IMG/VR virus record: IMGVR_UViG_3300027749_000069
Location: 30,383 to 94,382 of that record
DNA from: a virus
Strand: one strand, 5' to 3'
DNA: 64,000 nt
Below are positions 1-64,000 of this stretch, in pieces (the stretch's first letter is position 1; every line of letters begins with the position of its first letter). Below the pieces are notes generated by a model. That model had not been told where the DNA came from, did not search any database, and saw nothing but the letters and a program-made list of their open reading frames with translations. The translations under genes were made by a program, and so were the position numbers.

Positions 1-26
1 ACTTCTATAATTTTTTCTTTTTCCAT
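1..26 (-). CDS. Start of an unidentified gene, cut by the window edge
   Basis: A start codon (cat at 24-26 on the plus strand) opens a minus-strand frame whose first residues are MEKEKIIE before the window ends. It is preceded 4 nt away by the stop codon of the next minus-strand gene, the same tight spacing as the rest of this block, so it is probably the next gene of the transcript. Only eight codons are visible and no function can be given. Confidence 0.4.
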
Positions 27-29
27 ATA

Positions 30-2060
30 TTATGCTTGTCCTCCATATGACACGATTGCACCAGGTGGTATTGTTAACACATTACCAACAACAGGTAGAA
101 CGACTAATTTATTTGCTACGTGTGTATATGAATTATTATTTACTTCTTTAGTGTACCCATTAACCGTTGATTTTAAAAACGTTAATAAGTTATTATCTTG
201 ACCAAATATTGGTTGGGATGCGTTTACACCTCTTTTATCTAATTCTTCTACAATACCGACAATAGTTCTAGTATTACTAAATCCTGGTTTTTTATATGAA
301 AATGCATCAATAACACCAGGTACTTGGAAATTAGGTCCACCAAATAATGCAGCATCTATTGTTTTGTCAATCACAGTAAATAATGCGTTACAGTTATTAA
401 GCTTTGTGTCCAACAGTCCACGTAATAAATTTATAATAGAAAGAATATAATCTCTATATTTTTTAATTTTTTCTTTTAATATATTATATGCTGTAATTTT
501 TAAAAATTCAAGTAAATCTTTTTTAACCAATTTCCAAAACTCACTTATAAATTTCCATAAAATATCCTTAATTATTTTAAAAAATAATTTATGTAATTTT
601 TTCATTATTTCTTTCGCCAATAAAACAACATTACCACCTGCTGAATTTACATATTTATAAATTATTACAATTGGTAATATATACTTTGGTGATAAAATAG
701 AACCAATTAATGCTTTAGGTAAGTTTAAAATATAATTGTTTAATAACGATATTTGAAAATTAACTAATGGTATTGTTCCACCGGCTTCTTGATATGATGT
801 TGTTGCGACATTTAAAAAGACGTCATTTACGGCATCATTTAAATTGTTTTTTGAAAGATACACAAAATCTTCATAGTGTGATGGATTTGATGGTATTGTA
901 AAATTATTACAATCTGTAAATTTTAAAACTTTATTAAATCTATTTGCTTCATCATCTAAATCAATACCTTCCATATCATCAAAATCAAAGAAAGATTCTA
1001 TATCATCATCATCTTCATTAAATTGATTTTCCACACTTTGGTTTAATCCTTGACTTGGGTTATTACAAACTTTCATCAATTTATTTAGTAATCTATTTAA
1101 ATCATTCATACCGATATCAAATAACGGGGGTTCAGATTTATCACCTTTCAAAACCATCATCGTTGCGGTTTTAACCACCGCTGATAAATCTAACTGTTCA
1201 ATATTACTATAATAATCATTAAAAAAACCACCAACAGTAGTACCTGTTTGAGTTGTGGTTGTCATTCCTGTTAATCCAGATAAAGTAAATTCTTGATTTG
1301 CTTCACCCCAATTTAAGTCAAATAGTTTTTTTCCGTCAGATGTTTCAACCGATTGAGGTGTTGTGAAACTACTGTACAATATACGATTCATTTTAATTAA
1401 ATTCCTTGATGGGTTTTGTGGTTCATAGACAATTTGACCACTATTACTAGTTGGGTTTACAGTCAAAACATTCATAAAATCAAATTCACCAGGACGTATG
1501 AGTAATGTGTCATTCAAGATTGGAGTTGATGAACCACAAATACCATCTCCAGCAAAAAGGATATTTTTAACATTATCCATCACAATGTTTTTAGAAGACG
1601 TTATTGTTGTATTAATGGCTTCATGAGCTAAAAAATGTAATCTGTCTTTAGACACAAAGTTTTGTGTCGTAAATTTAGACCCATAAGTTTTTCTAACAGT
1701 AAAAGTTGTAGATTTTTTTTTATTTAAAAAAGTATCAACTAAATCAAGCATTTGACTAAAAATATCAGTTTTTAATTTTCCTTCTATTTTTTTCTTATGT
1801 TTAGCTTTTAAATCTGTAATTTTTTTCTTTAATTTTCTTTTTGCATCCGCAAGTAATGGACCATCTCCATTAAAATCAATAAAAGAATCTGGAGCATCAT
1901 TAATTTTTTCGGTAAATTCCTTAATTGCTTGAATTTTTCCTTTAATTTTATTGATTAATACCTTTATTTTACCTGGACCAGCAGGTTTTAAATTTTCTGC
2001 TCTTTCTATTGATTTCTGTTGAAAAGCTGGGTCCGATAATTTATCGTTTATTGATGACAT
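30..2060 (-). CDS. Unknown 676-aa protein, possibly virion-associated
   Basis: I do not recognise a family. The first ~100 residues are Lys-rich and probably helical or coiled coil. A strongly acidic stretch (EDDDDIESFFDFDDMEG) lies near residue 350. The C-terminal third has amphipathic and hydrophobic helices, including PKYILPIVIIYKYV followed by a Lys/Phe/Leu-rich helix. The asparagine- and threonine-rich middle part resembles phage structural proteins in composition. It overlaps the stop of its upstream neighbour by one base, so the two are co-transcribed and perhaps translationally coupled. A virion or baseplate role is an inference from size and company only. Confidence 0.75.
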   Translation of the reverse strand: MSSINDKLSDPAFQQKSIERAENLKPAGPGKIKVLINKIKGKIQAIKEFTEKINDAPDSFIDFNGDGPLLADAKRKLKKKITDLKAKHKKKIEGKLKTDIFSQMLDLVDTFLNKKKSTTFTVRKTYGSKFTTQNFVSKDRLHFLAHEAINTTITSSKNIVMDNVKNILFAGDGICGSSTPILNDTLLIRPGEFDFMNVLTVNPTSNSGQIVYEPQNPSRNLIKMNRILYSSFTTPQSVETSDGKKLFDLNWGEANQEFTLSGLTGMTTTTQTGTTVGGFFNDYYSNIEQLDLSAVVKTATMMVLKGDKSEPPLFDIGMNDLNRLLNKLMKVCNNPSQGLNQSVENQFNEDDDDIESFFDFDDMEGIDLDDEANRFNKVLKFTDCNNFTIPSNPSHYEDFVYLSKNNLNDAVNDVFLNVATTSYQEAGGTIPLVNFQISLLNNYILNLPKALIGSILSPKYILPIVIIYKYVNSAGGNVVLLAKEIMKKLHKLFFKIIKDILWKFISEFWKLVKKDLLEFLKITAYNILKEKIKKYRDYILSIINLLRGLLDTKLNNCNALFTVIDKTIDAALFGGPNFQVPGVIDAFSYKKPGFSNTRTIVGIVEELDKRGVNASQPIFGQDNNLLTFLKSTVNGYTKEVNNNSYTHVANKLVVLPVVGNVLTIPPGAIVSYGGQA

Positions 2061-2437
2061 TATAATGAATAATTACTTGGTTTATTATCTGAACCATCAT
2101 TTACCAGTTTATCTAATAACTCCCTATCTTCATCTGATAATGTAAGTTTACCCATTGGACCACCTCCATTACCACCACCTGTAGTTTGTTTTAATAATAA
2201 GCTTTGTAATTTAACTAATGAAATTTTCTTTTCAGTACAATCGTTTAATATCTTCTGTTGTTCTTTAATAACAGGACCAATTGTACTCATGTCTTCGGCG
2301 TCCTTCATAAATCCCATCATTTTTCTCAAAATTTGGGACGCAGTGTTTCTATTCTCAACAACGTCGTTGTAGATTTCCTGCATTAAGGCTAACGCCGAAT
2401 CAACATCTAAAGTAATATTGTTTCTTTGTGTTCTCAT
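2060..2437 (-). CDS. Unknown 125-aa protein
   Basis: Small, mainly helical protein with a central Gly-rich loop (TTGGGNGGGPMG) and an acidic C-terminal part. No motif was recognised. It lies 14 nt downstream of the sigma-factor gene and its stop codon overlaps the start of the 676-aa gene, so it belongs to the same minus-strand transcript. Confidence 0.75.
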   Translation of the reverse strand: MRTQRNNITLDVDSALALMQEIYNDVVENRNTASQILRKMMGFMKDAEDMSTIGPVIKEQQKILNDCTEKKISLVKLQSLLLKQTTGGGNGGGPMGKLTLSDEDRELLDKLVNDGSDNKPSNYSL

Positions 2438-2451
2438 ATCAATAAATAGAT

Positions 2452-3150
2452 TTATTCTAAAAATCCAACCAGAATACCATCATACATCTTTTTAAAACGT
2501 TTTAGGGATACTCTAATCTCTTTTGTGGATAATGAGGTCATTTCTCGTAATGAGAGTAAGATAAGGTTCTTATTGAATTTATTACCGTCACCAACTTGGA
2601 ATATTTTATCAAAATTGCTAAAAATCTCTAACAAGGCATATCCCAATTTTTGTTCGTTTTCCGTTAGGTTTTCCTTCTCAATAAAGTTTTCTAAAGAAAT
2701 GGTTAATTTAATTATAACACTTTGGTAATCAATAATATGTTCGTCAATAACATAAGACAAATCTTTCCTATCTTCAATGTCAGATGATATGTCATCATAA
2801 GATACTTGTCTATTCTGTTCTTTAGTGTCTTTCTGTATCGCCCCCATAAGGTAGTTTTTACAGATAGTACCAAAGTATGAATACGCTTTAGTGTTCTTTG
2901 TGTGGTCGAATTTATTAATTTTGGTAATTAAAAAAGACATAGTATCAGTGTGAATTTCTTCAAATTCCATATCCTTCCTATATAATTTATATCTCCTAAT
3001 AATACTCTCAACCATAATAACTAATGGTTCTCTTAAGAACTCGTTGAATATTTTGTTTCTTTCATCTTCGTCGGTACTCTCTAGATACTTAACGACGGCT
3101 TTTTCTTGATCCTCACCAAAGTATATTTTTTGGGTTCGTGGTCTCGGCAT
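2452..3150 (-). CDS. Late-transcription sigma factor, T4 gp55-like
   Basis: 232 aa, against 185 aa for T4 gp55. The middle part matches the sigma-70 region 2 pattern of gp55: helix DTMSFLITKINKFDHTKN, then AYSYFGTICKNYLMGAIQKD and a basic segment KEQNRQVSYDD. In T4 gp55 the equivalent stretch reads through NFDETK and HAYITQACFNAF. Family knowledge: gp55 replaces the host sigma factor on RNA polymerase, recognises the TATAAATA late promoter and works with the gp33 coactivator and the sliding clamp. Neither partner is visible here. Its likely target in this genome is the TATTTATA motif described in the findings. The C-terminal ~90 residues have no T4 counterpart that I can recognise. The gene abuts the glycosyltransferase gene upstream with no gap. 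Confidence 0.7.
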   Translation of the reverse strand: MPRPRTQKIYFGEDQEKAVVKYLESTDEDERNKIFNEFLREPLVIMVESIIRRYKLYRKDMEFEEIHTDTMSFLITKINKFDHTKNTKAYSYFGTICKNYLMGAIQKDTKEQNRQVSYDDISSDIEDRKDLSYVIDEHIIDYQSVIIKLTISLENFIEKENLTENEQKLGYALLEIFSNFDKIFQVGDGNKFNKNLILLSLREMTSLSTKEIRVSLKRFKKMYDGILVGFLE

Positions 3151-3930
3151 TTAAACTGTTTCATAATTTACATCTCGTTTATTCTTAAAAAAGAATTCCT
3201 TCTTGGCTGTTTCCAACCAAAATTTAACCTCATTTTCTGACAGTTTTTGTTTTTCATTATTCTTGTAACTCCAAAATAATGAATCTTCTCTTAAATTAAC
3301 ATGTTGATAACCGATTTTAGGAACTGTCATGACCCTAATACCATTGTGTGTTAATCTTAAAAAGAATTCGTATGCGAATGTTAATTTAATATTTTCTTTT
3401 AAACTACCATTATCCTTAATAACTTGGGTTCTATATAAACCACCACTTATTTGATAATTTTGAAAATCTAATAATACTTCGTTGTCGATGAACCCTTGCA
3501 TTTCAGTAAACCCATAAGCCCAAGCTGATTCATTTGTAAAACTTACAAATTTACCATCAGTATTAATGTCTCTTACAATAGGTAAAAACACATCAACATC
3601 TTTATATATTTTCATATAGTCGTTGGTTGATTTTAACCAAATAGGTTTAAATTCGTCATCAACTTCTAAAATAGTAAACCATTCAGTATCACATTTATCA
3701 ATACCTAAATTGATTTGTGAACAAAAATCTGTTTCACCTTTATTAACTACAATTTCAATTTCTAATTTTTCAGAAAGATTCTCTAAATCTTTTTTTAATT
3801 TACTTGGACAAACAATTGATACTTTAACATCATTGTGAAAGTCCTCAATAGATGATAGTGCGTTATCTAACATAACTTTATAATCGTCATCTAATTTATG
3901 TAAAGGTAAAATTACTGTTATATTTTTCAT
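3151..3930 (-). CDS. Family 2-type (GT-A) glycosyltransferase
   Basis: 259 aa. The N-terminus ITVILPLHKLDDDYKVMLDNA is the typical GT2 opening strand and helix. A DxD-like nucleotide-sugar/metal motif follows near residue 107 (FTILEVDDEF), after a stretch resembling the family's substrate-binding loop (INLGIDKCDTEW). Later positions include GGLYRTQVI and the acidic helix around EFFLRLTHNGIRV. It is the first of three glycosyltransferases in this block, sits back to back with the sigma factor, and is followed upstream by a GT4 gene only one base away. The substrate is unknown. Modification of virion proteins, of phage DNA, or of the host surface are all possible. Confidence 0.75.
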   Translation of the reverse strand: MKNITVILPLHKLDDDYKVMLDNALSSIEDFHNDVKVSIVCPSKLKKDLENLSEKLEIEIVVNKGETDFCSQINLGIDKCDTEWFTILEVDDEFKPIWLKSTNDYMKIYKDVDVFLPIVRDINTDGKFVSFTNESAWAYGFTEMQGFIDNEVLLDFQNYQISGGLYRTQVIKDNGSLKENIKLTFAYEFFLRLTHNGIRVMTVPKIGYQHVNLREDSLFWSYKNNEKQKLSENEVKFWLETAKKEFFFKNKRDVNYETV

Positions 3931-3931
3931 A

Positions 3932-4996
3932 TTATACTGTTTCTTCTTGTTTTAATTTGTCTATTGCTGATTGAATGGATTCATTTCTTTTATTTATTAA
4001 TGAACCAAATATTGATAGGATATTATTTTTAGTTATTTCAGTTTCATAAGGTAGTAATGTTTCTTTCATTTTGTCCTTAACTTCATCAGTTAATTCAATA
4101 CCTTCAATCCAAGCTAATATATATGTACCTAATAATTCAACTAATTTATTACCATCATATGTCCACATACCATTTTCACTTAACCAATCTGGTTCGGTGT
4201 CAGGGATTTTACCAACTACAGGTACACCACATTTCATAGATTCTAATGGAAATGTACCAAAAGTACTTTCATCGTCAACCCATAATGATACCATACATTC
4301 TTTTAGATTTGTTGAAAACTCATCATAAGACATTTGAACCATATCTCTAAATGTAATCCAACGCAATTGTGGAAACTTTAAATAAAATTCAGAAATTAAT
4401 TTTCTATGTACGGCTCTATCTCTACAACTAATTGCCACATATGGTTTTAATGGCAATTCAATTGGTTTAAAGTTATCTCCAATAATTGGTGGAATAATAT
4501 AAACTAAACTTTCAGGAAAATAATCTAAAATATATCTCTTCGCACTTTCAGTTGTTGTAATAACTTTATCAAATCCATATTCACTATACCTACTTCCAAT
4601 TGGTAATGTTTCGAACATATACTCTTTTTGTTGTACCAATAAAACTTTAACACATCTAATGTTTGATAATTGTTGTAATGTGTTTCCATAATACTCGGGA
4701 ACAACTAAAACATCTTCAATTTTAATTTCTACTTTATCTTCTTTGATTGATACAACTTCTAATTCACTATATTCTTCACTTAACCAAGAACTAACCCCAA
4801 CATAGTTTTTATCCTCAACTAAAATTTTGGATTTTCTACCGTTTTTATTAAGTGTTAATGCTAAATCGTAAATGTATTTTACCGATGCTCTGGCATTTGT
4901 TTTAGTATCATATGTTAAAAAATATATAACACTTTCATTGTTATTTAATCTACCTAAGGCAGATTCTAATTTTTCTATGTTTTCGTTATTACTCAT
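3932..4996 (-). CDS. Family 4-type (GT-B) glycosyltransferase
   Basis: 354 aa. The C-terminal half shows the GT4 donor-binding signature: TFGTFPLESMKCGVPVVG, with the E-x7-E-like arrangement before the Gly-Val-Pro-Val-Val loop, then IPDTEPDWL. The N-terminal half has Rossmann-like strands (KVLLVQQKEYMF, KVITTTESAK). It overlaps the following 93-aa gene by 8 nt and lies one base from the GT2 gene, so the glycosyltransferases are co-expressed. Acceptor unknown. Confidence 0.8.
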   Translation of the reverse strand: MSNNENIEKLESALGRLNNNESVIYFLTYDTKTNARASVKYIYDLALTLNKNGRKSKILVEDKNYVGVSSWLSEEYSELEVVSIKEDKVEIKIEDVLVVPEYYGNTLQQLSNIRCVKVLLVQQKEYMFETLPIGSRYSEYGFDKVITTTESAKRYILDYFPESLVYIIPPIIGDNFKPIELPLKPYVAISCRDRAVHRKLISEFYLKFPQLRWITFRDMVQMSYDEFSTNLKECMVSLWVDDESTFGTFPLESMKCGVPVVGKIPDTEPDWLSENGMWTYDGNKLVELLGTYILAWIEGIELTDEVKDKMKETLLPYETEITKNNILSIFGSLINKRNESIQSAIDKLKQEETV

Positions 4997-5270
4997 CGTC
5001 TTCTATTAATATTTGGTTTTTTATTAGTGTATTAAATGCTATTTTAAATGATGTGGTTGTGTTGTTTTGTGCAAATTCACCAAGTTCTTCATCTACTTGT
5101 TCAAACTCAGCCAAAACTCTATCTAAACACATTTTTATAATTTCATACTTGAAAATGTTTACCTCGGTAACATCTTCTCCATCCTCGTCTTTTATATTTT
5201 TTCCTGTTCTACATTTGTCTGTGACTCCGTCAAGGTCAATGTAGTAGGTTTTTCCAAAGATTTCAACCAT
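4989..5270 (-). CDS. Unknown 93-aa acidic protein
   Basis: Begins MVEIFGKTYYIDLDGVTDKC, then an acidic loop and a helical C-terminus. No family is named with confidence. Its first 79 nt overlap the end of the 214-aa gene in another frame, an unusually long overlap for this genome. A later start is not obvious because the N-terminal strand looks structured. It overlaps the GT4 gene by 8 nt. Confidence 0.6.
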   Translation of the reverse strand: MVEIFGKTYYIDLDGVTDKCRTGKNIKDEDGEDVTEVNIFKYEIIKMCLDRVLAEFEQVDEELGEFAQNNTTTSFKIAFNTLIKNQILIEDDE

Positions 5271-5836
5271 GGTTCTTGTATTTCTGTTAATTTAGTTATT
5301 TCTTTTTTATTTGTAAAGTATTGATTATAAGTCGTGTTGAATTTAATTACAACTTTATCATTTGGACACGAATCAACTATTTTTTTACAATCAGTAATCC
5401 AAACATCACACTTGTTCCAATTTTCATCTAAATTTTCTGTTTTGATAGATTTAATATTATTACCCATAAATCCATTTTTTGACAAGAAGAAAAGAGTTGC
5501 AGGTTTTGCTTTACCTAATTCATCTAAACCGACTAACGTAAAATTATGTTCTGGATTGTCAAAAATCATTTTATGTAAATCCGTAAATGTGGTAGAATAA
5601 CTCAATCCAGCATGACCAAATATTTCAATTGGATATTCAACAAATAAAAAATATTCAAATTCTTCTTGTGATTGAAATTTATAAGAATTTAATAAATTGT
5701 CGTTTTGAATTGGTTCCGTTATGTCGTATTCAAAGACATCTTCACTTTCACTATCTAAATAAGAATCCTTATAATGAAAGTCAAATTTTTGTATTGTGTT
5801 TCTTATGACACCGTCTATACTAATAAAAATTTCCAT
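5192..5836 (-). CDS. HAD-like protein, probably lacking the catalytic Asp
   Basis: 214 aa. The N-terminus EIFISIDGVIRNT resembles motif I of the HAD phosphatase superfamily (hhhDxDGxh), but the first Asp, the nucleophile, is replaced by Ser (S-I-D-G-V). Later segments fit a Rossmannoid fold: a strand with a Lys-containing loop (GLDELGKAKPATLFFLSKNG) and an acidic strand and loop (CDVWITDCKKIVDSC). If the assignment is right it may be catalytically dead or may bind rather than hydrolyse phosphate. The last 26 codons overlap the next gene. The assignment rests on eye-matched motifs only. Confidence 0.5.
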   Translation of the reverse strand: MEIFISIDGVIRNTIQKFDFHYKDSYLDSESEDVFEYDITEPIQNDNLLNSYKFQSQEEFEYFLFVEYPIEIFGHAGLSYSTTFTDLHKMIFDNPEHNFTLVGLDELGKAKPATLFFLSKNGFMGNNIKSIKTENLDENWNKCDVWITDCKKIVDSCPNDKVVIKFNTTYNQYFTNKKEITKLTEIQEPWLKSLEKPTTLTLTESQTNVEQEKI

Positions 5837-5876
5837 AATAAAAATATAACATATCCATAATCATAAGTAAATAATA

Positions 5877-5908
5877 AACCCACACCATTATAGTAAAGGA
5901 TGTGGGTT
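5877..5908 (-). terminator. Possible terminator or processing hairpin after phoH
   Basis: AACCCACA (5877-5884) pairs perfectly with TGTGGGTT (5901-5908) around a 16-nt loop, 25 nt beyond the stop of phoH in minus-strand sense. In that direction it is followed by an A/T-rich stretch without a long U run, so termination may be weak. Confidence 0.5.
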
Positions 5909-5932
5909 CAATTATATAATCTAATAATTATT

Positions 5933-6664
5933 TTAATCGTATCTATTCAATATTTCACCAATGATTGGATTTCGTACAATGTCTTGCATTCCAAATTCAA
6001 AAATCCCAATTCCCTTAACATCTTGTAATCTCATTTTAGCGTCAAATAAACCAGATTTAGTTTTATCTCTAAATTTATCTGATTGCTCCAAATCACCTGA
6101 TAAAAAGAATTTGGAGTTGAATCCAATACGAGTTAATAATAACTTAATCTGTGATGGGGTAGCATTTTGAGCTTCTTCAAATACTAAGATGGTATTATCT
6201 ACGTTCCAACCTCTCATATAAGCGAGTGCTGCAACTTCAATGTAACCTTGGTCTTTTAGTTCTTCACGAGCCTCTTTACCTATAATCTTATTTAATAGGT
6301 AATATGACGGATAAATGTATGGGTCTAATTTCTCCTCTAAACCCCCTGGAAGTGACCCTAATTTCTCTTCAGCCTCAACTGCGGGTCTAACTATGATAAT
6401 CTTCTCGTACTTGTTAGAATCGTCATATAATAGGTCCACAGCACGTTTCATGGCTATGTAGGACTTACCTACACCTGCTGGACCGAAACATAATGTAATT
6501 TGATTTTCTCCAAGAATATTCCAATAGATTTCTTGGTTTTTTGTTAAGAACTTTTCTTTAGGACGTTTGATAATTTGTCTAATCCTATCTTTATGTGATA
6601 TCTTCTTTTCTTCTACTAATACGGGTGGGTGGTTGGTTGTTTTGGTTCTTGTTTTATATGCCAA
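5933..6664 (-). CDS. phoH: PhoH-like P-loop ATPase
   Basis: 243 aa. Walker A GPAGVGKSYIA lies near residue 61 and the Walker B-type motif ILVFEEAQNATPSQIK near residue 159. The sensor segment SKFFLSGDLEQSD and the RPAVEAEEKLGSLPG loop are typical of the PhoH family. PhoH proteins are common in marine and large phages and are ATPases related to helicase domain 1, with a suggested role in RNA metabolism or phosphate stress that is not settled. A TATTTATA motif sits 32 nt upstream of the start, suggesting late expression, and a hairpin follows the stop. Confidence 0.85.
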   Translation of the reverse strand: MAYKTRTKTTNHPPVLVEEKKISHKDRIRQIIKRPKEKFLTKNQEIYWNILGENQITLCFGPAGVGKSYIAMKRAVDLLYDDSNKYEKIIIVRPAVEAEEKLGSLPGGLEEKLDPYIYPSYYLLNKIIGKEAREELKDQGYIEVAALAYMRGWNVDNTILVFEEAQNATPSQIKLLLTRIGFNSKFFLSGDLEQSDKFRDKTKSGLFDAKMRLQDVKGIGIFEFGMQDIVRNPIIGEILNRYD

Positions 6665-6696
6665 AATTGATAGTTTTAAAAGTTCTGTTTATTGTT

Positions 6697-6704
6697 TATA
6701 AATA
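6697..6704 (-). promoter_or_regulatory. Putative late promoter box for phoH
   Basis: TATTTATA on the minus strand within gATATTTATAAAC, 32 nt before the phoH start. Same octamer as upstream of many virion genes here. Confidence 0.4.
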
Positions 6705-6707
6705 TCA

Positions 6708-7361
6708 TCAAACACCGGTAGATCCAAATCCTCCCTCACCTCTTTCTGTATTAGATAATTCAGGAACTTCAGTCATATATATGGTAGGATAAGGTAATAT
6801 GATGATTTGAGCTCCTCTATCTCCAACTTTGTATTTAATTGAGTCCAAACCATTTGTTTTCTTAAAGGTGGCTTGTAATTCTCCTCTATATCCACTATCA
6901 ATTACACCAACACAATTTGATAACATTAAATCTTGGTTTCTAACTGAAGAACGAGGGAATACTAATCCAACATAACCTTGTGGGATTTCCATGGCAATAC
7001 CAAATCCATAAGAAACACTAAATGATGTATTTTCTATTTCTCTTGTAATTGTTAAATCCATTCCAGCATCCCCAACTTTTGAATATGATGGAATTACAGC
7101 TTCAGGAACTAATTTTTTAACTTTAACTAAAGTACCTCCACCCGTCATCGTTGGTTGAGTGTTAATTATATTTTGTCCGGCAACAGGGGTATTAATATTT
7201 TTTGAAACTTCGTCATTAGTAATTTCGCCAGATAATTTATTTAGAACTTCTTCTAACTCACTTAAATAACTCATATCCTGACTTTCATCGGTATCATCAT
7301 TTAGTGTTTTTTCAATCTCTTCTAATTTTTTTAAATACTGTTCTATTTCTTCTTTTTCCAT
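6708..7361 (-). CDS. dut: dUTPase with an N-terminal extension
   Basis: 217 aa, longer than the usual ~150. The C-terminal ~140 residues contain all five trimeric dUTPase motifs in order: GDAGMDL, FPRSSVRN, GVIDSGYRGEL, GDRGAQIIILP and the P-loop-like arm RGEGGFGSTG. It hydrolyses dUTP to dUMP and pyrophosphate, keeping uracil out of phage DNA and feeding dTMP synthesis. The first ~70 residues are charged and probably coiled coil (EEIEQYLKKLEEIEKTL), absent from classical dUTPases; they may mediate a protein contact. Confidence 0.93.
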   Translation of the reverse strand: MEKEEIEQYLKKLEEIEKTLNDDTDESQDMSYLSELEEVLNKLSGEITNDEVSKNINTPVAGQNIINTQPTMTGGGTLVKVKKLVPEAVIPSYSKVGDAGMDLTITREIENTSFSVSYGFGIAMEIPQGYVGLVFPRSSVRNQDLMLSNCVGVIDSGYRGELQATFKKTNGLDSIKYKVGDRGAQIIILPYPTIYMTEVPELSNTERGEGGFGSTGV

Positions 7362-7362
7362 T

Positions 7363-7575
7363 TTATTTTTTCTTTTCTTCCAACCATTTATCTAACGCCT
7401 TTATTCTTCTTTTAAGGTCATCATCTTGGGGTCTTAAACATATTTCTACGAATAAATCTGTTATTCGTATTAACTCTTCTAAAGTAACAGAAACACCAAC
7501 TGTTGTAACATACTCTAAAGCCATTTTACTTTGCGATTGACGCATAATTTGTATTTCACGACTATAGAATTCCAT
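7363..7575 (-). CDS. Unknown 70-aa protein
   Basis: Small helical protein beginning MEFYSREIQIMRQSQSK and ending in the basic helix DKWLEEKKK. The segment TLEELIRITDLFVEIC resembles small conserved phage proteins often found beside nucleotide-metabolism genes, but I cannot name a family. It is one base from the dUTPase start, so it is co-transcribed. Confidence 0.65.
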   Translation of the reverse strand: MEFYSREIQIMRQSQSKMALEYVTTVGVSVTLEELIRITDLFVEICLRPQDDDLKRRIKALDKWLEEKKK

Positions 7576-7594
7576 ATCAGTTGGTGTTTAATTG

Positions 7595-7831
7595 TTATTT
7601 ACTTTTGTAATACTCTGGTGTGTTCTTACTGTCAATGATACACTCAATTGCCATTTTTGCAACTGAAATACTTTCACTTGAACGCGTGTCACCAGCTCTG
7701 TATTTTGATGCAACAATGGTTGCCTCTTCTACTGATTCCGCTTCGATAATGTACTTGTACTTTTTAACACGAGGATTTCCTTCTCTGTCCATTTGTTCGG
7801 TCTCATAACCGATTGTAACTAAATAATGCAT
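7595..7831 (-). CDS. Small conserved protein, possibly DUF4494-like
   Basis: 78 aa. A pattern of beta strand, charged loop (REGNPRVKKYKY) and then EAESVEEATIVASKY followed by a second strand resembles the DUF4494 layout found in Bacteroidota (strand, lysine-rich loop, sensitive A-E-A helix). The match is weak. The function of that family is unknown to me. The gene lies 6 nt downstream of the third glycosyltransferase. Confidence 0.6.
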   Translation of the reverse strand: MHYLVTIGYETEQMDREGNPRVKKYKYIIEAESVEEATIVASKYRAGDTRSSESISVAKMAIECIIDSKNTPEYYKSK

Positions 7832-7837
7832 GTTGTT

Positions 7838-9058
7838 TTATTTTATTATTGATTTAAAAAATTCTACTCTATCTTGACAAACTTTTTTTAATGAGTATTT
7901 GTCTTTTACTGTTTCATATAAACGATTACCTAAATCTTCAATCATATTTGGATTTTCAACTAAACGTTTCATATGTTTTGCCCAATCCTTATGATTTCTT
8001 CTTGGGTTAACTAATAATGCGTTACCGTTATCATTAAACTTACCGTCGTTAATTGCTGAAATTAAATCTAATGTATATGGGTCAGTTTCACTTGCAATAA
8101 TTGCTTTCTTATGAAATCCCGCTTCAATAACTTTTAATTGTGATTTGTTAGCATTAAATTGAGATTCAACTAACGGCGCTAAAGATACATCAAATGTGTT
8201 ATAATTTGATGCATATGTTTTAATATCCTTTGTCCATCTTCTTCTATACGGTTCGTTCACATCATCATACGGTGTATCAACAAATGTATTTAAAAAACTT
8301 TTATATTGAGGACTTAATACTTTATAATCTTCAGTAAAGAATTTTTCATACTTATACCAAACAGTTTCCGTTGGTTGAATTGAACGTTGTCTTTGTTTTC
8401 CTTCTTGGTCAATTTCAGTCACAGTACCTCTTAAGTCAAACCCACATAACACAAATTGTACTTTATCTTTGAAACTGTTATGTGTTGAAGAAATACCATT
8501 TGACATTAATTCAATATCAGATAAATGTGAAGAACCTCCTAACCAACCAAATCTAATTTTATCTGATTTAATTGGTTCTCTTTTAAATTGAGGTTCATCT
8601 TCATTAACCGCATTTGGAAAAATTTCAATATTTTTTACATTTAATCTATCTTTAATTGTTTTTGCAAAAATTGAAGTTGTTGTTGTGACATAATCCACCA
8701 CTTTTAACATCTCCATTTTCATTTCACCAATTTTAGAATTTTTAATCTGATGATACATTGGGTGTCTTTGATCTACAAACCATAAATCATCAATATCCAT
8801 AATAACTTTAATTCCTTTTGATTGTAACCACTTAATCCTATTAATATTATCGTCGTGATTTGTTTGGTGTATGAAAGTGTGGAATACGACGATATCGTAA
8901 TTTAAAAAATACTCATCATTATTATCTGCATTATATGAGATATCCACGTGAACATCATCCGAATGATTATCACCAATGAATTGGTAAGGGTCCATCATTC
9001 TAAACTTACCTACACCATGTTTATCCGAGGGGATTGCTAAAATTCTAATTTTTGACAT
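7838..9058 (-). CDS. GT-B fold glycosyltransferase (GT4-like)
   Basis: 406 aa. The N-terminal Rossmann domain includes KIRILAIPSDKHGVGKFRM and the Asp-rich strand VIMDIDDLWFVD. FGWLGGSSHLSDIELM marks the linker to the donor domain, and the C-terminal part has SLAPLVESQFNANKSQLKVIEAG, the usual acidic donor-sugar region. A TxTTSIFA segment resembles the interdomain hinge of GT4 enzymes. It is separated from the other two glycosyltransferases by metabolism genes. No secretion signal is seen, so it acts in the cytoplasm. Acceptor unknown. Confidence 0.8.
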   Translation of the reverse strand: MSKIRILAIPSDKHGVGKFRMMDPYQFIGDNHSDDVHVDISYNADNNDEYFLNYDIVVFHTFIHQTNHDDNINRIKWLQSKGIKVIMDIDDLWFVDQRHPMYHQIKNSKIGEMKMEMLKVVDYVTTTTSIFAKTIKDRLNVKNIEIFPNAVNEDEPQFKREPIKSDKIRFGWLGGSSHLSDIELMSNGISSTHNSFKDKVQFVLCGFDLRGTVTEIDQEGKQRQRSIQPTETVWYKYEKFFTEDYKVLSPQYKSFLNTFVDTPYDDVNEPYRRRWTKDIKTYASNYNTFDVSLAPLVESQFNANKSQLKVIEAGFHKKAIIASETDPYTLDLISAINDGKFNDNGNALLVNPRRNHKDWAKHMKRLVENPNMIEDLGNRLYETVKDKYSLKKVCQDRVEFFKSIIK

Positions 9059-9109
9059 TAATTACTATTATATGTCTATAATATAACAAATAAAAATGAA
9101 AAAACAAAA

Positions 9110-9682
9110 TTACTTCGCTTTATTTACTCCTGTGATTTTACCTTTGAATATGGAATCACCTACCTTTAATACTAAATTTTCGTTAATTGATGCAGTGGTT
9201 GATGCTGATAATATTTGATTTAACTTTTCATCCATTACTTTACGAACTGTATTTTCAATAAGTGTGGCAATTGCCCCCATATCAATATTACTATTGTATT
9301 GTACTACTTGTTTTTGTTGTGGTTGTTTTTTACCAACACCTTCTTGTTCCATTAATCTTTTGGCACCTTTTAAGAAATCCATATCAAGTGTATCATTTAA
9401 AGATATTTGTTGAATTGGATTCTCAATCATTGCTTTTTTAATTGCATCAGGTAATTTAGAATTTTGTATTTTATCAACAGATGGCATTCCCATTTGTTTT
9501 GTTGAAGATTGTTGTGGTAAATCTTGATTATTCATTAAATCTTCTGGACTTGACCTTAACATTTCTTCATTTACATGACCTCTTTCATAGTTTCCTCCAT
9601 CTACTTTATTCATTACTTTTTTAGCATTAACTAATTTTTGCATTAAATCGTTAGATGATATTGTTCCTTTTCCTTGTGACAT
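9110..9682 (-). CDS. Unknown 190-aa protein, Gln/Asn-rich
   Basis: Low-complexity polar N-terminal half (Gln, Asn, Ser and Met rich) and a C-terminal helix-strand module (IATLIENTVRKVMDEKLNQIL, then LVLKVGDSIFKGKITGV). A TATTTATT box lies only 3 nt upstream of its start, so it is probably a late gene. A scaffold or virion role would fit composition and promoter, but that is inference only. Confidence 0.7.
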   Translation of the reverse strand: MSQGKGTISSNDLMQKLVNAKKVMNKVDGGNYERGHVNEEMLRSSPEDLMNNQDLPQQSSTKQMGMPSVDKIQNSKLPDAIKKAMIENPIQQISLNDTLDMDFLKGAKRLMEQEGVGKKQPQQKQVVQYNSNIDMGAIATLIENTVRKVMDEKLNQILSASTTASINENLVLKVGDSIFKGKITGVNKAK

Positions 9683-9685
9683 ACT

Positions 9686-9693
9686 AATAAATA
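9686..9693 (-). promoter_or_regulatory. Putative late promoter box for the 190-aa gene
   Basis: TATTTATT on the minus strand (AATATTTATTAGT), 3 nt from the ATG. Belongs to the near-leaderless spacing class. Confidence 0.4.
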
Positions 9694-9715
9694 TTTTATT
9701 TAAATATAATATTTT

Positions 9716-10462
9716 TTATGAAAACATTAAACGCTTAATGTTTTTAATACTTTCTTGAAGTTTTTTATTTTCATCCTCTTCTGGATTAACTTCAGGTTTT
9801 TCCTGTGGTTTTGGTTGAGGAAGTTCTTGTGTTTTAGGTTCTTCGGGAGTTGGTTCTTTTGGTGTTATTGGTGTCTTTGTTGGTTTTGTTTGTGGTGTCG
9901 GTTGTGGTAATTCTGTTGGTGTAGGTTCCGTAGGTTCAGTAGGTTTAACTTCAGGCTCAACTGGTTGAGGTTCTGTAGGTTGTGGTTGAACTGGTTTAGG
10001 TGTTGGTTTAGTAACTGTAGGTTTAACAATCCTTGGTTTTTTAACTTCAGGTTTATTTGTCCAATCAGCAGTTACATAAGTAACACTCATAGATTTATCA
10101 TCACCTTCTTTATAGTCGGGTCTTTTTTGGTCAAACTTACTATCACTAATTTTTAAATTACTCATACGACCAACCATAAAGGTTCTCCAACCTGTTTTAT
10201 CAAATCCTTTTTTGGATACTGATGGTGGTTGAACATACGCACGAACAACTAAATTACCTTTTTTATTTAAACCTAATGCAACTGCTTCAGCATCAATTCT
10301 ATTACCTGGCTTAACACTGGTTTTTTCTGGTTTTCTTGGACCACTATAGAAAAAAGATATTTTATTCCTATTTTTAATTGCATCAACAATAGGTTTTGTT
10401 TTAGTTGTCTTTAATATATTTTGTTCTTCAATAACATTGAAGAATGTTTGATTAAAATTCAT
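9716..10462 (-). CDS. WYL-like domain protein with a Pro/Thr/Glu-rich tail
   Basis: 248 aa. Residues ~25-105 follow the WYL domain pattern: IVDAIKNRNKISFFYSG, then NRIDAEAVALGLNKKGNLVV and GWRTFMVGRMSNLKI, equivalent to the usual I..AI..r..I.F.Y.g / R.i.P..l...g..lvra / r.f.ldri blocks. No helix-turn-helix precedes it, unlike the common WYL regulators. Residues ~145-225 are proline-rich low complexity (PTEPTPTELPQPTPQ type), probably a flexible spacer, ending with a short helix. Family knowledge: WYL domains bind ligands or nucleic acid and often regulate defence or stress genes. Here, between small probable virion genes, the role is open. The stop overlaps nothing downstream; the start touches the repeat protein upstream. 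Confidence 0.65.
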   Translation of the reverse strand: MNFNQTFFNVIEEQNILKTTKTKPIVDAIKNRNKISFFYSGPRKPEKTSVKPGNRIDAEAVALGLNKKGNLVVRAYVQPPSVSKKGFDKTGWRTFMVGRMSNLKISDSKFDQKRPDYKEGDDKSMSVTYVTADWTNKPEVKKPRIVKPTVTKPTPKPVQPQPTEPQPVEPEVKPTEPTEPTPTELPQPTPQTKPTKTPITPKEPTPEEPKTQELPQPKPQEKPEVNPEEDENKKLQESIKNIKRLMFS

Positions 10463-10857
10463 TATTGGAAATCAGGGTATTTGTTGGATTCACCAAATTT
10501 ATTTTTATTAATAACTTGTATTCTTGTATTAATATCTGTTAATGAACCAACTTGTCCATTGTCACCTTTTTGACCCTTACCAAATTCATCACCATCTGAC
10601 ATTGCATCTGGATTTGTAATACCATATCCATTTTCATTACTATATCTATTGGTTGCCATAATTTGAATTCTTGTATTAATATCGGTTAAAGAACCGACAG
10701 TACCTGTATCACCAACTTGTCCTTTACCTAATTCATCTCCATCGGAAAGTGCATCTTTACTTGTGATACCATAACCATTTTTTTCTGAATATCTATTAAT
10801 AACAACTTCTTGTGTTCTTAATTTTTCAGCGATAACTTCTAATTGTGTCTTTGCCAT
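10462..10857 (-). CDS. 131-aa protein with a 49-residue internal repeat
   Basis: Residues 21-65 and 70-114 are two near-identical copies (NRYS..NGYGIT..DA.SDGDE.GKGQ.GD.G.VGSLTDINTRIQ), followed by a degenerate third start (NKFGESNKYPDF). Each unit combines a Gly/Asp-rich loop with a short helix. Family unknown. It overlaps the WYL-like gene by one base and is one base from the next upstream gene, so these are co-transcribed. Confidence 0.75.
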   Translation of the reverse strand: MAKTQLEVIAEKLRTQEVVINRYSEKNGYGITSKDALSDGDELGKGQVGDTGTVGSLTDINTRIQIMATNRYSNENGYGITNPDAMSDGDEFGKGQKGDNGQVGSLTDINTRIQVINKNKFGESNKYPDFQ

Positions 10858-10858
10858 A

Positions 10859-11353
10859 TTATAACATTAATTTTTTTATTCTTTGTAATTGTTCAAACAA
10901 ACCAGATAATTTAATACTTGATATTGAAGATTTATGTGAATTACTTTTCATCATATTCAATGGAGGTAAGAAATCTGGTTTCTTTGAATGTTTTTTCAAA
11001 TGACTATTTTTTCTTTCTCCAGTTATCCCACCAATATCATCAGCCTGTTTTCTTCCGTCTTTTCTATTACTCACCATATCTCTTTCACCTTGTAGGTATT
11101 GTTTAGACCATCTGTCCATTAACTCACCACCAGCCAAGTCATACCTAACTCTATCACCAATTTTATCAATATTTTGTAAGTCATGTATAATTCTTTTTAA
11201 CTGTCCGTATTTAACTTTTTTGTCTATTAAAAGTTTCTTGGCTCTTTGTACACCATGAACATGTGTTCCGTTAAGACCAACGATTGTATGGTTAATCTTA
11301 TCTAAAATGTTCTGCGGTATATCAAATATCCTATGTTTTAAATCCTTATTCAT
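10859..11353 (-). CDS. Unknown 164-aa basic protein
   Basis: Lys/Arg/His-rich, with a helical N-terminal half (IFDIPQNILDKINHTIVGL, HGVQRAKKLLIDKKV) and a C-terminal helix GLFEQLQRIKKLML. A conserved-looking core is YDLAGGELMDRWSKQYLQGE. No known motif. It overlaps the upstream gene by 8 nt. Confidence 0.7.
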   Translation of the reverse strand: MNKDLKHRIFDIPQNILDKINHTIVGLNGTHVHGVQRAKKLLIDKKVKYGQLKRIIHDLQNIDKIGDRVRYDLAGGELMDRWSKQYLQGERDMVSNRKDGRKQADDIGGITGERKNSHLKKHSKKPDFLPPLNMMKSNSHKSSISSIKLSGLFEQLQRIKKLML

Positions 11354-12119
11354 TATCTTTTTTAATATAATTAATTACATCGTCAGCTGTTAAACCGTGA
11401 CTATCCATACTATTTTTTAATGAATTAAGTTGTCTTTTAATAATTGGATGTATTTCTTTTGGTTCAACTTCTTCCTTTTCTTTTTCTAAAACATCATTAT
11501 CTTTACTTCTACCTTTAAGAATACTCTCAATATACTCTTCCATATACTTTTTTGGGTTCTCAACTAATCTAACTTTATCGTCTGGTAGATTCTTATCATA
11601 ACCCATTTGATCCATTCTATCTTCAGCTTCTTCACTATCTAAACCTAAATCTTTCTCAAAATACTCTTCTGCCTCTTCATAATCCGCATCATTTCCCATA
11701 GTTGCTTCAAATCCGAGAGCATCTTTCATTGCAATTTCAATTAGTTCTCCTTTGGTTAATTTACCCTCACCCCAAAACTTCGTGTAGTTTTGAACCTTAG
11801 TCATACCATAATTACCCATTTGACCTTTTCCTGTTTTAACCACTTCATCACTTGTTGAATCGGAACTAACACCTCTTGTGTTTAAATCTGATGGTTTTTT
11901 ACTTGTTAAAAAATTACCTTCTTTATCTACAATTTCATCAACTTCCTCTTCCTTTTCTACTTTATCAGGTATTTTACTATAATCTGTTTTATCAGAAAAC
12001 TCTTTGGCCCATTTGGACCACTTCTTATTTTTACCCCCTTTGGCTTTTGCATAGAAGAATCTTTGTTGTGCTTTTGACGCAAATTTCTCTTCAATTACCT
12101 GTTTTATAAAATTATTCAT
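11346..12119 (-). CDS. Unknown 257-aa acidic protein, first gene of the minus block
   Basis: Begins NNFIKQVIEEKFASKAQQRFFYAKAKGG, a short motif (S-K-A-Q-Q-R-F) that recurs in small proteins of large phages. The remainder is strongly acidic (EEAEEYFEKDLGLDSEEAEDRMDQMG). A TATTTATA box lies 15 nt upstream and a second, oppositely oriented box serves the divergent gene, so this is probably the first gene of a late minus-strand transcript running toward position 1. Function unknown. Confidence 0.7.
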   Translation of the reverse strand: MNNFIKQVIEEKFASKAQQRFFYAKAKGGKNKKWSKWAKEFSDKTDYSKIPDKVEKEEEVDEIVDKEGNFLTSKKPSDLNTRGVSSDSTSDEVVKTGKGQMGNYGMTKVQNYTKFWGEGKLTKGELIEIAMKDALGFEATMGNDADYEEAEEYFEKDLGLDSEEAEDRMDQMGYDKNLPDDKVRLVENPKKYMEEYIESILKGRSKDNDVLEKEKEEVEPKEIHPIIKRQLNSLKNSMDSHGLTADDVINYIKKDNE

Positions 12120-12134
12120 CTAAATGGACTTTTA

Positions 12135-12142
12135 TATAAATA
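12135..12142 (-). promoter_or_regulatory. Putative late promoter box, leftward
   Basis: TATTTATA in minus-strand sense (gATATTTATATAAAAG), 15 nt before the 12119 start. It faces away from the rightward box at 12160-12167, making a compact divergent promoter. Confidence 0.5.
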
Positions 12143-12159
12143 TCAAATGTTATGAAAGA

Positions 12160-12167
12160 TATTTATA
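12160..12167 (+). promoter_or_regulatory. Putative late promoter box, rightward
   Basis: TATTTATA within gATATTTATATAAAC, 5 nt before the ATG at 12173. The same extended sequence occurs upstream of 42805. Confidence 0.5.
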
Positions 12168-12172
12168 TAAAC

Positions 12173-13366
12173 ATGGCTAATCAGAATATTTTAAGATTTT
12201 ACGGTTCCAAACTCGATTTAAAGGTAGATTATTCCGAATTATATGACTTTGAACTATCAAAAGTTCAAATGGATTATAATGAAGAGGTCCTAAATTTTGA
12301 TAGAGAAATAACATATACAGGATTAACAATAGATTCTTCTTGTTTAACAGGACTAACTTCACCTTGGGAAGTAGAGGTAAATAAACCATACACTGGCGGT
12401 ACCTGTGATTTTACTGTTCGTAGAAGAACAGAGAAGGGTTGGACATTAGATTTGGTTTTTGATAGATTAGTGACTGGTACGACATTTTACTATTTAGGAA
12501 TTAAAGATGATTTAGCTAATGGGAATTACGCGGATAATAATTTAACATTTTCATTTACCAATAATAAAAAAATAAAATGGGAATCTTACCATTATTCGGG
12601 GTCGTGTAATCCAGATAGCGGGTACACGGAGTCATATTACACATTAACAGGTAATACTCCTGAATTGTGTGCGAATGGAATATATGACGATTTTAATATT
12701 ACAATCACATTTGATAGATACACATATCTTTATGATTGTGAGATTGAGAATGAGGGAGGATTTAATGATTTAATATTAGGTCCACATGCGGTTAGTTATA
12801 CTGATGAATTATGGGCACCGACGACTGGTGACACAGGTAGTTTCTTTTCTGGTTCATTTTTAGGACATTCAACACAAATCACCACAGGTTATACAATGGT
12901 TACTGGGTCGTTAAATTGGATTACTGGTGACACCAAATATAGTTATGTTGAGGAATTAAATAAGAAATGGGCGGGTGAGAAACAAAAGAGATTAGGAACA
13001 CTTAAAATTTATCATAACGGTAAAAGAATATATAAATTAGAAAACTTTGAAGAAATAATACCATCATTAAGAAAATCTACAAATTCAATTGTTCAGATTT
13101 TTGGTAGTAATGGTCTTAATGGTATATTGAAACAAGTTAAGTATTTTGAAGAACCATTAGATTTTGTTCATGTTAATCATCATTATTTAACATCAATTAA
13201 ACCAAATTATTCAATATATGGTTGTTCGGATGTTTTACCAAGCCCAACACCTACACCAACACCGAGTATAACTCCAACTAAAACACCGACACCAACTAAT
13301 ACTGTTACACCAACAGGAACACCTACAAACACTCCAACACCAACTAATACACCAACACCAACTTAA
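12173..13366 (+). CDS. Lectin-like adhesin/virion protein with a TP-repeat tail
   Basis: 397 aa from the ATG at 12173 (MANQNILRFYG). An upstream in-frame ATG at 12152 would place the TATTTATA box inside the gene, so the later start is preferred. The body is beta-rich with many Thr/Gly/Tyr. Near residues 270-340 a segment (GTLKIYHNGKRIYKLENF ... FEEPLDFVHVNHHY) resembles the concanavalin/LamG-type sandwich found in phage fibres. The last ~40 residues are TPTPT/TNTPTPT repeats ending abruptly at the stop. The same linker joins domains in two other genes here, so this protein may be a base without a distal module. Probably a tail or capsid surface protein; host binding is inferred. Confidence 0.75.
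   Translation: MANQNILRFYGSKLDLKVDYSELYDFELSKVQMDYNEEVLNFDREITYTGLTIDSSCLTGLTSPWEVEVNKPYTGGTCDFTVRRRTEKGWTLDLVFDRLVTGTTFYYLGIKDDLANGNYADNNLTFSFTNNKKIKWESYHYSGSCNPDSGYTESYYTLTGNTPELCANGIYDDFNITITFDRYTYLYDCEIENEGGFNDLILGPHAVSYTDELWAPTTGDTGSFFSGSFLGHSTQITTGYTMVTGSLNWITGDTKYSYVEELNKKWAGEKQKRLGTLKIYHNGKRIYKLENFEEIIPSLRKSTNSIVQIFGSNGLNGILKQVKYFEEPLDFVHVNHHYLTSIKPNYSIYGCSDVLPSPTPTPTPSITPTKTPTPTNTVTPTGTPTNTPTPTNTPTPT
13243..13363 (+). repeat. TP-repeat coding tract 1
   Basis: Low-complexity DNA built on ACACCAACACC-type words encoding (T-P)n with N, S, K and G interruptions. Similar DNA occurs at 43045-43203 and 60480-60630. Confidence 0.85.
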
Positions 13367-13368
13367 AC

Positions 13369-13376
13369 TATTTATA
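13369..13376 (+). promoter_or_regulatory. Putative late promoter box
   Basis: TATTTATA 4 nt upstream of the ATG at 13381, just after the stop of the preceding gene. Confidence 0.4.
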
Positions 13377-13380
13377 ACAT

Positions 13381-13734
13381 ATGGAATTCTTTATAAGACA
13401 AGGGGCATCTGACCCAATATTAAAAATGAGGATGATTGACGACGGTAAAAACGATAAATCATCATTTAATGATTTATTGGAAAATGCAACAATCACATTT
13501 GAAATGTTTGATGTTAATACCGGCGAACCCGTGTTATTAAATGAAACTTGTAATATTACAACAAGAACAAAACTATATAACCAAACGACTGACGAATATT
13601 ATATCGTTTTCAGATTCACTGAACAACAGACATCTGAAATAGGTAAATTTGAAGGAAAGGTAAACGTGTCGTTTGATAATGGTAATAAACTTATATTACC
13701 CGTTAAGGAAAAACTTTACATTAATATTTTTTAA
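13381..13734 (+). CDS. Small beta-rich probable virion protein
   Basis: 117 aa. Strand-rich sequence with an Ig-like look: EFFIRQGASDPILKMRM, a central ATITFEMFDVNTGEPV and a final GKVNVSFDNGNKLILPVKEK. The start-to-end pattern resembles small baseplate or fibre-attachment domains (BppU N-terminal type), but the similarity is weak. It sits between two adhesin genes with its own late box. Confidence 0.65.
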   Translation: MEFFIRQGASDPILKMRMIDDGKNDKSSFNDLLENATITFEMFDVNTGEPVLLNETCNITTRTKLYNQTTDEYYIVFRFTEQQTSEIGKFEGKVNVSFDNGNKLILPVKEKLYINIF

Positions 13735-13760
13735 TTCGATTCCATTTGTAGATTTTATAC

Positions 13761-13768
13761 TATTTATA
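13761..13768 (+). promoter_or_regulatory. Putative late promoter box
   Basis: TATTTATAAG 15 nt before the ATG at 13784; the extended TATTTATAAG form also precedes the gp13, gp14, sheath and tube genes. Confidence 0.5.
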
Positions 13769-13783
13769 AGAAACAAAAAATAG

Positions 13784-14884
13784 ATGTCACAACCAAGTAC
13801 AAATCATTTTAAATTCGGAGCTTCCGGAATAAGTTCAGCCACAAGAGGTGGCTTCAGCGTTGGAGTAAAGGGGGGTGCCGATTATGGCCCAACCTCATCA
13901 ACAGGTTTTTGGAACGGAGTAACACCACCAATAGGTGGATACACCATTTACGTAGATAAAATGTCACAAGGTCCTAGTATTCACGTTGCATATAACGATG
14001 CTCAATGTATCGGTATGTTATTAGCAATGGGTGCTACAGGCAGTACGATAGGAGATGTGGTGGCTTGGGTTGGAACACAGTCAAATATGGCAATTTTAAG
14101 TGCCGATTTAACTCTTGGTGATTTACCAGGTGCTCCAGTAACTTATACTATAGGTCAAGCAGCCTTAGGTGGTATAATCGCTTATATTGATGGTGGTGGT
14201 TCTACAGGTACATCAGGATTAGTTGCTACAGTTGCAGATGTTTCTTCAGGTAATGCAGCATGGGGATGTATTGGAACGGCGATATCGGGTGCAGATGGTA
14301 CCGCTATAGGAACTGGAAATCAAAATACAATAGATATAATGGCTGGATGTGCTACCGCAGGAATTGCAGCTAGAATTTGTGGAGATTTAACACAAAGTGG
14401 ATATTCTGATTGGTATTTACCAAGTAAAGATGAGTTAAATGCATTATATACAAACAAAGCTTCTATTGGAGGTTTTGCGAATGACGCCTATTGGTCTTCT
14501 ACGGAATATCACATTGCATCTGCAGCATATTACCAAGATTTCAGTAATGGTTTTGTAACTGCAACACCTAAGAACTCTGATTTATATGTACGTGCAGTGA
14601 GAAGCTTTGGAGGTGGAGGTGGTTTACAATATTATTATTTAGCAAATTTTGGAAGTACTCCAGATTCTGCGGCATGTGCTAGCACTAACGGATTAACAAA
14701 TGTAACATTTGATACGGGTGATATAGGAACCGCAGGATACATTTACGCTGATAATATGACAACATTAAGTGGTGGTATATATTGGGTATTTGATAATGTA
14801 TCAAGAAAAGTTAGAGGAGCATCATATAGTGGATCTCCAAATAACTACATGAACTTTTATGGTTCATATACAACACCTTGTTAA
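13784..14884 (+). CDS. Adhesin with a DUF1566 (Lcl C-terminal) domain
   Basis: 366 aa. Residues ~122-275 match the DUF1566 pattern: GGIIAYIDGGG, a Gly/Ala-rich core, GYSDWYLPSKDELNALY (206-222), AYWSSTEY, YYQDFSNG and YVRAVRSF. This is a C-type-lectin-like/formylglycine-generating-enzyme-like fold used as a ligand-binding tip in phage and bacterial surface proteins. A pentaglycine (276-280) links it to a separate ~85-residue C-terminal domain ending in NFYGSYTTPC. The N-terminal 60 residues probably anchor it to the virion. It has its own late box and is followed by a strong terminator. This class of fold is the usual target of diversity-generating retroelements, but I see no reverse transcriptase in the window. 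Confidence 0.75.
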   Translation: MSQPSTNHFKFGASGISSATRGGFSVGVKGGADYGPTSSTGFWNGVTPPIGGYTIYVDKMSQGPSIHVAYNDAQCIGMLLAMGATGSTIGDVVAWVGTQSNMAILSADLTLGDLPGAPVTYTIGQAALGGIIAYIDGGGSTGTSGLVATVADVSSGNAAWGCIGTAISGADGTAIGTGNQNTIDIMAGCATAGIAARICGDLTQSGYSDWYLPSKDELNALYTNKASIGGFANDAYWSSTEYHIASAAYYQDFSNGFVTATPKNSDLYVRAVRSFGGGGGLQYYYLANFGSTPDSAACASTNGLTNVTFDTGDIGTAGYIYADNMTTLSGGIYWVFDNVSRKVRGASYSGSPNNYMNFYGSYTTPC

Positions 14885-14907
14885 TATAACAAAAACAAAT
14901 AATTCAC

Positions 14908-14938
14908 AAGGAGGACCTAAAAAGTCCTCCTTTTTTTT
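14908..14938 (+). terminator. Strong intrinsic terminator after the adhesin gene
   Basis: AAGGAGGAC (14908-14916) pairs with GTCCTCCTT (14924-14932) around a 7-nt loop, followed by eight T. Textbook Rho-independent form. It separates the adhesin unit from DNA polymerase. Confidence 0.9.
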
Positions 14939-14958
14939 ATTACCAATTTTTTTACTTA

Positions 14959-14966
14959 TATTTATT
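14959..14966 (+). promoter_or_regulatory. Possible promoter box upstream of DNA polymerase
   Basis: TATTTATTATTG 65 nt before the polymerase start. The same 12 bases occur at 27052-27063 in the sheath-tube intergenic region. It is weaker than the structural-gene boxes and could be fortuitous. Confidence 0.25.
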
Positions 14967-14984
14967 ATTGTAAACAAGGCAAAC

Positions 14985-14999
14985 TGTGATTTAATCACA
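14985..14999 (+). promoter_or_regulatory. Palindrome upstream of DNA polymerase, possible operator
   Basis: TGTGATT T AATCACA: perfect 7-bp arms with a one-base centre, 32 nt before the polymerase ATG. Its symmetry and position fit a dimeric repressor site or an autoregulatory RNA hairpin bound by the polymerase, as T4 gp43 does on its own mRNA. No regulator is identified. Confidence 0.4.
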
Positions 15000-15031
15000 A
15001 GCTAATACGTCACATTAAAAAAATATAAAAC

Positions 15032-17929
15032 ATGAAAGAGGTTATCTCTCAGGAAGTTATTGAAGGCTTCCTAAATGGTGGAGACGACGAAATGTATATC
15101 GTCGGAGTTGAATACGACTACCCAACCAATACAATTTGGAAAATTATCCAAGACCCAATTGAAGGAAAAATTATTAAATCTGATACATTTACACCGTTTA
15201 TATGGGTGGGTGATTTAACAGGATTAAATTTCTATAACAACTCAAAAGCCATGCAGAAAAAACGTATGGGTGAGTTTGGTATTTTAATTGAAAAGTTAGA
15301 CACGCACGGCAACGAACGTTTAGAAAATGGTATGACCCATATCGTTAAAAGTATTAAATCATATACGGATTTAGTTTCATTCTTTAGAATGGGTGGATTG
15401 AATCCATGGGATGAAAAAGTAAGACATCATTTTACTGTATTAAACCCTGTTGAACAATATCTTATACAAAAGAAAAAAAGATTATTTAAAGGTATTGATG
15501 AATATAGTGGAGTTAATAGATTTGTATTTGATATTGAGACCACAGGTCTTGATCCTGAAACTTGTGTTATCATATTGATTGGGGTTAAAGATAACCGTGG
15601 TATGAATGAAACAATTGCAGCATTTGGTGAAGACGGAGAAAAGAAATGTATTGAAAGATTTTTCAAATATATTAAAGATTTAAAACCAACCATTGTTGCG
15701 GGTTATAACTCTGCATTCTTTGACTGGCCGTTTATATTAAAACGTGCAGAAATACTTGGTGTTGACGTTAATGGTCTTACACAAATATTCACAACACAAG
15801 GAATGAAAGAGAAGGAAGGAATGTTAAAACTTGCAAACGAAATTGAACCATATAAACAACACGTTATATGGGGTTTCAATATTATTGATATCGCACATTC
15901 AGTAAGACGTGCTCAGGCAATCAATTCTGAAATTAAAAGTTGGGGATTGAAATATATTACAACATATTTGGAGAAAGAAAAACCTAATCGGGTTTATGTG
16001 GATGGTGCAAAGATTTCCAAAATATATCTTGATAACGAAAGTTATTATGTAAATCCAAAGACAGGAAATTATAAACAAATTGGAGAACCTGGTACAGAAA
16101 ATTTAACACAGAAATATCCTGGTAAATTTGAGATATGGACAGGAAGAAAAATTGTAGAACAATATCTTGATGATGACTTGTACGAGACCATGGTTGTGGA
16201 TGATTCATTTTCTCAATCAACATTCTTATTATCAAAACTCGTACCTACCACGTATGAAAGAATTGCAACAATGGGAACTGCAACACTATGGAAAATTATT
16301 ATGTTAGCATGGTCTTATGAAAACAATTTAGCAATACCAGCTAAAGATGAGAAACGTGCAATCACTGGTGGATTATCAAGATTATTAAATGTGGGATATT
16401 CAAAGAATATTGTTAAGTTTGACTATGCATCACTCTATCCATCTATTCAACTTGTATATGATGTGTTTCCTGATTGTGATGTGATGGGTGTACAAAAATC
16501 AATGTTAAAATATTTCCGTGATATTCGTATCAAATATAAATTACTTGCGGGCGAATTAAAAAATAGTGATCCAGTTCTTGCTGAAATGTATGATAGAAAA
16601 CAATTACCAATTAAGATTTTTATCAACGCATATTTCGGTAGTTTATCCGCACCTCACGTATTCCCTTGGGGAGATATGAATATGGGTGAAACCATTACCT
16701 GTGTTGGTCGTCAGTGTTTAAGAATGATGATTATGTTTTATATGAAGAAAGGTTATAAACCTCTTGTAATGGACACGGATGGTGTGAACTTTGAAACACC
16801 ATTGAATATTGATGATACGGTTTATGTTGGTAAAGGATTGAATGAAATGGTTACGTTAGGAAAAGAATATAAAGGTATTGAAGCAGATACTGCAGAGTTC
16901 AATGATATCTTTATGAGAAATGAAATGGGTTTAGATATTGATTATGTTGCGCCAGCTTGTATTAATGTTTCTCGTAAGAACTATATCATTAAAATGATGA
17001 AGAAAGGAAAAGAGAAAATTAAATTAACAGGTAATACAATCAAATCAAAAAAATTACAAACATATATCGTAGAGTTTTTAGATGAAGGATTAAAGTATTT
17101 GTTAAATGGTGACGGATTATCTTTTGTGGAATTATATTATGAATTTGTAAGTAAAATTTATAATAAAGAAATTCCATTATCTAAAATTGCAAATAAAGCT
17201 CGTGTTAAACAATCTATTAATGATTATAGAAAGTATGTTCAAAAGACAACTAAAGCTGGTTCATTAATGTCTCGTCAAGCACATATGGAATTAATTATGA
17301 GGAGTGATTATCCTGCAGGTTTAGGAGATACAATTTATTATGTTAACAATGGTGTTAAGAAATCATCAGGAGATGTTCAGAAAGTTAGTAGACCTAGTAA
17401 GAAAGTTTTAGAAGAATATCTTACAAAAAATGGTACACCAATGCCTGAAGATTATATCGAAGTGAACTGTTATATGATTGATGAAAAAGAAATATTAAAT
17501 AATCCTGATTTAAAAGGTGATTATAATGTTCCTCGTTATCTTAATAATTTTAATAAACGTGTTGAACCATTGTTAGTTGTATTTCATCCATCAATTAGAG
17601 AAGATATATTAATTGAATCACCTGACCAAAGACAATTCTTTACAAAATTACAATGTGAATTAGTTAATGGGTTTCCATTGAAAGAAGAAGGTCAAGATAA
17701 ATTAGATGAGGTAATGACATTATCTGACAGTGAAGTATTATTTTGGAATCGTGTGGGGAGAGACCCTTACTTTATGTATGTGGAAAATAGTTTAGAACTT
17801 GCTGACCCATTTTGGGTTGACCACAATAGAAAAGTAATTTCGTTTCAAGAACAAAGTACTAAATCCAATGAAGAGGAGATTATTGAAACTAATGGTAACG
17901 ATTATGCATTACACGCAATAGAAAGTTAG
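15032..17929 (+). CDS. Family B DNA polymerase, T4 gp43-like
   Basis: 965 aa (T4 gp43 is 898). Exonuclease motifs: Exo I FDIETTG (D167) and Exo II YNSAFFDWPF (D231). Polymerase motifs: A KFDYASLYPSIQ (D464), B KIFINAYFGSL, and C VMDTDGVNF (D581, D583), where the usual YGDTDS is changed at the flanking Gly and the Ser. A KKxY-like segment, RKNYIIKM, follows. Proofreading and catalytic aspartates are all kept, so the enzyme should be active as the replicase. A terminator and a palindrome lie upstream. The end overlaps the convergent gp13-like gene by 4 nt, leaving no room for a terminator. Confidence 0.95.
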   Translation: MKEVISQEVIEGFLNGGDDEMYIVGVEYDYPTNTIWKIIQDPIEGKIIKSDTFTPFIWVGDLTGLNFYNNSKAMQKKRMGEFGILIEKLDTHGNERLENGMTHIVKSIKSYTDLVSFFRMGGLNPWDEKVRHHFTVLNPVEQYLIQKKKRLFKGIDEYSGVNRFVFDIETTGLDPETCVIILIGVKDNRGMNETIAAFGEDGEKKCIERFFKYIKDLKPTIVAGYNSAFFDWPFILKRAEILGVDVNGLTQIFTTQGMKEKEGMLKLANEIEPYKQHVIWGFNIIDIAHSVRRAQAINSEIKSWGLKYITTYLEKEKPNRVYVDGAKISKIYLDNESYYVNPKTGNYKQIGEPGTENLTQKYPGKFEIWTGRKIVEQYLDDDLYETMVVDDSFSQSTFLLSKLVPTTYERIATMGTATLWKIIMLAWSYENNLAIPAKDEKRAITGGLSRLLNVGYSKNIVKFDYASLYPSIQLVYDVFPDCDVMGVQKSMLKYFRDIRIKYKLLAGELKNSDPVLAEMYDRKQLPIKIFINAYFGSLSAPHVFPWGDMNMGETITCVGRQCLRMMIMFYMKKGYKPLVMDTDGVNFETPLNIDDTVYVGKGLNEMVTLGKEYKGIEADTAEFNDIFMRNEMGLDIDYVAPACINVSRKNYIIKMMKKGKEKIKLTGNTIKSKKLQTYIVEFLDEGLKYLLNGDGLSFVELYYEFVSKIYNKEIPLSKIANKARVKQSINDYRKYVQKTTKAGSLMSRQAHMELIMRSDYPAGLGDTIYYVNNGVKKSSGDVQKVSRPSKKVLEEYLTKNGTPMPEDYIEVNCYMIDEKEILNNPDLKGDYNVPRYLNNFNKRVEPLLVVFHPSIREDILIESPDQRQFFTKLQCELVNGFPLKEEGQDKLDEVMTLSDSEVLFWNRVGRDPYFMYVENSLELADPFWVDHNRKVISFQEQSTKSNEEEIIETNGNDYALHAIES

Positions 17930-19041
17930 ATAATATTAATAGGTGCGGGCATTGCTCTAAACTTAAGAGATTTGTTTAGATTCTCTGCCTCACCAGCTTT
18001 TCTTTCAAGAATTTTATCAGGACGTAATCTTTCTAATCTTGCCATAAGTTCTTCAATTAACTTAGATTTTTCATCTTTACCTTCAGTAATTAATGAACTG
18101 TAATCTAATTTAATCGTACTATCAGGAACTTGTAAATCACCTGAAAACTTACCCCATATACGACCTAAACCTTCTTTAGAATAACCTATTAGATATTTTC
18201 TAACCCAATTCTGTGAAGGTTTATTTAAACTACCCCATGTTAATTCTTCCGTCATAACATCGGATGGTAATTTAATAACATCTTTATTATTCTTTAAACA
18301 GGTGTCTCTATCCATAGTATCGTAGTACCAATACCAAACTTTATAATTATTTTTAGCAATAGAACCAAAATCAAACTTACCACCCGGTACATTATAAAGG
18401 TGTACCAATTTCTTACCTTCAGGACCCGCGGTAATTTTATAAGTTAAATCACCACCAATCATTCTACTCTTAAAGTTTCTATCTTGCATTCTCAATAATA
18501 GGTCAAAACCCGGTGTCATAAAATATGAACCAGCGGTTCCAACCTGAGCATACCCACCCACTCCACCGAAACCAACACCACCAAGTGCACCAAAACCACC
18601 TAAAAATGGATCTACTATTGAGTCATTTAAAGTTGCACGTGTGAAGTATAATAATTCGTTAATTTCACGACCAGCAGGAATTTCATATACTTGTTGACCT
18701 TGTGAAACCGTAAAATAGTCCTTTTTCAATTCACTTGTTCCACCAGCCTGTAAACCTACAATTTTGGAATATGAGTGAGTATATTGAGTTTCGTAATCTA
18801 AACTTCTTGTTGTGAAAGCTCTTGAAAGGGATTGTGTATCTAAATCAAGACCCGCTAAAGCTGACCATTGAGATTCAATTAACCAATCACTAACGTATTG
18901 TTCGTATTCTGATAGAGATAACTCTAAAAAGGTATCCATTTGTTCCTGTGTAAGTTCAATTCCACGAACTGGCATCCCCAAAAGGTGGAAAACCTGGGTA
19001 TATAATTTATCTCTTTCTTCCGGTGTAATAATAGTGGCCAT
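17926..19041 (-). CDS. Neck protein, T4 gp13-like
   Basis: 371 aa (T4 gp13 is ~309). The N-terminus (VFHLLGMPVRGIELTQEQMDTFLELSLSEYEQYV) matches the gp13 opening in which a structural-gene protein begins RRLGAP..NVELT..Q. The C-terminal helix region NWVRKYLIGYSKEGLGRIWGKFSG equals the gp13 segment that ends near WG.NL.KFsG. A Gly-rich loop (GGFGALGGVGFGGVGGY) around residue 150 is an addition. gp13 and gp14 close the filled head and receive the tail. It is on the opposite strand and separated from gp14 and gp15 by three genes, unlike T4. A late box lies 15 nt upstream. Confidence 0.75.
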   Translation of the reverse strand: MATIITPEERDKLYTQVFHLLGMPVRGIELTQEQMDTFLELSLSEYEQYVSDWLIESQWSALAGLDLDTQSLSRAFTTRSLDYETQYTHSYSKIVGLQAGGTSELKKDYFTVSQGQQVYEIPAGREINELLYFTRATLNDSIVDPFLGGFGALGGVGFGGVGGYAQVGTAGSYFMTPGFDLLLRMQDRNFKSRMIGGDLTYKITAGPEGKKLVHLYNVPGGKFDFGSIAKNNYKVWYWYYDTMDRDTCLKNNKDVIKLPSDVMTEELTWGSLNKPSQNWVRKYLIGYSKEGLGRIWGKFSGDLQVPDSTIKLDYSSLITEGKDEKSKLIEELMARLERLRPDKILERKAGEAENLNKSLKFRAMPAPINII

Positions 19042-19056
19042 AATTTGGTATATTCT

Positions 19057-19064
19057 TATAAATA
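19057..19064 (-). promoter_or_regulatory. Putative late promoter box for the gp13-like gene
   Basis: Minus-strand gATATTTATAAGAATATA, 15 nt from the ATG. It is the same extended sequence as the plus-strand sheath box, which shows that the motif follows gene orientation. Confidence 0.55.
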
Positions 19065-19079
19065 TCTTATATTTGGGTT

Positions 19080-19940
19080 ATGGTAAAAGAACTATATTAT
19101 ACAGAGGATCAAACAAAGGATTTTAATGTTATTATTTCAATGAGTGAAGTTAAAAGGTTAATAATTCGTGAATTGGGTGAAATAGCTCAAAGTAAATGGG
19201 AACCTTTAGGTAGATGGGGGAAGGGTGAGATTAAAGGTCGTCAGGTTTGGGGAGTTATGGACTCTAAAAAAAATGGTGAACTATATTGGTCACATTTTAA
19301 TAGGTTAAACACAAACAGAACAGGATTAACTCATTTAAGAAATAAAATAAATGAACTTTTAATATTAAACGGACAACCAGAGAGAATAATTTTCAAAGAA
19401 GATTTTCATTTAGATTTTAATTATACCTATAATACGGTTAAAAGAATGTTAAGGTTTACCAAACAATATAGAGATATTCTATTTGATGAAGAAGGTGAAT
19501 TTTATAAAGAATTAATTAGGTTGATGGTCGATACTTGGGATAGAGGTAAAGTTCATACTCAACATTTTATTGATAACTATAGAAGGTTAATACCTGAATC
19601 AACGGGTATTGAACATAATGATGATAAACCAGGTGATGTAAATGATATGTTAGATGGTATTGATTGTACTGTTCTATTTGATAATAGAAAACGTAATTTA
19701 CAAATTAAAGGAGTTACAAAATGTGAATTAAGAAACGATGGTCATTATTATGTTAATGTTAGTATGGTTTTAGAAAAATATCGTAAAGTTAACGCCTTCG
19801 TATTTTATCCATCAAATGAAGAATATGTTTATATGTTTAAAAATAATATAGATAAAATAATTTCACTTGTTGAAAATGGAACGTCGGTGTTTAAATTTTC
19901 ATCCGAATTATTTATTAAAAAAGTAAGTAAAAATGACTAG
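19080..19940 (+). CDS. Putative PD-(D/E)XK-type nuclease
   Basis: 286 aa. The N-terminal ~170 residues are mainly helical and not recognised. Residues 186-211 (GDVNDMLDGIDCTVLF, then a basic turn and LQIKG) fit the PD-(D/E)XK core: Asp195 after a Gly-Ile, a strand, and Gln208-x-Lys210 on the next strand (the QxK variant seen in several restriction-like families). A following strand pair (YYVNVSMVLEKYRKVNAFVFYP) completes the alpha-beta core. It could be a recombination or host-DNA nuclease. No late box precedes it, so it is probably an earlier gene. It overlaps the 66-aa gene by 8 nt. The call rests on motif geometry. Confidence 0.5.
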   Translation: MVKELYYTEDQTKDFNVIISMSEVKRLIIRELGEIAQSKWEPLGRWGKGEIKGRQVWGVMDSKKNGELYWSHFNRLNTNRTGLTHLRNKINELLILNGQPERIIFKEDFHLDFNYTYNTVKRMLRFTKQYRDILFDEEGEFYKELIRLMVDTWDRGKVHTQHFIDNYRRLIPESTGIEHNDDKPGDVNDMLDGIDCTVLFDNRKRNLQIKGVTKCELRNDGHYYVNVSMVLEKYRKVNAFVFYPSNEEYVYMFKNNIDKIISLVENGTSVFKFSSELFIKKVSKND

Positions 19941-20133
19941 TACATTATTAGATTTATTTGAAACTGCGGGTAAGAACAATTTTGAATTTAACTACAAAAC
20001 AGGTGAAGGTGAAAACGTTCTAACTTTGGATTTGGAAAATAAAATAGTAACTTTAATAATAGGTGACCCTGAACGTAAAGATTTAGAACTAACTTTAAGA
20101 GACGCAATAATAACGATTAAAGGAGGCTCTTAA
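19933..20133 (+). CDS. Unknown 66-aa protein
   Basis: Strand-rich acidic mini-protein (FEFNYKTGEGENVLTLDL ... KIVTLIIGDPERKDLEL). It overlaps the putative nuclease by 8 nt and the convergent helicase gene by 17 nt. Coupling to the nuclease suggests a partner or regulator, but nothing in the sequence says which. Confidence 0.6.
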   Translation: MTSTLLDLFETAGKNNFEFNYKTGEGENVLTLDLENKIVTLIIGDPERKDLELTLRDAIITIKGGS

Positions 20134-21868
20134 GTAAATCCTTACTGAATGATTCAGAGTATTCTCCGTCACCCATAACTTGGTCTATAATTCCTTTTTT
20201 CTTTTGTAATATATTATAGATAATTTTCTCAACTGTATTCTCAAACACGGGATAATAAACTAATACACTATTCTGTTGTCCGTAACGATACGCTCTATCT
20301 TCCGCTTGACTATGATGTGCAGGTACAAATGATAAATCATTCATTACAACAACTTCTCCCGCTGTTAATGTAATACCAACACCACCAGCAATAATATTTG
20401 AGATAAATATTTTTACCTTATCTTCATTTTGAAATCTATCAACACTCTCTTGTTTCTTTTCTTTAGACATACTACCATTTAATATTACGGAGTTCTTTTT
20501 GTATTTCTCATGTAACATATCTAATGACATTGTAAAATTCGTAAACACAATAACTTTCTTTCCTTGGTCTAAACATTTATCTATAATCTCACAAGTATAT
20601 GGAATTTTTTCGTAAGCAATAAGTTGTCTAATTTTCATTAAACGATTTAAGGTAACACTAATAGTTTCGTTGTCTTTTTTATCATTACTAATTCTTGTAA
20701 ACTCCTCCAATTCCTCGTCGTACATCTTACTTGTAAGTTCCACAAACACAGGTGTAACAATTTTTTCAGGTAAATCTAAAATATCAGTTTTCATTCTACG
20801 AAGAACATATGATTTAGTTCTTTCTCTCAATTCATCTAAATTACTTGCTCCACTTGTATTCCACACTTTTCTATTACCGACGGTAAATTGATAACCTTTA
20901 CAATATCTACGAACATATGATTGCCAATTTAATGTTAAAGGTGAATCAACAATCTTTAATAAATTAAAATAATTAATTGGTCTTGATGTCATTGGTGTTC
21001 CTGTTAACAACCAAACTTTAGGTATTGTTTCCAATACATCATTTAATAAACGAGTTCTATTCGCTGTTGCGTTTGAAACATAATGTGCTTCATCCACGAT
21101 TGCCAAATCAAACTTTTCATTTACCAATAATTTATAATCATCACTATCTTCACTTTTTTCTGTGGTGTGATAATTTTTTAATATATCATAATTGATAATA
21201 TAATAATCAAAAGTAGAACCCCATTTACGACCTTCAACTATTAATACTTTTCTATCTGTATAATTTTTAATCTCTCTATCCCAATTTATTTTAAGAGACG
21301 CGGGACAAACAATTAAAACTTTCTTTGCACCACTCTCCATAGACGCGATAACCGCTGCCGTCGTTTTTCCGAGACCCATATCATCGGCCAATATAAACTT
21401 ATTGTTCGCTAATAATTTCTCAATAGCAACCTTCTGGTGTTCCATAGGAGGACGATTATCATATGGACTATAATCAATTACACGATTTAACTTTTTCTCG
21501 TCTTGAACAATTGCGGACTTTGGTAACCACATTGCACTCATTTGGTCACTATCTAAAACTTTACCCCATATATGAAACGCTTTATCAGATTCACACAACA
21601 ATTTTTCACACCAAATTTTTTCAGGGGGAACGGGTAATAACCTTTCTTCCATAATTTTTTCTCCAAATGTGGAAACCAAATTAATATATTTTCGTGCAAC
21701 CTTTGGACTCAATTCGTAATATTTCATTACATATTCAGCTTGGGGTCTTGTTAACTTAAAATTTTTAACCTCATCTATCTTTCTTTTCCAATCCAATAAT
21801 TGGTTATTGGAACCTTCGTAAGTTAATAATATAGTTCTCGCTTCAATCTCGGGAATTTTTATCTCCAT
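20117..21868 (-). CDS. SNF2-family DNA helicase/translocase
   Basis: 583 aa. Superfamily 2 motifs in order: Q-like PPMEHQKVAIEKLL, Walker A LADDMGLGKTTAA (~161-171), Ia IVCPASLKINWDREI, DEAH (259-262) in IVDEAHYVSNATANR, III WLLTGTPMTSRP, then the second lobe with VIFTNFTMSLDML, IFISNIIAGGVGITLTAG and the SNF2 box SQAEDRAYRYGQ. This is the compact SMARCAL1-like type, which remodels forks and anneals strands in cells; the T4 functional counterpart is UvsW. A role in fork rescue or recombination-dependent replication is inferred. The first ~130 residues are a separate, family-specific domain. Confidence 0.9.
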   Translation of the reverse strand: MEIKIPEIEARTILLTYEGSNNQLLDWKRKIDEVKNFKLTRPQAEYVMKYYELSPKVARKYINLVSTFGEKIMEERLLPVPPEKIWCEKLLCESDKAFHIWGKVLDSDQMSAMWLPKSAIVQDEKKLNRVIDYSPYDNRPPMEHQKVAIEKLLANNKFILADDMGLGKTTAAVIASMESGAKKVLIVCPASLKINWDREIKNYTDRKVLIVEGRKWGSTFDYYIINYDILKNYHTTEKSEDSDDYKLLVNEKFDLAIVDEAHYVSNATANRTRLLNDVLETIPKVWLLTGTPMTSRPINYFNLLKIVDSPLTLNWQSYVRRYCKGYQFTVGNRKVWNTSGASNLDELRERTKSYVLRRMKTDILDLPEKIVTPVFVELTSKMYDEELEEFTRISNDKKDNETISVTLNRLMKIRQLIAYEKIPYTCEIIDKCLDQGKKVIVFTNFTMSLDMLHEKYKKNSVILNGSMSKEKKQESVDRFQNEDKVKIFISNIIAGGVGITLTAGEVVVMNDLSFVPAHHSQAEDRAYRYGQQNSVLVYYPVFENTVEKIIYNILQKKKGIIDQVMGDGEYSESFSKDLLKSLL

Positions 21869-21909
21869 ATAATATATATAATATAACTAAATAGAATGAA
21901 AGATTAAAC

Positions 21910-21917
21910 TATTTATA
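21910..21917 (+). promoter_or_regulatory. Putative late promoter box for the neck/tail operon
   Basis: TATTTATAAGG 5 nt before the ATG at 21923; opens the rightward gp14-gp15 unit. Confidence 0.5.
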
Positions 21918-21922
21918 AGGAT

Positions 21923-22435
21923 ATGAATAATAAACTACCTATTACGAGAATGTCCAAATTCCTTTCTCAGGATGACTTTGATTTAAATATTCAAATGGGT
22001 CAGGAATACCTTCATGGTGATTTGGGGATAAAATTGGTGCTATATCGTGTTGATAAACAAAAAACAGAAAACGACGATGTTTACGCTGAAGTTGGGGTAG
22101 ATGAAATTAAATACTTCCCACCAATTGAGTTTTACGCGTTGGTTAAAATAGAGGAACCAAAGAACAGTTCATATAAAGGTGGACTATTAAGATACAACGA
22201 ACCGGGTAATATGACATTATCGGTTTATATAAAACATTTGGAAGAATTAAAGGTTGACATAAAATACGGAGATTTCATTGGATATCCAGAATCTGAAACA
22301 AGAACAAGATATTATAACGTTTCAAATGATGGAAAAGTAACATCAGATAATAAACATAATATGTTTGGATACAAACCATATTATAGAAACATTGTATGTA
22401 CAGCAGTACAAGACAATACATTTAGAGGAGTATAA
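21923..22435 (+). CDS. Probable neck protein, T4 gp14-like
   Basis: 170 aa, shorter than T4 gp14 (256). The C-terminal half (IKYGDFIGYPESETRTRYYNV, then MFGYKPYYRNIVC) parallels the gp14 segment GDLIYFPMDNSLFEI followed by a P-Y-D-P-F-Y element. The earlier part has DDVYAEVGVDEIKYFPPIEFYALV. Identity by eye is low, and the position immediately before gp15 supports the call. Expected role: head-completion ring with gp13, contacting the tail terminator. Confidence 0.55.
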   Translation: MNNKLPITRMSKFLSQDDFDLNIQMGQEYLHGDLGIKLVLYRVDKQKTENDDVYAEVGVDEIKYFPPIEFYALVKIEEPKNSSYKGGLLRYNEPGNMTLSVYIKHLEELKVDIKYGDFIGYPESETRTRYYNVSNDGKVTSDNKHNMFGYKPYYRNIVCTAVQDNTFRGV

Positions 22436-22436
22436 C

Positions 22437-23714
22437 ATGGGAATACCTAAAAGAAAAACAAATATTGAAATCTATAAAGGAAATGAACTCACTAAAAGGA
22501 GACAGGAACTTTTGGATAATATTACCAAATCAGATACAAATCTTCCTGATTCTATATTACATGATGATTTGGATAGAGGTATGTTAGATTATGTTACGAA
22601 AACATTTAAGGTTGTAACTGACGGTAAACAAATCCCAATTATTGATAAGATATTAACAATACAAAGGTGGGGTGAGTTTATGCAGAATTGGTCATTTACC
22701 GACGACGACGGGAATATGCAACTTCCATTTATTGCAACCATTAGAAAACCCGACGTTCAATTTGGAACAAATCCATCGGTTCAAAGAACAATACCTGACA
22801 GATATCAAGTTTATTACGCTTCAGTTCCGAATTGGAATGGTTCACAATTGGGTGCGGACATTTACACAATACCACAACCTATCCCTGTGGATATTACATA
22901 TGACGTAACAATTATATGTAATAAATTTAGAGATTTAAACAAGTTTAATAAAATCATATTACGTCACTTTGCGTCAAGACAAGATTACACAACGATTAAA
23001 GGACATTATATTCCTATTGTTCTTGATAAGATTGAAGATAATAGTCCAATTGAAACAATTGACGGACGTAGATTTTACGTTCAAAATTATCAATTTACAA
23101 TGTTGGGTTATTTGATTGATAGTGAGGAGTTCCAAGTAAAACCCGCAATTAACAGATTATTTACCATGTTTGAGTTTATAAAAGATAATCCCAAATTTAA
23201 TATTAATAAAGTTGTTAACACTAATGAAATAATACAAACTGTAAACTTAGTTGGAGACGGACTTCAAAGTGTGTTTGACGTAGGGGAAAGTATTGGTACA
23301 TTATTTGGAGTTTATATAAATGATGTATTACAAACAAAGAATGTAAATTATTTACATATTGCTTACACCTCAAAAATAGAATTTGTCAACCCATATATTC
23401 CAACGGCAGGAAGTAAAATTACTATTGTTTATTACAAAAGTAAGAATAGTAGAATAGTTGGGACATCAGGTAGAATTTTTAGTTTTGTTAGAGAAGAATT
23501 TCAATATACTGGAACCGAACCTTTATTTAATGGTGATATTAATAGACCCATGTTTGATACAAATCAAATGATTAATAGTGTAATTACTGTTGAGATTAAC
23601 GGATTGGCAGAACAAGAAGGTATTGGGTTTATAGTTTCAGATGATAGTTCATTCATTATATTATCAGATAAACCGTCCCTAAATTCAAACATATCAGTAG
23701 GGTATTTGTATTAA
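22437..23714 (+). CDS. Tail completion/sheath stabiliser, T4 gp15-like, with a C-terminal extension
   Basis: 425 aa from the ATG at 22437, one base after the gp14 stop; an upstream in-frame ATG (22365) lies inside gp14 and is rejected. Residues ~90-240 follow T4 gp15: LPFIATIRKPDVQFG, then IPVDITYDVTIICNKFRDLNK, ILRHFASRQDY and GRRFYVQNYQFTMLGYLID, the last equivalent to the gp15 RRRIEWSLTFEVNGWMYPP strand. gp15 hexamers cap the tail tube and sheath. Residues ~244-425 are an extra beta-rich domain (GDGLQSVFDVGESIGTLFGV, SKITIVYYK, GLAEQEGIGF) absent from T4 gp15 and repeated as the next gene. Confidence 0.75.
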   Translation: MGIPKRKTNIEIYKGNELTKRRQELLDNITKSDTNLPDSILHDDLDRGMLDYVTKTFKVVTDGKQIPIIDKILTIQRWGEFMQNWSFTDDDGNMQLPFIATIRKPDVQFGTNPSVQRTIPDRYQVYYASVPNWNGSQLGADIYTIPQPIPVDITYDVTIICNKFRDLNKFNKIILRHFASRQDYTTIKGHYIPIVLDKIEDNSPIETIDGRRFYVQNYQFTMLGYLIDSEEFQVKPAINRLFTMFEFIKDNPKFNINKVVNTNEIIQTVNLVGDGLQSVFDVGESIGTLFGVYINDVLQTKNVNYLHIAYTSKIEFVNPYIPTAGSKITIVYYKSKNSRIVGTSGRIFSFVREEFQYTGTEPLFNGDINRPMFDTNQMINSVITVEINGLAEQEGIGFIVSDDSSFIILSDKPSLNSNISVGYLY

Positions 23715-23724
23715 ACCATAATCT

Positions 23725-24228
23725 ATGTACGAATTTATAAAAGATAATGTAGTTTCAAGTCAGAGTCAAAATATGGCGGTTAATATAGTAACGGTCAGTT
23801 TTATCGCGGACGGAATACAAACTAAATTTAGTGTTGGAACTAACATCGGAACCTTATTTTCAGTTTCAATGAACGGTATAGGTCAAATAAGAGATTTAAA
23901 TTTTACATTTATAAACTACACAAGTACAATTACATTTTTTACTCCACCTATAAAGAACTCAATAATAACGGTACAATTTTATAAAGGAACCAATAGTGTA
24001 ATTTTAGACAACAAGGGTAAATTATTACAATTTGAAAAAGAAGAGTTTATTTATACTAACTCAAGAGTGTTTAATTTAAGTAATTCAATCAATAGTTTGA
24101 TAACCGTAGAAACCAATGGTTTGGCTGAAGAAGATTTAATTGGCTTTGATATTACAGGAGATAAAGAAATCACATATAATAATAACCCTATAGTGGGTTC
24201 AAAAATAAGTATATCTTATTTATACTAA
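23725..24228 (+). CDS. Stand-alone paralogue of the gp15 C-terminal domain
   Basis: 167 aa, starting MYEFIKDN, which aligns with MFEFIKDN at residue ~244 of the gp15-like protein and continues colinearly to matching C-termini (GLAEEDLIGF ... ISISYLY against GLAEQEGIGF ... ISVGYLY). Internal matches include GIQTKFSVGTNIGTLFSV and NSIITVQFYKG. The pattern DG..F.vg...gtl..v..ng..q is typical of beta-sandwich modules in phage fibres and adaptors. It lies 10 nt after gp15 and is co-transcribed. Probably a neck or tail decoration protein. Confidence 0.7.
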   Translation: MYEFIKDNVVSSQSQNMAVNIVTVSFIADGIQTKFSVGTNIGTLFSVSMNGIGQIRDLNFTFINYTSTITFFTPPIKNSIITVQFYKGTNSVILDNKGKLLQFEKEEFIYTNSRVFNLSNSINSLITVETNGLAEEDLIGFDITGDKEITYNNNPIVGSKISISYLY

Positions 24229-24383
24229 TCGTCCCCATAAATGTCTTTCTTTTTAGGTTTACAAAGTTCTTCAATATGTTTTTCAAGTACTTTATAAATT
24301 TTTAATCCATTTTTATCACAATAATTTTTTAACATTTCGTGGTGTTTCTCACCTATTTTGACATTTTTTTGTTTGTTTTCCAT
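24225..24383 (-). CDS. Small 52-aa basic protein, antisense between tail genes
   Basis: Minus-strand frame MENKQKNVKIGEKHHEML... ending KKKDIYGDD, 52 aa, below common ORF cut-offs. The core KIGEKHHEMLKNYCDKNG, then KIYKVLEKHIEELC, looks like a strand-helix-helix (ribbon-helix-helix-like) DNA-binding mini-protein. Its stop overlaps the stop of the plus-strand paralogue gene by 3 nt. A regulatory role would suit the fold, but that is inference. Confidence 0.55.
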   Translation of the reverse strand: MENKQKNVKIGEKHHEMLKNYCDKNGLKIYKVLEKHIEELCKPKKKDIYGDD

Positions 24384-24433
24384 ATAAAAGATAATTAAAG
24401 ATAAATAACTATCTTTTTAAGAAAAGTTCGGAA

Positions 24434-24454
24434 ATCTTTGGTGAAAACAAAGAT
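24434..24454 (+). promoter_or_regulatory. Inverted repeat abutting the sheath promoter box
   Basis: ATCTTTG and CAAAGAT are perfect 7-bp arms with the 7-nt loop GTGAAAA. The right arm ends on the first base of the TATTTATA box of the sheath gene, so it may be an operator or activator site. Confidence 0.35.
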
Positions 24455-24461
24455 ATTTATA
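24454..24461 (+). promoter_or_regulatory. Putative late promoter box for the tail sheath gene
   Basis: gATATTTATAAGATAAG, 37 nt before the ATG. The leader is A/C-rich and G-poor, hence probably unstructured. Confidence 0.55.
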
Positions 24462-24498
24462 AGATAAGTAATAAAACAATTTAACCAAACAACAATCG

Positions 24499-26919
24499 AT
24501 GGCAAATTCAAACAGAGTATTCGTTTCTCCAGGTGTTTATACATCAGAGAAGGATCTAACATTCGTAGCACAAAGTATAGGTGTTACAACATTGGGATTA
24601 GTGGGAGAAACCTTAAAAGGTCCAGCTAATGAACCAATATTAATTTCAAATTTTGACGAATTTAAAACATATTTCGGAGGAACATCACCAGAAAAAGATG
24701 GTAATGGTAATCCAAAATATGAATTAGGTTATGTCGCAAAATCTTATTTACAAGAGTCAAATCAATTATTTGTAACAAGAGTATTAGGAAAGACAGGTTA
24801 TAAAGCAGGTAAAACATTCGGTATTAAAACATTAGGTACAGATGCGGATATTGTAGTGGTAGCATTAAGATCAAGAGGACATTATTCAGGAGAAACTTTA
24901 GTATTTGAAGTTACTGGAAATACATCCTTCGTTCTTAGTGGTGCAACATTAACAACTAATCCATTATCTGAATTTGATATTCATGTTACAGGTGCAACAG
25001 GTGGATCTAAAGTTTTTACTTGTAGTTTAGACGTTACATCACCAAAATATATAACTAAAGTTTTAGGAACAAGTCCATATGATAAAGATAGAAGTGATGT
25101 TCCTTTATATGTTCACGAAGTATATCCAAACTTAACTAAAAATTTATATCACCAAGGTATGATTAGTGGTTTAAGTTTTACTGAAGTATATAACGCTGAA
25201 AATGACAATTTTTCAAATCCTTGGGATACACCAATGTCTCCTACTGTAGTTTCTGAAGTCCGCGGTGGTAAAGTTGATGATTTATTTGATGTTATTACAA
25301 TTTCCGACGGTGACGCAGCAAATCAGGAAGTTAAAATTACAATTCAAAATATTAATATTGAAACAGGTGAATTTGATATATTAGTTAGAGATTTTAATGA
25401 TTCGGACGAAAATATGGTTGTTTTGGAAAAGTTCTCAAGATGTTCAATGAATCCAGATGTTGCGGGATATGTGGCAAGAAAAGTAGGAACATCAAATGGT
25501 GAATATACTTTGAATTCTAAATATATTATGTTAAGTATGGACTCTAACGCACCATCAAATGCATTCCCTGCAGGATTTAAAGGTTTTAAAAATGCAGTAT
25601 TATCAGGGTCAACAAAATTAGGTAATGTTCTTTATAAAACTAATTATTTTGATTCAGGTGAAACAATCTATGGTACAACAACAAGTAACGGTGACAAATA
25701 TAGAAAAACATCTTTAGGTTTATCTTCAGATAGTAATTTTAGTTTTGACGCAGATTTGTTCAAATATAAAGGTTCAGGAACATTGAATAGTACTGATGGA
25801 TTTCACTTATCAACTAATGCATCTTCAATTACAGGTACAACATATCAAACAACGGGTTATGATTTGGAAGGTCAAACAGACGCCGCTAACAACAAATTAA
25901 CCAATATTAATTACCGTAAATTTACATTTGCAGTATGTGGTGGTTTTGATGGTTGGGATATCTACAGACAAGTAAGAACATATGGTGATGGTTATATATT
26001 TGGAAAATTAATATATATTTCAGGTCTTACAACAAATGGTGGATTATTTGATACCGCATCAGGAAACTCTGATTATTACGCGTATTTAGAAGGTATTAAT
26101 ACGTATGCTAATCCTGAAGCTATAGATATTAACGTATTTGCAACTCCAGGTATTAACTTCTACGACCATAGTTCATTAACAACTCAAGCAATTGACATGA
26201 TTGAAACCGATAGAGCCGATTCAATTTATATCATCGGAGCCCCAAATGAAACTATTGCTTCTAATGTTATTGACGATTTAGACGGTATTGCGGTTGATTC
26301 TAACTACTCTGCAACATATTGGCCTTGGATTCAAGTAAGAGATACAGATAACGCAACTCAATTATTCATCCCACCAACAGGTGAGGTTGTTAAGAATATT
26401 GCTTTAACTGACAACGTATCTTATCCTTGGTTTGCAGTTGCGGGTTATAGTAGAGGTTTAGTAAACGCAATCAAAGCTCAAAAGAAACTTACTCTTGACG
26501 AAAGAGATGAGTTATATAAAGCAAGAATCAACCCAATTGCAACATTCTCTGATACAGGTACCATTATATGGGGTAACAAAACGTTACAAGTTAGAGAGTC
26601 AGCTTTAGATAGAATCAACGTAAGAAGATTATTATTAAGAGCAAGAAAATTGATATCTGCAGTCGCTGTAAGGTTATTATTTGAACAAAATGACGACCAA
26701 GTAAGACAAGAATTCTTAAGATTGGTAAACCCTATCTTGGAATCAATTAAGAAAGAAAGAGGTTTATATGACTTCCGTGTAAGTGTATCTAATGACCCAG
26801 AGGACATCGATGCTAACACATTAAGAGGTAAGATTTACATCAAACCAACTCGTTCTTTAGAATTCATTGATTTGGAATTTGTAATCACTCCAACAGGAGC
26901 TTCATTTGAAAATATCTAA
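24499..26919 (+). CDS. Contractile tail sheath protein, T4 gp18-like
   Basis: 806 aa (T4 gp18 is 659). Starts SNRVFVSPGVYTSEKDLTFV, the sheath N-terminal arm, followed by GLVGETLKGPANEPI. The conserved C-terminal half includes YWPWIQVRDTDNATQLFIPPTG, PWFAVAGYSRGL, NPIATFSDTGTIIWGNKTL, then INVRRLLLRARKLI and the terminal strands RGKIYIKPTRSLEFIDLEFVIT. Extra length lies in the variable middle domains exposed on the sheath surface. It polymerises around the tube and contracts at infection. The spacing of its late box equals that of the tube gene. A terminator follows. Confidence 0.95.
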   Translation: MANSNRVFVSPGVYTSEKDLTFVAQSIGVTTLGLVGETLKGPANEPILISNFDEFKTYFGGTSPEKDGNGNPKYELGYVAKSYLQESNQLFVTRVLGKTGYKAGKTFGIKTLGTDADIVVVALRSRGHYSGETLVFEVTGNTSFVLSGATLTTNPLSEFDIHVTGATGGSKVFTCSLDVTSPKYITKVLGTSPYDKDRSDVPLYVHEVYPNLTKNLYHQGMISGLSFTEVYNAENDNFSNPWDTPMSPTVVSEVRGGKVDDLFDVITISDGDAANQEVKITIQNINIETGEFDILVRDFNDSDENMVVLEKFSRCSMNPDVAGYVARKVGTSNGEYTLNSKYIMLSMDSNAPSNAFPAGFKGFKNAVLSGSTKLGNVLYKTNYFDSGETIYGTTTSNGDKYRKTSLGLSSDSNFSFDADLFKYKGSGTLNSTDGFHLSTNASSITGTTYQTTGYDLEGQTDAANNKLTNINYRKFTFAVCGGFDGWDIYRQVRTYGDGYIFGKLIYISGLTTNGGLFDTASGNSDYYAYLEGINTYANPEAIDINVFATPGINFYDHSSLTTQAIDMIETDRADSIYIIGAPNETIASNVIDDLDGIAVDSNYSATYWPWIQVRDTDNATQLFIPPTGEVVKNIALTDNVSYPWFAVAGYSRGLVNAIKAQKKLTLDERDELYKARINPIATFSDTGTIIWGNKTLQVRESALDRINVRRLLLRARKLISAVAVRLLFEQNDDQVRQEFLRLVNPILESIKKERGLYDFRVSVSNDPEDIDANTLRGKIYIKPTRSLEFIDLEFVITPTGASFENI

Positions 26920-26945
26920 TCTAAAAGGAGATATATAAAAATAAG

Positions 26946-26973
26946 AAGAGTATCAGAAATGGTACTCTTTTTT
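26946..26973 (+). terminator. Terminator after the sheath gene
   Basis: AAGAGTA (26946-26952) pairs with TACTCTT (26963-26969), 10-nt loop, then a run of T. It should limit read-through into the tube gene. Confidence 0.75.
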
Positions 26974-27031
26974 AATGCTCCACGTAGAACCATATTATAT
27001 AACAATTATACTATTATATTATACCCAGAAT

Positions 27032-27107
27032 ACTGGAACTAGATATACTAGTATTTATTATTGAAATATTAAATTATTAAAGGAGAGTATTAAACTGGAA
27101 CTAGATA
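27032..27107 (+). repeat. Pair of 14-bp direct repeats
   Basis: ACTGGAACTAGATA at 27032-27045 and 27094-27107, 62 bp apart. The first copy continues into an inverted repeat ACTAG/CTAGT. Confidence 0.7.
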
Positions 27108-27198
27108 CTGGAGCCTGTAAAAAACTACGAAAAATAATTGACATAAACAAGTATTTCCAATAAAAAACTTAAAATAAAATTATTTTCCAATATAGATA

Positions 27199-27206
27199 TA
27201 TTTATA
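27199..27206 (+). promoter_or_regulatory. Putative late promoter box for the tail tube gene
   Basis: ATATTTATAAGAAAG, 37 nt before the ATG, exactly the spacing seen for the sheath gene, again with a G-poor leader. Confidence 0.55.
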
Positions 27207-27243
27207 AGAAAGTAAATAACTTAAAAACTTTAACAAATACAAT

Positions 27244-27732
27244 ATGGCAGATTTATTAATGAAAATGCCGGTTCCTTACGAACCGAAAAGAAAAAATAGA
27301 TTTATCCTAAGATTCCCATCATCTTTAGGAATAAATGAGTGGTATGTATTCTCCACAGCGAGACCATCTGCTAAAATTAAATCAGTTGAGATTCCTTTCT
27401 TGAACACAAAAACTTATGTTGCTGGTCAATTTGAGTGGGAAGAGATTAAAGTTCAATTTAAAGACCCAATTGGTCCTTCTGCTTCTCAAGCACTTATGGA
27501 ATGGTTCCGTTTACATGCGGAGTCAGTTACAGGTCGTATGGGATATGCTGCAGGGTATAAAAAAGACATTGAATTGGAGATGTTAGACCCAACGGGAGTT
27601 GTAGTTGAAAAATGGATTTTACAAGGTTGTTTCTTAACAAGTTTAAACTTTGGTGATTTAGATTACTCAAGAGATGATTTAGCAACAATCGACGCTTCAT
27701 TAAGAATGGACCGTTGTATCCAAGTTTATTAA
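27244..27732 (+). CDS. Tail tube protein, T4 gp19-like
   Basis: 162 aa (T4 gp19 is 163). Typical features: PYEPKRKNRFILRFP at the start, ARPSAKIKSVEIPFLN, the strand QFEWEEIKVQFKDPIG, the helix SQALMEWFRLHAES, and LDPTGVVVEKWILQGCFLTSLNFG near the end. It forms the rigid inner tube of the contractile tail. It has its own promoter box and terminator, consistent with a need for high expression. Confidence 0.93.
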   Translation: MADLLMKMPVPYEPKRKNRFILRFPSSLGINEWYVFSTARPSAKIKSVEIPFLNTKTYVAGQFEWEEIKVQFKDPIGPSASQALMEWFRLHAESVTGRMGYAAGYKKDIELEMLDPTGVVVEKWILQGCFLTSLNFGDLDYSRDDLATIDASLRMDRCIQVY

Positions 27733-27753
27733 TATAATAATTTTTCATATGAG

Positions 27754-27788
27754 AAACCGATATACCAGAAATGGGTATCGGTTTTTTT
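27754..27788 (+). terminator. Terminator after the tail tube gene
   Basis: AAACCGATA (27754-27762) pairs with TATCGGTTT (27776-27784), followed by further T residues. Confidence 0.85.
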
Positions 27789-27833
27789 ATTTAAAAACTT
27801 TACTTTCTAATAGTTATAGTATAAACTTATATT

Positions 27834-28583
27834 ATGGACGAAACAAGAATAGACCCAACAATCGCATACGATGTGGTGGAATTACCAACTAAAGGTATCC
27901 ATTATAAAAATAAAAATAAATCAGTTAGAGTTGCATACCTAACCGCAAGTGACGAAAACATTCTATCATCACCAAGTTTAATTGGTTCTGGTTTAGTTAT
28001 AGATGAATTACTAAAAAGAAAAATATTAGATAAATCATTATCTATTGATGAAATCGTTGAAGAGGATAGACAAGCAATTCTTATATTTTTAAGAAATACT
28101 GCTTTTGGTACCGAATATAAAATAGAAGTCACTGACCCAAAAACAAATGAAACATTTACAGCCGATATTGATTTAAGTGAAATTAAAGTAAAAGATTTTA
28201 CATTAGAAGAAGATTCTAATGGTGAATATAAGTACTTTATGGAAAAAAGTAAAATTGATATTTCATTTACTTTTTTAACATTAAAACAAGAAAAAGAAAT
28301 TGATGAAATTAAAAAAAGTTGGAATGGTAATGGGGTTGCTCCAATTGTAACCAAACAACTTGAAATGATGATTAAGTCAGTTAATGGAAATAGAGATTTA
28401 ATGAATATTAGAAATTTAATTGAAACCTTACCAATTAAGGATTCACAAAGTTTTAGAAAATTCATTAACCAAGTTAAACCGGGGTTGGATCTAACCCAAA
28501 ATGTTACAACCCCGTCCGGAGAGACAATCCAAGTTGAAATTGGATTCGGGGTAGAATTTTTTCGTCCTTTCTATGGATTATAA
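27834..28583 (+). CDS. T4 gp26-like baseplate hub/tail assembly protein
   Basis: 249 aa (T4 gp26 is 208). The opening VVELPTKGIHYKNKNKSVRV and the following TASDENILSSPSLI match the T4 baseplate protein family found in myoviruses. The C-terminal half is helical and ends FGVEFFRPFYGL. In location and pairing with a tiny overlapping ORF before the tape measure it also corresponds to the tail assembly chaperones of other phages. Expected role: baseplate hub or tape-measure assembly. Confidence 0.7.
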   Translation: MDETRIDPTIAYDVVELPTKGIHYKNKNKSVRVAYLTASDENILSSPSLIGSGLVIDELLKRKILDKSLSIDEIVEEDRQAILIFLRNTAFGTEYKIEVTDPKTNETFTADIDLSEIKVKDFTLEEDSNGEYKYFMEKSKIDISFTFLTLKQEKEIDEIKKSWNGNGVAPIVTKQLEMMIKSVNGNRDLMNIRNLIETLPIKDSQSFRKFINQVKPGLDLTQNVTTPSGETIQVEIGFGVEFFRPFYGL

Positions 28584-28716
28584 AAAAGGACAATTAGACG
28601 AAATTTTATTTTTAGTTAAAAGAGGGTTCTCTTATGGGGATATTCTTTCTATGCCTGTGTACATTAGAAGATATTATATTAATTATATGATAGAGAAAGA
28701 GACTGAAAATAATTAA
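28573..28716 (+). CDS. 47-aa mini-ORF, tail assembly partner (gp51- or frameshift-type)
   Basis: MDYKKGQLDEILFLVKRGF, then YGDILSMPVYIRRYYINYM, 47 aa. The pattern (helix, Y-x-D-I-L-x-M-P-V, R-R-Y-Y) is that of the downstream partner in tail assembly chaperone pairs, where a helical W/Y-rich segment follows an MP-x-x-x-R turn. It overlaps the gp26-like gene by 11 nt in the +1 frame. That frame is open from 28555, over TTTTTTC, so a +1 or -2 frameshift could fuse the two. Independent initiation at 28573 is equally possible. Confidence 0.65.
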   Translation: MDYKKGQLDEILFLVKRGFSYGDILSMPVYIRRYYINYMIEKETENN

Positions 28717-28722
28717 TTAGTC

Positions 28723-28730
28723 TATTTATA
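28723..28730 (+). promoter_or_regulatory. Putative late promoter box for the tape measure gene
   Basis: cTATTTATATG, 3 nt before the ATG at 28734; near-leaderless class. Confidence 0.4.
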
Positions 28731-28733
28731 TGT

Positions 28734-30653
28734 ATGAACGAACAATTACTGAAACATGCTAAAAATGGTGATAGGAATGCCTTTAAAGTTGCGTTTAATA
28801 CATTAAATAAAGGAGCAAAAGAAAATGATTGGATAATTGGTTTTAATGCCGCTCAAGCAGAACTTAAAAATGGAGCTTCATCAGGTGTAAGTTCAAACAC
28901 AGGTGGTGGATTATTAGGAGATTCAAAAAGTACAGGTTTTGTTGAAATGGCGTTAGGTAAAGTTAATGATGCTACTAAATTTTTAGCGACACAATCACAA
29001 AGATTATTTGCGTCTGGATTAGGAAAAGACGATGGAAATGACACAACCGCAAATAAGATATTTGAAATGGTTCAAGAGGGTGGATTAAACCCAATTAAAT
29101 TAATGAAAACGGCCATCTCAGATATGTGGGGTGCTGGTCTTGACCAAATAAAATCTGAATCTGTATTATTATCTGATGTTAATACTAAAACAGGAATTAG
29201 TGGTCAATTATCTGAAACTTTAAGAAAAGACATGATTGCAGCTTCAGTTGAAGCAAAAAGATATGGTTTTGACCTTTCTAATATTGGTGACATGTACACC
29301 ACGTTAGTAAAAGATTCAGGTAAATTTGCGTTAATTAATGAAGACACAATTAAAAGTGCGGTTCCTGTTGCCGCCGCATTAAACATGTCATTGGCCGAAT
29401 TAGCTGGTTCTATTGGTGAATTTGAAAAGGTAGGTTTAGGAGCAGATAAAACAACCCAATCATTAGGAGATGCAACAACAAGACTAATATCGTTAGGGTT
29501 AAGTGCTCAAAAAGTAACTACCGCAATGCGTGATAATATCGGTAAGTTAAATGAATATGGGTTTAAAAATGGTGTAAAAGGGTTAGAAGATATGTCCAAA
29601 AAGGCGGTTGAATTTAGGATGAGTATGGAGGAATCTTTTAAAATTGCCGAAAAGGTTATGAATCCTGAAAATGCTATTGATATGGTTGCAAATTTACAAG
29701 TATTAGGTGGTGCAATTGGTGATTTTAACGACCCACTTAAATTAATGTATATGGCAACAAATAACGTAGAAGGATTACAAGACGCGTTAATTGGTGCCTC
29801 AAGTTCATTAGCCACATACAATCAAGAACAAGGTAGATTTGAAATTACTGGAATTAACTTAAGAAGAGGTAAAGCTATGGCGGATGCTATGGGAATATCT
29901 TATCAAGAATTAAGTAAAGGTGCAATTGCTGCCGCAGAAAGATCATCTGCAGCTAGTGCAATAATGTCTCGTGGTTTAAAATTAGATGACAAACAAACAG
30001 AATTTTTAACAAATATATCAAGAATGCAAGGGGGTGAAATGAAAATTGTAATCCCTAAATCTTTAGCTTCAGAACTAAATGGTGCAACTGAAATCTCATT
30101 AGATAAAATGACTGATAGTCAAGCTAAAGTATTATTGGCAAATCAAAAGGCTTTTGAGTCTATGGATGTTAAGAATATTGCAATGTCACAACTTACCGAA
30201 ACACAACAAATGTCAAGGGGTATAGATGTAATTGCATCATATTATAAAATAATAGGTGCTAGAGCTGTTGAGGCGGCGTTAAGGGCAGGTGGTGGTAAAC
30301 AATATGATGAACTTAATAAAGCAATTGCAACTTTTAAAATAGGTGACGTAAATAAAACAGCGGAAGATATCGCAACTGCTACGGCAAATAAAGTAACATC
30401 GGTTAAAACGGGCATATCAACAGGAATTGAATCTGTAAAAGCAATGATTGGATTGGACACAAAAACACCTCCACCTCCACCACCATATATTGCAGCAAAC
30501 AAGATAGATATAACACACACTCATAAATATGAAGCGACTTCAGGGTATATGGACGCTTTTAATAGGGAAAATGTTAAAAACCCAACATTAGTCGGTAGTT
30601 GGACGGAAAGAAATGTAAATGAATATACGAACCCTAAAGTTATAACAAAATAG
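28734..30653 (+). CDS. Probable tail tape measure protein (T4 gp29 position)
   Basis: 639 aa (T4 gp29 is 590). Almost entirely helical with Ala/Lys/Glu-rich segments, such as ETLRKDMIAASVEAKRYGF, KVTTAMRDNIGKLNEYGF and AMADAMGISYQELSKGAIAAAE, as in tape measures of contractile tails. A hexaproline (PPPPPP) near residue 580 precedes a His-rich C-terminal tail. Position directly after the chaperone-like pair and before hub genes supports the call. Its length would set tail length. Confidence 0.7.
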   Translation: MNEQLLKHAKNGDRNAFKVAFNTLNKGAKENDWIIGFNAAQAELKNGASSGVSSNTGGGLLGDSKSTGFVEMALGKVNDATKFLATQSQRLFASGLGKDDGNDTTANKIFEMVQEGGLNPIKLMKTAISDMWGAGLDQIKSESVLLSDVNTKTGISGQLSETLRKDMIAASVEAKRYGFDLSNIGDMYTTLVKDSGKFALINEDTIKSAVPVAAALNMSLAELAGSIGEFEKVGLGADKTTQSLGDATTRLISLGLSAQKVTTAMRDNIGKLNEYGFKNGVKGLEDMSKKAVEFRMSMEESFKIAEKVMNPENAIDMVANLQVLGGAIGDFNDPLKLMYMATNNVEGLQDALIGASSSLATYNQEQGRFEITGINLRRGKAMADAMGISYQELSKGAIAAAERSSAASAIMSRGLKLDDKQTEFLTNISRMQGGEMKIVIPKSLASELNGATEISLDKMTDSQAKVLLANQKAFESMDVKNIAMSQLTETQQMSRGIDVIASYYKIIGARAVEAALRAGGGKQYDELNKAIATFKIGDVNKTAEDIATATANKVTSVKTGISTGIESVKAMIGLDTKTPPPPPPYIAANKIDITHTHKYEATSGYMDAFNRENVKNPTLVGSWTERNVNEYTNPKVITK

Positions 30654-30662
30654 TATTAAACC

Positions 30663-30670
30663 TATTTATA
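30663..30670 (+). promoter_or_regulatory. Putative late promoter box for the baseplate operon
   Basis: cTATTTATAATAAAATAAA, 12 nt before the ATG at 30683. Confidence 0.5.
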
Positions 30671-30682
30671 ATAAAATAAAAA

Positions 30683-33600
30683 ATGCCGAGTTATTTAGAT
30701 TTTAATACAACAAAACAGTTTAGAGACCACATATTAGGTAAGACCTTACAACAACCTAATGGACCCCAAACGTTTACAAATAGTTCATATCCTGAACAGA
30801 ATCTAAGTAATACACCTAATTTATTACAAGGTCAGGTAGATACAAATAGATATGGTGATTTGACAATACCTAAGAACTCTAATATCTACAAACCAGATGA
30901 TTATTTTATTAGTGATGTTATTAACACATTACCTAGGTCGGCCGATTTAAAATTATACCCAAGTTTTGTTCAAACTGACTTAAGTTTATTTGGTATTATT
31001 AGTAATTCAAATTACGAAACTGAATCTGAATTAGTTAAGTTTGCCACAAGTTTAATTAAAAATGACCCACAAGGACCTGTTTATAGTAGAATTACTCAAA
31101 ATGTAGAAAAAAATACATTAGGTCGTGTGAGAATTATGGATGCTCTTAATGGTAACACAACTACCGCCGTTAATATATTAACAGGCAGAGAACCATTAAT
31201 TGAATCAAATTATACTATTACAGTTGATAATACATTAAGTATACCAGGTCAAGCGGTTGATTTTCTAAAAACTGTTTCAGGTATACAATTACCCTTTAGT
31301 CAAATACCAGGGGATTATTTAAGTAACCCAAGAAACCCGATAAACTATAGACCACAAGCGTCATCACAATTAGGTGCATTATATCAAGACGTAACCGGTG
31401 TATTAGGGTCTTTAATAGGAATACAAAGACGACCATTGCTAGATAGAAAACCATCTGACCTTTTGATTGAACATATGGGAAGCGGTCAAAAAAACAGGTT
31501 ATATGACCTATTATCCTATTCAACATATGCACCAAATTATACCACAACCGCAAGGTCACAAAACACGTCTAAAATTTTTAATTTTGTTGATAAGGTTGCA
31601 CAAGGTATAAAAAATATTTTAGGTGTTGAGGCACCTGCAGGAACTGCTTATATTGGAGATGATAGAGGAAATGATGTAAAATATGCAATGAATGATTTTA
31701 ATGATAGACCCGTAAGGAGTAACTATTATTTAACATTAATGTTTGATGAGGTGTCGGCAAAATTATTTCATACAAATAAAAATATTACTGAAGGTGGATC
31801 AATTGGAGGTAAGTTATCATGGATTAGTAAGAACTCAAAAAATAAATTAGGGGTTAATAACAATAGTTGGCAGACAGAAGCGTCACTATTTACTGAAAGT
31901 TTATCAACTAAAAATAAATTTAGAGGAGATTCAATTTTAGGAATAACTCAAGAATTATTAGATTCAATGCCTTCAGATGGGGGCGCTGCACGTTCACATG
32001 TTGCAAATGTTATTGATCAAACAAGTAGAGTATTCCAAGATGGTGATACTAGAATATCAAGAGGTTCTGCGGTTAAGTATACCGATAAATTTACTGGTGA
32101 AGAAAGTGGGATTGAATATGCGAGAGTTTGGACAAAGGATAGACCATACATGACAAATTTTGACACAATGCCGTTGTCAACTAATCAAAAGGATATTAAT
32201 ACTGGAAAGTATAAAAAATCAGGAAGAAAATATAGAAGAGGTAATATAAGACAATTTGAATCAAGTGTATTAAATGACACATGGAATTTAAATATGGCAC
32301 CAATGTCCAATGGTAAAAAATCATTTGATAACTCAACAAATATTGTAGAAAAAGACAAAGGTCTTGGTGATTTTTACGCAAAGAAATACATGTTCTCAAT
32401 TGAGAACTTGGCATGGAAAACTTCTAATTTATCTGGATTTCAAGTAAGTGATTTACCAGCATGTGAAAAAGGAAATAATGGTGGTAGAGTTATGTGGTTC
32501 CCTCCATACGACTTAAAGATGAGCGAACAAAACAATGCAAATTGGGAAAAGAACTCATTTATTGGAAGACCTGAACCAGTGTACACATATCAAAATACAG
32601 AAAGAACAGGTCAAGTTTCATTTAAAGTTGTTGTTGACCATCCGAGTATTATGAATTTATTGGTTAGAGAACATTTTAAAGGAATGTCAGATGAAGAATC
32701 TGATAACTATATAAACGCATTTTTTGCTGGCGTACAAGACGTTGATTTTTATTCTTTAATACAAACATATACAACTCTAGACCAAAATGATAGAGATTTA
32801 ATTCAACAATACCTAAGTGCTGGAGTTGAAAAACAAACAATTGAAAGAATTAAATATACTACCGTACCATTACCTAATGACGCTAATACTGACGTAAATA
32901 AAAATGAACCTGTTAATTATGACACAAATAACATATTCTACTTCGAAAATGCTGAACCACCTGTTAATGGAAATAATTTAACACAATCTCCCTATTATTA
33001 TAGTAATTATTATACACAATATAATGTAAAGCAATCGACATACATTACCAATTTAACATCCGCGATGAATAGTGCATTGTCTAATGCTGATAAAATTTTA
33101 TTAATAGGTGACACAGGATCAACATCAAACCCAAGTGTTATTTCAGGACAAACTAATCAAATAACAACTGCATTTAGCGGGTTAACTACAAATTTTGAGG
33201 CATTAAATAAACAAATACTTGATTTAAAAACGGCATTATCTGGAAAAACAGTTATTTCAGACACAAAAATAACAATATATACATCAACATCAGAAGCGGG
33301 AGATAATGATAAGAATTTCTACTTAGGAATAAGAAGGGCACATTCATTAATGCAACACATTTGGAATGAATTAGGACCATTTAAATATACGTGGTTTACT
33401 GAAAAGGAATTGGCAACATATGCTAAAAATGGTTTACCATTAAATACAAAAACAATCACTATAAAATATAAAGATATTGGATATGAATTAGATGGTAATA
33501 TTATATTTGATATAGGAACAATAGGTGAAAATAGTACATCACTGAATGGAACTAGTGTTGATTGTACAAAAGTATTTACTAACACCAATTTAAAAATATA

Positions 33601-35437
33601 TTCCCCAACGGCGTTTTACTGTAGACAGGGTTATGTAAAAATTAAATACGAAAAATCAAATGGTGAAAAAACACCACAAAAGATTAATACACCATTTACA
33701 AAACCAATCGTTTCAAAAGATACTGTGGATGTTACAAAAAAGAAACCATCCATTGATGTAATGAAAAGAATTATAATGAAAACATTAACAGAATGTTTTT
33801 ATTTTAAGAAATTAGAAGAAGATTCACCTGTGGCATTTAAATCTCTAACAGAAAAATTAAAATATTTTCATCCGGCTTTTCACTCTACAACACCTGAAGG
33901 TTTAAATGGTAGATTAACATTCTTATTACAATGTTTAAGACCTGGCGATACTATACCAATTAAAGGTCTTTCAGATAACACAGATATTGGGGCAAGAAAT
34001 ACAACTTTCGGACCACCACCAATTTGTGTATTAAGAATTGGTGATTTTTATCATTCAAAAATTATTATTAAAGATGTTAATATAACATACGAAGAAGGGG
34101 TTTGGGATTTTAATCCTGAGGGTATAGGTGTACAACCTATGATTGCCAACGTTCAATTACAAATAACATTTATTGGTGGGCAAGGATTAGATAGACCTGT
34201 TGAAAAATTACAAAATGCGTTATCATCAAATTTCTTTGCAAATACTGAAATGTATGATGAGAGGTCAATACCAACTGATGGTAGAATTGGATATGAGAAT
34301 AAAGATAAGTTTACAAAAGAATTTTTACAAACATTAAATAATAATATTAGTACAGTAAAAACCGCATCAGTTTCCACAGATACGAATAAACCAGAACAAG
34401 GTAAATTTATTGGAACGGGTAGAGGTACTAAATTAGTATATAATGATGTTGTTAATGATTTTTATACTAAATCTGTAAATTATACCAACATATATAAATC
34501 AGCGTACGAACAAATATATAAATCATATGGACCTAAAGTAAGTGGTTTATTATTCTCACCAAATTATAGAACAATATCCACTGCAACAATATCAGGTGGG
34601 TATTCACCATTACCAATGTTTGGTCAATACACTGGCACAACCGTATTATTAGATTATATGGATAAATTTAAACAATCTATAAATAATTCTATATCAATAA
34701 ACCCAATGATGGATTTACTTGGATTTAATTTAGGTGGTGGAGATACACAAAATCAAGCTGAAAGTGTAATAACACCAATTATTATAAAAATAGTAAATCA
34801 AAAAATTGATGGATTTAGTAATTTAAATCCGATAAAAGATTTGGAAAAGTCTAGAAATGAAATGGTCAGTTTAATTGATAAATTAAATTATGTTGTTTCA
34901 GTTTCTGGAGATACAAAAATTTCAGGAACAACATTAACTAAATTAACATTCCCAACCGGTTTTAATACAACCGATTTCACATTAAATTATGACAACGTAA
35001 TTGAATATTTGAGGACATTTAACGATAATAGAAATAATCTTTATGATTCAGGTTTTGACTTTAATAATTTTGGAACCGGAACAACAATAAATGTGAATGA
35101 TTTAAAAGATATTTTGAAATTATTTTTAGTTAATAGTAAATCGGAAATTATTAGACCATTAATTGATTTATTTAATGGAGACGATATGATGATAGGAATT
35201 ATAGAAACTTTTTATGGTATTTTTGATGTGTTTGTTAGTCCTGACCCATCAATACTTAAAAATTCTGTAATTACATTGGAAACACCACCACTAAAAAGAA
35301 ACAATAACCCAATTGAATATGAAACATTAGTAGATAGTCCATACACAACTCAAGTTGATAATGAACCAAATAATGACATATTTAAAATATTCTCACCAAA
35401 AAATAACCTTGGAACCACTTTAAATTTTTATAGATAA
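30683..35437 (+). CDS. Very large baseplate/tail protein (1584 aa)
   Basis: 1584 aa, no single T4 counterpart. The middle has VYTYQNTERTGQVSFKVVVDHPS (~650), a strand pattern found in tail proteins that attach through LysM-like or gp53-like modules, and a later WDFNPEGIGVQPMIANVQL followed by TFIGGQGLDRPVEKLQNAL. Around residues 855-900, KITIYTSTSEAGD ... FYLGIRRAHSLMQ faintly resembles the OmpA-C peptidoglycan-binding motif (N-x-x-L-S-x-x-R-A). It overlaps the gp53-like gene by one base, so both belong to one assembly. Probably a hub or wedge protein; the exact role is not resolved. Confidence 0.65.
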   Translation: MPSYLDFNTTKQFRDHILGKTLQQPNGPQTFTNSSYPEQNLSNTPNLLQGQVDTNRYGDLTIPKNSNIYKPDDYFISDVINTLPRSADLKLYPSFVQTDLSLFGIISNSNYETESELVKFATSLIKNDPQGPVYSRITQNVEKNTLGRVRIMDALNGNTTTAVNILTGREPLIESNYTITVDNTLSIPGQAVDFLKTVSGIQLPFSQIPGDYLSNPRNPINYRPQASSQLGALYQDVTGVLGSLIGIQRRPLLDRKPSDLLIEHMGSGQKNRLYDLLSYSTYAPNYTTTARSQNTSKIFNFVDKVAQGIKNILGVEAPAGTAYIGDDRGNDVKYAMNDFNDRPVRSNYYLTLMFDEVSAKLFHTNKNITEGGSIGGKLSWISKNSKNKLGVNNNSWQTEASLFTESLSTKNKFRGDSILGITQELLDSMPSDGGAARSHVANVIDQTSRVFQDGDTRISRGSAVKYTDKFTGEESGIEYARVWTKDRPYMTNFDTMPLSTNQKDINTGKYKKSGRKYRRGNIRQFESSVLNDTWNLNMAPMSNGKKSFDNSTNIVEKDKGLGDFYAKKYMFSIENLAWKTSNLSGFQVSDLPACEKGNNGGRVMWFPPYDLKMSEQNNANWEKNSFIGRPEPVYTYQNTERTGQVSFKVVVDHPSIMNLLVREHFKGMSDEESDNYINAFFAGVQDVDFYSLIQTYTTLDQNDRDLIQQYLSAGVEKQTIERIKYTTVPLPNDANTDVNKNEPVNYDTNNIFYFENAEPPVNGNNLTQSPYYYSNYYTQYNVKQSTYITNLTSAMNSALSNADKILLIGDTGSTSNPSVISGQTNQITTAFSGLTTNFEALNKQILDLKTALSGKTVISDTKITIYTSTSEAGDNDKNFYLGIRRAHSLMQHIWNELGPFKYTWFTEKELATYAKNGLPLNTKTITIKYKDIGYELDGNIIFDIGTIGENSTSLNGTSVDCTKVFTNTNLKIYSPTAFYCRQGYVKIKYEKSNGEKTPQKINTPFTKPIVSKDTVDVTKKKPSIDVMKRIIMKTLTECFYFKKLEEDSPVAFKSLTEKLKYFHPAFHSTTPEGLNGRLTFLLQCLRPGDTIPIKGLSDNTDIGARNTTFGPPPICVLRIGDFYHSKIIIKDVNITYEEGVWDFNPEGIGVQPMIANVQLQITFIGGQGLDRPVEKLQNALSSNFFANTEMYDERSIPTDGRIGYENKDKFTKEFLQTLNNNISTVKTASVSTDTNKPEQGKFIGTGRGTKLVYNDVVNDFYTKSVNYTNIYKSAYEQIYKSYGPKVSGLLFSPNYRTISTATISGGYSPLPMFGQYTGTTVLLDYMDKFKQSINNSISINPMMDLLGFNLGGGDTQNQAESVITPIIIKIVNQKIDGFSNLNPIKDLEKSRNEMVSLIDKLNYVVSVSGDTKISGTTLTKLTFPTGFNTTDFTLNYDNVIEYLRTFNDNRNNLYDSGFDFNNFGTGTTINVNDLKDILKLFLVNSKSEIIRPLIDLFNGDDMMIGIIETFYGIFDVFVSPDPSILKNSVITLETPPLKRNNNPIEYETLVDSPYTTQVDNEPNNDIFKIFSPKNNLGTTLNFYR

Positions 35438-35763
35438 TGAGTAGAAACTATTACAATAGATACCAAGATTATATTACAGACGGAAAGTTTAGAATTATTC
35501 CTGGAATTGAAATGCCTATAAAACCAACAGACAAATACTTACAATATAAAAAAGGAAAACACAGAATGGACATTTTATCACAAGAATATTATGGTTCACC
35601 TATGTTTGGGTGGTTAATATTATTAGCTAACCCATCGGTAGGTAGTATTGAATTTGAAATACCCGATAATTCTTATATAAGGGTACCATTTCCTTTACTA
35701 TCCTCTTTACAAGATTATAAAAACGGCGTAGAATTGTATAACTTATATTATGGCGAACAATAA
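35437..35763 (+). CDS. Baseplate wedge protein, T4 gp53-like (LysM-like)
   Basis: 108 aa, compared with 196 aa in T4, so only the N-terminal module is present. YKKGKHRMDILSQEYYGSP, then MFGWLILLANP matches the gp53 segment YIKGSPRPEELANAIYGNP / LYWVLLMCND. The module has a LysM-like fold and links wedges to the hub. Start and stop overlap the neighbours by 1 and 14 nt. Confidence 0.8.
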   Translation: MSRNYYNRYQDYITDGKFRIIPGIEMPIKPTDKYLQYKKGKHRMDILSQEYYGSPMFGWLILLANPSVGSIEFEIPDNSYIRVPFPLLSSLQDYKNGVELYNLYYGEQ

Positions 35764-38700
35764 TTTAAATGGTAGTGAAAATATATTAGTTAAAGTTGAT
35801 GAAAATAATTTAATATATATTGACCCAAACAGTATAGTTAACGGAAATACCGTTGAACCTAGAGGTGTAAGTCCAGAAAATTATGTCATGTATGTTAATT
35901 TAGAAGCGGACTTAGTCCCAAGGTCTATTTTAACCGCAACAGGGGATCAAAAACTAAGTGGAACATTATTATCAATTGCAAAAGGAACATTAAATTTTCT
36001 TAAAAATCAAAAAGGACAAGATTATGACACATCTTGGACTGAGTCATTTGTTCCACAAGAATCAAAAGATCAGAATGGTAATACAATATTAAACGCTGAC
36101 CAATTTCATGATGCGTCAGGACAATCCTTTGGTATTGATAGTATGAATATTTCAATTAAAGGTGCAAATTTTATTCCACAAATCACGATAAATTTTATTG
36201 ATGTTAGAGGTAAGACTTTATTTGAATCACCTAAAGATTCTCCATATAAGGCATTTTTCCATTTACCATGGCCAATATATTATTTAACTATTAAAGGTTA
36301 CTATGGTAAGGCGATAAGGTATCGTTTACATATGACTAAGTTTACGTCTAGATACAATGAAACAAATGGTAATTTTGATATAACAACAACATTCGTTGGA
36401 TCAACATATGCATATATGAATGATATACCATTATCAGGTATGTTAAACGCACCATACATGTATTACATTGAAAGTGACAGTAAATTAAATTTTAATCCAC
36501 AAACAGGAACGTACGAAAAGAAAATAAAAAAATCATCAAAAGGATACTCAATACTTAAAACGGTATATGACGAATATAAAACTAAAGGTTTAATACCTAA
36601 AGATTTTCCAGTTAAAACACTTAGAGAAGTTATAGCAATTGCTAAAACTTTAGATAAAATATTGGAAAGAGAAATTTTTGATCAAGTTGTTGATTTTAGA
36701 TTATTTAGTGGAATTAAAGAGTTTGAGAAAAAAATTGTTGAATTTGAAAGCTCAATAAAAGCTTGGGCAGACAGATATTTAACAAATGAAATTGTAACAC
36801 CTTTTACAGATAACCCAACTGTTGATTACTTTGTACTAAAAGGTAACGAAAAGGAAAGGAGTTCTTTAACTAATATAACCGGAACAACAAAAAATGAAAG
36901 TGGGTCGTTAGAATTGTTAATTTCAAATTATCAAAATGCATTAAAAGAAACTAAAATTTTTTCAACAGAATTAATAAAAAAAGAAGCCAATATAGATGTT
37001 GATTTTAATAATGTACCTTATAGTATTAGAAAAATTGACCAATATTATAGAAAAAAAGATTCCAATTATGTTATTGCAAAAAATCTAATAATAGACGATA
37101 TACATAAAATTCAAACATCTTTTGTTAAAGAAAGAGATAAATTACAAAGTAAAGTTGAGGAAAAAATGAATACCATTATAAAAAATAAAACTTTAGGTAT
37201 TGGATTTGACCCAACAATTAGAAATATATTTGCGGTAATATTGGCAAATGCGGACGTGTATATTAGATTATTAAAAGATGTTCATAAATCAGCTTTTGAT
37301 GCTTCAGAAGATAGAAAAAAAGTTTTACTTGGTTTATCAGACGAAACACCAAGTAATGATAATATATATCCATGGCCAGAAGTTAAAAAACAAACAGGAA
37401 CAGACAAAAGAAAAGTAATCGCATATCCAGGAGATTTTGATTTATTAAAAAAACTAAAATCAGATGATAAAAATAAGTGGCCAGAAGTTGATTTTGTAGA
37501 AAATTATGTCGGAGTATCAACCAAAAGAATTGATACGTTAGTAGAAAAAGAAGGTGGGGTTGGAAACATAAATTTTATTTTTGAATCAAATGAAGATGAC
37601 GATAACTATACACCGACATCAAATTTATTAAATTTATCAGTTGGTTCGCCGTACAATGATAAATCACCATCTAATATTTTTTATGAAATATATGAAAGGG
37701 CAAAAATAACAACATTGTTAGATACATTTAGTGATCCTAACACATTACTTGAATTAGCAAATATTGAATTTGGAAATTTAAAATATTCATTTAACGAAGA
37801 TTATGATTTGGTAAATTTAATTAAAGGATTAAAAACGTTAGATACTTTAAAAAATTATCTTTCATTATATTCACCTGTTGAACGTTACCCATATTATAAA
37901 GATCAATTACCAACAGTATCATATATAAAAGATTTATCTGAAAATTCATTTAACATAAATCAATTATCTAGTAGTGAAACAAAAAATGATAAATTAAGTA
38001 TATTTCCTAATTTAAAAAAATCATTAGAAGATTATAAAGTTGAAGATTATAGAAAAAATATTTACCCATTTAATTCTACCGAGTATTTGGGTTATTTATA
38101 TAAAACATCTTTTGATGACAGTTTAAAGTTTACGAATTTATTTCATATTGACACAAAGTCCGGTTTTATTTGTACACCGATTGAACCTAAATCTTGGGTT
38201 AAAGTTGGATACGATAGTAATTTATTTACACAAAAATTAACTGTTGGTAATAGTGATGTTAACATACTTAACACCCCATATTTTCATAAACAATTATTTA
38301 ATGATTACACAAACACAAAGTCAGCTGGGAAATATATTAGTTCCGCATATTTGTTACTAAACTCATTACCATTTAAAGATTTAGAAGATACATTAATATT
38401 TAGTGGTAGTTCGGTTAATATGGCTTCAATGTTTAAAGAAGTAGGTGCAACTCATTACGTTCCATATCATTTGATATTAAAATGGGGTTCTATTTACCAT
38501 AGGTATAAAAAATATCTTATTGATGATACCGATATATTATTGGGAATTACAAATACAATTAACGGAAAAGAATTTTTTGATAGTTATACCAGTACAACAA
38601 CTGGAACTACTTTTAATATAAATGGAACAAACATATCTTACAGTGGACATACGAATATTGGAATACATCCACATTATGAAAATACATTTCACATTATTGT

Positions 38701-41473
38701 TAACGATTATCCATTTTATGATTATTCTTCACCAAACCCTTCATTATATTCAGGATCAACTAATGGAACATATAACACAAGAAATAGAAAAAATACAGAT
38801 GACGGAGTTAAATATTGGACATCATATATTGACAACTCAAAATTATACACAGATAGTACATATTTTACATTATTACCGTGCGATGGAGATAACACACAAA
38901 ATTATTTAAATACATATAATGATTATTCAAAAGGAGAACAATCTAATTTTAGAATAATTTGGTCAGATGAACACGTGACCGATACTTTTTCAGATAAAAC
39001 ATTTAACACACCTAATCAATATATAAGAAATTCATCAAACAATTATTCAATTGGTAATAACAATAAAAAAGTTATAGATTTAATTGCAACATTTAGTCCC
39101 GATATCTTAAGTATGTTTGAATCGTATTTTATTGAATTTGCAACAGAAAGAGAGAATGTTGAAATTGAAAGAAAGATATTCCCAAACATTAACCACGATA
39201 AATTTCAAAATTTATTAAAGTCAATAGTAACAATTGATAAAACTAAAATCACAGGGTCCGATATTAATAGTATCATTTCTGGAATAACTTTAAACCAAAT
39301 TACAAATTTACAGACTATTACTGGAGAAATGTTAAAAGATAATAATTTAATTAAAATCACATTAGGAAATCCTAAAGAAATTAATTCACATGTTTGGGAC
39401 GGATTTTCTAAATTTTCAACAAGTAATACATTTACATATAAAGAATATAACCCTTCACAATATACGGATAATTTCAAATACATTACATTATATATTGGTG
39501 AAGAACCAGTATTTAATTGTTATAAACAATTTTTCACAGTAAATAATATTGAATTAAGTGAAGAAAATGTTTTACAATTTAGACCTTTAATTATGATTTT
39601 TGCTGGATGGTTAAAATGGAAAGGTTTATCATATACCCCATCAAAGGTTGACTTCCAATCGTATGTCGCGACAAATGTCTTATCAAAGGCTGAAGATAGA
39701 TTAACAATATACTTAACACAAATTTTAAGGAAAATAAATTCCAAAGAATTTACATCTGATATACCATCAAACAATAAATTAACACCATCAAGTGGTTATA
39801 ATGATGCATTATTAAAAGTTGAATTATATAATCATTTTAAGTCATTTAATGATAAATGGGTGGCAGGAAATTCAATCGGACAACGAGGACTATTAGAAGA
39901 ATTTTTATTTTTAGATAAGGCGAATAAAGATATTGGAAGTTTGGCATACCTTAGTTTAGATAAATTAATAGCGTTAGAAGACCCAAAAAATGATAATGCA
40001 GATTTATACAGTGTAATTAGTATGCTACTATCAGGTACTGGATTTGATATGAGAGCTTTACCGGCATATGTAAATTTTTACGGAACTAACTTCACAAATA
40101 AATCTAAAGTAACTTCATCAAAACAAGTTGCCAAAAATATATTTGGAACTTTTTTAGAAGTGGATTATCAGGAATCTTCACCAAAGATAGTTGTCCAATA
40201 TACAGGACCAACATCCAAACATTTAGAACTGTCAGATATTAGTTCGGATTATAAGTATAAAAACGATAGTGGTAATTTATTTGATGGACGTGGTGGACCT
40301 TTAACTATAACAATACCCGACGTATTTGCCACAGGAGATTTAGCTAAATCAAATAAAGTGGTTGCTTTTGAAGTTAGCGTTGGAGACCAAAACCAAGGAA
40401 TATTCAAAGGAGTTAGACTTGACCAAACATCAATTAGAAATACAAGTGAATCGTTTTCAGTTCTTGAAAATATGGGACGTTCTGAAAGTGGAGCGGGAAC
40501 ATATAATGTAGATATTGGATTATTTGATATCTATAGGCAAGCATCATATAGTTGTGAAGTTTCGTGTATGGGGAATGTTATGATTCAACCGACAATGTTC
40601 TTTTATTTAAAAAACATACCAATGTTTAGGGGGTCATATTGGATAACGGAAGTTTCACATAATATCCAAGGAAATAAAATTAACACAACATTTAAAGGGT
40701 CTAGAATTCCATATGCATCATTACCTGACCCTAAGGATTCCTTCTTCTCAAGTTATAGGGTGTATTTTGATAAATTAACAAATGAGGCGGTTGCTAAAGT
40801 AAAACAAGAGTCAGAATTAGGAACAACAAACGAAACACAATTAATTGTACAAAACAAACGTTCTGTGACAATTGATATGGGACCAAAAGAGAAACATATT
40901 AATGGAGAAACCATAGTAGGAAAATCATTGGTTACTGGTTATGGTATACCTTTTAACGGTTACGAAGGTGAAAAGTACATACAACTTGTTGATAATAAAG
41001 GAAAATGGTTAAGAGCAATTGCGGTGGAAATGGGAAGTATTAAAAACAACCCATTAACTGATGACACGCAAATGCAAATATTAAAAGATGTTGATAAATG
41101 GGGAGATAAAGATGGTCAGTTTTTAACCATAGATTCGTCATTATTAACGTGGAAATTACTTAAAGAAGCTTCAAACAAAAGATATTTTTACGCTACTAAA
41201 TTTTTATCAAAAACAGTTGCGAACGCTAACCACATTATATCAACAAAAACTGTATTTAAAAACCCTAAAGGTGGAAATCCAATAACAGTATTACCAATAA
41301 CGGCACCATTAAATGGTAAAATGACACTTGATAATGTAACCGGCCCAATTAGTGTTGGTCCATCAGAGGCGGGTTATGGTATTGCATTATCTAAAAAATT
41401 AATGAGGGATTTAGGTTTAAAAGATGGAGATGTGGTATATTTTAGAGATGATTACGCCGATATATACAAATAA
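35750..41473 (+). CDS. Giant baseplate/hub protein (1907 aa)
   Basis: 1907 aa. The N-terminal ~250 residues include QITINFIDVRGKTLFESP and WPIYYLTIKGYYGKAIRYRL, a sandwich domain likely to contact neighbouring baseplate parts. A long charged, helical middle follows (EKKIVEFESSIKAW; FVKERDKLQSKVEEKMNT). Near residue 1600, YSCEVSCMGNVMIQPTMFFYL, then FRGSYWITEVSHNIQGN matches the late-control-D/gp27-type tube domain of central hubs. The last ~180 residues end in a separate domain (VGPSEAGYGIALSKKLMRDLG) of unknown function. I see no lysozyme motif. One gene may therefore combine gp27-like hub and wedge-contact functions. It overlaps the gp53-like gene by 14 nt. Confidence 0.7.
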   Translation: MANNNLNGSENILVKVDENNLIYIDPNSIVNGNTVEPRGVSPENYVMYVNLEADLVPRSILTATGDQKLSGTLLSIAKGTLNFLKNQKGQDYDTSWTESFVPQESKDQNGNTILNADQFHDASGQSFGIDSMNISIKGANFIPQITINFIDVRGKTLFESPKDSPYKAFFHLPWPIYYLTIKGYYGKAIRYRLHMTKFTSRYNETNGNFDITTTFVGSTYAYMNDIPLSGMLNAPYMYYIESDSKLNFNPQTGTYEKKIKKSSKGYSILKTVYDEYKTKGLIPKDFPVKTLREVIAIAKTLDKILEREIFDQVVDFRLFSGIKEFEKKIVEFESSIKAWADRYLTNEIVTPFTDNPTVDYFVLKGNEKERSSLTNITGTTKNESGSLELLISNYQNALKETKIFSTELIKKEANIDVDFNNVPYSIRKIDQYYRKKDSNYVIAKNLIIDDIHKIQTSFVKERDKLQSKVEEKMNTIIKNKTLGIGFDPTIRNIFAVILANADVYIRLLKDVHKSAFDASEDRKKVLLGLSDETPSNDNIYPWPEVKKQTGTDKRKVIAYPGDFDLLKKLKSDDKNKWPEVDFVENYVGVSTKRIDTLVEKEGGVGNINFIFESNEDDDNYTPTSNLLNLSVGSPYNDKSPSNIFYEIYERAKITTLLDTFSDPNTLLELANIEFGNLKYSFNEDYDLVNLIKGLKTLDTLKNYLSLYSPVERYPYYKDQLPTVSYIKDLSENSFNINQLSSSETKNDKLSIFPNLKKSLEDYKVEDYRKNIYPFNSTEYLGYLYKTSFDDSLKFTNLFHIDTKSGFICTPIEPKSWVKVGYDSNLFTQKLTVGNSDVNILNTPYFHKQLFNDYTNTKSAGKYISSAYLLLNSLPFKDLEDTLIFSGSSVNMASMFKEVGATHYVPYHLILKWGSIYHRYKKYLIDDTDILLGITNTINGKEFFDSYTSTTTGTTFNINGTNISYSGHTNIGIHPHYENTFHIIVNDYPFYDYSSPNPSLYSGSTNGTYNTRNRKNTDDGVKYWTSYIDNSKLYTDSTYFTLLPCDGDNTQNYLNTYNDYSKGEQSNFRIIWSDEHVTDTFSDKTFNTPNQYIRNSSNNYSIGNNNKKVIDLIATFSPDILSMFESYFIEFATERENVEIERKIFPNINHDKFQNLLKSIVTIDKTKITGSDINSIISGITLNQITNLQTITGEMLKDNNLIKITLGNPKEINSHVWDGFSKFSTSNTFTYKEYNPSQYTDNFKYITLYIGEEPVFNCYKQFFTVNNIELSEENVLQFRPLIMIFAGWLKWKGLSYTPSKVDFQSYVATNVLSKAEDRLTIYLTQILRKINSKEFTSDIPSNNKLTPSSGYNDALLKVELYNHFKSFNDKWVAGNSIGQRGLLEEFLFLDKANKDIGSLAYLSLDKLIALEDPKNDNADLYSVISMLLSGTGFDMRALPAYVNFYGTNFTNKSKVTSSKQVAKNIFGTFLEVDYQESSPKIVVQYTGPTSKHLELSDISSDYKYKNDSGNLFDGRGGPLTITIPDVFATGDLAKSNKVVAFEVSVGDQNQGIFKGVRLDQTSIRNTSESFSVLENMGRSESGAGTYNVDIGLFDIYRQASYSCEVSCMGNVMIQPTMFFYLKNIPMFRGSYWITEVSHNIQGNKINTTFKGSRIPYASLPDPKDSFFSSYRVYFDKLTNEAVAKVKQESELGTTNETQLIVQNKRSVTIDMGPKEKHINGETIVGKSLVTGYGIPFNGYEGEKYIQLVDNKGKWLRAIAVEMGSIKNNPLTDDTQMQILKDVDKWGDKDGQFLTIDSSLLTWKLLKEASNKRYFYATKFLSKTVANANHIISTKTVFKNPKGGNPITVLPITAPLNGKMTLDNVTGPISVGPSEAGYGIALSKKLMRDLGLKDGDVVYFRDDYADIYK

Positions 41474-41496
41474 TTGAATAATAACAATATTTAGGA

Positions 41497-41504
41497 TATT
41501 TATA
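41497..41504 (+). promoter_or_regulatory. Putative late promoter box
   Basis: gATATTTATATTAAT, 17 nt before the ATG at 41522. Confidence 0.45.
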
Positions 41505-41521
41505 TTAATAAAAGAAATATT

Positions 41522-41725
41522 ATGGAAAATAATAGATTAAATAACACAGTAGATCAGTTCTTAACTCCAAAGAATGTTAAGAGAGTATCTCAAGACGGAA
41601 TGGAAAGAGAAGAATGTGATTTGGTAACAGGAGAATGTTATACAATCAGAGAAAAAGACGGAATAGTTGAAAGAATAAATAAAAAATACGTTACAAACGA
41701 CGGTAGACAATTATTACAAGATTAA
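41522..41725 (+). CDS. Unknown 67-aa protein
   Basis: Polar mini-protein with two Cys four codons apart on a hairpin-like segment (ECDLVTGECYTIREKDG). No family recognised. Four bases from the next gene, under a late box. Confidence 0.65.
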   Translation: MENNRLNNTVDQFLTPKNVKRVSQDGMEREECDLVTGECYTIREKDGIVERINKKYVTNDGRQLLQD

Positions 41726-41729
41726 AGCC

Positions 41730-42371
41730 ATGTTAGAGAAAAAATTACAAGAAGAATTAAATCGTTACAATGCCATTAACAAATATGGTAAAACGATGAT
41801 AATCGAGCAAGATGCACCTACTGATGCTGCTCCTGAATTACCTCCGGCAGGTCCTACAGACCCAGCGGCAGCACCTACAGATGATGCAACAGTACCTATG
41901 GACGCCGCAGCACCATTAGACGCAGCGGCACCCGCACCTGAAATGGATAGTACGGAAGAAATTGACATTACAGACTTAGTTGACATGACTAAAAGTATAA
42001 AGAAAGATTTAGAAGATAAACAACAAGACCATGGTGCTATTGTTAGTAAAATGGATGACGTGTTTACTAAATTAGGTGATTTAGAACAAAAACTTGCTCA
42101 AATGGACCAAGTTATGGTTAAGATTGACCAATTAGGTGTTGAGGTTCAACAAATGAAACCTGAAACTCCTGTTGAGAAATTAGAAATGCGTTCTTTAGAT
42201 TCATATCCATTTAATGAAAAACCGGCTGAATTTTTTGACCACAAACAAGGTGAAATGAGAGCTAGCGGAAAAAATGAGTATGTTTTAACTAAGGACGACG
42301 TTGAAAATTACAACCCAACAATAAAAGCATCATTTAACCCAGAAGAAGAAACAGATGAATATAGCTACTAA
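41730..42371 (+). CDS. Acidic Ala/Pro-rich and coiled-coil protein, possibly scaffold-like
   Basis: 213 aa. Residues ~28-75 are low-complexity Ala/Pro/Asp (APTDDATVPMDAAAPLDAAA). Residues ~80-145 form a heptad-like coiled coil (IVSKMDDVFTKLGDLEQKLAQM). The tail is charged and ends ETDEYSY. Such acidic, coiled-coil, removable-looking proteins are often scaffolds or core proteins, but no homology supports that. It overlaps the next gene by 17 nt. Confidence 0.65.
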   Translation: MLEKKLQEELNRYNAINKYGKTMIIEQDAPTDAAPELPPAGPTDPAAAPTDDATVPMDAAAPLDAAAPAPEMDSTEEIDITDLVDMTKSIKKDLEDKQQDHGAIVSKMDDVFTKLGDLEQKLAQMDQVMVKIDQLGVEVQQMKPETPVEKLEMRSLDSYPFNEKPAEFFDHKQGEMRASGKNEYVLTKDDVENYNPTIKASFNPEEETDEYSY

Positions 42372-42726
42372 AGTAAAGTTCCTTTTAGAGGTTCAAGTAC
42401 AATTTAAAATTAACCATTGGCAAACTAAAGAGTTTGCAAGACATAATGCATTTGGTGGAATATATGATGCGTTGGGAGATTTAATTGATAGGTTTGTTGA
42501 AGAAGCAATGGGAAAGTATGGTCGTTTTAAATTAGATGAGGAAAGTAGAACTATTAATTTACAAAATTTAGAAGAACTTGACCTTAAAGGAATGTTAAAA
42601 ACCACTAAAGATGCTTTAATTCAATTTACAGAAGAATTTGAACCTACAGATACAAATCTTATGAATATTAGAGATGAAATCTTAGGTGAAGTAAATAAAC
42701 TACAATATTTATTGACATTAGAGTAG
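42355..42726 (+). CDS. Dps/ferritin-like four-helix protein (tentative)
   Basis: 123 aa, helical throughout. FKINHWQTKEFARHNAFGGIYDALGDLIDRFVEEAM resembles the first ferritin-site region of Dps proteins (NHW..K...F...H..fd.lyd.l.d..D...E), with candidate ligands His at the HW motif, His in ARHN, Asp and Glu in the following helix. The protein is shorter than Dps (~160) and lacks an obvious fourth helix, so iron binding is uncertain. It could equally be a structural protein with the same helix pattern. Confidence 0.55.
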   Translation: MNIATKVKFLLEVQVQFKINHWQTKEFARHNAFGGIYDALGDLIDRFVEEAMGKYGRFKLDEESRTINLQNLEELDLKGMLKTTKDALIQFTEEFEPTDTNLMNIRDEILGEVNKLQYLLTLE

Positions 42727-42754
42727 TATATTATTAAAAATACAACTCTAATTT
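42717..42754 (+). terminator. Possible weak terminator
   Basis: ATTAGAGT (42717-42724) pairs with ACTCTAAT (42745-42752) around a 20-nt loop. Only a short T run follows, so activity is doubtful. Confidence 0.35.
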
Positions 42755-42776
42755 ACCTTATTTAATAAACCTTTGA

Positions 42777-42784
42777 TATTTATA
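42777..42784 (+). promoter_or_regulatory. Putative late promoter box for the adhesin pair
   Basis: gATATTTATATAAAAATAT, 20 nt before the ATG at 42805; same extended form as at 12160. Confidence 0.5.
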
Positions 42785-42804
42785 TAAAAATATTAGACGT
42801 TTAT

Positions 42805-43485
42805 ATGCAAAATAGCCCTTCATCAAATTCCGCATTTCAGTCAACACGTGACAATTTAACGTATGTAAATAATGTTGTAACAGGTTGTACGTCTAGAGGT
42901 GAATATGTTGCATTTATTGATGCAAGATATATGGACCAAGATGTGGTCAATGACCTATTATTATTAGGTTATAGAGTTACAAATTTAACAAATGATATAG
43001 GTACATTTATTACCTATAAAATTGAATGGTCAAGTGCATATGTACCACCAACACCAACACCTACCCCAACACCAACTAACACACCTACCCCAAGTGTCAC
43101 ACCAACTAACACACCTACCCCAAGTGTCACACCAACTAACACACCAAGTGTCACACCAACCAATACAACAACACCGACTCGTACACCAACACCAACACCT
43201 TCCGCGGCAGTCATATCATCACACGCATACACATATGTTATTAGTGCAACTGATTTAGCCAATGCAACGGGAAACACAGACACAACACATAATAATGCTG
43301 TATTTGCAACCACTACTGATGATGGTTCAGGAACTCCAGCGTCAAGAAAGTTCACTTCTGCAGGTGCATATAATCATTGGATTTGTTCATTAACTAGTAT
43401 CACACCAACATTTGGTTACTATAAAAATAACGTATTAGTTACCACAGGATTAGTGAGTACACAAACTGATATTGGTGCTTGTTAA
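42805..43485 (+). CDS. Adhesin A: shared N-terminal domain, TP linker, variable tip
   Basis: 226 aa in three parts. Residues ~1-78 (STRDNLTYVNNVVTGCTSRG ... DIGTFITYKIEWS) match the start of the next gene. Residues ~80-133 are a TPTPTNTPTPSVTPTNT-type linker. Residues ~135-226 form a distinct tip (HAYTYVISATDLANATGNTD ... YNHWICSLTSITPTFGYYKNN). The architecture (virion-anchoring head, extended linker, tip) suggests a surface or fibre protein. The tip family is not recognised. Confidence 0.75.
   Translation: MQNSPSSNSAFQSTRDNLTYVNNVVTGCTSRGEYVAFIDARYMDQDVVNDLLLLGYRVTNLTNDIGTFITYKIEWSSAYVPPTPTPTPTPTNTPTPSVTPTNTPTPSVTPTNTPSVTPTNTTTPTRTPTPTPSAAVISSHAYTYVISATDLANATGNTDTTHNNAVFATTTDDGSGTPASRKFTSAGAYNHWICSLTSITPTFGYYKNNVLVTTGLVSTQTDIGAC
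43045..43203 (+). repeat. TP-repeat coding tract 2
   Basis: Tandem CACCAACTAACACACC-type words. A 33-bp unit (ending in the codons for PSVTPTN) is repeated perfectly once and then shortened. Encodes the linker of adhesin A. Confidence 0.85.
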
Positions 43486-43519
43486 TAAAAATTTTAAAAA
43501 TAAAAAAATAATATAGATT

Positions 43520-44461
43520 ATGATAACAGCAACAGTAGCAAAGGAAAGTTCGGATTTAACAAGACAAAACCTGTCTTATATTAATACATTAATAAGTGAC
43601 GCAGTTAATCAAGGGTTAAATTATATCGTTGTTGAAGGTAAAAATATGGACGACAATATGTTAAAAGATATAGTTGATAATTACAACTATAAAGCTTTTA
43701 AAAGATACCCTGAAGATATGGGTACATATTATAGTTATATGATTGATTGGAAAACTGAAGACATTGAAGCATATTTCCCAAATTATATTTTGGAATATGA
43801 TTTTGCTAACCCAAGTTCGTACCCAACATCTGGATCAACGGTATATGATTTAATGGGACATAGTAACGGTACATTAGGAGGTTCACCAACATTTAACACA
43901 CAATATGGTGGAACATTATCATTTAATAGTACATCTTCACAATATATCATAAATAACGATAATTTAGCTCAATATTTTGCAGGAACCGCACCAAATAAAT
44001 CAACAAGTTTTAGTGTTGTAATGTCAATTAATGCATCCAATAATGGTATTCTTTTAAAAGAAACCAGTCAAGCTGGGTGGCATAATTCGGTAATAGAAAT
44101 TGTATCGGGCACAACTAAGTTTAGTTTATGGGATTCCTCATTAAAAACAATTTCTTCTTCAGTTGCAACACCTTTTAACACTTGGCATCATATTGTTATG
44201 ACGTATGATGGTACAACAATGAAAGGATATGTTAATGGACAATTGGCAGGGTCAAGAGCAATTACGAGAACTGAACCATATAACAATCAACCAACACCAG
44301 CTGCAATATATTATGCAATCGGTCAATCTGAATCAACAAACGCGGGTGATGGAACATACGGTGATTTTACATTAAGTAGATTTGAATTTTTAGATGGAGC
44401 ATTATCAGGAACTGAGGTCGGTAGTAAATATGATTTCCATAAAAATAGATTTGGATTATAA
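43520..44461 (+). CDS. Adhesin B: shared N-terminal domain plus LamG-like lectin
   Basis: 313 aa. Residues ~1-78 (SSDLTRQNLSYINTLISDAV ... DMGTYYSYMIDWK) are paralogous to adhesin A. There is no TP linker. Residues ~88-313 form a concanavalin-like/LamG jelly roll: GSTVYDLMGHSNGTLGG, LSFNSTSSQYI, SFSVVMSINA, the diagnostic TWHHIVMTYDGTTMKGYVNGQLAG, and SRFEFLDGALSGTEV. Such domains bind glycans on the host surface. The gene is 34 nt after adhesin A, is probably co-transcribed, and is ended by a terminator. Confidence 0.85.
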   Translation: MITATVAKESSDLTRQNLSYINTLISDAVNQGLNYIVVEGKNMDDNMLKDIVDNYNYKAFKRYPEDMGTYYSYMIDWKTEDIEAYFPNYILEYDFANPSSYPTSGSTVYDLMGHSNGTLGGSPTFNTQYGGTLSFNSTSSQYIINNDNLAQYFAGTAPNKSTSFSVVMSINASNNGILLKETSQAGWHNSVIEIVSGTTKFSLWDSSLKTISSSVATPFNTWHHIVMTYDGTTMKGYVNGQLAGSRAITRTEPYNNQPTPAAIYYAIGQSESTNAGDGTYGDFTLSRFEFLDGALSGTEVGSKYDFHKNRFGL

Positions 44462-44487
44462 GGTAAAAAATACTTTTAAAATAATTC

Positions 44488-44516
44488 AACCCAGATTTCA
44501 CAGTCTGGGTTTTTTT
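44488..44516 (+). terminator. Terminator between adhesins and the replication operon
   Basis: AACCCAGA (44488-44495) pairs with TCTGGGTT (44504-44511), 8-nt loop, T run to 44516. It isolates late adhesins from the SSB operon. Confidence 0.9.
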
Positions 44517-44563
44517 ATGTATATTATAACATAAATGATTATTAAAATTTAAATCAAAATCAC

Positions 44564-45406
44564 ATGTCTACATTTGACGCAGTACTAGCACAGTACGAGA
44601 AAAACAAAAACGCCACAAGTGGCAACAACAACAAAATGTCCTCAGAGGACAGAATGAAACGTTATTTCACAACCGTATTACCTAAGGGTTCTAAGGGTGA
44701 AGAAAGACGTATTCGTATTTTACCAACAAAAGACGGTTCTTCTCCGTTTGTTGAGGTTTACTTCCACGAAATTCAAGTGGACGGAAAATGGGTTAAATTA
44801 TATGACCCAAAACAAGAAGGAAAACGTTCACCATTAAACGAGGTTAATGAAGCGTTAATGGGTACAGGTGTTGAGGCTGATAGAGAGGCTGCACGTCAAT
44901 ATCGTTCTCGTAAATTCTATATCGTTAAAGTTATAGATAGAGACCACGAATCAGACGGAGTTAAATTTTGGAGATTTAAACACAACCATAAAGGTGATGG
45001 TGTTATCGACAAAGTATTCCCAATCTTCCGTAATAAAGGTGATGTTACCGATTCTCAAAAAGGTCGTGACTTAATCTTGTCTTTAACTTTAACAAAGGCG
45101 GGTACAGGAAAAGAGTACACTGTTATTAATTCAGTATTAAATGATGACCCAAGTCCATTACATACTGACGCTGACGTTGCAAAAACGTGGTTAGAAGATG
45201 AATTAACTTGGTCTGATGTTTACTCTAAAAAGGGTGAAGATTATTTGGAAATGGTTGCGAGAGGTGAGGTTCCACGTTGGGACACCGCAAGTAGCAAATG
45301 GGTTTCTAATTTGACAACAGAAGAAACTATCGGAGCACCGAAATCTTCTACTCCTGTGGTTGACCCACAAGATGACGCTGAAGTGGATGGTGACTTACCG
45401 TTCTAA
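44564..45406 (+). CDS. Single-stranded DNA-binding protein, T4 gp32-like
   Basis: 280 aa (T4 gp32 is 301). The N-terminal basic segment is followed by MKRYFTTVLPKGSKGEERRIRILPTKDG and the OB-fold core (FVEVYFHEIQVDGKWVKLY; KFYIVKVIDRDHESDGVKFWRF), as in gp32. The protein has no cysteine, so the gp32 zinc site (His-Cys3) is lost. The acidic C-terminus ends in EVDGDLPF, which resembles the DDDIPF tip of bacterial SSB. Coats ssDNA for replication and recombination. No late box; no Shine-Dalgarno. Confidence 0.88.
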   Translation: MSTFDAVLAQYEKNKNATSGNNNKMSSEDRMKRYFTTVLPKGSKGEERRIRILPTKDGSSPFVEVYFHEIQVDGKWVKLYDPKQEGKRSPLNEVNEALMGTGVEADREAARQYRSRKFYIVKVIDRDHESDGVKFWRFKHNHKGDGVIDKVFPIFRNKGDVTDSQKGRDLILSLTLTKAGTGKEYTVINSVLNDDPSPLHTDADVAKTWLEDELTWSDVYSKKGEDYLEMVARGEVPRWDTASSKWVSNLTTEETIGAPKSSTPVVDPQDDAEVDGDLPF

Positions 45407-45412
45407 TTATTT

Positions 45413-45443
45413 AATGGGGTGGTGAAATATCCACCCCATTTTT
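45413..45443 (+). terminator. Terminator/attenuator between SSB and UvsX genes
   Basis: AATGGGGTGG (45413-45422) pairs with CCACCCCATT (45431-45440), 8-nt loop, then a short T run. It probably lets the SSB gene be transcribed in excess over the downstream genes. Confidence 0.85.
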
Positions 45444-45455
45444 AAAAACAAAAAC

Positions 45456-46436
45456 ATGGCAGGTATTAAAAAAACAGATTTTTCGGCAATCAAAAAGAAA
45501 TTCTCAAAAGAGGCCGAATATAAACCAGACCGTTTCTTTGATTTAGGAGATGCTTTCTTGGATGCTTGTGGTATTCCAGGTCCTGCAATGGGACACATCA
45601 ATATGTTATTAGGACATAGTGATACGGGTAAAACTACGGCATTAGTAAAGGCGGCTGTGGATGCACAAAAGAAAGGAGTTGTTCCTGTATTTGTCATCAC
45701 AGAACAAAAATGGAGTTGGGACCACGCCGAATTAATGGGGTTCAATAAAGACGGAGACTACCTTTTTAATAGTGATTTTGAGTATATTGAGCAAATTACA
45801 GAATATATAAATGAACTATTAGATGCACAAGAAAAAGGAGATTTACCTCACGATTTATTAATCCTTTGGGATTCGGTTGGTTCAGTTCCATGCAAGATGA
45901 CTTATGATGGTAAAGGTGGTAAACAACACAATGCGTCGGTATTAGCTGACAAAATTGGAATGGGTATCAATCAACGTATCTCAGGGTCAAGAAGGACAGA
46001 TAAACCTTATACGAACACATTAATCATTGTTAACCAACCTTGGGTAGAATTACCTGACAATCCTTTTGGACAACCAAAGATTAAAGCAAAAGGTGGAGAA
46101 GCAATATGGTTAAACTCAAGTATCGTATTCTTATTTGGTAATCAAAAAGGAGCGGGAACAACTAAAATCTCAATCACTAAAGATAAGAGAAAAGTTAAAA
46201 TAGCAACAAGAACAAAAATCTCAATTATGAAAAACCACATCAATGGTTTAGGATATGAAGATGGACGTATCTTGGTTACATCACACGGATTTATGGCTGG
46301 ACGAGAGGAAGGTGAAGAAAAGAAATCTCTTGAAGAGTACAAAAAAGAAAGTGGTGATTACATCAGTAAGATGTTAGGTGTTAGTGTTACAGACATCGCG
46401 GACGTGGAAGTTGTAACAGAAGAAAGTGATTTATAA
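45456..46436 (+). CDS. uvsX: UvsX/RecA-like recombinase
   Basis: 326 aa (T4 UvsX is 391). Walker A GHSDTGKTT near residue 53, Walker B LLILWDSVGSVP near residue 137, and the conserved region IIVNQPWVELPDNPFGQPKIKAKGGEAIWLNSS covering loop L2. Strand exchange and recombination-dependent replication together with the gp32-like SSB. Residue 13 nt after the attenuator hairpin. Confidence 0.92.
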   Translation: MAGIKKTDFSAIKKKFSKEAEYKPDRFFDLGDAFLDACGIPGPAMGHINMLLGHSDTGKTTALVKAAVDAQKKGVVPVFVITEQKWSWDHAELMGFNKDGDYLFNSDFEYIEQITEYINELLDAQEKGDLPHDLLILWDSVGSVPCKMTYDGKGGKQHNASVLADKIGMGINQRISGSRRTDKPYTNTLIIVNQPWVELPDNPFGQPKIKAKGGEAIWLNSSIVFLFGNQKGAGTTKISITKDKRKVKIATRTKISIMKNHINGLGYEDGRILVTSHGFMAGREEGEEKKSLEEYKKESGDYISKMLGVSVTDIADVEVVTEESDL

Positions 46437-46446
46437 ATTATTTTAA

Positions 46447-47475
46447 ATGTCGGTTTTACTTGTTGATGGAGACAATCTACTCACAATTGGTTTTTACGGT
46501 GTCAAAAACGCCTTTCATAAGGGACAACATGTTGGGGGAATATATCATTTTCTTAATACTCTTAGGAGAGCGTTTGAGTACTACCATTTAGATAAGATTG
46601 TAGTATTTTGGGATGGACACGAAGGTTCACAAAACCGAAAGAAAATCTATATTCATTACAAGGAAAACCGACGTTCAAGATTAAGGTCAGAAGAAGAATT
46701 ACAATCTTATTTAAGTCAAAGAGATAGGGTTAAACAATATCTTGAGGAATTATATGTAAGACAGGGTGAATATGAGTTTTGTGAGACAGATGATAACATT
46801 GCTTATTACACACAAAACTCACCAGACGAAAATAAAATAATTTATTCTTCAGACGGAGACCTCACCCAATTGGTTTCAGAAAACACACAAATTTACAATC
46901 CGTCTCACGGAAAGTTATACAAACAAAATGATACGATAGTTTATGACAAAGAAGACATCTTAATTGAAAACGTTAGGTTGGTTAAGATGATATGTGGTGA
47001 CTCGTCAGACAACATTGCAGGAATTAAAGGAATGGGTGTTAAAAGATTTCTATCTTTTTTCCCTGAACTTAGAACCGAATCAATCTCAGTTCAACAAGTT
47101 AAAGAAAGGAGTGAACTTCTTTTTGAACAAGACAAACACAATAAATTAATTACAAATTTACTAACAGGTGTTACTAAACACGGAGTATTTGGGGAAGAGT
47201 TCTTTGACGTAAACAATCGTATCGTGAGTTTGGATGAACCTTTTTTAAGTGATGAGGCGAGAGAAAATATTGACCTTCTAATAAACGAGTCATTAGACCA
47301 AGAAGGAAGATCTTATAAAAACGCAATGAAAATGATGATGGACGATGGGTTGTTCAATATGTTACCAAAATCGGATGACGCATGGACAAAGTTCTTAAAT
47401 CCATTTTTACGTTTAACAAGAAAAGAAAAAAATAAAATAAAAACAAAAACAATTAAAGTAAAAACCAATGAGTAG
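46447..47475 (+). CDS. RNase H / 5'-3' exonuclease (FEN family, T4 rnh-like)
   Basis: 342 aa (T4 RNase H is 305). Metal-binding acidic residues of the FEN family are all visible: LLVDGDNLL, VFWDGHEGSQNRKKIYIHYK, ETDDNIAYYT, YSSDGDLTQLV, and the helix-hairpin-helix ICGDSSDNIAGIKGMGVKR. It removes RNA primers and 5' flaps on the lagging strand. The C-terminus is a Lys-rich tail. It overlaps the next gene by 8 nt. Confidence 0.92.
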   Translation: MSVLLVDGDNLLTIGFYGVKNAFHKGQHVGGIYHFLNTLRRAFEYYHLDKIVVFWDGHEGSQNRKKIYIHYKENRRSRLRSEEELQSYLSQRDRVKQYLEELYVRQGEYEFCETDDNIAYYTQNSPDENKIIYSSDGDLTQLVSENTQIYNPSHGKLYKQNDTIVYDKEDILIENVRLVKMICGDSSDNIAGIKGMGVKRFLSFFPELRTESISVQQVKERSELLFEQDKHNKLITNLLTGVTKHGVFGEEFFDVNNRIVSLDEPFLSDEARENIDLLINESLDQEGRSYKNAMKMMMDDGLFNMLPKSDDAWTKFLNPFLRLTRKEKNKIKTKTIKVKTNE

Positions 47476-47926
47476 AGATTACCAAAACCAAGACAATATT
47501 ACGAAATTTGAATTTCTTTTGTCTTTAGAAGGACACATTGTGTGTCAGAGATTTTTTAATGTGAGAGACCACGTAGACCAAGCGAGATGTTCAATGGACC
47601 TTCACTATTATATAAAAAATATTTGTGAAGATATTTCACACGATTTGAAAATAAAAAGTTCCAACTACCTATGTGAGAATCAAAACTATATCCTCAATAT
47701 GGACTCTGTGGAAAGTGATGAAACCAAAGAAAAAGAACATTTTTTAATGGAAATTAAGTTGGGGGACGATGTATTTATTCAAAGGATATTCCCCGCATAT
47801 CATTACCATCCAAAGGTGAGATATACGGTAGACATTCGTCCGAGATTGAAAACAATTTTGTCAGATTTAACTGACATTTTATCAACCGAAGAATTAGAGA
47901 CGAAATATCTACAACACGAGCTATAA
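47468..47926 (+). CDS. Unknown 152-aa protein of the replication operon
   Basis: Mixed alpha/beta protein with conserved-looking segments FLLSLEGHIVCQRFFNVRDH and DVFIQRIFPAYHYHPKVRYTVDIRP. No family recognised. Translational coupling to the exonuclease and position before the helicase suggest an accessory replication protein (for example at the position of a loader), which is only inference. Confidence 0.7.
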   Translation: MSRDYQNQDNITKFEFLLSLEGHIVCQRFFNVRDHVDQARCSMDLHYYIKNICEDISHDLKIKSSNYLCENQNYILNMDSVESDETKEKEHFLMEIKLGDDVFIQRIFPAYHYHPKVRYTVDIRPRLKTILSDLTDILSTEELETKYLQHEL

Positions 47927-47951
47927 TTTAAAACATATATAAAAACAAAAC

Positions 47952-49337
47952 ATGGAAGAAAGGAATTTTGGGTATTTGGGATTTTCGTTTCAACAATCCC
48001 TAATAAAAGCGATTATTGAAGATAAGAAATATGGTGAGACCATTATTGACGTATTAGAAAGTAAATTTTTTGACAATAGTTCATTTAAATTTATAATGGA
48101 AAATACAAAGGAATTATATAAAGCATATAATAAAATTCCCGATTACAACACACTGGCACAGAAAATCATGGCTGAAGGTGGAAATAAAGATTCTTCCAAA
48201 GTTCACGTAGATACATTAGAGGCAATTAAAAATAATGAATCACAAATTGAATATGTAAAAGATACCGCACTTAATTTCTGTAAACAACAAAACTTGAAGA
48301 GAGAGTTAAAAAACGTACAGAGCATTATTGAAAGTGGTGAATTTGAAGCGTATAATAAGATTGAAGAAATTATCCAAAAAGCATTACAAGTTGGTATTTC
48401 TAATGATGAAACAACTGACGTATTCCACGATATTGATGCGGCGTTAGAACAGGACTTTAGACACCCATTACCGACAGGTATTGTGGGGATTGACAACTTA
48501 CTTAAAGGTGGGTTGGGGATAGGAGAATTAGGGGTTGTATTAGCACCTACTGGTACTGGTAAAACTACCTTACTTACGAAGTTTGCAAACACGGCATATA
48601 ATTTAGGTTATAACGTAGTTCAAATATTTTTTGAAGACAATCCAGGTAATATTAAAAGAAAACATTATACTATTTGGTCAGAAATTGCGCCAGACCAACA
48701 ACCTGAATTTAGAGATACGGTTAAAGAGAAAGTTGAAGAAGCACAATCAAGATCAAAAGGAAGTTTGAAATTGTTAAAATTAGCAAGCGATAATGTAACT
48801 GTTTCTGAAATTAAAAATAAAATCAGAAAAATGAATTCAGATGGAATTAAAGTGGATTTATTAGTATTAGACTATGTTGATTGTATTTCATCTGATAAAT
48901 CAACAAATGGTGAAGAATGGAAAGGTGAAGGTTCAGTTATGAGAAGTTTGGAATCTATGACAGGTGAGTTTGGAATGGCAATATGGACAGCAACACAAGG
49001 TAATCGTGAATCTATTTCAAGTGAAGTAGTTACTGGTGACCAAATGGGAGGTTCAATTAAAAAGGCACAAATTGCTCACGTTATAATATCTATTGGTAAA
49101 ACATTAGAACAAAAGGAACATAACTTGGCAACACTTACATTATTGAAATCACGTATTGGTAAAGATGGTGTAGTATTCCAAAATTGTAAATTTAATAATG
49201 AATTTTTAGTTATTGATACAGAATCACAAAATACTTTATTGGGTCATGAACAAAATGAGGCACAAAAAAGGGCGAACAGGGTTGCCGACGTTTATATAAA
49301 GGCACAAGAGAAGAAGACACAAATAATAATTAAATAA
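47952..49337 (+). CDS. Replicative DNA helicase, DnaB/T4 gp41-like
   Basis: 461 aa (T4 gp41 is 475). The N-terminal helical domain is followed by the RecA-like core: Walker A LAPTGTGKTTLLTKF (~196-210), FEDNPGNIKRKHY, Walker B LLVLDYVDCI, a glutamine-switch region IWTATQGNRESIS, and the arginine-finger segment LLKSRIGKDG. It unwinds the fork 5'-3' and normally partners a primase, which is not in this window. Confidence 0.9.
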   Translation: MEERNFGYLGFSFQQSLIKAIIEDKKYGETIIDVLESKFFDNSSFKFIMENTKELYKAYNKIPDYNTLAQKIMAEGGNKDSSKVHVDTLEAIKNNESQIEYVKDTALNFCKQQNLKRELKNVQSIIESGEFEAYNKIEEIIQKALQVGISNDETTDVFHDIDAALEQDFRHPLPTGIVGIDNLLKGGLGIGELGVVLAPTGTGKTTLLTKFANTAYNLGYNVVQIFFEDNPGNIKRKHYTIWSEIAPDQQPEFRDTVKEKVEEAQSRSKGSLKLLKLASDNVTVSEIKNKIRKMNSDGIKVDLLVLDYVDCISSDKSTNGEEWKGEGSVMRSLESMTGEFGMAIWTATQGNRESISSEVVTGDQMGGSIKKAQIAHVIISIGKTLEQKEHNLATLTLLKSRIGKDGVVFQNCKFNNEFLVIDTESQNTLLGHEQNEAQKRANRVADVYIKAQEKKTQIIIK

Positions 49338-49355
49338 AAAAAATAAAGTTTAGAA

Positions 49356-51626
49356 ATGCAGAAAGGTAAAAAATTTCTGAGTGACTTGAAGTTACACTCG
49401 GACTATTTCAAATGGTTGGAAGATAAAGGAAGATATGAAACATGGGAAGATGCGTGTGAAAATATCATAGATGGACACAGAAAAAAATATGTGAACTATA
49501 AAAAAACGGTGGAACCGTATTTGGAGTCGGCATTAGAAAGTATGAAAGATCAGGCGGTATTAGCATCACAAAGAAATTTACAATATAGATATGAACAAAT
49601 AATGAAACACAATACGAGAATGTTTAACTGTACATCAGGACACATTGCTCGTAATAGAGTATTCCAAGAGATATTTTATCTTGCCTTATCTGGTTGTGGG
49701 TTCGGCGGAGGACTATCAATTCCATTTGTTAATAACTTAAGTAAAATTCAAAAAAGAACTTTAGGTACTAAAACATATGTAATTGAAGATAGTATTGAAG
49801 GATGGGCAAATTCATTAGGAGTTATTATGTCGTCATATTTTGTTGATGAACAACCTTTCCCTGAATTTGCAGGATACGAATTAAAATTTGATTATTCACA
49901 AATTAGAGAAAAGGGTGCATTTATTAGTGGTGGATTTAAAGCACCTGGACCTGAAGGGTTAAAACAATCTTTAGAAAAAATTGAACAATTACTTGAAAAA
50001 TGGTTAACTAATGAAGGAAATAAAATCAGACCAATTTTAGCGTTTGATATTATTTGTCATTCAGCTGACGCCGTATTATCAGGTGGGGTTAGACGTTCAG
50101 CGTTGAATATGATTGTTGACCCTAACGATACTGAAATGATTCACGCTAAAACAGGGAATTGGAGAAATGAAAATCCACAAAGAGGTCGTAGTAATAACTC
50201 AGTTTTGTTATTAAGAAGTGAAGTTGAAAAAGAACAATTTAATTACTTGGTACAACTTAATGATGGGGCTAATGACATTGGATTTGTATTTGCAAACAGT
50301 TGGTTTGATATGTTCAATCCATGTTTTGAAATTTTAAAAATTCCTGTATTAGATACTGTAGATTTTTCTAAAATCAAATATGACGATGTTGAAGAATATG
50401 TTAAAAACAATAAAGAAAAATTTGGTATCCAAGGTTGTAACTTAACAGAAATTAATGCGGAGAAGGCAACTACAAAAGATAAATTTTTAAAGGCATGTAA
50501 GGATGCATCAATCTTAGGTACACTACAAGCGGGTTATACGAATTTCCCTTATTTAGGTGAAACAAGTAGAAAGATTTTTGAAAGAGAGGCTTTATTGGGT
50601 GTTAGTATTACAGGTTGGATGAACAATCCAAAATTATTCAATGCAGAATTATTAGAAGAAGGTGCTCAAATGGTAAAAGACACAAATAAAGAAGTTGCTG
50701 CGGTTATTGGTATTAACCAAGCCGCAAGAACTACTTGTGTTAAACCTTCAGGAAATGCGTCAGTCGTATTAGGAACTGCTTCAGGTATTCATCCTGAACA
50801 CTCTGAAAAGTATTTCCGTATTATGCAATTGAATAAAGAAAGTAACACAGCAAATTGGTTAGTTGATAATATGGGATTCTTATTGGAAGAAAGTGTATGG
50901 TCGTCAACTAAAAGTGATTACGTTGTTTTTGTTCCTGTTGAAAATCCAAAAGTTGGGTTATTCAAAAAAGATATGAAAGGAATTAAACATCTTGAATTAA
51001 TTAAATTAGTTCAACAACATTGGGTTAACGCTGGAACTAATCACGAATTATGTGCATACCAAGGTGTTAATCATAATACATCATGTACTGTTATCATAGA
51101 TGACAAAGATGCAATTGTTGATTACATTTGGGAAGAAAGAGATTTCTTTACTGCTGTAAGTTTTATGTCGGATTACGGAGATAAAGATTTTAACCAAGCA
51201 CCATTCACTTCTGTATTAAATTTGGAAGATATTATTGATCAATATGGTAAAGGTTCAATTTTAGCATCAGGTTTAATCATTGATGGTTTACATTACTTTA
51301 ATCAAAACTTATGGTTAGCTTGTGATACTCTATTAGATAGAAGTATAACTTTAACAGGAACAAGAGAACAAGTTTTATTAAAAGAATATTGGTTGTCAAG
51401 AGCGAAGAAATTTGCTAAGAACTACTTTAAAGGTGATATGAAGAAAATGGTTTATTGTTTAAAAGACGTTCATTTATTTTATAAATGGGAAACCATCACT
51501 CGACAATTTAAAGAAGTTAATTTTGGTGAAATTTTAGACAGACCTCAATATAAAGATATTAGTGACTTTGCGGCTCAAGCTTGTAGTGGAACTGATGGTT
51601 CTTGCGATATAACAAGAATTAATTAA
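49356..51626 (+). CDS. B12-dependent (class II) ribonucleoside-triphosphate reductase
   Basis: 756 aa (the Lactobacillus enzyme is 739). Catalytic NPCFE motif with the thiyl Cys323 and Glu325. Redox pair candidates are Cys92 (FNCTSGH) and Cys361 (GCNLTEIN). C-terminal shuttle cysteines lie in ACSGTDGSC. Other family segments are GCGFGGGLS, SGGVRRSALNM and TTCVKPSGNASVVLGT. It reduces NTPs to dNTPs with adenosylcobalamin, independent of oxygen. About 27 residues more than in the Lactobacillus enzyme separate Cys323 from the second redox Cys. The stop codon overlaps the start of the next mini-gene. Confidence 0.92.
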   Translation: MQKGKKFLSDLKLHSDYFKWLEDKGRYETWEDACENIIDGHRKKYVNYKKTVEPYLESALESMKDQAVLASQRNLQYRYEQIMKHNTRMFNCTSGHIARNRVFQEIFYLALSGCGFGGGLSIPFVNNLSKIQKRTLGTKTYVIEDSIEGWANSLGVIMSSYFVDEQPFPEFAGYELKFDYSQIREKGAFISGGFKAPGPEGLKQSLEKIEQLLEKWLTNEGNKIRPILAFDIICHSADAVLSGGVRRSALNMIVDPNDTEMIHAKTGNWRNENPQRGRSNNSVLLLRSEVEKEQFNYLVQLNDGANDIGFVFANSWFDMFNPCFEILKIPVLDTVDFSKIKYDDVEEYVKNNKEKFGIQGCNLTEINAEKATTKDKFLKACKDASILGTLQAGYTNFPYLGETSRKIFEREALLGVSITGWMNNPKLFNAELLEEGAQMVKDTNKEVAAVIGINQAARTTCVKPSGNASVVLGTASGIHPEHSEKYFRIMQLNKESNTANWLVDNMGFLLEESVWSSTKSDYVVFVPVENPKVGLFKKDMKGIKHLELIKLVQQHWVNAGTNHELCAYQGVNHNTSCTVIIDDKDAIVDYIWEERDFFTAVSFMSDYGDKDFNQAPFTSVLNLEDIIDQYGKGSILASGLIIDGLHYFNQNLWLACDTLLDRSITLTGTREQVLLKEYWLSRAKKFAKNYFKGDMKKMVYCLKDVHLFYKWETITRQFKEVNFGEILDRPQYKDISDFAAQACSGTDGSCDITRIN

Positions 51627-51790
51627 TGATAGAAGGGGTTGATTATTACATACATGGGAAGTCAGGACTTATGGTTCTGACTTCTCTTTTTTTATTAAAG
51701 AGAGGGTACTGTTGTGGTAACAAATGTTCATCATGTCCGTACTTACCCCCATACCAAAAGGGAAATACAAAAATAAAAGAAGATACATAA
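51626..51790 (+). CDS. DUF5522-like Cys-rich mini-protein
   Basis: 54 aa, starting at an ATG that shares its A with the RNR stop (taATG). The sequence DYYIHGKSGLMVLTSLFLL, then KRGYCCGNKCSSCPYLPP follows the DUF5522 pattern (D-Y-Y..G.mV.T....l-K-R-G-Y-C-C-g-x-x-C-x-x-C-P-Y), with four Cys that could bind a metal or cluster. The family is frequent in Bacteroidota, with no settled function. The hairpin described at 51658-51691 lies inside this frame. Translational coupling to RNR suggests a linked role, perhaps redox. Confidence 0.75.
   Translation: MIEGVDYYIHGKSGLMVLTSLFLLKRGYCCGNKCSSCPYLPPYQKGNTKIKEDT
51658..51691 (+). terminator. Terminator-like hairpin inside the DUF5522-like gene
   Basis: GAAGTCAG (51658-51665) pairs perfectly with CTGACTTC (51677-51684), 11-nt loop, followed after one base pair step by a run of seven T. 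It has the full form of an intrinsic terminator, yet it lies between codons 11 and 22 of the mini-gene. Confidence 0.7.
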
Positions 51791-51808
51791 CCATTTTCGT
51801 ATTGTTTA

Positions 51809-51816
51809 TATTTATT
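51809..51816 (+). promoter_or_regulatory. Putative late promoter box for the baseplate wedge operon
   Basis: TATTTATTG, 4 nt before the ATG at 51821. Confidence 0.4.
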
Positions 51817-51820
51817 GAAT

Positions 51821-52273
51821 ATGGCAGCAACCTATGGAATAGATTTCCCATTTAGGGATAGTTTAGAAGGAAAGTTTTTAAAGATGACCGGTACTCCCGA
51901 AAGAGAGATTAGAGCAGATTTAATACACCTCCTATTGACAAAGAAGGGTAGTAGATATTTTCTACCTGATTTTGGTACTAGATTGTATCAATACATCTTT
52001 GACCAAAACGACGCTGTTACATTTGGGTTAATTGAAAGTGAAATTCGTGATTCTGTGAAAAAATACATTCCTAATTTGGATTTAACTTCAATAGTGGTGG
52101 TATCTGCGGAAGACGACCCTGACCAAATTGTTTCACCACAAGAAAATGAAGATAATAGACTTTTTAGGGTTTCTAGTCATTCTGAAAAACCACATACGGC
52201 TGTAGTTAAAATTGAATATACAGTAAATAACGGGGCATTTACGTCTTCGGATTTTATAATACTAAACATTTAA
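51821..52273 (+). CDS. Baseplate wedge protein, T4 gp25-like
   Basis: 150 aa from the ATG at 51821 (MAATYGIDFPFRDS); a TTG six bases earlier would overlap the promoter box and is not preferred. Family core: IRADLIHLLLTKKGSRYFLPDFGTRLYQYIFD, i.e. the lysozyme-like gp25 fold with the EPR-type turn region replaced by the P-D-F-G-T motif. gp25 joins gp6 and gp53 to form the inner wedge ring where sheath contraction starts. Confidence 0.9.
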   Translation: MAATYGIDFPFRDSLEGKFLKMTGTPEREIRADLIHLLLTKKGSRYFLPDFGTRLYQYIFDQNDAVTFGLIESEIRDSVKKYIPNLDLTSIVVVSAEDDPDQIVSPQENEDNRLFRVSSHSEKPHTAVVKIEYTVNNGAFTSSDFIILNI

Positions 52274-52274
52274 G

Positions 52275-54107
52275 ATGAGTAAAAAAATATCATACGCAAC
52301 AAGAGATTTTGCGGGTTTAAGGGAAGAGTTAGTAAATCTAACCACACAATATTATCCTGACTTGGTTAAGAATACCAACGACGCATCAATATTTTCAGTA
52401 TTATTAGATTTAAATGCTGCGGTTGCGGATAACTTACACTTCCATATAGATAGAGTTTGGCAAGAAACAATGTTAGATTTTGCTCAACAAAGACAATCGT
52501 TATTTCATATTGCAAAAACTTATGGTATGAAAATACCATGTAAAAGACCTTCAGTTGCGTTATGTGACTTTTCAATGAATGTTCCGGTTAGAGGTGATAA
52601 GGAAGATGAAAGATATTTGGGTATATTAAAAGCGGGAGCACAAGTATCGGGCGGAGGACAAATTTTTGAAACAGTTGAAGACGTAGATTTTTCAAATCCA
52701 TTTAATAGTAAAGGTGAACCAAATAGATTAAAAATACCAAATTTTAATACTAATAATCAATTAGTATCTTATACAATCACAAAAAGAGAAGCGGTAATTA
52801 ACGGTGTTACAAGAATTTATAGAAGAGTAATCACATCGTTAGACCAAAAACCATTTTTAAAGTTATATTTACCTGAACAAGATGTATTAGGTGTTAGTAG
52901 TATTATACATAAAGATGGTACTAACTTTGGTGCAAATCCAACCTCAAATGAATTTAGTGATTTAACTAATAAATGGTATGAAGTTAAAAGTTTGGTACAG
53001 GATAAAGTTTTTGTTCCAGACCCAACCGCGGTATCGGATAAAAATAATTTTAAGGCAGGAACAAATAAAACTGTTACAAATAAATTTATAACTGAATATA
53101 CGCCAGAGGGTTATTTTTCAGTTACATTCGGTTCAGGTAATGTTGACCCATTAGATAATTTAGATAGTCATATGAATGGTACTATGAAAGTTAATCTTTC
53201 AACTTACCTTAACAATATGTCATTAGGGGCAATACCAAAACCAAGTACCACTTTGTTTATAAAATATAGAGTAGGTGGAGGTAAGGATTCTAATTTAGGT
53301 GTTAATGTTATTACAAGTATTGATAATATGGAATTGGACGTAAACGGACCACAATCTTCAATTAATACACAAGTAACTCAATCTATGAGAGTTACAAACG
53401 TAACACCGGCTGTTGGAGGTGCAGACCAACCATCAATTGAAGAATTAAGAAACATGATTTCTTATAACTTTGCAGCACAAAATAGGGCGGTTACTTTGAA
53501 TGATTATAAATCATTAATTGAGGTGATGCCGGCAACATTCGGGGCACCCGCAAAAGTTAATGTTATTGAGGAAGATAATAAGGTAAAGATTAAAATTTTA
53601 TCTTATGATGATAATGGTAATTTATCTGATACCGTTTCAAATACATTAAAAAGTAATATTATAGAATATCTTTCTGAATATAGAATGATAAATGACTACA
53701 TAGACATTGCAAGTGGGGAAGTTATTGACTTATCATTAGAAATGGATATTATCATAGATAAAAATGAAAACCCCACAGATGTCATTAAAACGGCAATTAA
53801 CGATACCATATCCTTCTTTGATATTTCTAAAAGAAAAATGGGTGACCCATTGTTTATTGGAGATTTAATTAGACATATTGGTCAAATTGTGGGAGTGGTT
53901 AACGTGGTTGATATTAGAGCGTACAACAAAATTGGTGGACTATACTCATCATCAGAAACTGCAATGCCATATAAAGACACTACAACTAAGGAAATTTTAC
54001 AATCAGATATGACCATTTTTATGAAGTCCAACCAAATATTTCAAATAAGGTTTCCAAATACTGATATTAGGGTGAGAACCAAAACATTAGGAACGACTAC
54101 ATATTAA
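52275..54107 (+). CDS. Baseplate wedge protein, T4 gp6/J-like
   Basis: 610 aa (T4 gp6 is 660). N-terminal YATRDFAGLREELVNLTTQYYPDLV and NDASIFSVLLDLNAAVADNLHFHIDR are the classic gp6 helices. The C-terminal half has SIEELRNMISYNFAAQNRAVTLNDYKSLIEVMP and the dimerisation domain with VKIKILSYDDNGN. It starts one base after gp25 stops. It forms the wedge backbone of the inner baseplate. Confidence 0.92.
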   Translation: MSKKISYATRDFAGLREELVNLTTQYYPDLVKNTNDASIFSVLLDLNAAVADNLHFHIDRVWQETMLDFAQQRQSLFHIAKTYGMKIPCKRPSVALCDFSMNVPVRGDKEDERYLGILKAGAQVSGGGQIFETVEDVDFSNPFNSKGEPNRLKIPNFNTNNQLVSYTITKREAVINGVTRIYRRVITSLDQKPFLKLYLPEQDVLGVSSIIHKDGTNFGANPTSNEFSDLTNKWYEVKSLVQDKVFVPDPTAVSDKNNFKAGTNKTVTNKFITEYTPEGYFSVTFGSGNVDPLDNLDSHMNGTMKVNLSTYLNNMSLGAIPKPSTTLFIKYRVGGGKDSNLGVNVITSIDNMELDVNGPQSSINTQVTQSMRVTNVTPAVGGADQPSIEELRNMISYNFAAQNRAVTLNDYKSLIEVMPATFGAPAKVNVIEEDNKVKIKILSYDDNGNLSDTVSNTLKSNIIEYLSEYRMINDYIDIASGEVIDLSLEMDIIIDKNENPTDVIKTAINDTISFFDISKRKMGDPLFIGDLIRHIGQIVGVVNVVDIRAYNKIGGLYSSSETAMPYKDTTTKEILQSDMTIFMKSNQIFQIRFPNTDIRVRTKTLGTTTY

Positions 54108-54147
54108 AATGTTTTTTGTTTATAATAGTAGAAAATCTCCTTTTTTC

Positions 54148-54155
54148 TATTTATT
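54148..54155 (+). promoter_or_regulatory. Putative late promoter box
   Basis: cTATTTATTAAAAG, 6 nt before the ATG at 54162. Confidence 0.4.
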
Positions 54156-54161
54156 AAAAGA

Positions 54162-57100
54162 ATGATACAGAAGCATAGAATATCCACAAACATAGGGAAG
54201 GACCAAATAGTCAATCTTGAATTAAAACAAGATTTTGATTTTTTGGAAGTTCTATCGTTAAGATTCACTCAAAAGGATGTTTATTCATCTATGTGTTCTG
54301 ATTATGGAGTTGTATGTGGTAGAATTTCAGTAAACAATGGTTTAGGTATACCGAACGCCAGAGTATCAATATTTGTCCCACAATTACAAATTCATTCAAA
54401 TGACCCAGTTATATCTGCGTTATATCCCTACACTCAAATCGGGGATAAAGATACTAACAATTATAGATACAATTTATTACCATCAAGAAAACAACATGGT
54501 GGACATGAACCCACTGGTACATTCTTCGACCAAGAAGATATTTTAACAAGAGAAGAGGTTTTAGAAGTATATGAAACTTATTATTCGTATACGGTTAAAA
54601 CTAACAGTGCGGGTGATTTTATGATTTGGGGAGTACCATTAGGGCAACAAACAATTCACGTTGATGTGGACTTATCCGATATTGGTTGTTTCTCTTTAAG
54701 ACCTTACGATTTCATGAGACAAGGTGATGGTGTGGATAAATTTAAAAACAAATATTCATTTAAAGCTTCTGAAGATTTAAATACATTACCACAAATTGTT
54801 TCATTTGATAAAACGATTGAAGTTTATCCTTTTTGGGGTAATGATGATTTTTGTGAAATTGGTTTAACAAGAACAGATTTTGATTTATCGGAGAAAGGAA
54901 TTAATATAACACCAACAGCATTTATTATTGGTGGAATATATGGTGACAATGGTAAAAGTGCGGTTAATAAAAACTGTAGACCCAAAAAGAAAATGGGTAG
55001 AAAATGTGATTTGGTTGCTAAATCTGGAAAGATTGAAGCAATTAGGTTTACCCCAAAAAAAGATGTAAATCACAGACCAATATTAGAAGAGGTTAATTTA
55101 AATGAAGATATACCGGATGATGGAGGATTTGTATTTCCAATTGAAATGAATATGGACTATGTCTATACAAATGAATTTGGAGAAAATGAAATTACAAATG
55201 ATCCAAATAAAGGTGTACCAACTTCTGCATGTTATCGTTTTAGAATAAACATGAACGATAATGATTTAAGTAGAGCTAGAGTTAACGCCGATTACTTAAT
55301 TCCAAATATTAGAGAATATACAAGTCCATCAACCGAAGTTGATAAATCATATTATTTTGGAACACAATGGAGTGGATATCCAACAAATGCCGTTAGTACC
55401 AATTCTGACTATGGAATTTTATATAGCGAAGTGGGTGAATATTACCCAAGAGATTATTTTTATAGATTTAATTATAATAAAGTTTATACAGTTTCATCAT
55501 TTCATAGTAACTACCAAGTAGGTGGAAATTTTGCAAATATAAATGAATTACATCCATCGGAAGAAGAAGATTGTGGGGATAAATTAACACCACCATCAAA
55601 TTTTGGATTTAGAAATTATACGTTTACATTATTGATTGCTGATTTTTTATTAGTACTTGATTATGTTATTAAATTTTTAACATTACAATTTTTAAATTTT
55701 GCAACATTTATTTTTAGTTGGTTTGCTGAGGCCGTAATAAGTGTTGGAGGATCAGGATATCGTTTTTTAAGAGAAAATGTAACAGAATTTCAAATCAACA
55801 ATCAAACTGCATTAAGTTTAATAAATTATCCTGAATGTGTTGAATGTTCAGATGAAAATAACATTATTGGTGGAGGTCAAACAGGATTTACGATTGATTA
55901 TTTTAATGGTGGATGCAGTTTATATGATACAGTTTATGACGAATCATTAGCAACTGGTTATTTTATTCTAAAGACAGGTAATACAAATACATTTACTGGT
56001 TGTGGTAGTAACGCAGCATTTTTACCGGCAAATTATCATAGACAATATGTTACGACATTAGTAGGACTAACGGGATATACTTTATTGTCTACTGCAATAT
56101 ATGGTGGACATAGACAAGGTGTTCCATTAACTGATTATAAAAATTCATACAATAATGGTGGTTACCCAACCGACATTAGAAATTTTAGTTGTGGGCGTTA
56201 CACTTACAATGGTGGTTTTGTAACTCAAAGTGCAAGAAGTGAATTTTATAATGGGGTTTTTTATATCGTTCCAGGGACTCAAACACCTATTAGATTAACT
56301 AAAGTTATTAACGAATATTATAGAAGAAAAAGAGTAGGAAAAATGTTCTGCGGTGGAATTGTTAATTACGCATTTTTAGATAATTGGTTATCAGGTTCAT
56401 TATATTTTACACAATTTAAAGCTAAAAGAATAATTACTGCAATTAATCGTAATTCTGAAAACTTGGCGAACTATTGTAGAGATATTGCACGTCTTGTAGT
56501 TGGACAAAAAAAACTATATTATCGTTCGGCACCAACTCTTTATGGAACAGATTTTTATAGTGACAACATAAACAAACCAACAACGTTTGTTGACTTAGGT
56601 CCAAGAGATGAGTTTATTAAAGAAATTTGTATTGACCCAAAATTAGACCCAAACTGTTCAGTATCACGTTCAATTGGTGCAACATCCTATCAAGATTTGG
56701 GTGAATTATTAGGATTAGCAATTAACTATAGAATGGATATTGCAAATACAAGTGGTAACTTAGATATGTTTTTTCAAAACGATGGATTTTCTAGTGGAGT
56801 AGGAATATCAAATGTTTTAGATGGTGATATCTTACAACTGTTATCAATAAATAATGAAAGTGGAATTGAAGAGTTTGATTTACAAAATCCAAAATATCTT
56901 GGATACGATTTTAATGTTTTAGACCCTGAAGAACATCCACAAGTTTTTAAAAATGGCAACGCAAATTATGGTCCACTACCTCTTACATTTGAATTATCAG
57001 ATAGTGGATCATTAGTTAGGTCTTGTCTAAATGAACCTGGTAGATTAACTGAGTCATCACAAAAGGTACCGTTCTATTTATGGGATAAAAAAGGTACAGG

Positions 57101-57635
57101 ATTTGGACCATACAATAGTGATAAAAATAACCAATCGTGGGATTATAGTGAAGTTCAATCCCAACCACTACAAGGTATGACATATGGTTATAATTTAACA
57201 GGTGACCCATCGGATCCATATCTCTTATTACCGATGACATATACATTTAGTGGTTTAACTATAACTGGAAATGTCGAAATATCGGGAACAACTGTAGAGT
57301 TTGATGTAGTATCAGATGTTGACGACCATACAAATTACAATACACAATATCCTGGATTTACTTATTTATTTGCAGATTCAGAAATAAATCCAACATCAGG
57401 TACGTTATATACGAGATATGGTAATGCAGGAATAGATGGAATAGTAGGTTGGCAATCTACCACTTGGACTAACACAACATTTACAATTAAAAGAACACAA
57501 GATTATTATAGTGGAAATAAACAAATACTTTCAACCCCATTCCAATTTTACTTTGGATTAAATGCGGGTAAAACAGGTATGGATAAATTTATTGACCTAT
57601 TTGGTCCAAAGGGAGCGTTCCCGTCAGCTGAATAA
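54162..57635 (+). CDS. Very large baseplate wedge-position protein (gp7 position)
   Basis: 1157 aa (T4 gp7 is 1032, same place after gp6). The N-terminus holds a carboxypeptidase-regulatory-like sandwich: VVCGRISVNNGLGIPNARVSIF, an insertion, then TVKTNSAGDFMIWGVPLGQQTIHV. At ~490-530 there is a markedly hydrophobic stretch (FTLLIADFLLVLDYVIKFLT, FATFIFSWFAEAVI), unusual for a soluble virion protein. Numerous Cys (CVECSDENN, FSCGRYTYNGG) lie in the second half. Direct homology to gp7 is not visible; the call depends on order and size. It shares its last base with the start of the next gene. Confidence 0.6.
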   Translation: MIQKHRISTNIGKDQIVNLELKQDFDFLEVLSLRFTQKDVYSSMCSDYGVVCGRISVNNGLGIPNARVSIFVPQLQIHSNDPVISALYPYTQIGDKDTNNYRYNLLPSRKQHGGHEPTGTFFDQEDILTREEVLEVYETYYSYTVKTNSAGDFMIWGVPLGQQTIHVDVDLSDIGCFSLRPYDFMRQGDGVDKFKNKYSFKASEDLNTLPQIVSFDKTIEVYPFWGNDDFCEIGLTRTDFDLSEKGINITPTAFIIGGIYGDNGKSAVNKNCRPKKKMGRKCDLVAKSGKIEAIRFTPKKDVNHRPILEEVNLNEDIPDDGGFVFPIEMNMDYVYTNEFGENEITNDPNKGVPTSACYRFRINMNDNDLSRARVNADYLIPNIREYTSPSTEVDKSYYFGTQWSGYPTNAVSTNSDYGILYSEVGEYYPRDYFYRFNYNKVYTVSSFHSNYQVGGNFANINELHPSEEEDCGDKLTPPSNFGFRNYTFTLLIADFLLVLDYVIKFLTLQFLNFATFIFSWFAEAVISVGGSGYRFLRENVTEFQINNQTALSLINYPECVECSDENNIIGGGQTGFTIDYFNGGCSLYDTVYDESLATGYFILKTGNTNTFTGCGSNAAFLPANYHRQYVTTLVGLTGYTLLSTAIYGGHRQGVPLTDYKNSYNNGGYPTDIRNFSCGRYTYNGGFVTQSARSEFYNGVFYIVPGTQTPIRLTKVINEYYRRKRVGKMFCGGIVNYAFLDNWLSGSLYFTQFKAKRIITAINRNSENLANYCRDIARLVVGQKKLYYRSAPTLYGTDFYSDNINKPTTFVDLGPRDEFIKEICIDPKLDPNCSVSRSIGATSYQDLGELLGLAINYRMDIANTSGNLDMFFQNDGFSSGVGISNVLDGDILQLLSINNESGIEEFDLQNPKYLGYDFNVLDPEEHPQVFKNGNANYGPLPLTFELSDSGSLVRSCLNEPGRLTESSQKVPFYLWDKKGTGFGPYNSDKNNQSWDYSEVQSQPLQGMTYGYNLTGDPSDPYLLLPMTYTFSGLTITGNVEISGTTVEFDVVSDVDDHTNYNTQYPGFTYLFADSEINPTSGTLYTRYGNAGIDGIVGWQSTTWTNTTFTIKRTQDYYSGNKQILSTPFQFYFGLNAGKTGMDKFIDLFGPKGAFPSAE

Positions 57636-59419
57636 TGGAAAAGAAACAAATCATATTACCAAGTAAAAAATTCGCAAAGGCGGATGACCAAGAATTAGAA
57701 TTAAAACTCAATCTTGATAATAGTGATACACTAATGCGAATAGGTGAAAGGGATATAATATTAGATATTGACGAACAATATTATAAAGAACGTAATGAAA
57801 GTATAAATTATAAAATTTATGGAAAATTAAAAATGGTTTTTCGTAATTTATATTCTGGATCAACACCCTATTCTTATTTGAAACAAAGATTATATTTAAC
57901 AGGTGATGGTAGTAACGTACAAGATAGTACTGTTTTTGATGGTTATTTACCATATGATGAATTCGCATTTTTAAGAAGAGACGTTTATAGGGAGGTTAAT
58001 TTACCGGTAACAAGAAATACATTAGGGACTTTTACACCAAATATAGTAAAATCAGGATCAACCTCACATACAACTGTAACACCAATATCTGCCCCGTATC
58101 AAAACTGGAATTTATATTTAAGTTATGTTTATAGTGGTGATAGTGAATTTAATATGGTTTATACGTTAACAGGTGCAACAGGTAGTACGAAAGTTAGTTT
58201 TACTGCTAAAGATGGTATACCATTTAGGGTTGTGGATTATACCACGTATTATGAATTAACATCTCCAGTTGAACATGGAATGAGTGAAGGTGAACACGTT
58301 GTTTTATCAGGTAGTACATTAACAGGATTAACATTAACAGGTAGAACCTTTTATATTAATTCAGTTGGTAATGAAACGTTTGATTCTAAAAAATATGTCA
58401 TTAATATTATAAAGTCACAAATAAAAACGGGAACAACATTTAGTACAATTATGTTAGGTAAAAGGTGTAAAGATTTTACTAATATAGTTGCATCAACTTC
58501 CCAATATTATGTTCACAAACATAAAACATTAACTAATGAAGGTGGTTATATAATGGATTCACTTGGATTTGAAAGTCCAGTGTTTGAAGATGAAAAGAAA
58601 TTATTATTTGAAAATAGTGCAAATATTAATGATGTCGTGGTTGAAAGAAATAGAATGGAATCCGTTTTGTACGATTTTAAGGAACCATTAAAATTAAGTG
58701 GATTAACAAATAATTTAGGATTTAGCCCAACAAATATTTTTGTTACTGCAATTTTTAGAAATGGGAATGGATATTTTAATTATCCACCAAAGGTTGGATA
58801 TAAATTTAATTTTCACGATACATGGATTGACGAACATTTTAGTGGAATCACGTCAAATGAAAATGGTTTAAGTGGAGGAACATTCACAAGAGATTCGTTT
58901 ACATTTACGAGTGGAAATACAATTACTGGTGATACCGTTGCAATATTGAATGGTGCCTTTGTGGAATATAACCCAAAAGAAATGACAGAAAGAATCGTTA
59001 GTGAAGCATTCCATAAAATCACAAATCCTGTAACTATATTTAATCATGGACAAACATCAGGCTCAACGTACGCGTCATCAACAAATTTAGAAGGATTAAT
59101 ATACCAACCACATTATAGAATTAAATTAAGAGAATTATCACCATATACTGAAACTGCAAATACTAATGATATTTTCAACTTACCTGAAAATGCAAAGTAT
59201 GACCCATATGATAAAGTTTGGAGATGGAGAGATATATATGATCATGGTTATGTAGATTCCGATGGATTTGGAACTGATTTTCCTTTTATGAATGGAAATC
59301 ATTATGTTAAAGCGGACATTAATTTCTATTTAAGAAATGAAAGATATTACAAAAATAAATCAAATAGAATAATGAGTTTCATGGATGTAAATAATAAAAA
59401 TAATAATTTAGATTGTTAA
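57635..59419 (+). CDS. Baseplate wedge-position protein (gp8 position)
   Basis: 594 aa (T4 gp8 is 334). Strand-rich with repeated T-G-T motifs (LSGSTLTGLTLTGRTFYIN) and a basic start KKQIILPSKKFAKADDQ. The C-terminal part has KVWRWRDIYDHGYVDSDGFGTDFPFMNGNHYV, which looks like a baseplate or fibre connector. Homology to gp8 is not visible. It overlaps its upstream neighbour by one base and precedes the adhesin genes by one base. Confidence 0.6.
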   Translation: MEKKQIILPSKKFAKADDQELELKLNLDNSDTLMRIGERDIILDIDEQYYKERNESINYKIYGKLKMVFRNLYSGSTPYSYLKQRLYLTGDGSNVQDSTVFDGYLPYDEFAFLRRDVYREVNLPVTRNTLGTFTPNIVKSGSTSHTTVTPISAPYQNWNLYLSYVYSGDSEFNMVYTLTGATGSTKVSFTAKDGIPFRVVDYTTYYELTSPVEHGMSEGEHVVLSGSTLTGLTLTGRTFYINSVGNETFDSKKYVINIIKSQIKTGTTFSTIMLGKRCKDFTNIVASTSQYYVHKHKTLTNEGGYIMDSLGFESPVFEDEKKLLFENSANINDVVVERNRMESVLYDFKEPLKLSGLTNNLGFSPTNIFVTAIFRNGNGYFNYPPKVGYKFNFHDTWIDEHFSGITSNENGLSGGTFTRDSFTFTSGNTITGDTVAILNGAFVEYNPKEMTERIVSEAFHKITNPVTIFNHGQTSGSTYASSTNLEGLIYQPHYRIKLRELSPYTETANTNDIFNLPENAKYDPYDKVWRWRDIYDHGYVDSDGFGTDFPFMNGNHYVKADINFYLRNERYYKNKSNRIMSFMDVNNKNNNLDC

Positions 59420-59420
59420 C

Positions 59421-60869
59421 ATGAAAATATTAAGAAAAGATACTGATTTAAATATATTATTAAATACTGAAACTGATTTTCAAACAAATCTCGGTTGGGA
59501 AGAGAATTTAAAAGAATTTGAAACCGAAATATTAAGTGATATTATTAACCCAATTGAAAATTATGAAACGGTTAGATATATACATAAACCATATTCTTCT
59601 AGTGGAGTTACACAAACTGATATTTGGTTTTATTTTTATTTTTTAAATACTGGCGGAATATATGTACAAGATTATTATACCGGTGACGATGAAAAAAGTA
59701 TAACATATACTGAAAACGAACAAATGTTAAAACAATCAACCCAAAGTTTTTTTAGATTGGAGTTTTTTAAAACACCAGGAACCGTTTCGGGAACCACATT
59801 AACATGTGAACCACCAACAAGACAAAATAGAAAACTAATATTTGTAAAAAATTTATCATTACCGTTAGGTGAGAAAATGTTTTATAATCCACTTAATGGT
59901 TATATACATTTACCTGTTTTTAGAGGGTCAAATTATAGTAATAAAGAAAATATGTATTTCTTTTGGTTCCAAGACGAAAGTGTTTTAACTGAAACAAATT
60001 TAAGTGGTACAACGACATTAGATAAGTATACATTTGTTAATACAGGAACAGCAAAAACAACATCATTTCTTGATAGTAATAATTCACTAACTAACATTAA
60101 TATTCCAACTGGTACTACGGTATTTTCAGGGTGGACAAATCAAATGTTTAATATGCCAGAAGTTACAGTTACATACGATAGAAATTTTTACCCTGGAACA
60201 AACACCTTCTTTATGACGGCAAAGTTTTATAACGCAAAAGAAGGTACAATTTTAGATTTCACAAATGATAGTTATAGTACGGGTCACACTATTACTGAAC
60301 AAAATGATATGTATTATCAAGTTGATATTAATAAAACAGATTATTCGTATCAAGTTTATTTTTATAATGGTGAGGTAAAATGTGAAGAAGTTGGTTTAAC
60401 AAACAAACCAATAATGTTTTTTGAAAGAGGAGGTGGAGTGGCACCAAATAATATATTATACCACATATGTTCAAATGTAACACCGACACCAACACCAACT
60501 GTTACACCAACATCGGTTACACCAACACCAACCCCAACTATTACACCAACACCAACCTCTTCATCCGCTGTAGGGTCAACTCCAACCCCAACACCAACTA
60601 ATACAACAACTCCTACACCGACACCAACAAACGCGTATGAACTTTATAGTGCAGATAGATATGAGTGTGATACTCCGTCTGGACCTTGTACTTATGTTGA
60701 AACATTAGATATTGCTAATCCAACTGTACTTAATATAGGTAAGTTCTATTTAGATAGTATTAACGGATATATATTTAATATTATAGGTGGTCCTATTAGC
60801 GGTCCGTATTTATATACAAGTATGAGTGGTGTTGGTACTAATAACTGTAGTTCATTATGTTCAATATAA
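59421..60869 (+). CDS. Adhesin with TP linker and C-terminal tip
   Basis: 482 aa. Residues ~1-350 form a beta-rich baseplate-attached body (FMTAKFYNAKEGTILDF, FERGGGVAPNNILYHICSN). Residues ~354-404 are TP repeats (VTPTPTPTVTPTSVTPTPTP). The last ~78 residues form a Cys-containing tip (YECDTPSGPCTYVETLDI ... GVGTNNCSSLCSI). The tip recalls the end domain of the 366-aa adhesin in general pattern (Y..L, Cys pairs, GGPISGPYLY against GGIYWVFDN), but I would not call them homologous by eye. Confidence 0.7.
   Translation: MKILRKDTDLNILLNTETDFQTNLGWEENLKEFETEILSDIINPIENYETVRYIHKPYSSSGVTQTDIWFYFYFLNTGGIYVQDYYTGDDEKSITYTENEQMLKQSTQSFFRLEFFKTPGTVSGTTLTCEPPTRQNRKLIFVKNLSLPLGEKMFYNPLNGYIHLPVFRGSNYSNKENMYFFWFQDESVLTETNLSGTTTLDKYTFVNTGTAKTTSFLDSNNSLTNINIPTGTTVFSGWTNQMFNMPEVTVTYDRNFYPGTNTFFMTAKFYNAKEGTILDFTNDSYSTGHTITEQNDMYYQVDINKTDYSYQVYFYNGEVKCEEVGLTNKPIMFFERGGGVAPNNILYHICSNVTPTPTPTVTPTSVTPTPTPTITPTPTSSSAVGSTPTPTPTNTTTPTPTPTNAYELYSADRYECDTPSGPCTYVETLDIANPTVLNIGKFYLDSINGYIFNIIGGPISGPYLYTSMSGVGTNNCSSLCSI
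60480..60630 (+). repeat. TP-repeat coding tract 3
   Basis: ACACCAACACC-type words interrupted by a Ser-rich patch (SSSAVGS) in the middle of the linker. Confidence 0.85.
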
Positions 60870-60875
60870 AAATAA

Positions 60876-61715
60876 ATGAAAAGAATAAACCATACCATTA
60901 GAAGAAAAAAAATACCCGAAGTGAAATTAGTTTCATTAACTGCACATACGTGGTATGATTCTAATGATAACCCAACTTCATGGACAGGTAAAACTGAATT
61001 TTTAGTTACAGGTTTTACACCCGACACAGGTTATTTAATTAAAAACGTAACAGGAGGAACCGTAACAAGTGGATATTATAAATGGAACACACCAAGTGGA
61101 AATACGTGGAATCTTATTACAGGAAATACAACTCAAATAAATCAACAAATTTATGACGATTTTCAATTGCCATTATTTTTGGAAGCAACGGCAGATGAAA
61201 TGGGAGATATGATTGATTTTGATAAAAAAATTGAACATAATAAAATTAGTGCAAATTTTACATACAATAGTGTTTGTTCTGAAACTGGTAGTACAATAAC
61301 AATTAACAACACAACAACATATCAATTAGTTAATATAATTCAAGCTAATAGCACAAATGCGGATGGGTCAACAAATGTATCGGGTAGTGTGAGATTAACA
61401 ACAGAATCACCCAAACAAATTACAGATGAATCGCCACAATATATAATAATAGATGGACAAGGTTCATCGACATCAGTTTCATCATTTACGGTACATTGGG
61501 GAGATGGAACAACATCACCAATCGGAATTAATGATACCATAACACAATCATTTGCCACTGCAGAAGAAAGAACAATAAGAATCGTTTTTGATTCCCCATA
61601 TCTAACAAATCAAGTAGTTAAAGTAGTTAATTGTAACAATACTTTTTTAAGAATTAATACAGAAGATATGGAAAATATCCAAGATGAAAATAATAATTAC
61701 ATAAATGCCGGATAG
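60876..61715 (+). CDS. PKD-like domain protein of the fibre region
   Basis: 279 aa. Residues ~195-265 fit a PKD/Ig-like repeat: SFTVHWGDGTTSPIGINDTITQ, then SFATAEERTIRIVF, where W-G-D-G-T-T is the hallmark. The N-terminal ~130 residues include a GWFxx-free Thr/Gly-rich strand region (TGKTEFLVTGFTPDTGYLI). Probably a fibre or fibre-attachment component. No late box in the 6 nt that separate it from the preceding gene. Confidence 0.7.
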   Translation: MKRINHTIRRKKIPEVKLVSLTAHTWYDSNDNPTSWTGKTEFLVTGFTPDTGYLIKNVTGGTVTSGYYKWNTPSGNTWNLITGNTTQINQQIYDDFQLPLFLEATADEMGDMIDFDKKIEHNKISANFTYNSVCSETGSTITINNTTTYQLVNIIQANSTNADGSTNVSGSVRLTTESPKQITDESPQYIIIDGQGSSTSVSSFTVHWGDGTTSPIGINDTITQSFATAEERTIRIVFDSPYLTNQVVKVVNCNNTFLRINTEDMENIQDENNNYINAG

Positions 61716-61730
61716 AACCACAAACTAATA

Positions 61731-61738
61731 TATTTATT
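61731..61738 (+). promoter_or_regulatory. Putative late promoter box for the collagen-like fibre genes
   Basis: ATATTTATTAGTTAAT, 15 nt before the ATG at 61754. Confidence 0.4.
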
Positions 61739-61753
61739 AGTTAATCAAGTGCC

Positions 61754-63457
61754 ATGGCAGAAATAAAAATTAGTGAATTAACAGAATTAACAGGTGATCC
61801 AGCAGGTTCATGGTTAATTATTGATAATAACAACCAATCAGCAACATATAAAATCCAAAGAGAAGATTTTTTAGTTGGATATGGAGGTGGTTCTAATACT
61901 AGTGGTAGTTCTGGTAGTTCTGGTGTTTCAGGAACAAATGGTTCTTCAGGAACAAGTGGTAATGGAACATCAGGTTCGTCTGGAACTTCAGGTGTAGACG
62001 GTGCACCTGGTACGTCAGGTTCTAACGGTTCAAGTGGAACTTCAGGTTCTAACGGTACTTCTGGAACAAGTGGTTCTTCAGGTACATCAGGTTCTAATGG
62101 TTCATCAGGAACATCGGGGTCTAACGGTTCAAGTGGTACTTCAGGTTCAAACGGAACGGATGGTACTTCAGGTTCTAATGGTACAGATGGTACTTCAGGT
62201 TCAAACGGAACGGATGGTACTTCAGGTTCTAATGGTACAGATGGTACTTCAGGTTCTAATGGTACAGATGGTACTTCAGGTTCTAATGGTACTGATGGAA
62301 GTTCGGGAAGTAATGGTACAGATGGTTCTTCAGGTACATCAGGTTCTAATGGTACAGATGGTTCTTCAGGTACATCAGGTTCTAATGGTACAGATGGTAC
62401 CAGTGGAAGTGATGGTTCTTCAGGTACATCAGGTTCTAATGGTACAGATGGTTCTTCAGGTACATCAGGTTCAAACGGAACTGATGGAACTTCAGGTTCA
62501 AACGGAACTGATGGAACTTCAGGTTCAAACGGAACTGATGGAACTTCAGGTTCAAACGGTTCTTCAGGTAGTTCAGGAAGTAATGGAACAAATGGTTCAT
62601 CAGGAAGTAATGGTACAGATGGTACATCAGGTTCAAATGGAACAAGTGGTTCAAATGGTACTGACGGTACTTCAGGTTCAAACGGTTCATCTGGTAGTTC
62701 AGGTTCCAACGGAACCAACGGTTCATCAGGTTCTAACGGTACAAACGGTTCATCAGGAACAAGTGGTTTACTTACATTGACAGGAACAAAACATAATGGA
62801 GTAATAACTCTAAGCGGTTCAGTACCAAATGGTATTGTAGAAGATAATTTATCTTTTGATGGTAGTACTTTAAGTGTTACAGGTAGTGGTATTTTTAGTG
62901 GAAATTTAAAAGTCAATGGTAATCTAACGGCGGAACAATACATTGTTAGTTCGTCTTACATATATGTGACACAATCATTTATGAGTGGATCAACCATGTT
63001 TGGTAATTCTTCAGATGATACTCATCAATTTACAGGTTCAGTTCATATAAATAATAATTTAGTATTTGATTCTGTTAATACATCACCAACAATAACATCA
63101 AATGTTTCAGGATTCACAAAAACATTAACAAACCAAGGAAATACATCTGTAATTTATTCATTACCAAAGTTAAATACAAATTTAATTCATTTTGATTATT
63201 GGGTTGAAAACGTTAATTCACCATATAATGGTAGAGGTGGTCAATTAACAATACCATATAGTTCTAATGGTGAGAAAGTTGGTATTGTTGATAATTATAG
63301 TAGCGATGTAAATTCAACAACCGCATTTTATTTTGATAGCGTGGTTAATGGTGCAAATATAGATTTAAAATTAGGTTTGTACGATTTTACACAAGGTACA
63401 GGATATACTGAAACATATAAAATAATATTAAACGCAAAAATAACAAAATCAATATAA
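61754..63457 (+). CDS. Collagen-like fibre protein
   Basis: 567 aa. Residues 1-45 are an attachment domain (EIKISELTELTGDPAGSWLII, a start shared by many phage fibre proteins). Residues ~47-338 are Gly-X-Y triplets in a 9-residue rhythm (GTSGSNGTD, GSSGTSGSN) with essentially no proline. A ~225-residue globular tip follows (GSGIFSGNLKVNGNLTAEQYIVSSSYIY ... SFMSGSTMFGNSSDDTHQFTGSVHI, the metallic repeated T-G-S-V-H-I type seen in fibre heads). It should trimerise through the triplet shaft. Host-surface binding is inferred. Confidence 0.85.
   Translation: MAEIKISELTELTGDPAGSWLIIDNNNQSATYKIQREDFLVGYGGGSNTSGSSGSSGVSGTNGSSGTSGNGTSGSSGTSGVDGAPGTSGSNGSSGTSGSNGTSGTSGSSGTSGSNGSSGTSGSNGSSGTSGSNGTDGTSGSNGTDGTSGSNGTDGTSGSNGTDGTSGSNGTDGTSGSNGTDGSSGSNGTDGSSGTSGSNGTDGSSGTSGSNGTDGTSGSDGSSGTSGSNGTDGSSGTSGSNGTDGTSGSNGTDGTSGSNGTDGTSGSNGSSGSSGSNGTNGSSGSNGTDGTSGSNGTSGSNGTDGTSGSNGSSGSSGSNGTNGSSGSNGTNGSSGTSGLLTLTGTKHNGVITLSGSVPNGIVEDNLSFDGSTLSVTGSGIFSGNLKVNGNLTAEQYIVSSSYIYVTQSFMSGSTMFGNSSDDTHQFTGSVHINNNLVFDSVNTSPTITSNVSGFTKTLTNQGNTSVIYSLPKLNTNLIHFDYWVENVNSPYNGRGGQLTIPYSSNGEKVGIVDNYSSDVNSTTAFYFDSVVNGANIDLKLGLYDFTQGTGYTETYKIILNAKITKSI
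61895..62769 (+). repeat. Gly-X-Y coding repeat array 1
   Basis: About 870 bp of 9- and 27-bp related units encoding Gly-Ser/Thr-Asn/Asp/Ser triplets. Many units are identical. The array also yields long artefactual open frames on both strands. Confidence 0.9.
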
Positions 63458-63469
63458 ACAAAAGTTTAA

Positions 63470-64000
63470 ATGACAACAATACAATATGCGTCTTATGGGT
63501 ACAAAGAAAATAATGTAGGTGATGGTTCATATATTTTCGCCAATACAACTAGTATAAATAGTACATTACCCTTTGTTTATAATTGTACAGGTAATACAAC
63601 CACAACTATTACATTATCTTCAGCAAGTGTTGTAGGATCTGGTGTTTTTTATATTATAAAAAATTCAGGAAATGGTGTAGTCACAGTCCAAACAATTAAT
63701 AATGAAACTATTGATGGTACTACTGGCCAAACATTAACACATTTAAACGGAACTCAAGTAATGAGTGACGGCTCAAATTGGTTTACAATACATAGTGGTT
63801 CTTCAGGTACATCAGGTTCTAATGGAACTAACGGTAGTTCAGGAACATCTGGTTCTAATGGAACCAACGGTTCTTCAGGTTCTAATGGAACCAACGGTTC
63901 TTCAGGTTCTAATGGAACCAACGGTTCTTCAGGTTCTAATGGAACCAACGGTTCTTCAGGTTCTAATGGAACCAACGGTTCTTCAGGTTCATCTGGTAGT
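63470..64000 (+). CDS. Second collagen-like fibre protein, 3' end outside the window
   Basis: Starts at the ATG 63470 (MTTIQYASYGYKENN) and stays open to the window end, 177 codons. Residues ~1-108 are a beta-rich head (TLPFVYNCTGNTTTTITLSSASVVGSGVFYIIKN ... IDGTTGQTLTHLNGTQVMSDGSNWFTI), a pattern found in phage fibre N-domains. Residues from ~109 are Gly-X-Y triplets. It lies 12 nt after the first collagen-like gene. Confidence 0.8.
   Translation, partial: MTTIQYASYGYKENNVGDGSYIFANTTSINSTLPFVYNCTGNTTTTITLSSASVVGSGVFYIIKNSGNGVVTVQTINNETIDGTTGQTLTHLNGTQVMSDGSNWFTIHSGSSGTSGSNGTNGSSGTSGSNGTNGSSGSNGTNGSSGSNGTNGSSGSNGTNGSSGSNGTNGSSGSSGS
63796..64000 (+). repeat. Gly-X-Y coding repeat array 2, perfect 27-bp units
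   Basis: Five perfect tandem copies of a 27-bp unit (9 codons, GSNGTNGSS) at 63851-63985, flanked by related units and cut by the window edge. Confidence 0.9.

Follow-up and report, generated by a model that had tools for sequence, protein, structure and literature searches.

In a viral record carrying T4-like genes, two neighbouring genes encode proteins that begin alike and end differently. The locus raises the question of what the common N-terminal domain (N-domain) is for, and whether the pair represents two binding tips displayed on one anchor site of the virion, as the first-pass annotation had suggested. The window, meaning the whole stretch of 64,000 nt that was analysed, forms part of a 94.4 kb IMG/VR viral record in which T4-like genes for a B-family DNA polymerase, tail sheath, tail tube, baseplate hub and gp32-like SSB (single-stranded DNA-binding protein) were found. 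The two genes, ORF A and ORF B, lie in a slot bounded on the left by a DUF5856 gene and on the right by the gene for SSB. The features of this region, in window positions, are as follows.

42355–42726, plus strand: DUF5856 gene (PF19174, E 2.3e-18), left flank of the slot
42777–42784, plus strand: promoter-like motif TATTTATA, 28 nt before ORF A
42805–43485, plus strand: ORF A, 226 aa, made up of N-domain, TP linker and beta-rich tip
42805–43035, plus strand: N-domain of ORF A, about residues 1–77, from the alignment with ORF B and the family profile
43042–43206, plus strand: Thr/Pro-rich (TP) linker of ORF A, encoded by tandem repeats of 24–54 nt
43207–43482, plus strand: tip of ORF A, ~90 residues, with a predicted beta-rich fold (pLDDT 93.7)
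43520–44461, plus strand: ORF B, 313 aa, made up of N-domain and LamG
43520–43756, plus strand: N-domain of ORF B, from the alignment with ORF A and the family profile
43775–44458, plus strand: LamG (concanavalin-type) tip of ORF B (Pfam PF13385, E 1.4e-13)
44488–44511, plus strand: intrinsic terminator behind ORF B, also present in relatives whose slot contents differ
44564–45406, plus strand: SSB gene, right flank of the slot

The N-termini of ORF A and ORF B are paralogous, as had been read from the translations. Residues 14–81 of A and 14–87 of B are 27% identical with 54% positives (BLASTP, single comparison, E 2e-8), and both N-domains, ~76 residues in length, fit the profile built from relatives with i-E < 1e-27. 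ORF A continues through the TP linker (approximately residues 80–133) into the tip, and ORF B carries a Laminin_G_3 domain (PF13385) at residues 163–300 that scores 51.7 bits, passing the Pfam cut-off of 27.6. The earlier description of A as a TP linker with an unrecognised tip, and of B as a LamG protein, was confirmed with exact coordinates; that tandem paralogous N-domains bear different C-terminal modules of adhesin type is likewise supported. Neither protein gave a Pfam match to an Ig-like domain, and reading of the translations found no signal-like hydrophobic stretch at the start of either. The whole 94 kb record holds no third copy of the N-domain. A recent duplication within this genome was considered and rejected, since the two N-domains are only 27% identical; it is also contradicted by each having its own closest relative in the slot of another contig, L005 (A-type 64%, B-type 70%).

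The N-domain constitutes an undescribed domain family, of which 37 sequences were aligned. Residues L18, G32, G68, Y73 and W77 (ORF B numbering) are invariant across the alignment, and AlphaFold2 predicts a helix-strand-helix-strand-strand fold with moderate confidence (pLDDT 74). No convincing Pfam family was found. A search of the PDB with the 37-sequence profile retrieved no tailspike or gp10 chain (the best chains were unrelated, E 0.78 or worse), and a PDB fold search with the model gave no match (best E 0.42), so that neither search linked the N-domain to a known docking domain, nor to Soc or any other decoration protein. Among viral folds in BFVD, the matches were short uncharacterised phage proteins, several of them from Aeromonas phages phiAS5 and Aeh1, with a best E of 2.5e-3. 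The profile phrog_5321, which has strong members in these same two phages, matched 11 of the 37 N-domains weakly (best E 8e-4; hhalign probability 62%, P 7.7e-5, also weak), and in phiAS5 the search for the N-domain reached only E 0.017. The phrog_5321-type proteins, matched by profile, and the similar Aeh1 and phiAS5 proteins, matched by fold comparison, resemble the N-domain in size (about 85 residues), in an MIxAxxA start, in a GY motif and in an ISW-like end; the similarity is weak, and they are without tips. The N-domain may therefore be distantly related to these small proteins, the likely relatives in Aeh1 and phiAS5 being small proteins that lack an annotation and are encoded close to inh, rnlB and rnlA. 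Searches of INPHARED by tblastn found no phage isolate carrying the N-domain, its profile matched neither any of five isolates nor an uncultured record of 484 kb, and no carrier was found in bacterial genomes with one N-domain sequence as the query.

The two tips were analysed separately. For ORF A, an alignment of 16 sequences yielded a model of high confidence (pLDDT 93.7, pTM 0.84) that is beta-rich and includes a single short helix. Foldseek found no match to it in the PDB, with nothing better than E 1.5, and sequence searches of Pfam and the PDB gave nothing convincing; a single member of the tip family matched DUF4859 (E 1.5e-4). The ~90-residue module is thus a confidently predicted fold without a PDB counterpart. 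Its family comprises 17 IMG/VR loci, nearly all in the slot and after an N-domain, and the tip was not found in bacterial genomes. Two loci depart from this arrangement. At L058 (744–1310) an A-type TP stalk and tip adjoin SSB after a different, short and charged N-terminus, with no N-domain found, and at L194 (1–2316) an A-type tip forms the end of a long LRR-bearing protein, rich in repeats, that lacks the N-domain. Because the tip follows another N-terminus in the one and an LRR protein in the other, tips are seen to move between carriers. The LamG domain passes the curated Pfam cut-off in ORF B and in several slot relatives, with carbohydrate binding as its putative activity (PF13385, LamG/concanavalin-like lectin). 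The match of ORF B to S-SKS1 is confined to the LamG part, and among the nearest PHROG profiles to the LamG modules are those of virion structural proteins and of baseplate wedge proteins.

In order to place the pair among its relatives, IMG/VR was scanned with the N-domain, SSB and DUF5856 proteins, giving 143 cases with both flanks which, as some contigs had been fetched repeatedly, represent 79 distinct intervening sequences. Counting anything under 200 bp as empty, 36 of the 79 slots were empty and 43 occupied, and all 43 occupied slots encode at least one N-domain copy. The commonest occupied state (25/79) is one bare N-domain ORF of about 75–80 residues. A single N-domain ORF with an extension was present in 14/79, the extensions being several LamG types, the A tip, and long TP stalks with other ends; in L062 the N-domain is extended by a TP stretch alone. 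Only 4/79 slots hold two N-domain ORFs. Besides the window these are L099, where a LamG ORF precedes a stalk-and-tip ORF in the reverse of the window order, L005, where a bare N-domain ORF is followed by a LamG ORF, and L021, with a short and a 710-residue N-domain ORF and a fibre-like gene between them. The proposed pairing of two tips on one kind of anchor therefore holds for the window and L099 and fails as a rule, since L005 pairs a bare N-domain with LamG, making two tips only one of several states. The supposed anchor stands alone, tipless, in most of the relatives whose slot is occupied, a fact invisible from the window alone. No published description of the DUF5856–SSB slot was found in the open-licence papers searched.

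The N-domain is not restricted to the slot. Most of the long contigs examined carry it, usually in one copy. In two whose slot is empty a bare copy lies elsewhere, and a 310 kb contig combines a bare N-domain in the slot with an N-domain-LamG gene outside it. The neighbours of out-of-slot copies are non-structural or unknown genes; on the 310 kb contig the N-domain-LamG gene (L176, 823–1728) has a cyclophilin-like gene on one side and an uncharacterised 423-aa gene on the other. No N-domain copy was seen in the shorter contigs with an empty slot, which are fragments.

Comparison of slots with similar flanks shows that whole genes are replaced here, not tips alone. Between the window and L032, identity is 97.9% over 2.7 kb on the left, ending at 42725 in the DUF5856 stop codon, and resumes at 44465, just past the ORF B stop, at 96.9% over 3.5 kb; in between, L032 has about 255 bp with one bare N-domain gene in place of the window's 1739 bp. 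The same right border was seen in L028, L024 and L023. Eight distinct slots have an SSB at least 98% and a DUF5856 at least 93% identical to those of the window, and each holds a single bare N-domain that shares only 21–33% identity with the N-domains of ORF A and ORF B. More generally, in 35 of 80 occupied-slot pairs with SSB ≥97% and DUF5856 ≥85% identical, the N-domains were less than 50% identical. On a tree of 78 loci, built from one flanking gene (SSB) and itself open to distortion by the exchanges, a minimum of 21 changes of content (empty, bare, tipped or two) was counted; for tipped against bare the minimum was 12. The window's sister on this tree, L036, is bare, and bare L047 and tipped L049 have nearly identical SSB genes.

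The first-pass annotation had expected that between strains only the tips would change. Among the IMG/VR relatives this is not what was observed, because in all three homologous pairs carrying the same LamG type LamG is more conserved by sequence comparison than the N-domain (88% vs 70% for window–L005, 69% vs 40% for window–L099 and 72% vs 38% for L005–L099), so that the N-domain diverges the faster; in the closest flank relatives, moreover, the gene pair is replaced by the divergent bare gene. The slot is a cassette site at which related phages trade whole genes, with empty, bare N-domain, one tipped copy and two copies as its alternative states; recombination between the conserved flanks would be the simplest route.

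Candidate expression signals were then considered. The motif TATTTATA occurs in the 70 nt that precede 12 of 53 ORFs, the highest count among 56 8-mers of the same composition (mean 1.9). It precedes the sheath gene at 24499, the tail tube gene at 27244 and a connector-like gene starting at 19041 on the minus strand, and was absent from the window motif scan before the SSB, RecA-like, DnaB-like helicase and polymerase genes. It is probably a late promoter motif. With TATTTATA before A and the terminator after B, the two ORFs probably form one late transcription unit, a proposal supported by these motifs. In relatives, bare copies sit closely behind DUF5856 in a gap without TATTTATA, for which reason tipped alleles, those of the window and L021 among them, appear to bring their own promoter. 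Across the window (12142–60814) the motif is found before many genes on both strands, in sense orientation.

Taken together, A and B look like accessory modular adhesins. Our preferred reading, with a probability of roughly 0.55, is that a T4-like phage carries them on its particle as accessory adhesins, with the shared ~76-residue N-domain serving as the docking module and the C-terminal ends binding glycans, and with the slot acting as a cassette. The LamG of B and the beta-rich domain of A on its TP stalk would bind surface glycans, and where both are present, as in the window and L099, display would be mixed. We infer a virion location from the missing leader, the adhesin domains and the promoter motif of sheath and tube type; extracellular-type domains most simply travel on the virion when, as here, neither ORF has a hydrophobic leader. 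The fibre-like gene in the L021 slot is a further point in favour. The main doubt comes from the bare N-domain as the commonest occupied state. As 25 of the 43 occupied slots encode an N-domain that has no tip to present, the domain must do something by itself and is more than an adhesin mount. The setting of out-of-slot copies among non-structural or unknown genes, the small Aeh1 and phiAS5 proteins as likely distant relatives, and the negative searches for a known docking domain also count against display. A stronger form of the display reading, which we put forward tentatively, makes the N-domain a new viral particle socket of ~75 residues, usually bare, which becomes an adhesin again and again when unrelated lectin-type modules are fused to its C-terminus at an exchange slot dedicated to this next to SSB.

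The bare copies also invite a reading in which the tips are secondary to a structural or stabilising job. The N-domain could be a small decoration protein, a capsid or tail stabiliser in a Soc-like role, with the tipped copies as accessory fusions. The lead of bare copies among occupied states (25/43), the size of about 75 residues, and the presence of the N-domain in most long contigs, usually single and sometimes elsewhere when the slot is empty, are consistent with this, but the domain matches neither Soc nor any decoration protein in fold or sequence, and the shorter empty-slot contigs, though fragments, show no copy; we regard this explanation as rather unlikely. Alternatively, it could be a small intracellular phage protein of host take-over or regulation, its fused tips acting inside the cell or after release by lysis. 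The slot adjoins replication genes, and both the weak relationship to phrog_5321-type proteins of Aeh1 and phiAS5, located in small-gene clusters, and the top BFVD matches of the same small-protein kind point in that direction. Against it stand the LamG and tip modules on long TP stalks, an architecture typical of proteins that are exposed, and the promoter motif of ORF A, of the sheath and tube type rather than that of replication genes, which leaves an intracellular role improbable.

Tandem paralogues with linker repeats could further suggest that A and B are alleles of a specificity switch within one genome, or recombine with each other, and alternation of this kind had been raised in the initial annotation. 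The data speak against it: the two genes share a strand and, probably, a transcription unit, their N-domains (27% protein identity) have diverged too far to allow homologous exchange, no convincing inverted repeats were found on either side of the pair, and the variation is seen between lineages. Nor did the 94 kb record, which may be incomplete, give a match to reverse transcriptase (PF00078). Phase variation and a diversity-generating retroelement are accordingly unsupported, and we consider such a switch very improbable.

If the display reading is correct, a single slot of 0.1–4 kb with recognisable flanks would read out each phage's adhesin state, adhesion variants could be scored in metagenomes through the many T4-like contigs, and the N-domain would offer a naturally occurring scaffold for display, about 75 residues long and tolerant of C-terminal cargo. 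If the socket proposal also holds, related phages would re-arm by swapping one cassette.

Known systems provide partial parallels. T4 Hoc and Soc are small accessory capsid decoration proteins, one of which carries exposed binding domains. A and B resemble them as small accessory proteins with binding domains that would be exposed and a plausible accessory role in adsorption, but have no Ig-like domain and no detectable relation to them, and their common domain is N-terminal. The branched tailspikes of Ackermannviridae (CBA120, S117) combine conserved N-terminal attachment with variable C-terminal binding domains, and whole tsp genes are exchangeable (PMC11414711, PMC8825819); as many as four tailspikes are linked through gp10-like XD domains (PMC11414711). 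The likeness lies in a set of adhesins with a common N-terminal domain, differing C-terminal modules and whole-gene exchange. In contrast, the Ackermannviridae N-domains consist of gp10-like XD and anchor domains, to which the A/B N-domain is unrelated by profile search; there the N-domain is conserved and the tips vary, whereas here the N-domain is 38–70% and LamG 69–88% identical in the three pairs, and the N-domain mostly occurs without a tip. If the display reading is right, A and B would work like these adhesin sets, yet on sequence grounds they are not members.

Several further observations concern the wider window. With a GC content of 31%, none of 39 window genes has a Shine-Dalgarno-like GGAG, GAGG or AGGA upstream, which suggests a host that does not use such sites, e.g. 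Bacteroidota. The coding sequence of the TP linker recurs at 13237–13366, at the C-terminal end of a 404 aa ORF (12152–13366), and at 60469–60629, internal to an ORF (59421–60869) and ahead of a Cys-containing end. Finally, the first 39 residues of a collagen-like fibre gene (61754–63457) match the fibre-like gene of the L021 slot (E 9e-7), a similarity that marks another N-terminal module in common.
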